A stretch of DNA of 20,238 nucleotides. It comes from a virus. The stretch is from positions 1 through 20,238 of the IMG/VR virus record IMGVR_UViG_3300020185_000329; one strand, 5' to 3'. The notes below the pieces were generated by a model that was not told where the DNA came from, did not search any database, and saw nothing but the letters and a program-made list of their open reading frames with translations. Positions 1-20,238 of this stretch are shown here, piece by piece. The translations under genes were made by a program, and so were the position numbers. Numbering within the stretch: the first letter of the stretch is position 1; each line of letters starts with the position of its first letter.

Positions 1-1210
1 TTGAAGCAACAGCAGCAATCGCATATATCTGCCAGTTGATGTTAGTAACACCGCCTGGCACTGCGGTTGGGTTTGGATTCCACAAGTAAGTACCACCATT
101 AGTTTGGTAGATACCACCAGTCAAAGAGGTTCCCGTAGGTTGTAGGTCGTTCGGGTCATAGTCTCTAGGGGCATTAGTATAGTATGGGAAGTTGGTTTCA
201 CCAGTTGCACCGGCAGCACCCTGCTGTCCGGAACTACCTTGTAAACCAGTTGGGCCTGGTAGACCAGTCTCCCCTTGTGGGCCTTGAGCTCCTTGCTCAC
301 CTTGTAAACCTTGTGGGCCCACAGGGCCTTGTGCGCCTTGTAAACCAGTTGGGCCTACGTCACCTTGAGCTCCTTGCTCACCTTGTGCACCAATAGCACC
401 TTGAAGACCTATCTCACCTTGAGCTCCTTGCAGTCCCTGTGCACCAGTCTCACCTTGACTACCTTGGACACCGATTTCACCCTGTGGGCCAGGAAGTCCC
501 TGCGGCCCAGTTTCTCCCTGATTACCTTGAAGACCCTGAAGACCTATAGGGCCGATTGGGCCAGTATCACCTTGTTCACCTTGGTCACCTTTGATACCTT
601 GAAGACCAGTTGGCCCTACCTCACCTTGAGCTCCTTGCTCACCTTGGTTACCTTGGACACCAATTTCTCCTTGAAGACCTATAGGCCCTTGAGCTCCTTG
701 CTCGCCTTGGTCGCCTTTGATACCTTGGTCTCCTTGGGGGCCAGGAAGTCCTTGTGGGCCTTGAGCACCGACTTCACCTGCTAATCCTTGTGGGCCTTGT
801 TCGCCAGTATTACCCTGAGCACCCTGTTCACCAACAGCGCCAGGAGCACCGGCAGGGCCTTGTTCACCAGCAGGGCCTGCGGCACCCATCATAGCGATAC
901 GTGTTGGTGGTTCCCACGGTGCTGGAATAGAGTCTCCGGTCGCTGGGTTACCGTTTACAAATCGTCTGCATTGCCAAAGGACTGGGAAAGAAGTGCTTAG
1001 GTCTCCTTGGAAAGTAGTCCAAGAGATTCCATCAACCGCACCGGCCGGAGAAGGTAGACCATAAGTCCAACTATCACTAGGAAGTTGGGTCGATAGGAAA
1101 TCCCCAGCATCATCGATACTGGAGATTGTTTTAGTATAAATGTACTCAAAGCCAGACGCATCATATAGATCTGTAAATGTTATAGATTGTGAGGCTCTTA
1201 TGGTTGCCAT
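1..1210 (-). CDS. Collagen-like tail fibre / virion surface protein (partial, 3' end outside window)
   Basis: The frame opens with ATG at 1210 ([20 protein letters not shown]), preceded by AGGA about 8 nt upstream, and stays open to the left edge (403 codons visible). An N-terminal globular part of about 108 residues is followed by 77 consecutive Gly-X-Y triplets, then a Gly/Asn/Thr-rich segment (start [16 protein letters not shown]) that continues outside. Gly-X-Y runs form collagen-like triple helices in phage fibres, so a trimeric rod projecting from the baseplate or capsid is likely. The Y position is very often Gln and there is little Pro, as usual for bacterial and phage collagens, which lack hydroxyproline. 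It is the last visible gene of the minus-strand late operon, 26 nt after the preceding gene. The N-terminus (ITFTDLYD) resembles that of the upstream gene (ITLTDLAD), suggesting a shared docking motif. The exact attachment site on the virion is unknown. Confidence 0.85.
194..886 (-). repeat. 77 uninterrupted Gly-X-Y codon triplets (collagen-like tract)
   Basis: Reading the minus strand from 886 to 194, every third codon is Gly for 231 residues without a break. Common triplets are GAQ, GEQ, GLQ, GPQ and GEI. At DNA level the tract contains near-identical blocks, for example several copies of the plus-strand string ccttgagctccttgctcacc, so it is prone to slippage or recombination and its length may vary between isolates. 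Confidence 0.95.
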
Positions 1211-1235
1211 TTTACTTCCTACTAATTAGATTAGT

Positions 1236-2453
1236 TTATGGTGTAGTTACTGTAACGTTACAACGAATACTGATTGGTGCGCCAGTATCTGGGATATCAG
1301 ACGGGCCAACGATTACTTGGTTAGAGTTAACTTCGGTTGCACTTGTGCTACCATTAGCAGCACGTCTTGCTGGACTACCACCAGAACCTAGTGGGGTACC
1401 GGAAGCGTCTGTCTGTACTTCTAGACTTGTGTTAGCAACGTAAACCTGATCGCCCGAAATCCATTCCCAGTCATATGCTACAGACATACCACCAACACCG
1501 TCGCTGAGTTCAGAACCATCGTTCGCGTCATATACTTTCGCGGTCAATGTGACTGGGTCACCTTGGTTATTGCGGAATACTACAGGGTTGTTTGCTTCTA
1601 GTTCAACATATACTGCTGCACGACCAGCTCGAACCTTACTGAAAGTAACCGCATCTTTACCTTGTTCACCACTTACACGAACTGTAAGAGTCGAACTACC
1701 GTCACCGATGTTCTCTGGTTTAATCTCTAGACGAGCACCAGATACAGCAGCAGTTGGTAGAGTACCAGTTGAGAATGCACCTGAGGCATCATCATCGTAA
1801 CCAGCAATACCACCAGCGTTATTAGAGGTAGAAGTCTGAGTCTGGAATGGAGCACCGTCCAATGAAGTTTCATAGTCCAATGCGCCTGGAGAACCAGCGA
1901 TGTCGAATAGGATAGAACTGTTGTTTTGACTACCTAGGATTTTACCGTCTGCATCAGCAGAGAAGATTTGACTAGATGGAATCAAGTTAATGATTGTACC
2001 ACCAGCACCATCTTGAATACGGTTAACAGAAAGTTCTAGAGTGAACGTTCCAGTTGTACCGCCATTGTTATATGTGACCGGTACAAGAATAGTTGCAGAT
2101 GAAGGTACACCGATTTGGTCAGCATATACAACACCAGCACCTTTAGTTACACCACCACCGATATCTGTGCCGGCAGATTGTGATACTAGGAATTCCCATC
2201 CGCTTACCGCAGAGATAGAACCTAGTGTAAACTGACCTTCTGATGGAGAAGAACCAGTTGCGAATGACTGTTCAGTACCACCTACGAATACTTTAACAGA
2301 ACATGAAAAGTCGCGTCTTGTAGAGTCAGATACCACGCCTGCATCATTTGCAGCGAATGTGTGGTTTTCGTTAGTCAAGAACGCAGTTACCGAACTCTGG
2401 CCATCTGCCAAGTCGGTTAGGGTTATGGCGGCGGTTGCCGTTCTAAGTGCCAT
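1236..2453 (-). CDS. Virion structural protein with beta-rich modules (fibre-like), 405 aa
   Basis: Product unknown by name. The start ATG at 2453 has an AAGAGGA ribosome site and lies 2 nt after the stop of the preceding gene. The protein is rich in Gly, Ser, Thr, Asn and Val with short alternating hydrophobic strands, few charged stretches and no signal peptide or membrane segment, typical of beta-sandwich fibre or decoration proteins. The N-terminus (AITLTDLADGQS, then FLTNENHTFAAND) resembles repeated N-terminal modules of phage tail proteins. A C-terminal module from about residue 285 (EANNPVVFRNNQGDPVTL, then YDWEWISGDQ) is echoed in the upstream 293-aa protein, suggesting a shared Ig-like domain. 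Position between that protein and the collagen-like fibre suggests that the three form one peripheral assembly; this is inference. Confidence 0.75.
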   Translation of the reverse strand: MALRTATAAITLTDLADGQSSVTAFLTNENHTFAANDAGVVSDSTRRDFSCSVKVFVGGTEQSFATGSSPSEGQFTLGSISAVSGWEFLVSQSAGTDIGGGVTKGAGVVYADQIGVPSSATILVPVTYNNGGTTGTFTLELSVNRIQDGAGGTIINLIPSSQIFSADADGKILGSQNNSSILFDIAGSPGALDYETSLDGAPFQTQTSTSNNAGGIAGYDDDASGAFSTGTLPTAAVSGARLEIKPENIGDGSSTLTVRVSGEQGKDAVTFSKVRAGRAAVYVELEANNPVVFRNNQGDPVTLTAKVYDANDGSELSDGVGGMSVAYDWEWISGDQVYVANTSLEVQTDASGTPLGSGGSPARRAANGSTSATEVNSNQVIVGPSDIPDTGAPISIRCNVTVTTP

Positions 2454-2455
2454 TG

Positions 2456-3337
2456 TTAATCCTCTTGTTTATCGTTAATTGTTAATTGCAAAGGTAAGGT
2501 ACCCGAATTAGGAACCGCCTGCGCTTCTATGTTTAAAGTTTTTAATTCACCGTTAGGGAAATTATCTACATCCCCAGAGTTAGTGGCAGGAACGCCAAAC
2601 CCTATAGGACATGTACCATCAGGCCCAACAGTGACAATATTTCCGTCAATGTGTGAGACATATCGCGTTGTTTCGTGGACACAGACAGGCACACCGCCAC
2701 TAGTCCATTCATAATTAAATTTATTATAGTCCTCCGATGATATTTCAGCACCGTCAGATGTTATAAATGCTTTTACTTCCGTCTGACCAGTGTCATTGCG
2801 GAAGATGTTTCCATTAGGTGCGAGTATATCAACCATCAAGTTAGGTAGACCACGGTCGTAGATTAGTACTGGGTCAGACCACTTATCAACAGGGACTTCT
2901 TGCTCGTCCTCTGTACCGATAACTGTGGTCTGTACCATGAATACATATCGACCAGTAGTAGGTAGGTCATCACTCCAACCATTGAAGTCCGTGCTAGAAC
3001 CTACAGTGGTTATTAAGTCACCTGTCGCGAAAGTATATGTTGTGGAAACGTTTATGTCTTGGTCAACAGAAAGAACCTCTTCATTGGAACTCTTATATAG
3101 AAGTATGTTCGCTGTACCCGTTCCCCCATCGGGGTCTATACCGTCCAACTGAATAGTGATCTCATCTTCTACTATTTGTTTGAGTTGTTCGGCAGACACA
3201 CCTCCACTACCACCACCCAAAGAAATGAGGGTGTAGAGTTCAGAAAAGTTATCATTAATCTTCTGACTGGCGTTGCGAAGGGTATCGCCCTTACCATCGT
3301 TTGCAGCACCACCAGTATTAAGTATTTGTCTAGCCAT
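2456..3337 (-). CDS. Virion structural / tail-fibre-type protein with phage adhesin N-terminal motif, 293 aa
   Basis: The N-terminus (MARQILNTGGAANDGKGDTL, then RNASQKINDNFSELYTL) is a motif that I recognise from many T4-like and other phage virion proteins, where it opens tail-fibre or gp10-like surface proteins; here it probably docks the protein on the baseplate. The rest is beta-rich. A module at about residues 168-220 (NIFRNDTGQTEVKAF, then NYEWTSGGVPV) matches the pattern of the C-terminal module in the next gene. It is the first gene behind a late promoter (3363-3370), so it starts a separate late transcript of three fibre-type genes. A function as gp9/gp10-type connector between the wedge and fibres is possible from the position after gp7, but I see no direct homology. 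Confidence 0.75.
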   Translation of the reverse strand: MARQILNTGGAANDGKGDTLRNASQKINDNFSELYTLISLGGGSGGVSAEQLKQIVEDEITIQLDGIDPDGGTGTANILLYKSSNEEVLSVDQDINVSTTYTFATGDLITTVGSSTDFNGWSDDLPTTGRYVFMVQTTVIGTEDEQEVPVDKWSDPVLIYDRGLPNLMVDILAPNGNIFRNDTGQTEVKAFITSDGAEISSEDYNKFNYEWTSGGVPVCVHETTRYVSHIDGNIVTVGPDGTCPIGFGVPATNSGDVDNFPNGELKTLNIEAQAVPNSGTLPLQLTINDKQED

Positions 3338-3362
3338 CAGAGGCCCCTGTATTAATCACTCT

Positions 3363-3370
3363 TATTTATA
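3363..3370 (-). promoter_or_regulatory. T4-type late promoter (TATAAATA) for the fibre genes
   Basis: The minus strand reads TTTATAAATAAG, an exact TATAAATA octamer 25 nt upstream of the ATG at 3337 and 3 nt after the gp7 stop. In T4 this octamer is the only element needed by the gp55 sigma with gp33 and the sliding clamp. The predicted start of RNA is near 3357. Confidence 0.8.
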
Positions 3371-3373
3371 AAT

Positions 3374-4336
3374 TTAAAGATATGTGTCATCGTCTAGTGT
3401 TTCGTATCCCGAAGATATGTCTAGACCTTCATCGTCTAGTCGAGATGACGCAACACCGACCCAATTACCAATCGTACCGAAGTCGTCTGCTAGGTCTTGT
3501 AGAGACACACCGTCGTACTTCTCTAGGGTCTCTAGGGAACTTACAACAATACCGGAACCCTCATCTCTTTGTAACTGAGACCGTGCATCCATAATATCTG
3601 TCTCTTCCATAGTCAGTAGACTGTAACGAGAGGTCATAGCAGTAGGTAACGCAGTACCTTGAATAACAATTGGATAGTTAGGTGTTTCTAACGGGTCAGT
3701 TGTAAGTCCCGCTCGCAGGTTGAGATCCGCAATACCTTGGGTCTCAACTTCTGCAGCTAGATAGAAACCAGCAGGGTGTACCAACTTTTTATATAGAGTT
3801 TCATAGTCACTGAGTGACATACCTGTTTTCAAAAGAATTGAGAAGATTTGATACTTCTTGTCATCTTGAATATATTTGAGTGACTCTGGGCCGATTAATG
3901 AACCGCCCGGTTTATCGTTCAGTATAAAAATGTTACGTTTGGGATATGATACTTCGACAGATTCATTATAGAATGCTTTAAAGAACTGTTCCGCAGATAA
4001 CTTTGTACCCTTGTTACGATAGAAGTCGGAAAGAAGTTTCGCCATCAACCGTGGGTTTTGATAGAACGAAGTTGTCTCTAAACCATCACTAATCTCTCCT
4101 ATCAAAAGATTCAAGTGTTTTATGTCGGTCGAAGAGATATCCCGTATATTAAATAAATCATGAATCTGGTCAGTAAACGAAGCAGACCCATCTTCTCCGG
4201 TGTATGCGTAATACACCTCAATAAACTTAATTAAATCCGGATACTGTTCCTGATAGAATTCAGGAAGTATTTGAGTTACCTGACTCTGATGAAACTTAGC
4301 ATTCGTTCGATATTGATTAGCGAGAAATCGTGACAT
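3374..4336 (-). CDS. 7: Baseplate wedge protein gp7, short form (320 aa)
   Basis: Directly follows gp6 by a TAATG overlap, the T4 order 6-7. From memory of T4 gp7 (about 1030 aa), three blocks match its C-terminal part: an N-terminal segment YPDLIKFIEVYYAY (32-45), DFYRNKGTKLSAEQFFKAFYNE (104-125; T4 has DFYSTKG and FKVLYNEEVE), and KLVHPAGF (184-191; T4 has RFVHPVGF). The large N-terminal domains of T4 gp7 have no counterpart, so this looks like a minimal gp7 carrying only the part that packs in the wedge. The wedge, with gp6 and gp53/gp25, forms the ring around the hub. The C-terminal 100 residues are acidic and not recognised. I recall no similarity to T4 gp8, the main alternative by size. 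Confidence 0.65.
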   Translation of the reverse strand: MSRFLANQYRTNAKFHQSQVTQILPEFYQEQYPDLIKFIEVYYAYTGEDGSASFTDQIHDLFNIRDISSTDIKHLNLLIGEISDGLETTSFYQNPRLMAKLLSDFYRNKGTKLSAEQFFKAFYNESVEVSYPKRNIFILNDKPGGSLIGPESLKYIQDDKKYQIFSILLKTGMSLSDYETLYKKLVHPAGFYLAAEVETQGIADLNLRAGLTTDPLETPNYPIVIQGTALPTAMTSRYSLLTMEETDIMDARSQLQRDEGSGIVVSSLETLEKYDGVSLQDLADDFGTIGNWVGVASSRLDDEGLDISSGYETLDDDTYL

Positions 4337-6183
4337 TACAATAGAACCTTAGTGGCTCCGGAGTCTACTCTACCTGTGGTAGACGAGGCCTCACTATCCA
4401 GAGCAAAGATGTAGTTTCTCAATGGACTAATTGTACTCTGGTTCGCCGGAGTTGCACTTATTTTAATACCCCTACCCACGTACCCCGCTTTGTCTACTAA
4501 CAAGGAATTCAAGAATACCGTACCTTTAGCAGGGTCATATGAACCGATGTTGGCAATTCTCACAACACCATTGAGGTCTACGAGTTGTAGTTTGGTCGAA
4601 CCCAATTCGTTCTTGACCAATACGTTCCGTCCATTAGACTTGAATACCGTAGAGGTTACTACGTAGTCGTCTTTATCCGGTGCTGCTAGAATAACAGGGA
4701 AGTTGACAGTATAGTCCTGTTCGATATACGTGTTGAAAGGGATGCCCGCCGCTGTTTGTGCAGCTTCTAAATCCGCAACCAATTGAGTGATGTCGATTAA
4801 CTGTTGTACCTTAATTTCCATTCTAGAGTTTAAGATTGCAGTAGAAAATGAGTCTATTAAAGACAATAGATTAGAACGTCGGAATACTGAATCGAATTGG
4901 TTCAGATTAATACTCATATAACTTTGTATTAGTTCGTCAACCTGTACCTGAAGTGCTTCTGGAGTTGTGGTGTTCTTGATAGGGTCGATATTAAAAAACG
5001 TCTGGAGTTCTAGGTAAGTGAATTGAGGTTCAACAAACTCTGTATCGATAGACATGATAGATAGATTAGAAGTCAGTTGGTTCCTAATCATATCTTCAAC
5101 CATAGTCTTAGAGTTCTCATCAACTCCTTCTAGGAAGTTTAAACTCACAAACACCTTACCGTACTGTGGGGGTACATTATCGTTACCGCCCCATGTTGCA
5201 ACATCATTTACATATGCACCATAGTTACTTAATATCAATCCAGTGTAATCATCTGCGGTGACCAATCGGTTCTGTGCAGAGTATGCAAGTGGCGCGTTCA
5301 ACTTGATGGACTGTATGCTTTCAGGATTAGAACCACCCGCTGAATTAGATACGGTTGTTACTTCGATAACGTAACCTGTACCAGAGAACTCATTCAAGGT
5401 GAACGTCGTCGCACCATTAGCAGCAGGGCCATTGGTCGCAATATATTCTACCCTAATGACGTTTCCTGTCTGTGGTCGAACCCCAAGTACGTTACCATCT
5501 CCGAATATCATCTCGTAATCACCGTTGTGAGATTCGCGTACCATGTACACGCGTGACTCATCAGAGACAGTCGCAACCTCTTTAACGTTAAGATATATTT
5601 CAGATTCTTCGGTGGTACCATTAGGAAACACATTGACTATCATTGTAGATGTGTCTAATGTGCTTTCTGGAATAACATAAGGTATATCGATATTGCTGTC
5701 TGCAAGGAACGTCTTGAATTGTTCCTTACCTTCTACCAGAGTGACTCCGGTGAACGTAAAAGTGTCGCTACCAGAGTTAGCCACACTGTAGTTCTGTGTA
5801 GTAAAGAACTCGTAGTTGGACTCATCAATGGAAGCAAAGAAACTCGAACCTTTAGGTAAGGTGAATGAGGTTGGGCCACCAGCGATAGTGATTGTAACAT
5901 CGACCACTGCTCGAGCAGCAGTGCTTGATTTAGGGAAGTAACCTAAACTCTCTGCATGTGATACTACCGACGAACGTAACTGAGATGTGCTCAGGAACGA
6001 CTCATTGATAGACATGTTGGCAGTAAGACCATTAATATGTGTGTTATATGCCAAGATATCTAGGATGTTAGATAGACCACTTGCATCAAAATCATAGTCC
6101 TCGAACTCCCCACTATTTCGGAAGTACGTTTTTAGTTTGGACTTAATGTCATAGAAATCTAAGTCAGATGTATTAATAGTCAT
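4336..6183 (-). CDS. 6: Baseplate wedge protein gp6 (baseplate J family), 615 aa
   Basis: gp6 dimers form the inner iris ring of the baseplate that opens when the sheath contracts. The N-terminal segment (SDLDFYDIKSKLKTYFRNSG, then DYDFDASGLSNILDILAYNT) is the typical start of T4-like gp6, and the following HINGLTANMSINESFLSTSQ and SLGYFPKSSTAARA blocks are strongly conserved baseplate-J features. Length is close to T4 gp6 (660 aa). The central domain (VTADDYTGLILSNYG, then VFVSLNFLEG) is the J-like alpha/beta part. The gene begins immediately after the gp25 stop (TAA then ATG) and ends overlapping gp7 by TAATG, so translation is probably coupled. No sign of disruption. Confidence 0.92.
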   Translation of the reverse strand: MTINTSDLDFYDIKSKLKTYFRNSGEFEDYDFDASGLSNILDILAYNTHINGLTANMSINESFLSTSQLRSSVVSHAESLGYFPKSSTAARAVVDVTITIAGGPTSFTLPKGSSFFASIDESNYEFFTTQNYSVANSGSDTFTFTGVTLVEGKEQFKTFLADSNIDIPYVIPESTLDTSTMIVNVFPNGTTEESEIYLNVKEVATVSDESRVYMVRESHNGDYEMIFGDGNVLGVRPQTGNVIRVEYIATNGPAANGATTFTLNEFSGTGYVIEVTTVSNSAGGSNPESIQSIKLNAPLAYSAQNRLVTADDYTGLILSNYGAYVNDVATWGGNDNVPPQYGKVFVSLNFLEGVDENSKTMVEDMIRNQLTSNLSIMSIDTEFVEPQFTYLELQTFFNIDPIKNTTTPEALQVQVDELIQSYMSINLNQFDSVFRRSNLLSLIDSFSTAILNSRMEIKVQQLIDITQLVADLEAAQTAAGIPFNTYIEQDYTVNFPVILAAPDKDDYVVTSTVFKSNGRNVLVKNELGSTKLQLVDLNGVVRIANIGSYDPAKGTVFLNSLLVDKAGYVGRGIKISATPANQSTISPLRNYIFALDSEASSTTGRVDSGATKVLL

Positions 6184-6627
6184 TTATCTTGCCCTTGCAA
6201 TAGTTAAACCTAGAGTAACGACCTTGGTTGTATTAACAACACTAAAGGTTATAGTTAGGCTTGCCGAGTTATAATCTGGGTTAATATTAACCTGTATGTC
6301 TTTAAGTACCGCTCTAGGTTCATAGTTTTCTATGGTAGAACGTACCCTTTGTTCTATATCGTCTTCATCCAAATCAGTTGACAATGAGAACAGTATCTGC
6401 TCGAGCCCCGCACCATAATATGGACGAAATGGCATAACTCCCTTTTCTGTCATCAAGAGATTCTTTACAGACTGACGAACTGCCGCAGCATCAGTCGTCT
6501 TGTATATGTCCCCTGTAGTAGGGTTAGGGGTGAACGTACAGTCAATATCCGAATACGTACGTTTAATCGTAGTAGTAATCGGTTTGTTCTGTAAGTTACC
6601 GTCTTGTATTGAGAATGCTTTTGCCAT
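6184..6627 (-). CDS. 25: Baseplate wedge protein gp25 (GPW/gp25 family), 147 aa
   Basis: gp25 is the lysozyme-like-fold core of the wedge that nucleates sheath assembly and is conserved in all contractile systems, including TssE of the type VI secretion system. The family core is visible: DIDCTFTPNPTTGDIYKTTD, then the helix AVRQSVKNLLMTEKG, the segment PFRPYYGAGLEQILF, and the signature YEPRAVLKDIQV (about residues 103-114) with the conserved Glu-Pro-Arg. Length is near T4 gp25 (132 aa). A late promoter (6650-6657) stands 22 nt upstream, so wedge genes 25-6-7 can form their own late transcript. The start ATG at 6627 is preceded by a weak AAAGAG ribosome site. Confidence 0.93.
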   Translation of the reverse strand: MAKAFSIQDGNLQNKPITTTIKRTYSDIDCTFTPNPTTGDIYKTTDAAAVRQSVKNLLMTEKGVMPFRPYYGAGLEQILFSLSTDLDEDDIEQRVRSTIENYEPRAVLKDIQVNINPDYNSASLTITFSVVNTTKVVTLGLTIARAR

Positions 6628-6649
6628 AATGGTTAAACTCTTTTTGTAC

Positions 6650-6657
6650 TATTTATA
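6650..6657 (-). promoter_or_regulatory. T4-type late promoter (TATAAATA) upstream of gene 25
   Basis: The minus strand reads CTGTATAAATAGT. The octamer overlaps the 3' end of the upstream 395-aa gene: its last Val codon is GTA and its stop codon is the TAA inside the octamer. The RNA start is expected near 6644, leaving a leader of about 17 nt before gp25. Confidence 0.8.
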
Positions 6658-7840
6658 CAGTTAACGTGTCATCATTTAACGGTAATTCAGGTAAAGTTAG
6701 TTCGAATGATGTCGGGATACCTATCAACCCAAGTACGTCACAGAATGTCAGCGTTAGGAAGTCAAGTAGAGCACCTAATCCTATAGCATCCAAAAAAGAT
6801 TTAATTTTCTTTATCCACATGTTAATGAGTTCTTTCTGCCACTGTGCGAACCAATCTCTTGCGGCACGTACAAGGTCTGCAATCTCCTCCTCCGGACATT
6901 TAACATTGGTATTAATCTCACCCCCAATGATATCTTGTAAGGACATACCGAATAGACTTATATCTTTCAGTTGGTCTTGGACGAACCCACCGACACTGAA
7001 GTCTTCGATGTCGGTATTCAACTTGTCTAGTTGATCTTGAGCATTCTTCTTAGCATCACCGACCGCAGTCTCGATGTCTTTCTTGAGTTGTTCTGCTTGT
7101 TGTTCTAGTGATTCTTTGTACTGAATTGCCTGCGCCTTGAACCCATCTATCTGCCCACGTATCCATGTCTCTACATCGAATGTGAGTAGAGCGGGTAGAC
7201 TAGGTAGACCTAATGTATCCCATATCGTCTTAAACTTGTCAATCAACTTGCCGAATGCAGCATGTAGTGTGTTGGTGCAGAAAAGGATGATTTCATTCTT
7301 AAAGTAGTCCCATGTCAACTTACCCTTCCATTCATCACACAACACACCAAACTCGCCATCATAGTACTGGTACCCTTTAGGAACCATACCGTAGAACTTA
7401 TCTACTTCGGATGTAATCTGTCTCTTGATACTTTCCTGTTCATCCTTCTCCAGTATCTTGAGTACATCAACACTGATTCCCATAATGGATACAGTGAACC
7501 CTATTGGTATTACCTTGGATATCATCTCCAACATCTTGGCTGGGATGTAGATATGGAACTCATCTATCAGTTCAGACCATGCCTCTCTACCTTCCTTCTG
7601 CCAGTTACGTATCTGACCTTTCTGCCAGTACGGTGATAGGATACTGGACTGTAGTTCTGCAAAGTCTTCTATCTGTTTGACGACATCATCTATCTGCTTC
7701 TGTACCTCGGCATCCAAGTCTGGGGTCGAAACGGAGTACGCCTTCAACTGACTAGGTATCATTAGGATGTCATTGTACACCTGAACGAACTCGGCCTTAG
7801 TAGGTAGAGTTGTACCAGAACATGGAAGTTCCGTCATCAT
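6653..7840 (-). CDS. Unrecognised baseplate-operon protein with coiled coil and hydrophobic segments, 395 aa
   Basis: I do not recognise this family. It starts by an ATGA overlap with the gp5-like spike gene and lies before gp25, so it is probably a hub- or wedge-associated virion component. Visible features: helical charged region 40-90; hydrophobic segment 110-127 (VIPIGFTVSIMGISVDVL); a strongly predicted coiled coil about 238-282 (KESLEQQAEQLKKDIETA and on); Trp-rich amphipathic helix 330-350; hydrophobic C-terminus 350-390. Two stretches resemble each other, KFKTIWDTLGL (202-212) and KIKSFLDAIGL (345-355), hinting at internal duplication. Candidates are a tape-measure-associated hub plug, a chaperone for the spike, or a membrane-interacting protein injected with DNA; none can be chosen from the sequence. 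The stop codon lies inside a late promoter. Confidence 0.7.
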   Translation of the reverse strand: MMTELPCSGTTLPTKAEFVQVYNDILMIPSQLKAYSVSTPDLDAEVQKQIDDVVKQIEDFAELQSSILSPYWQKGQIRNWQKEGREAWSELIDEFHIYIPAKMLEMISKVIPIGFTVSIMGISVDVLKILEKDEQESIKRQITSEVDKFYGMVPKGYQYYDGEFGVLCDEWKGKLTWDYFKNEIILFCTNTLHAAFGKLIDKFKTIWDTLGLPSLPALLTFDVETWIRGQIDGFKAQAIQYKESLEQQAEQLKKDIETAVGDAKKNAQDQLDKLNTDIEDFSVGGFVQDQLKDISLFGMSLQDIIGGEINTNVKCPEEEIADLVRAARDWFAQWQKELINMWIKKIKSFLDAIGLGALLDFLTLTFCDVLGLIGIPTSFELTLPELPLNDDTLTV

Positions 7841-8418
7841 GAGTTTAGTTTGACCACATCACCGTTCACATTAACGACAGGTGCGGTGACATTGATTTCA
7901 CCGGAGGCCTTGATTGTTATAGTTCTAGCCTTAGATTCAGTAGCATCAATCGTCATGTTACCGTCTTTGTCTATCTCGTAGTACGTACCCGACTTGTGGT
8001 ATTCTTTAATACGTTCAGCGCCAAGCGTATCATCATACTCTTTGTAGTGACCACTCTCTGTTTCATACACCTTGTTGTCTGGGTAGTTCTCTAGTGCCTT
8101 CTCGTTCGTGTCCCCTTCTTTGGGTACAGTACCGATAACCATAGGCAACTGAGAGTTCTTACCGTCCAAGAACATACCGAATACTTGGGTACCCTTGAGG
8201 ATACCTAGGTATTGGCCCTTACCTTCATGTACCCCTTGAGTAACGGGTACAACAATCTGGGCCCATGGCAGGTCGTCTTCTTTAACATCATCGTAAACCC
8301 CGAAAACTCTAACCTTGACTCTACCTAGTTTCTCAGGGTCGTCCTTTACATTAACAACCTCACCAAGGAACCACCGAGTCTGGTCTCCATAGAAGTCAAT
8401 AAAATTATTAGGTATCAT
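7837..8418 (-). CDS. 5: gp5-like baseplate hub / cell-puncturing spike without lysozyme domain, 193 aa
   Basis: The N-terminal 100 residues (RWFLGEVVNVKDDPEKLGRV, then KVRVFGVYDD, LPWAQIVVPVT, GTQVFGMFLDG and PMVIGTVP) form the OB-fold domain of gp5/gpV/VgrG spikes. The C-terminal 65 residues (GTYYEIDKDGNMTIDAT, ITIKASGEINVTAPVVNVNG) are a short repetitive beta-helix typical of the trimeric needle. T4 gp5 is 575 aa because a lysozyme domain sits between these parts and the needle is longer; that domain is absent here. No PAAR tip protein is visible in the window. It starts by an ATGA overlap with the gp27-like gene, as expected for the gp27-gp5 hub complex. Confidence 0.85.
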   Translation of the reverse strand: MIPNNFIDFYGDQTRWFLGEVVNVKDDPEKLGRVKVRVFGVYDDVKEDDLPWAQIVVPVTQGVHEGKGQYLGILKGTQVFGMFLDGKNSQLPMVIGTVPKEGDTNEKALENYPDNKVYETESGHYKEYDDTLGAERIKEYHKSGTYYEIDKDGNMTIDATESKARTITIKASGEINVTAPVVNVNGDVVKLNS

Positions 8419-9719
8419 ATCACTTCACCATTAGATAGTTTTACTCCAGACATCGTCACGAAGTATGAACTTCGGGATATCGAATGTTTACATGCGAATA
8501 TCAAAAAGTCACCGGACTTCTTAGTGTCATATACTCCCTCGGCGTTCTCGTCCAGTTTGTTACGTAAGAACCTAAGAGAAATTTTTCTACCTAGAGTGCT
8601 ATTCTCATCACCATCCAAGAACTCTATCCCTTCAAGCACAAAGTCTATCTTGCTTTTGGTTAGCATATGGGTCATTGCTCGATTGATGATGTTCAATCTA
8701 TATTGCGCTACTCCTTCGCTCTCTGAGTAGGACTTATCATTAGGGTGTGCGGAAGTCCCGCCTATCTGGCTTATACGCCTACTCTTTATGTCAGCAGTAG
8801 TCTCCGCATACCTATCATTGTCAAACAGCGGGGTACCCTTGTTGATTATATTATCTTTCTTCAAAGGTTTGATTACTTCTTCATCTACGTTGAATGTAAA
8901 CTGGTCTACCTTATTCTTAGTTACATTTATGTAACGGTATTCCGAACCCACAAGTCCCTCTCTAATTAGTTTGAATAGATTTTCGGTGCCCTTAGATTGA
9001 TACCTAACAATAAATCTTTCCCTTCTCTCAGGAGGGTTTTTTGTCATACTAAACTCACTCTCAGAGAAAGTGTACGGATGGTCGACAGCATTCACTGGAG
9101 CAGCTGACATAAGAGATTTCAGGTCTCTTAGTTGAATATCCTTTCCTACTAATGTGGAGTACAGATAATATGGATAACCGTCCGAGGTGGATGCTCGGTT
9201 CTTTATCCAGCACATGGTGTCCACCGGAGTTAGGTTAGGTACTATCACCTTCATCGACTGAAAGTCTTTGGAAACTTGGTTTATGTTTTTGTCGAAGTAT
9301 TCTTTGGATATTTTGCCTATAATCTCGCTAGGCTTACCACTATACGACCTATTAAGATTGTGTAGGGCGGAGAGGTACCCGATATCCTCTATTAAATGAA
9401 ATACATACATCTCAGATATATCGGTACTTTTATCAGATAGAACTACCTTATCGATGAAAAACGTTTTGGAAACAGATATTGTATTGTCACGATTACTCTT
9501 CAACGTAATACGTATCTTCTCTCCACCGGAAATGTCAAACCTCGAAACAATGTTGTCTCTATCGGTATATGCCAACATCGCGGTTAGGTAAGGTTTATCC
9601 AGATGTTCGAATATATCGATATCAGAAACCCCATTGGCTATCTCAGAAGAAAGCTTATCGTCTTTCACTTCAATGATTACAGATTCTATATTAATCGAAT
9701 CAGCGGTATCGTCTGACAT
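8415..9719 (-). CDS. 27: gp27-like baseplate hub protein, 434 aa
   Basis: gp27 trimers form the hub that connects the tail tube to the gp5 spike. Assignment rests on position (between gp53 and the gp5-like spike, overlapping both by TAATG and ATGA), length (T4 gp27 is 391 aa) and a hub-like pattern: an N-terminal beta domain (INIESVIIEVKDDKLSSEIA, then DIDIFEHLDKPYLTAMLAYT), a central segment with LHNLNRSYSGKPSEIIGKIS, and MCWIKNRASTSDGYPYYLYS, which is like the hub segment common to T4-like phages and VgrG/gpD proteins. The C-terminus (FLIFACKHSISRSSYFVTMS) is a typical closing beta-strand pair. No frame disruption. Individual T4 residues were not aligned. Confidence 0.78.
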   Translation of the reverse strand: MSDDTADSINIESVIIEVKDDKLSSEIANGVSDIDIFEHLDKPYLTAMLAYTDRDNIVSRFDISGGEKIRITLKSNRDNTISVSKTFFIDKVVLSDKSTDISEMYVFHLIEDIGYLSALHNLNRSYSGKPSEIIGKISKEYFDKNINQVSKDFQSMKVIVPNLTPVDTMCWIKNRASTSDGYPYYLYSTLVGKDIQLRDLKSLMSAAPVNAVDHPYTFSESEFSMTKNPPERRERFIVRYQSKGTENLFKLIREGLVGSEYRYINVTKNKVDQFTFNVDEEVIKPLKKDNIINKGTPLFDNDRYAETTADIKSRRISQIGGTSAHPNDKSYSESEGVAQYRLNIINRAMTHMLTKSKIDFVLEGIEFLDGDENSTLGRKISLRFLRNKLDENAEGVYDTKKSGDFLIFACKHSISRSSYFVTMSGVKLSNGEVI

Positions 9720-10435
9720 TACGACCTCAATGCTTCTTTAAATAATTTTTGTACTGTATTAACTGACTTTGGTTTGATAACTCGTATCTGTTTCAGTTTA
9801 TCATTCTCTTCCAAGTAGAACTCTAGGTTCGTCTTAGGCACAGCATTCGTAGGTACACTCATGTCGGTTAGGTCTAGGTCTACCCTCTCGCCTTCTAATA
9901 GGTAGTAACGTACCGCAAGATGTCCTTGAACCGAACTGCTAATCGTAACAAAGTCGGTACCATACACAGCAAGTTCTCCTTGTTGAAAAGTTTCAACACC
10001 AGACATCTCTACGTGTATCTGTCCTAGGTCTAGGTTCTTATACTTAACAACCCCCACAGCATTAGATATGGAACCCGTTAAGGTATCCCCTACATTGAAC
10101 ACACTGTGTATAGGTTCTTGAGTGGTTAGAACATAGTTAGGGTAATCGGTTTTGGTCTTTTCGACAACTTGTTCGTAGCCAAGTGGCCATCCCTGTTCAC
10201 GTATCTTATCATTCATTATATAGAATGTCCAGTGAAGATGTGGGTTCTTGTACAACATGAATGCTACTTGGTCTGCTCGTTCTCCACCTTGAATGTAATA
10301 GTCTTGGTAGAATGCTTGATTCAACTTAATATCGTCTAATATCTCTACATACGTAGAGATATTCTGTACCAGAGCAGTTTCTCCTTCGTCTCCAAAGGAA
10401 TAGAACTGCAATGGGAAATCTTTAAAGTATGACAT
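9719..10435 (-). CDS. 53: Baseplate wedge protein gp53, 238 aa
   Basis: gp53 clamps wedges to the hub and to each other. The family pattern is clear: an N-terminal YYIQGGERADQVAFMLYKNP followed by HLHWTFYIMNDK (T4 has YYIKGSPRPEELANAIYGNP, then LYWVLLMCND), and a C-terminal ENDKLRQIRVIKPKSVN (T4 has NEKLRQIKIIAKSDIN). Between these, about residues 102-185, is a beta-rich segment (VGDTLTGSISNAVGVV, FQQGELAVYGTD) with no equivalent in the 196-aa T4 protein as I remember it. The gene overlaps both neighbours by TAATG junctions, so it is translated as part of the gp48-53-27-5 chain. Confidence 0.88.
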   Translation of the reverse strand: MSYFKDFPLQFYSFGDEGETALVQNISTYVEILDDIKLNQAFYQDYYIQGGERADQVAFMLYKNPHLHWTFYIMNDKIREQGWPLGYEQVVEKTKTDYPNYVLTTQEPIHSVFNVGDTLTGSISNAVGVVKYKNLDLGQIHVEMSGVETFQQGELAVYGTDFVTISSSVQGHLAVRYYLLEGERVDLDLTDMSVPTNAVPKTNLEFYLEENDKLKQIRVIKPKSVNTVQKLFKEALRS

Positions 10436-11562
10436 TAGAAACCGTCCTCTAATAGAATGTCTTCCCGATTCAGTGTCCTCTCTTCTACGAACGATAGAGA
10501 CAAATCAATCTCGACTGGGTATCCATCTGGATGGAATGCCATGCTACTTGAATTGTAGTTAGTAGAGATTGCCTTTAGGTGACACTTCTTCATCTTAGTA
10601 CCCACACGCTTCTTAACACCGGCTTCGTTCTCGTAGAACATGTCCAACTCAAACATGTGTGGGTACTTGTATCCCGCACTAATCCCGCCAACGACTATAG
10701 GGTCTGGGTATGCATAACCACGGAATCGTTTTATAATCTTCTCAACTTCTTTTGCTTCCCGAGCAGACTTAGGAATGAACTTGAACTGGAATGCGAATTC
10801 ACGTATGTTAACACCCTTGAATACAGTTCTTGCATTAGGGTTCACGGTTACACCGAATGCGAGAGAAGTGACATTACCGGCAGTATTGTTGACCGAATTA
10901 GCAGTACGTTGTAATGCAAGTCCAGCAGCAGCACCCTGTAGGTTACCAAAGGCAAGGTCTGTTAGGTTGGAAAACCCTTTCCCTGTGGCCTCACCAAGAG
11001 TTTCGAGGATACCTTTACCTTGACTAAGAGCCCCTACAGCACCAGCACCCATTGGGCCCAGTTCCGGTTGCGCGTAGTTAAGACCATCCGCTTGTGTCAT
11101 TGCAATGGGTAGGTATAGTTTAACCGAGTTTCCGGTATCCTCTACAGACCTATCAGAATACTCCATAGGACTTTCTTTTCCATGCTTTTCTACATACCGT
11201 TTATCCAAAGAGTTCTGAACTCTGGTCTTCTCTTCTCTATATTGGGCAGGGGTGAGTTCTTTGTTAGCATATTGTTGATCAATAGTTTTGCTTTTGTCAT
11301 TCAATGCTTTATACTGCGCATCCCCATCTTCTCCCAACAGCTTACTAACTGTCGCACTATCTCCCTTCAGGGTTGGTGGTACAATCTCAAACACCTTAAA
11401 TGTTATGCTCGCGCCGTATCTCTCTTGGTTATTAAGAGGGTATGTCAATTTTTCGGGCGAAGATAGGACGGAGTTCGATGGAGCGTCATGAGCCCTTTCA
11501 GCTTCAGACTTGTCTCCCTGAATGAACTCTTTTATCTCAGATACAAATTGTTTGATTGGCAT
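10435..11562 (-). CDS. 48: gp48-like tail-tube initiator / baseplate cap protein, 375 aa
   Basis: gp48 and gp54 cap the hub and start polymerisation of the tail tube. The C-terminal third carries the tube-type fold pattern: VFKGVNIREFAFQFKFIPKS (about 252-271), EAKEVEKIIKRFRGYAYPDP, then HLKAISTNYNSSSMAFHPDG and YPVEIDLSLSFVEERTLNRE near the end. Similar blocks occur in proteins annotated gp48 in T4-like marine phages, and length matches T4 gp48 (364 aa). The N-terminus is charged and helical (residues 80-130). The Ala/Gly-rich segment 175-230 is probably flexible. It is the first gene of the left operon, 28 nt behind the predicted late RNA start. gp54 is the alternative name, but another candidate for that role lies at 12779. 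Confidence 0.75.
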   Translation of the reverse strand: MPIKQFVSEIKEFIQGDKSEAERAHDAPSNSVLSSPEKLTYPLNNQERYGASITFKVFEIVPPTLKGDSATVSKLLGEDGDAQYKALNDKSKTIDQQYANKELTPAQYREEKTRVQNSLDKRYVEKHGKESPMEYSDRSVEDTGNSVKLYLPIAMTQADGLNYAQPELGPMGAGAVGALSQGKGILETLGEATGKGFSNLTDLAFGNLQGAAAGLALQRTANSVNNTAGNVTSLAFGVTVNPNARTVFKGVNIREFAFQFKFIPKSAREAKEVEKIIKRFRGYAYPDPIVVGGISAGYKYPHMFELDMFYENEAGVKKRVGTKMKKCHLKAISTNYNSSSMAFHPDGYPVEIDLSLSFVEERTLNREDILLEDGF

Positions 11563-11578
11563 TGGTGAACCCTATGTT

Positions 11579-11586
11579 TATAAATA
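11579..11586 (+). promoter_or_regulatory. T4-type late promoter (TATAAATA) for gp4 and the right-going operon
   Basis: The plus strand reads GTTTATAAATAGT. The expected RNA start is near 11592, leaving a 24-nt leader before the gp4 ATG at 11616. Confidence 0.82.
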
Positions 11587-11595
11587 GTATGACAG

Positions 11596-11603
11596 TATTT
11601 ATA
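11596..11603 (-). promoter_or_regulatory. T4-type late promoter (TATAAATA) for the left-going baseplate operon
   Basis: The minus strand reads GTGTATAAATACT. The expected RNA start is near 11590, 28 nt before the gp48 ATG at 11562. It faces the plus-strand octamer at 11579-11586 across a 9-nt spacer. Confidence 0.82.
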
Positions 11604-11615
11604 CACAAAATTATA

Positions 11616-12131
11616 ATGAAAACATATAAAGGTAGGTACAAACCGAAGAACCCAGAGAAGTATGCTGGGGACGTGGACAATGTCGTCTACCGTTCGGGGT
11701 GGGAACGACATGTTATGAAATGGTGTGACGATAGTCTGGACGTGGTACAATGGATGTCCGAAGAGTTGGTTATACCATACATCTGTGAGACAGACAAAAA
11801 ACCTCATCGATACTTCATGGATTTTGTTATCAAATACAAGTCGGGTCGCGTTGTGCTGGTAGAGGTCAAACCTCACAAAGAGACGAAGTTACCTGTACGT
11901 AAACAGGGTAAGTCCCGTCGAACCATTCTGAACGAGGGTATGACCTACATCAAGAATCAGTCCAAGTGGAAGGCCGCGTCAGAATACGCGAAAGATAGAG
12001 GGTACCACTTTGAGATATGGACTGAGAACGAACTCACCGCCATGGGCATCATGCCCAAGTCTACCCAACGTATGCGTACCAAGAAACCTTTGAAGAAACT
12101 ACCTCCATTCCGTAAGAAGAAAAAGAGTTAA
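11616..12131 (+). CDS. 4: Head completion protein gp4 (PD-(D/E)XK nuclease fold), 171 aa
   Basis: gp4 is needed to finish filled heads so that tails can join. The start at 11616 (MKTYKGRYKPKNPEKYAGDV) is chosen because this is the conserved N-terminus of gp4; the frame extends upstream only to a TTG at 11556 that lies before the late-promoter RNA start. TnsA/PD-(D/E)XK-type motifs are visible: WE at 29-30, YFMDFVI with Asp69, and LVEVKP with Glu83 and Lys85. The C-terminus is very basic (KKPLKKLPPFRKKKKS), consistent with DNA binding. Unlike in T4, where it shares direction with gene 53, it is here divergent from the baseplate operon. The nuclease residues are intact. Confidence 0.88.
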   Translation: MKTYKGRYKPKNPEKYAGDVDNVVYRSGWERHVMKWCDDSLDVVQWMSEELVIPYICETDKKPHRYFMDFVIKYKSGRVVLVEVKPHKETKLPVRKQGKSRRTILNEGMTYIKNQSKWKAASEYAKDRGYHFEIWTENELTAMGIMPKSTQRMRTKKPLKKLPPFRKKKKS

Positions 12132-12149
12132 CTAGTTAATAAGATTACG

Positions 12150-12157
12150 TATAAATA
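12150..12157 (+). promoter_or_regulatory. T4-type late promoter (TATAAATA)
   Basis: The plus strand reads ACGTATAAATAGA between the gp4 stop and the ATG at 12185. The RNA start is expected near 12163, about 22 nt before the start codon. Confidence 0.8.
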
Positions 12158-12184
12158 GAAGTACGAATTTTAACGGATACATCG

Positions 12185-12775
12185 ATGTCTAACATATTTC
12201 AGAGACTAGAACTACAAGCGTTCCGTGCGGGTATCACTCCACGCACCAAGGAATCTCGTAACTGGTTCCGACAGAAAATCAAGAACCTTCGTAGCATCAA
12301 GCGAGAAGAGTTAATGAGAGAAGACCCGTTAAAACAAACAGGTCAAGAAATTGTCGGTAACATGTACATGTTCTTCTATGACCCAAAGCATAAAGAGACC
12401 TTGCCGTACTACGATACGTTTCCGTTGGTGATAGTCGTGGGCCCTGCCGAGGGTGGGTTCTATGGGTTGAACCTACATTACCTTCCACCTATCCTACGTG
12501 CAAAGATGTTGGATGCGTTGATGGACATCACGACGAACAAGAAATACAATGACAGCACACGTTTCAAGTTGTCTTATGAACTGTTGGTCAAGAGCAGTAA
12601 GTTAAAGTATTTTGAACCATGTTTCAAACACTACCTGAACGACCAAGTAAGAAGTAAGTTCGCTATGGTACCAGCACCAGAGTGGGAGATTGCTACCTTC
12701 CTACCAACCGCTGACTTCCGTAAGGCGAACTCCAAGAAAGTATACTACGACTCCAAGAAAATGATAGGCGGTTAA
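12185..12775 (+). CDS. Conserved T4-like marine-phage virion/assembly protein, 196 aa
   Basis: The core (MYMFFYDPKHKETLPYYDTF, then PLVIVVGPAEGGFYGLNLHY, LPPILRAKMLDALM) is a pattern that I recognise from T4-like marine phages, where it is annotated variously as hypothetical, structural or DNA end protector; I cannot settle which. The N-terminus (FRAGITPRTKESRNWFRQKI) is basic and helical, and PCFKHYLNDQVRSKFAMVPA, then PEWEIATFLPTADFRKAN, closes the conserved region. There is no signal peptide or membrane segment. It sits behind its own late promoter, 3 nt before the tail-tube-initiator-like gene, and next to gp4, which would fit a gp2-type role at DNA ends by T4 gene order. That is inference only. 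Confidence 0.7.
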   Translation: MSNIFQRLELQAFRAGITPRTKESRNWFRQKIKNLRSIKREELMREDPLKQTGQEIVGNMYMFFYDPKHKETLPYYDTFPLVIVVGPAEGGFYGLNLHYLPPILRAKMLDALMDITTNKKYNDSTRFKLSYELLVKSSKLKYFEPCFKHYLNDQVRSKFAMVPAPEWEIATFLPTADFRKANSKKVYYDSKKMIGG

Positions 12776-12778
12776 TAG

Positions 12779-13489
12779 ATGGCTGGCATAGAACAATTAA
12801 AAGGTAAACTGACATCTAAGAATGGTATTGCGATGGCGAATCAGTTCGCGGTCACTCTTCCTTCTATGAGCGGTATAGAATCAAGAGAACTTAACCTAGT
12901 GTGTAAGGACGTTACTTTGCCAGGCAAACAGATAGTGAGTCTGGATAGAAACGTCGGACTATTCAATGAGAAAATTGCAAACGGTTTTGCAGTCGAAGAT
13001 GTGTCGATGACATTCTATGTACTCAATGACTATGGTGTCAAGAAATACTTTGATGCGTGGGCGAAAAAAATAACTGGATTGAATTACATTGTAAAACCTG
13101 CTGGGGCCTCAGATGATGCGTCCGCAGAAGAAAAGGCGGCCGCTAAAGAAGCTCTTGCAGAATTCTCTAACTCTCTCAAGATGGGAGAATTGGGTTACAA
13201 AAACGATTATTCTAAGTCGATTATAATACGACAGTTGCGTAAACCTATCGCAAGGTTCGGATTCGACCTCGGCCCATTTGATTTCAATTTTGATGTTGGG
13301 GGTGCATCTATATACAGCGTAGAACTGTTAGAAGCATTCCCTACATCGCTTAGTTCGATACAACTGAGCAACGACGGACAACTAGTAGAGTGTACAATGC
13401 AGTTCTCGTACACCAACTGGAAAGTGATAGGGGACGAAAGAGGTTTATTAGATGGAAAACTCGATATAAACTTAGGCGGAATAATTTAA
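12779..13489 (+). CDS. 54: gp54/gp19-like tail-tube initiator protein, 236 aa
   Basis: The protein has the tail-tube family pattern: MANQFAVTLPSMSGIESREL (19-38), LVCKDVTLPGKQ (41-52), then NGFAVEDVSMTFYVLNDYGV and KKYFDAWAKKI, and a C-terminal SIYSVELLEAFPTSLSSIQL followed by a strand pair ending FSYTNWKVI. This fits the fold shared by tube protein gp19 and the initiators gp48/gp54. Similar proteins in T4-like marine phages are annotated gp54 (320 aa in T4), but a gp19-type tube subunit cannot be excluded (T4 gp19 is 163 aa). A hydrophilic Ala/Glu/Lys-rich insertion at about 107-130 (ASAEEKAAAKEALAEF) looks like a surface loop. Its place beside gp26 and the tape measure supports a role in tube assembly. 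Confidence 0.65.
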   Translation: MAGIEQLKGKLTSKNGIAMANQFAVTLPSMSGIESRELNLVCKDVTLPGKQIVSLDRNVGLFNEKIANGFAVEDVSMTFYVLNDYGVKKYFDAWAKKITGLNYIVKPAGASDDASAEEKAAAKEALAEFSNSLKMGELGYKNDYSKSIIIRQLRKPIARFGFDLGPFDFNFDVGGASIYSVELLEAFPTSLSSIQLSNDGQLVECTMQFSYTNWKVIGDERGLLDGKLDINLGGII

Positions 13490-13509
13490 ATTATAATATA
13501 GGATACATC

Positions 13510-14217
13510 ATGGCTTTACCAAAACTGAACTCAGCACCAACATATGAAATGAAAATCCCTTCGACGGGACAGAGCGTGGTCTACCGACCATTCCTCGTAA
13601 AGGAACAGAAACACCTCCTTATCGCATTCGAAGCACAGAACCGCCAAGACCTAGTCCGGGCAGTTGTACGAACAATCGAGGCGTGTGTCGAAGAGAAGAT
13701 TGATTCGCCCCTAACAACATTTGATGTCGATTACATGTTCACCAAGATACGTGCCAAGTCTGTTGGCGAGACAGCAGATATACTTGTTCCATGTGGAGAG
13801 TGTGACACTAAGAATGAAATTAAGGTCGAACTTGATAAAGTAGAAGTAAGTGGTGAGATACCAGAGATGCTGGTACAGATTACAGAAGATGTTACTGTTA
13901 AGATGAAGTTCCCGACGTACGAGGAATTTCTATCCAACCAGACTCTTCTGGACAGCTCTTCTGCAACAGAGGCGTTACTTCAACTTATCGTAACCTGTAT
14001 GGATTCGGTCTTGACCGAAGAAGAAAGGGTCTCTATTAAAGATGAACCCCACGAAGAAATTGTAACCTTCTTGGAGTCTATGACGACCGAACAGTTTGAG
14101 CAGGTATCTGCCTTCGCTGCTTCGATACCCGCACTGACCCAAGACCTAGAATTCGCATGTACATCATGCGGTCATAATAATAAGAAAACACTGAAAGGAC
14201 TTGACGATTTTTTTTGA
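13510..14217 (+). CDS. 26: gp26-type baseplate hub assembly protein (T4_baseplate family) with two CxxC pairs, 235 aa
   Basis: The start ATG at 13510 (MALPKLNSAPTYEMKIPSTG) follows AGGA and gives the family N-terminus; the frame is open further upstream but overlaps the previous gene there. The pattern PFLVKEQKHLLIAFEAQNRQ (27-46), then CVEEKIDSPLTTFDVDYMFT, is typical of the T4_baseplate family that holds T4 gp26/gp51. Cys95-Cys98 (PCGEC) and Cys217-Cys220 (CTSC) probably form a zinc ribbon. The middle (KFPTYEEF, then VTCMDSVLTEEE) is conserved. The gene ends GAT TTT TTT TGA TAA; the T run and the in-phase continuation in the -1 frame suggest a second, longer product of about 295 aa (see the slippery-site entry). 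It lies two genes upstream of the tape measure, the usual site of tail assembly chaperones. Confidence 0.82.
   Translation: MALPKLNSAPTYEMKIPSTGQSVVYRPFLVKEQKHLLIAFEAQNRQDLVRAVVRTIEACVEEKIDSPLTTFDVDYMFTKIRAKSVGETADILVPCGECDTKNEIKVELDKVEVSGEIPEMLVQITEDVTVKMKFPTYEEFLSNQTLLDSSSATEALLQLIVTCMDSVLTEEERVSIKDEPHEEIVTFLESMTTEQFEQVSAFAASIPALTQDLEFACTSCGHNNKKTLKGLDDFF
14208..14214 (+). promoter_or_regulatory. Putative programmed -1 frameshift site (T TTT TTT)
   Basis: Eight T at 14208-14215 overlap the gp26 end, read GAT TTT TTT TGA. The heptamer T TTT TTT fits the X XXY YYZ slippery rule in the gp26 frame. After a -1 slip, reading continues TTG ATA AAT CTC to 14396. The SD-like AAAGGA at 14194-14199 ends 8 nt before the run, near the spacing that stimulates -1 shifting in dnaX. 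A 12-nt complement (14218-14229 with 14324-14335) begins 3 nt after the heptamer. Confidence 0.6.
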
Positions 14218-14396
14218 TAAATCTCTCTCATGACACCCTAGCCAATTACTACCAAGTCAACTTCCAACTACTGAATAATTTCAATTACTCGTTGGATGAA
14301 GTAGAAGGAATGATACCTTGGGAGAGAGAGATTTACTTGACGATGTTAGTTGACGATATCAACGAGAAGAATCAAAGAGCCAAACAGAAAGGATAA
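14214..14396 (+). CDS. 60-aa frame, probable -1 frameshift extension of gp26 (GT-like tail assembly chaperone domain)
   Basis: The protein is YYQVNFQLLNNFNYSLDEVE, then GMIPWEREIYLTMLVDDINE and a basic end. It has no ATG before codon 33 and starts only at a TTG that overlaps the gp26 stop; the AAAGGA upstream is 14 nt away, too far for good initiation. The pattern (aromatic N-terminus, SLDEVE, MIPWEREI, helix with acid/Lys tail) is like the T part of GT-type chaperones and similar small frames in T4-like marine phages. The best reading is that it is made fused to gp26 by frameshifting and that the fusion binds the tape measure encoded 4 nt downstream. A separate protein from TTG, or a miscounted homopolymer joining both frames, are the alternatives. 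Confidence 0.7.
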   Translation: MINLSHDTLANYYQVNFQLLNNFNYSLDEVEGMIPWEREIYLTMLVDDINEKNQRAKQKG

Positions 14397-14399
14397 CCA

Positions 14400-16076
14400 A
14401 TGAGTCTTAAACGAGTATCAGAGAAACTTGGAGAACAGAACGAACTCTTAATGGAGATTGCTCTGGACATCTATGGGTATCTGGATAGTGCAATATCTAA
14501 GGTAGAGACCTCTAGTAAAACATTGGATGCTATAAACGCTACCAATAATAACATCTTAAATGTCGTACAATCGTTTCAGACTCAGGGCGGAGATGCCCTA
14601 GAAGAAAAGCGCGACAACAAACTGGCTGACAGCAAAATGCTCGCGGCCTTAGAGGGTATCCAGAAGAACACCAAGGGTGGTGCCACTAGCAAGAAGGGTT
14701 TCGGAGAGACTGCCGGTAAAGGTATCGGAGCAGGTGTTGGTGCTGGTCTAGGTTTCGCTATGAAAGGACTTGGTGCGGTCGCAACTCTTGGTGCGTTAGG
14801 TTTTGGTATCGGTGCATTCTTTACTGGTTTGGCATTAGGTGACAAAGCGCAAGCGATGATTGGCACGGATATGTCTGCCACTAAGAAGAATATGATTACT
14901 CTTGGTGAAGCATTCGCAGAAACTCCCAATGAAGGTCTTTTGAAAATGGGTGCAGCCATGGCGGTTGGTTCCATGTTCGGTAGTTTCAAAGGTGCCATGA
15001 AAATGGGATTCTTTGGTGCTGGTATAAGTGCGTTCTTCGGTGGTTTAGCATTAGGCGACAAAGGAATGGGTGCACTAGGCGTTGACGGTTCAACACTAAA
15101 ATCAATGATGGTCAATATGGCTGAGGGATTGAACGCATTCTCTGGTACCTCACTAGCAGCACTAGGCGGTCTTATCGCATTTGGTAGTGCATTTGGTTCT
15201 GCCGCGGTTGTAGGACTTCCCCTCTTGGGTGCTGGACTGGCAGGGTTCTTTACTGCCTTAATGGGAGTTACTGAGTTACTTGGTGCGGCAGGCGTAGACG
15301 GTAGTGGTCTACGTGACATGTTGGTAAACACCGCAGAAGGTCTCGCGCCACTTAGTGAACTAGACGGAACTAACCTAATTGCGGTTGGCGGTGCCATGGG
15401 AGCACTAGGTCTAGGCATGGTCGCTCTAATGGGTGGTAGTGGACTTGCTGGAGTTATGGACTTCATTGGTAGCCTTTTCGGTGGAGACGACGAGACAATA
15501 TTCGATAAGTTATATAATGGTCTACAGCCCTTATCTACATTGAACGCAGATAACCTTAAAGGTGTTGCAGACATCTCCAGTGTCATCGATGGACTATCCG
15601 ATTCTCTGGACAGACTTATTGATACTGACTATGATGCGGTCAATGATTCTATAGGAAAGTTTGGTAAGACGATGGCATATGCAATACCTATGCTGGCTGC
15701 AATAAAAGGCCAGGGTACCGGAGAGAACCCTTATGTAGTCGGTGAAGGTTGGTTTGATGGTCAGAAGAAACTAGACTTCTCGCCAGGTATAAACAGCTTC
15801 ACTCCTCAAGATGTACAGATGATGAATAACATCGCATCTGCGGGAACACAAATCTCTTCAAACTCTTCGGGACAAAATAGTAAACCAACATCCGCAGGGA
15901 ACGTCAGTAAACTAGTGACCGAACAAGAAACCGCAAATACCGCGGCACCGGTTGTGATTATGGATAATAGTAGTAACACCTCAACATCCGGCGGAGGTGG
16001 AGGACACACGGTTTTAGGTGGGCCTATCTCTGCTTTCGATTCTATAGACCCTTACTTCTCTACCCGTCCCGCATAA
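14400..16076 (+). CDS. Tape-measure-like tail protein (gp29 role), 558 aa
   Basis: Start at 14400 with AAAGGA 6-10 nt upstream, overlapping the end of the 60-aa frame region. Layout: N-terminal helical/coiled-coil part (1-90), Lys/Gly hinge (91-112), long Gly/Ala-rich hydrophobic region (113-365) built of repeats of about 70 residues, an acidic helix (366-425), and a Ser/Asn/Gly-rich C-terminus with GGGGG. Length is close to T4 gp29 (590 aa). A hydrophobic, repetitive protein directly after a probable frameshifted chaperone is the standard position of a tape measure, which sets tail length and is ejected with DNA. I cannot see direct residue homology to T4 gp29, so no gene number is given. 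The stop TAA sits in the T-tract of the opposite-strand terminator. Confidence 0.65.
   Translation: MSLKRVSEKLGEQNELLMEIALDIYGYLDSAISKVETSSKTLDAINATNNNILNVVQSFQTQGGDALEEKRDNKLADSKMLAALEGIQKNTKGGATSKKGFGETAGKGIGAGVGAGLGFAMKGLGAVATLGALGFGIGAFFTGLALGDKAQAMIGTDMSATKKNMITLGEAFAETPNEGLLKMGAAMAVGSMFGSFKGAMKMGFFGAGISAFFGGLALGDKGMGALGVDGSTLKSMMVNMAEGLNAFSGTSLAALGGLIAFGSAFGSAAVVGLPLLGAGLAGFFTALMGVTELLGAAGVDGSGLRDMLVNTAEGLAPLSELDGTNLIAVGGAMGALGLGMVALMGGSGLAGVMDFIGSLFGGDDETIFDKLYNGLQPLSTLNADNLKGVADISSVIDGLSDSLDRLIDTDYDAVNDSIGKFGKTMAYAIPMLAAIKGQGTGENPYVVGEGWFDGQKKLDFSPGINSFTPQDVQMMNNIASAGTQISSNSSGQNSKPTSAGNVSKLVTEQETANTAAPVVIMDNSSNTSTSGGGGGHTVLGGPISAFDSIDPYFSTRPA
14790..15623 (+). repeat. Three to four degenerate ~70-aa repeats in the tape-measure-like protein
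   Basis: Units begin near residues 131, 203, 272 and, degenerate, 347. Shared elements are AFFTGLALGDK / AFFGGLALGDK / GFFTALMGVTE, then GTDMSATKKNMI / GVDGSTLKSMMVNMAEGL / GVDGSGLRDMLVNTAEGL, then KMGAAMAVGSMFG / ALGGLIAFGSAFG / AVGGAMGALGLG. The fourth unit keeps only the FIGSLFGGD and LYNGLQPLS positions. Confidence 0.75.
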
Positions 16077-16099
16077 AAAAAGGGGAACCGAAGTTCCCC
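16075..16099 (-). terminator. Intrinsic terminator with UUCG tetraloop downstream of gp32
   Basis: On the minus strand the stem GGGGAAC (16099-16093), loop TTCG and stem GTTCCCC (16088-16082) are followed by seven T (16081-16075). It lies 31 nt after the gp32 stop. For the plus strand the hairpin is followed by CAAAATCT only, so it may also slow the tape-measure transcript but lacks a good U-tract. Confidence 0.9.
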
Positions 16100-16129
16100 C
16101 AAAATCTCATTTACATGAGGGAGATAACC

Positions 16130-17074
16130 TTAATCTTCTGCAGCCATCTGCGCGAAGTATGACAGGGTATCATCTTCCTCAGCAACAACCGCAGGGGTAG
16201 GTGCAGGGGAAGAGACTACAGTAGGTTCAGATGCTTCACGCATCGGAGCAGCCTCAGCAGTCTGAGCAAGTGCTTCGTTCTTGATAGTTGCACCAGCACC
16301 AGTCGCAAGACCCAATACGGTCTCCAACTTATTCTTCAACTCATCGTAGGTCTTAAACCACTTATCGTCATGTGCGTTAGGGTAGTTGGGTACTATGAAC
16401 TCGTTTAAGTCATACAGACCATTGTACACCGATTCAAGTTGTGTCTCATCTGCTCCTAGGAACTGAGATGGGCTCTTGAAGTCTGACTTATCATAGTTTC
16501 TGTAACCCGCAACATTACGAATCTTCAGTTCGAAATCCGCACCCGCCCAAAAGTCAAAAGGATTGACTGGCTGTTCGCCTGGGAATTCTGGTTGCATCTG
16601 ATCCATAATCTTATCAAAGATCTTCTTACCGAACTCGTAGATGAAGGTTTTGCCATTATTGGCAGGGTTCGCAGGGTCGTTAATAACTTGAATGTTAGTA
16701 ACGTAGTGTAGACGACGCTTCTGTCGACGTGCAGTCTCCTTATCTTCTTCGATACCGGAGTTCCACAGACGGGAGTTCAACTCACCCAGTGGGTCATTCT
16801 GACCTAGGGTAGTGAGAGAACGTTCGATGTACCATTGTCCGGTTGGGCCCTTAAAGGCGTGATCCCAGTAACGTACCCACGGTAGGTCTTGACCTTCAGT
16901 AGCAGGTAAGAATCGAATAACCGCGTAACCGTTGCCCTGTTCATCAACAGTAGGTTTCCACTTGCGGTCGTCTTGGTATTTGTTAGTGTTAGATACTTGT
17001 CCAGATGCAGCAGTGGCGGCAGTAACAAGTTTTGAGATGTCCATAGATTTGGACTTTAGATTTGCAAAAGACAT
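16130..17074 (-). CDS. 32: Single-stranded DNA-binding protein gp32, 314 aa
   Basis: gp32 coats single-stranded DNA in replication, recombination and repair. The core follows the family: EQGNGYAVIRFLPATEGQDL (46-65; T4 has NAGNGQAVIRFLPS), GQWYIERSLTTLG, LHYVTNIQVINDPANPANNG (T4 has ANILVVKDPAAPENEG), then KTFIYEFGKKIFDKI, and FWAGADFELKIRNVAGYRNY. The N-terminal KSMDISKLVTAATAA is the likely cooperativity (LAST-type) segment. The C-terminus is acidic (EEDDTLSYFAQMAAED), the usual partner-binding tail. Unlike T4 gp32 there is no cysteine at all, so the zinc site is missing. RBS AAGGA precedes ATG at 17074, and a late promoter octamer lies at 17137-17144. Between gp32 and gp33 T4 has gene 59; it is not here. 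Confidence 0.93.
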   Translation of the reverse strand: MSFANLKSKSMDISKLVTAATAASGQVSNTNKYQDDRKWKPTVDEQGNGYAVIRFLPATEGQDLPWVRYWDHAFKGPTGQWYIERSLTTLGQNDPLGELNSRLWNSGIEEDKETARRQKRRLHYVTNIQVINDPANPANNGKTFIYEFGKKIFDKIMDQMQPEFPGEQPVNPFDFWAGADFELKIRNVAGYRNYDKSDFKSPSQFLGADETQLESVYNGLYDLNEFIVPNYPNAHDDKWFKTYDELKNKLETVLGLATGAGATIKNEALAQTAEAAPMREASEPTVVSSPAPTPAVVAEEDDTLSYFAQMAAED

Positions 17075-17136
17075 AAAATTTCCTTAATATAAACTTAAAT
17101 ATAAACAATGTATGTGATTGCCTCAATGGGCATAGC

Positions 17137-17144
17137 TATTTATA
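17137..17144 (-). promoter_or_regulatory. T4-type late promoter (TATAAATA) upstream of gene 32
   Basis: The minus strand reads GACGTATAAATAGC. The gp33 stop codon TAA and last codon GTA are inside the octamer. The RNA start is expected near 17131, 57 nt before the gp32 ATG. Confidence 0.72.
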
Positions 17145-17376
17145 CGTCAAGTGTGTTCTGCTTGGGCAGAAAGTTCAATTGACGGGCTTCACTCTCTAGA
17201 TGTTCCACTATAGTGGGAGACAGATACTTCTTGATGTCTTCCAGTTCTAGACCGTTCTTTTCACAGAGATGTACAATGGAATCCATATATGTCATTCTGT
17301 GTTGGAACACGAAACTCTCTATCATAGCCGAGAATGATTTTTTGGTTAGAAAGTTCTCTTCTGTTTTATCATCCAT
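17140..17376 (-). CDS. 33: Late transcription coactivator gp33, 78 aa
   Basis: gp33 bridges RNA polymerase and the sliding clamp and enables activated late transcription from TATAAATA promoters. The segment FQHRMTYMDSIVHLCEKNGL (about 25-44) and SPTIVEHLESEARQLNFLPK match the pattern of gp33 in T4 (FGMSYLEATTAFLEENSI, then IPSGIIEKIQSEAIDENLL, from memory) and still better the short gp33 of marine T4-like phages. It is 78 aa against 112 in T4. Gene order 33 then 32 agrees with T4. It overlaps the preceding gene by 8 nt. The C-terminus NTLDV stops short of the T4 end NTLDFLL, which is the clamp-binding tail. The stop codon lies inside a late promoter. Confidence 0.8.
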   Translation of the reverse strand: MDDKTEENFLTKKSFSAMIESFVFQHRMTYMDSIVHLCEKNGLELEDIKKYLSPTIVEHLESEARQLNFLPKQNTLDV

Positions 17377-17629
17377 CGATTACCTCAATCGCAGTGATAT
17401 TATCGACACGGAAAGACCGCCAAGATTGCTTATCAATTGCGAATGCGCGAATGACGGATTTGTTAACAGAGAAGTCTTTCACTTGGTTAACTTTTGATTC
17501 CGACAACTCAGGCATATAGTCAGTCTGGAGAGTACAGGGCATAACCCTCTGTTCCCCATTAACCTTATTAAATGTAACCTGAAGAACATTACTTCGGAGT
17601 TGGTCAAGCACTTTATCATAATTAAACAT
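17369..17629 (-). CDS. Small SH3-like/DUF2693-type phage protein, 86 aa
   Basis: The start ATG at 17629 (MFNYDKVLDQLRSNVLQVTF) has a strong AGGAGA 5 nt upstream; upstream in-frame codons are ignored for that reason. The pattern VLQVTFNKVNGEQRVMPCTL (15-34) followed by IDKQSWRSFRVDNITAIEVI at the end is typical of a small family in T4-like phages (I recall it as DUF2693), with an early -GE-RVM-CTL- strand pair and a late W-R-SFR-DN-I strand. Its molecular role is unknown; a small beta-barrel that binds RNA, DNA or protein is likely from the fold type. It overlaps gp33 and shares its transcript. Confidence 0.75.
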   Translation of the reverse strand: MFNYDKVLDQLRSNVLQVTFNKVNGEQRVMPCTLQTDYMPELSESKVNQVKDFSVNKSVIRAFAIDKQSWRSFRVDNITAIEVIDG

Positions 17630-17639
17630 TTCGTTCTCC

Positions 17640-17936
17640 TTAGAAACGTTCGTATTCATCGTTATCAGACTCAGAATCTTCTTCACCAGAGTCAGCATGT
17701 ACAGCCTCAAGAAACTCTTCGTTACCATCTAATACCGCAATGGTGTGTTCGAATGCTTCAAGAGTAGAAAGAACCGCCCGGCGAGTGTCGTTCTCTTCGT
17801 CGAGGGCAAAATACTCTTTGGCATAAGTTTCTAGAGTCTCTAGATACGCGTGACGCATATACTCACGAGTAATGAGTTCCACATCGTTGCGAGGATATTG
17901 GCCTAAGTCAATTAGGTTTTCAATCGGTTGGGACAT
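17640..17936 (-). CDS. Unrecognised small acidic protein, 98 aa
   Basis: I do not recognise this protein. The start at 17936 (MSQPIENLIDLGQYPRNDVE) is preferred over an ATG 9 nt upstream, because it forms a TAATG junction with the preceding gene and has AAGGA at a 9-nt distance. The sequence is helical (LITREYMRHAYLETLETYAK, then RRAVLSTLEAFEHTIAVLDG) with a very acidic C-terminus (DSGEEDSESDNDEYERF), which may mimic nucleic acid or bind a basic partner. No cysteines or membrane segments. It is the second gene after the sigma-70 promoter at 18170-18199. Confidence 0.7.
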   Translation of the reverse strand: MSQPIENLIDLGQYPRNDVELITREYMRHAYLETLETYAKEYFALDEENDTRRAVLSTLEAFEHTIAVLDGNEEFLEAVHADSGEEDSESDNDEYERF

Positions 17937-18169
17937 TAATTCCATTCCTTATTTTGGTTTGCTTGATATGTATCGGAGAAGTTTGAGGCAACAAAACTAT
18001 CCTCATCACTCCAACGTACATCTGATTTATAGTCCTGACGGTCAAGACTTACCACTTCGTTCGCAAGACGTTCATTTGATTTAATAATCTTACTACGCTT
18101 ATTACGCTTCTGAATCTTTAGTGCTGCTCTGCGAATCATTGCATAACGTACTTCTTTTGATATGGACAT
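17936..18169 (-). CDS. Unrecognised small basic protein, 77 aa
   Basis: I do not recognise this protein. The N-terminal half is very basic (MIRRAALKIQKRNKRSKIIK, residues 11-30), the C-terminal half acidic and polar (DEDSFVASNFSDTYQANQNK). The first ATG at 18169 has AAGG about 7 nt upstream, but it lies directly after the -10 box of a strong promoter, so RNA from that promoter would begin inside the gene. On that RNA the next start is Met11 at 18139 (MIRRAAL). The full-length protein would need read-through from upstream. It is joined to the next gene by TAATG. Confidence 0.6.
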   Translation of the reverse strand: MSISKEVRYAMIRRAALKIQKRNKRSKIIKSNERLANEVVSLDRQDYKSDVRWSDEDSFVASNFSDTYQANQNKEWN

Positions 18170-18199
18170 ATTATACCTTTTTTAGTGGGGGTGTGTCAA
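18170..18199 (-). promoter_or_regulatory. Consensus sigma-70 promoter (TTGACA-18 nt-TATAAT)
   Basis: On the minus strand the -35 TTGACA is at 18199-18194 and the -10 TATAAT at 18175-18170; both hexamers are perfect. It sits in the gap between two genes. The -10 abuts the ATG at 18169. Confidence 0.75.
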
Positions 18200-18205
18200 G
18201 GGCTA

Positions 18206-18340
18206 TTAAAAATTATTTTCAGAAGGATAACCGCGTTTCTTTGCTTCCTTCTTTTTGTCTATATGAGTAGACGCACGATTAAACTTCCGCGCATATTTTG
18301 CGACAGGATTAGTTCTAACTATAGTTGCTTTCTTTGCCAT
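18206..18340 (-). CDS. Small basic conserved phage protein, 44 aa
   Basis: The start at 18340 (MAKKATIVRTNPVAKYARKF) is chosen because it lies 1 nt after the stop of the preceding gene and gives the N-terminus seen in similar short phage proteins of the type K-R-NPVAK--RKFNR---H-D-KK; the frame extends further upstream without a ribosome site. The protein is almost all basic (NRASTHIDKKKEAKKRGYPS) with no Trp or Cys, so it is probably a nucleic-acid-binding accessory protein. Its function is unknown. It ends 7 nt before the -35 box of the next promoter. Confidence 0.7.
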   Translation of the reverse strand: MAKKATIVRTNPVAKYARKFNRASTHIDKKKEAKKRGYPSENNF

Positions 18341-18341
18341 G

Positions 18342-18641
18342 TCAGTTACCCGAACGAATGCTAGGGTCATAGTCGCTATCATAAGCAAACAGATTCGACC
18401 ACTTCCTCAACTTGATTAGTTTCTCTTGGCGATAGTCTTCGACCGCACTGTACGATACAACTTCCCATTGTTGTAGAAGTTCTATCATACACACAAGGTC
18501 ACCGACCTCTTTCGCCAATCGGTCTAGATTGTCTTGTTGCTGACCGAATCGTTTAATCTTTGATGCTTCCTGAATAACTTCAGCACACTCTTCTTGCAGA
18601 ATGGTGAGCAACTCAGTACAACTGTCATTGTACTTCAACAT
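18342..18641 (-). CDS. MazG-like nucleotide pyrophosphohydrolase (all-alpha NTP-PPase), 99 aa
   Basis: These enzymes hydrolyse (d)NTPs to monophosphates with magnesium, for pool cleaning or for modulating alarmones. The two metal-binding motifs are visible: EECAE (Glu17, Glu18, Glu21) in the first helix and KEVGDLVCMIELL (Glu45, Asp48) in the later helix, separated by a loop KIKRFGQQQDNLDRLA. The length (99 aa) equals a single-domain MazG-like protein rather than full MazG. It starts by a TAATG overlap with the preceding gene. Catalytic residues look intact; the substrate is unknown. Confidence 0.85.
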   Translation of the reverse strand: MLKYNDSCTELLTILQEECAEVIQEASKIKRFGQQQDNLDRLAKEVGDLVCMIELLQQWEVVSYSAVEDYRQEKLIKLRKWSNLFAYDSDYDPSIRSGN

Positions 18642-18961
18642 TAAAATTCTACCCTGTCGTGGAAGGGAACTGCACCAGAGAATTGACCCCCAGTAATATC
18701 ACGCACCTTTTGACGGAATCTACTGTCGGCCGTGGCGACATATGTACCACCCATCATAGGACGTTCAGTCCCTAGGTAAACGGGACGTACGAAACAAGTC
18801 CCTTTAACGTACCCCTCCACCAACTCAACCGCAGGGCGGCCTACAGTGGGTTCAAACGGGCCTTCTACATTCACAACAGTCACCGATGTGAAGTTGGAAC
18901 TTATGCCGTTGTTAGAACAATCACGCATATCCGAACGGAAAATATCAGCTATCATACCCAT
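18641..18961 (-). CDS. Conserved phage protein of unknown function, 106 aa
   Basis: The start at 18961 (MGMIADIFRSDMRDCSNNGI) lies 1 nt after the stop of the upstream gene; Met3 at 18955 is also possible. The pattern VVNVEGPFEPTVGRPAVELV, then GGTYVATADSRFRQKVRDIT and GAVPFHDRVEF, occurs as a hypothetical protein in various phages and in some bacterial genomes, as I recall. The fold is likely a compact beta-sheet domain without signal peptide or membrane segment. Cysteines at 15 and near 70 are not arranged as a metal site. It precedes the MazG-like gene with a TAATG junction, which may suggest a role in nucleotide or host-takeover metabolism, but this is weak. Confidence 0.7.
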   Translation of the reverse strand: MGMIADIFRSDMRDCSNNGISSNFTSVTVVNVEGPFEPTVGRPAVELVEGYVKGTCFVRPVYLGTERPMMGGTYVATADSRFRQKVRDITGGQFSGAVPFHDRVEF

Positions 18962-18962
18962 G

Positions 18963-19196
18963 TTACTTAACCCCCACAACTTTGTTATTCTTGAACTCGA
19001 CACCTTCAGGGCCAACCAACTTACCCAGCATCCAGAAGTCTTCTGCCTGAAGTTTAGAAACATCATTGGAGTAACCTTCTTGGACATAATCCGGGCCTAA
19101 CTGGTTGTACGCGTTGAGGTAGTTAACTGCCTCTGTCACTGTATCAAAGGTCTTGGCGTCGTGCGTATTGGACATCTTGGGTTTTGCATAAAACAT
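18963..19196 (-). CDS. Unrecognised small protein, 77 aa
   Basis: The first gene behind the promoter at 19230-19257. The start ATG at 19196 (MFYAKPKMSNTHDAKTFDTV) is chosen because AGAGAG lies about 10 nt upstream; a TTG at 19217 inside the conserved leader is unlikely. The protein has a helical part (TEAVNYLNAYNQLGPDYVQE) and an end rich in beta turns (GKLVGPEGVEFKNNKVVGVK). No known motif is seen. It shares a 15-nt leader element with the 128-aa gene at 19431, so the two are likely made at the same time after infection. Confidence 0.65.
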   Translation of the reverse strand: MFYAKPKMSNTHDAKTFDTVTEAVNYLNAYNQLGPDYVQEGYSNDVSKLQAEDFWMLGKLVGPEGVEFKNNKVVGVK

Positions 19197-19209
19197 AATA
19201 TATTCTCTC

Positions 19210-19224
19210 TTTATCAATTCAATA
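19210..19224 (-). repeat. Conserved early-leader element, copy 1 (TATTGAATTGATAAA)
   Basis: Fifteen identical bases start exactly 5 nt after the TATAAT box here and in copy 2 (19834-19848), and both are followed by a purine run AGAGAGA that includes the ribosome site. Confidence 0.85.
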
Positions 19225-19229
19225 GGGTC

Positions 19230-19257
19230 ATTATAACAGGCTGACAGTATATGTCAA
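19230..19257 (-). promoter_or_regulatory. Consensus sigma-70 promoter (TTGACA-16 nt-TATAAT)
   Basis: On the minus strand TTGACA is at 19257-19252 and TATAAT at 19235-19230. The RNA start is expected near 19223, inside the conserved leader element. An inverted repeat TGACA-N5-TGTCA (19242-19256) covers most of the -35 box and spacer. Confidence 0.82.
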
Positions 19258-19266
19258 GGCCTTTTT

Positions 19267-19431
19267 TCATTTATTTTTAAGGTGGACATATTCGCGTTTC
19301 AGGAACCACTTGTACTTTGCAAAGTAATCCTTCGCTTTGTAGTCCGGTCGTTTTCCAGTGAAGGTCTCAACCTCATCACAGTGTTCGAACCACATCTCGT
19401 TACACCACATTCGAAAAGTCATACCAGTCAT
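19267..19431 (-). CDS. Small charged/aromatic protein, 54 aa
   Basis: A short gene starting at 19431 by a TAATG overlap with the preceding 128-aa gene and ending with TGA at 19267. The sequence (MTGMTFRMWCNEMWFEHCDE, then VETFTGKRPDYKAKDYFAKY, KWFLKREYVHLKNK) is rich in Trp, Phe and Tyr. The pattern MWFEHCDE...YFAKYKWFLKREY resembles small proteins scattered through T4-like marine phages. Met4 could also be the start. Function unknown. The coupling and coherent composition make it a real gene despite its size. Confidence 0.75.
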   Translation of the reverse strand: MTGMTFRMWCNEMWFEHCDEVETFTGKRPDYKAKDYFAKYKWFLKREYVHLKNK

Positions 19432-19817
19432 TACGCAGCCTCCAACACATAAGGCTTACTGAACGTACCGACGTTGATGTCAGTGTAGTGACTTCTGTGG
19501 AAGTAATCAGTCATGCTGTCATCTTCACAGAAGAAGTCTGGCCCTTCCATCGCAGCCTTTAACTCAGTCAAGAACGCAACGACAGTAGGACACTCGTAGT
19601 TCTCAGCAATCCAGTAAGGGTTGACTTGAATATAATCACGAGGGCCATACTCACTAACAGGCAGAGCGCCCAAGATGTCTAACTTACCACTCTTGATGTT
19701 GCAGACTAAAGTACTGTGATGACGAACGGCAATAGTACCTTTCATATTGTACTTCTTTAATACTGCTTTGACTGCTGGGGCTAACTTCTTTTTTTCTTCT
19801 TGACTTACAAACGCCAT
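19431..19817 (-). CDS. Conserved phage protein (LPD29-like), 128 aa
   Basis: The start ATG at 19817 (MAFVSQEEKKKLAPAVKAVL) follows AGAGAGAG 5-10 nt upstream; upstream in-frame codons fall inside the promoter. The pattern GTIAVRHHSTLVCNIKSGKL, then YIQVNPYWIAENY and DSMTDYFHRSHYTDINVG, then FSKPYV resembles a family that I recall in many phages and mobile elements as large polyvalent-protein-associated domain 29. Function is unknown. It is the first gene after the promoter at 19854-19881 and shares the 15-nt leader element with the 77-aa gene, so it is an early gene by arrangement. Confidence 0.72.
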   Translation of the reverse strand: MAFVSQEEKKKLAPAVKAVLKKYNMKGTIAVRHHSTLVCNIKSGKLDILGALPVSEYGPRDYIQVNPYWIAENYECPTVVAFLTELKAAMEGPDFFCEDDSMTDYFHRSHYTDINVGTFSKPYVLEAA

Positions 19818-19833
19818 AACTTTTCTCTCTCTG

Positions 19834-19848
19834 TTTATCAATTCAATA
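19834..19848 (-). repeat. Conserved early-leader element, copy 2 (TATTGAATTGATAAA)
   Basis: Identical to copy 1 at 19210-19224 and at the same 5-nt distance from the TATAAT box. It is followed by CAGAGAGAGAA and the ATG at 19817. Confidence 0.85.
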
Positions 19849-19853
19849 CAAGT

Positions 19854-19881
19854 ATTATACACCAACCACAAATAAAGTCAA
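19854..19881 (-). promoter_or_regulatory. Sigma-70 promoter (TTGACT-16 nt-TATAAT)
   Basis: On the minus strand TTGACT is at 19881-19876 and TATAAT at 19859-19854, the same 16-nt spacing as the promoter at 19230-19257. The RNA start is expected near 19847. Confidence 0.8.
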
Positions 19882-19889
19882 CACTTTTT

Positions 19890-20075
19890 TTACTTTTTCT
19901 TAGAACATTTTGTTATATGCTTATTCCAAAAGGTGTTTAAAAATCCACCCTCTTCCCACATCAGAGGCAAGCTCTCGTTCGCCCGTTTCTCTTCTTCCAT
20001 ATGAAGATTGACATACATTAATAGACCAAGAAACGCAAAGAGGGCAATACCTAGGACATCATATACCAGTTCCAT
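19890..20075 (-). CDS. Small membrane protein, 61 aa
   Basis: The start at 20075 (MELVYDVLGIALFAFLGLLM) is preferred to an ATG 12 nt upstream because it forms a TAATG junction with the preceding frame. A single hydrophobic segment of about 18 residues (VLGIALFAFLGLLMYV, residues 7-22) is followed by a charged, Trp-containing tail ending CSKKK, so a type of inner-membrane protein with a cytoplasmic or periplasmic tail is likely. Such small phage membrane proteins often act on the host, but no function can be assigned. It ends just before the next promoter. Confidence 0.7.
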   Translation of the reverse strand: MELVYDVLGIALFAFLGLLMYVNLHMEEEKRANESLPLMWEEGGFLNTFWNKHITKCSKKK

Positions 20076-20238
20076 TACTTCACCCATACATGACTATAGA
20101 GTTCAGGGAGATTTTCACAAGACCATTTATCAGTCTCTTTGTAGTTGATGACTCGCACACACTCGTTGCTTGAATTACTCACGTGTACTTGAGGGGCATC
20201 CCATATACCAGGCATTGACCAAGCGTATCCAAACAATA
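20075..20238 (-). CDS. C-terminal part of an unrecognised protein (5' end outside window)
   Basis: An open frame enters at the right edge and ends with TAA at 20075, overlapping the next ATG (TAATG). The visible 53 residues (LFGYAWSMPGIWDAPQVHVS, then NSSNECVRVINYKETDKWSC and ENLPELYSHVWVK) carry two Cys and several Trp. Together with the Asn/Ser-rich stretch, this would fit a small exported protein, but the N-terminus is not visible. Reality of the frame is supported mainly by the TAATG junction that recurs throughout the region. Confidence 0.6.
   Translation of the reverse strand, partial: LFGYAWSMPGIWDAPQVHVSNSSNECVRVINYKETDKWSCENLPELYSHVWVK

Follow-up and report, generated by a model that had tools for sequence, protein, structure and literature searches.

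A probable −1 frameshift linking gp26 to a gp51-like domain in T4-like phages

Tail assembly chaperones in lambda and T4-like phages

Frameshifting of the lambda G/GT type is classical, and the lambda genes concerned follow the order V-G-T-H. Tail assembly chaperone (TAC) genes of T4-like phages were reportedly identified by Vladimirov, Gautam & Davidson in 2022 (Virology 566:9-15). A 2016 review describes the lambda-type G/GT frameshift as conserved in long-tailed phages "except T4" (PMC5009743). As relayed by two papers that draw on Vladimirov et al., some T4-like phages rely on two genes, one short and one long, in place of a frameshift (PMC10885494), and poly-T −1 signals are present in T4-like TAC genes (PMC12846349). 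Going by these accounts, the chaperone genes of that study belong to the same family as the gp26/gp51 genes treated here, and frameshifting in T4-like phages has probably been described already; the statement of an earlier note on this DNA that such an arrangement was not known for T4-like phages appears outdated. Phage Adele and the Vandenendeviridae/Andersonviridae TAC (PMC12846349) share with our locus a short frame that closes with a poly-T motif and a −1 extension, but the Adele motif is GTTTTT and the phage group is another one, and the likeness is one of description.

As in lambda, the locus analyzed here runs from a tail tube gene through G and T to the tape-measure position. It also resembles lambda G/GT (PMC5009743) in that a −1 frameshift, presumed here, falls where G ends, with a small T domain in the −1 frame. 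It differs in having a T-run heptamer and a conserved RNA structure 3′ of the slip, and the likeness is one of arrangement.

In T4, gp51 is needed for assembly and is absent from the particle (PMC3004832). In phages of the T4 type (Tevenvirinae and near relatives), the short gene 26 and the long gene 51 lie on opposite strands, as seen in RB32, WG01, Roth21, L9-6, AS-gz, and Kimel. In a scan of RB32, WG01, L9-6, and Kimel, both gp26 and gp51 matched PF12322, while a match to PHROG 634 at the end of the protein was found for gp51 alone and not for gp26. These proteins are homologous to those of our locus, with gp51 carrying the T-like domain in frame; the difference is that the T4-type genes are divergently transcribed as a short and a long gene and have no slip site. 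The equivalent sites in RB32 read GAG TTC TTT GAG in gp26 and GTG TTT AAG in gp51.

The gp26 locus and its −1 frame

In the window (the whole 20,238-nt stretch of DNA analyzed here, from a marine T4-like phage), gp26 occupies positions 13510 to 14217 of the plus strand, which also carries every other feature of the locus described below. Its zero-frame product, a short, putatively G-like protein of 235 aa, matches PF12322 (T4_baseplate, 6e-56), covering residues 10-235 in a profile search, and PHROG 150 (1.1e-55). The gene ends GAC GAT TTT TTT TGA, with a run of eight T at 14208-14215. The candidate slippery heptamer T_TTT_TTT (14208-14214) directly adjoins the zero-frame stop TGA (14215-14217), and AAAGGA (14194-14199) lies 8 nt before the heptamer. 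A one-base slip back on the heptamer would lead into the −1 frame (14211-14396), reading F-F-L-I-N-L-S-H and onward to a TAA at 14394-14396; with 60 aa after the slip, the joined product would come to 235 + 60 = 295 aa. A −1 frame TTG at 14214 overlaps the zero-frame stop. The layout described in the earlier note, with gp26 ending GAT TTT TTT TGA in an eight-T run, AAAGGA 8 nt 5′ of it, 60 residues of −1 frame from TTG, no ATG for 32 codons, and a fusion of about 295 aa, held throughout, the ATG-free stretch measuring about 32 codons. The window's likely genes add up to approximately 5,900 codons; the gp26 end holds the only T_TTT_TT[T/C] heptamer in phase among them, and just 1 of the 11 Phe-Phe pairs in these genes, the one at the gp26 end, is coded in this manner. 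Because this is the sole in-phase instance, we do not ascribe the heptamer to chance.

The −1 frame after gp26 is coding. Over 53 codons it is free of stops in 58 unique relatives of the T_TTT_TTT group, all of which have stops in the other two frames, and pairwise differences among these relatives fall mostly on its third codon position (2372, 879, and 7090 for the three positions in order). In a profile search, the 60-aa frame matched PHROG 634, "baseplate hub assembly catalyst" (2.4e-22), and it also matches the end of PHROG 150 (2e-7) and has 82% identity to its counterpart in phage C48C1 (2e-28). A tblastn search with the frame matched 1430 phage records at a permissive limit of E <= 10, the weakest of which are no evidence by themselves. 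Protein similarity continues through the slip into T4 gp51, where both domains form one chain. By sequence similarity, then, the frame that the earlier note rightly called conserved-looking and treated as an unnamed 60-aa open reading frame is the C-terminal domain of T4 gp51. A Pfam search with the frame returned weak matches only (DUF6760 and Stealth_CR2), and both were set aside as its identity. Most of the small "gp51, baseplate hub assembly catalyst" open reading frames of cyanophage and other marine T4-like genomes probably represent the last part of a chaperone made by frameshifting, which is often given a late start or overlooked. In public annotation, the gp51 frame is started well past the slip in C48C1 and Mosig and is omitted in S-WAM1.

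Directly 5′ of gp26 lies a tail tube-like gene (12779-13489; PHROG 45 "tail tube," 1.4e-24) in the position of lambda V, and a gene of 558 aa (14400-16076) takes the tape-measure position of lambda H. The order tail tube, gp26, T domain, and large gene agrees with that of lambda. The product of 14400-16076 has a C-terminal match to the C48C1 neighbor (2e-14), and matches to tape-measure PHROGs were obtained for the corresponding proteins of phiN3, D490, XZ1, and HTVC008M; the product itself gave no significant family match in profile searches and no usable PDB match. It is plausible that this gene encodes the tape measure; the earlier note's description of it as tape-measure-like stands by position and by the matches of relatives, not by its own sequence. 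AlphaFold models reached a pLDDT of 86 for the window's gp26 and 88 for a T4-type gp51. The latter model recovered its own family in BFVD but gave no PDB match at E <= 0.001, the best VIA-align hit (Z 5.0) being an unrelated chain. Looking for a solved chaperone fold (e.g., HK97 gp13) with sequences and with the gp51 model turned up nothing convincing, an absence that shows little.

Elsewhere in the window, positions 2-1210 of the minus strand hold long collagen-like Gly-X-Y repeats in a probable tail fiber gene, and a plus-strand gene at 11556-12131 encodes a protein with a TnsA-like endonuclease domain (PF08722, 1.4e-21). The latter sits immediately 5′ of the DNA end protector gene, a place taken in relatives by a head completion/closure gene.

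The heptamer and its flanking signals among relatives

For comparison, the 3′ ends of gp26 were taken from IMG/VR contigs and named phages, with T4-type genes and truncated contigs left out; the 176 readable loci form 53 clusters at 80% and 25 clusters at 60% protein identity. As the earlier note had proposed to check, the T run and the −1 overlap at the gp26 end are kept in relatives: an in-phase T_TTT_TTT or T_TTT_TTC is present in 175 of the 176 loci, and tblastn located the gp51 domain in 173 frameshift-type loci, each time in the −1 frame. The T_TTT_TTC form (six T, then C) accounts for 93 of the 176. Lineages with the heptamer include the Kyanoviridae, Pelagibacter phages HTVC008M and Mosig, Schizotequatrovirus, Angelvirus, Nanhuvirus, Menderavirus, Emdodecavirus, Rhizobium phage IG49, and a Nitratidesulfovibrio phage. 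Within the loci sampled, the heptamer appears near-universal outside the T4 branch, a detail that may be new. The first Phe codon of the slip is always TTT, compared with 70.5% of Phe codons in the same genes; if clusters are counted as independent, which is only partly true, the chance of this invariance is 9e-9 (53 clusters) or 1.6e-4 (25 clusters). The nucleotide preceding this codon is T in all 53 clusters, across GAT, AGT, AAT, TCT, and GCT codons. The single exception among the 176 loci, Vibrio phage D495 (locus 2130-2330), reads CTT TTC AAG TAA and has no heptamer; a similar −1 frame is kept there, its ATG overlaps the stop, and this phage may have switched to translational restart.

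Just 5′ of the slip, where AAAGGA would act as an SD-like stimulator in the window, anti-SD pairing is stronger than in synonymous shuffles (mean, −6.5 versus −4.9 kcal/mol; 53 clusters); at four positions further upstream, it is the same as in the shuffles. RNA folding 3′ of the slip also exceeds that of synonymous shuffles, with a mean z of −2.7 for the T_TTT_TTT group (30 clusters) and −3.2 for the T_TTT_TTC group (17 clusters); control windows within gp26 gave −0.3 to −0.8. From the predicted fold, the shuffles, and pair counts, we propose a stimulatory helix whose 5′ arm (14220-14230) begins 5 to 7 nt past the heptamer and whose 3′ arm (14319-14333) codes for W-E-R-E-I. The arms exceed the shuffles in 27 of the 30 clusters of the window's clade (arm z below −1).

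Two registers of this helix compete in the window's clade, and a single fixed register for all lineages was rejected. In the first, 14222-14230 pairs with 14319-14327; 93.9% of cells are paired (55 sequences), with slid versions reaching at most 79%, and two pairs are changed on both sides (12 cells), as much as which is seen in 0 of 500 shuffles. Six of the nine pairs in this register are invariant and hence uninformative. In the second, 14220-14229 pairs with 14324-14333; 86.9% is paired, and one pair is changed on both sides in 18 sequences. Kinship of sequences alone can beat shuffles without any structure, and the evidence that the helix is a real conserved structure is good but not conclusive. 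In the T_TTT_TTC group, a clear arm-to-arm duplex occurs at this place in only 5 of 17 clusters, with folding strong in other forms. Nitratidesulfovibrio phage SRB7757 has the strongest folding 3′ of the slip of all clusters tested (z of −8.5), in a form unlike the window's helix. A limited search of open papers found no description of a 3′ RNA element at a T4-like slip, and the structured element may be new.

Frameshifting, its rivals, and the T4 branch

Since very divergent relatives keep the heptamer in phase, as well as the −1 frame, but not the TTG, a G/GT-like −1 frameshift, the reading put forward in the earlier note, is the best explanation of the locus. We estimate a probability of roughly 0.9 that programmed −1 ribosomal frameshifting yields both the short gp26 (235 aa) and a long gp26-gp51 protein (295 aa), a judgment made from sequence comparison. 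The two frames would then constitute one tail assembly chaperone gene, in which most ribosomes would terminate at 14215-14217 to give the G-like form, while some would slip back one base on T_TTT_TTT to give the GT-like fusion. Slippage would be aided by the SD-like sequence on the 5′ side and by RNA structure starting 5 to 7 nt on the 3′ side. Lambda suggests by analogy that the short form would serve to coat the tape measure protein, with the gp51 domain bringing in tail tube subunits. Points against this reading are that T_TTT_TTT is less shift-prone than A_AAA_AAG in E. coli constructs (PMC5009743), that no match to a solved chaperone fold emerged, and that the tape-measure candidate lacks a family match of its own.

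Alternatively, the gp51 domain could be a small protein of its own, made by coupled re-initiation at TTG 14214 or a later codon. This would fit the overlap of TTG with the stop codon, the AAAGGA upstream, the annotation of gp51 as a separate gene in databases, and the ATG that Schizotequatrovirus, P-SSM2, and D495 have at the stop or close to it. We nonetheless regard it as very unlikely, as relatives 89% identical at gp26 have TAA or TAG stops, so that the TTG is lost, and these same relatives have no −1 frame ATG before +95. Furthermore, AAAGGA sits 14 nt from the TTG, synonymous positions within the heptamer are conserved, and the protein similarity that crosses the slip leads into a T4 protein that joins both domains in a single chain. 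Initiation of the second frame at TTG or ATG was rejected for the window's clade, where neither is conserved. The presence of relatives with an ATG-started second frame, which the earlier note named as a refutation, had a divided outcome: such a start is not conserved in the window's clade, and an ATG near the stop is found in S-WAM1 as well as in the three cases named above. An ATG at or just past the zero-frame stop is present in D490, XZ1, and 1.081, in P-SSM2, and in S-WAM1, and in these phages restart could add to or replace slippage.

A similarly low probability attaches to transcriptional slippage, in which RNA polymerase would add a base at the T run and part of the mRNA, with nine U, would encode the fusion. 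Bacterial RNA polymerase slips on runs of 9 A or T (PMC5009743), a length that eight T nearly reach, but the T_TTT_TTC loci offer six T only before the C, the phase relative to the codons is fixed, and the eighth T is part of the stop codon. The SD-like element and the structure 5 to 7 nt downstream likewise fit slippage by the ribosome, although both processes could contribute. That a continuous gp26-gp51 gene was broken, or misread by one base during sequencing, has a negligible probability: homopolymers are error-prone, but the same layout is found in many independent contigs and finished phage genomes, the stop codons after the run differ, and half of the genomes have T_TTT_TTC. The recurrence of the arrangement across many independent genomes likewise rules out an assembly error.

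Returning to ribosomal frameshifting, a broader proposal is that a three-part signal (SD-like sequence, T heptamer, and 3′ RNA structure) sets the proportion of the two chaperone forms across most of the T4 superfamily, with the T4 lineage having replaced the signal by gene duplication; we give this even odds. In the window's clade, the 3′ structure would consist of the helix, a loop of approximately 90 nt, and a second arm deep in the T frame. A short and a long chaperone would be obtained in either of two ways, by recoding in most lineages or from a pair of paralogous genes in T4 and the phages nearest to it. A tree built on the G domains, with an arbitrary root and some long branches, places frameshift-type gp26, T4 gp26, and T4 gp51 in three separate groups. 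Because several Straboviridae genera keep the frameshift, we infer from its distribution alone that frameshifting came first and that duplication replaced it later in the T4 branch. T4 gp26 has an annotated product from an internal in-frame start, gp26′ (BFVD entry Q8SDG4), and the short chaperone gene of T4 itself may give two products.
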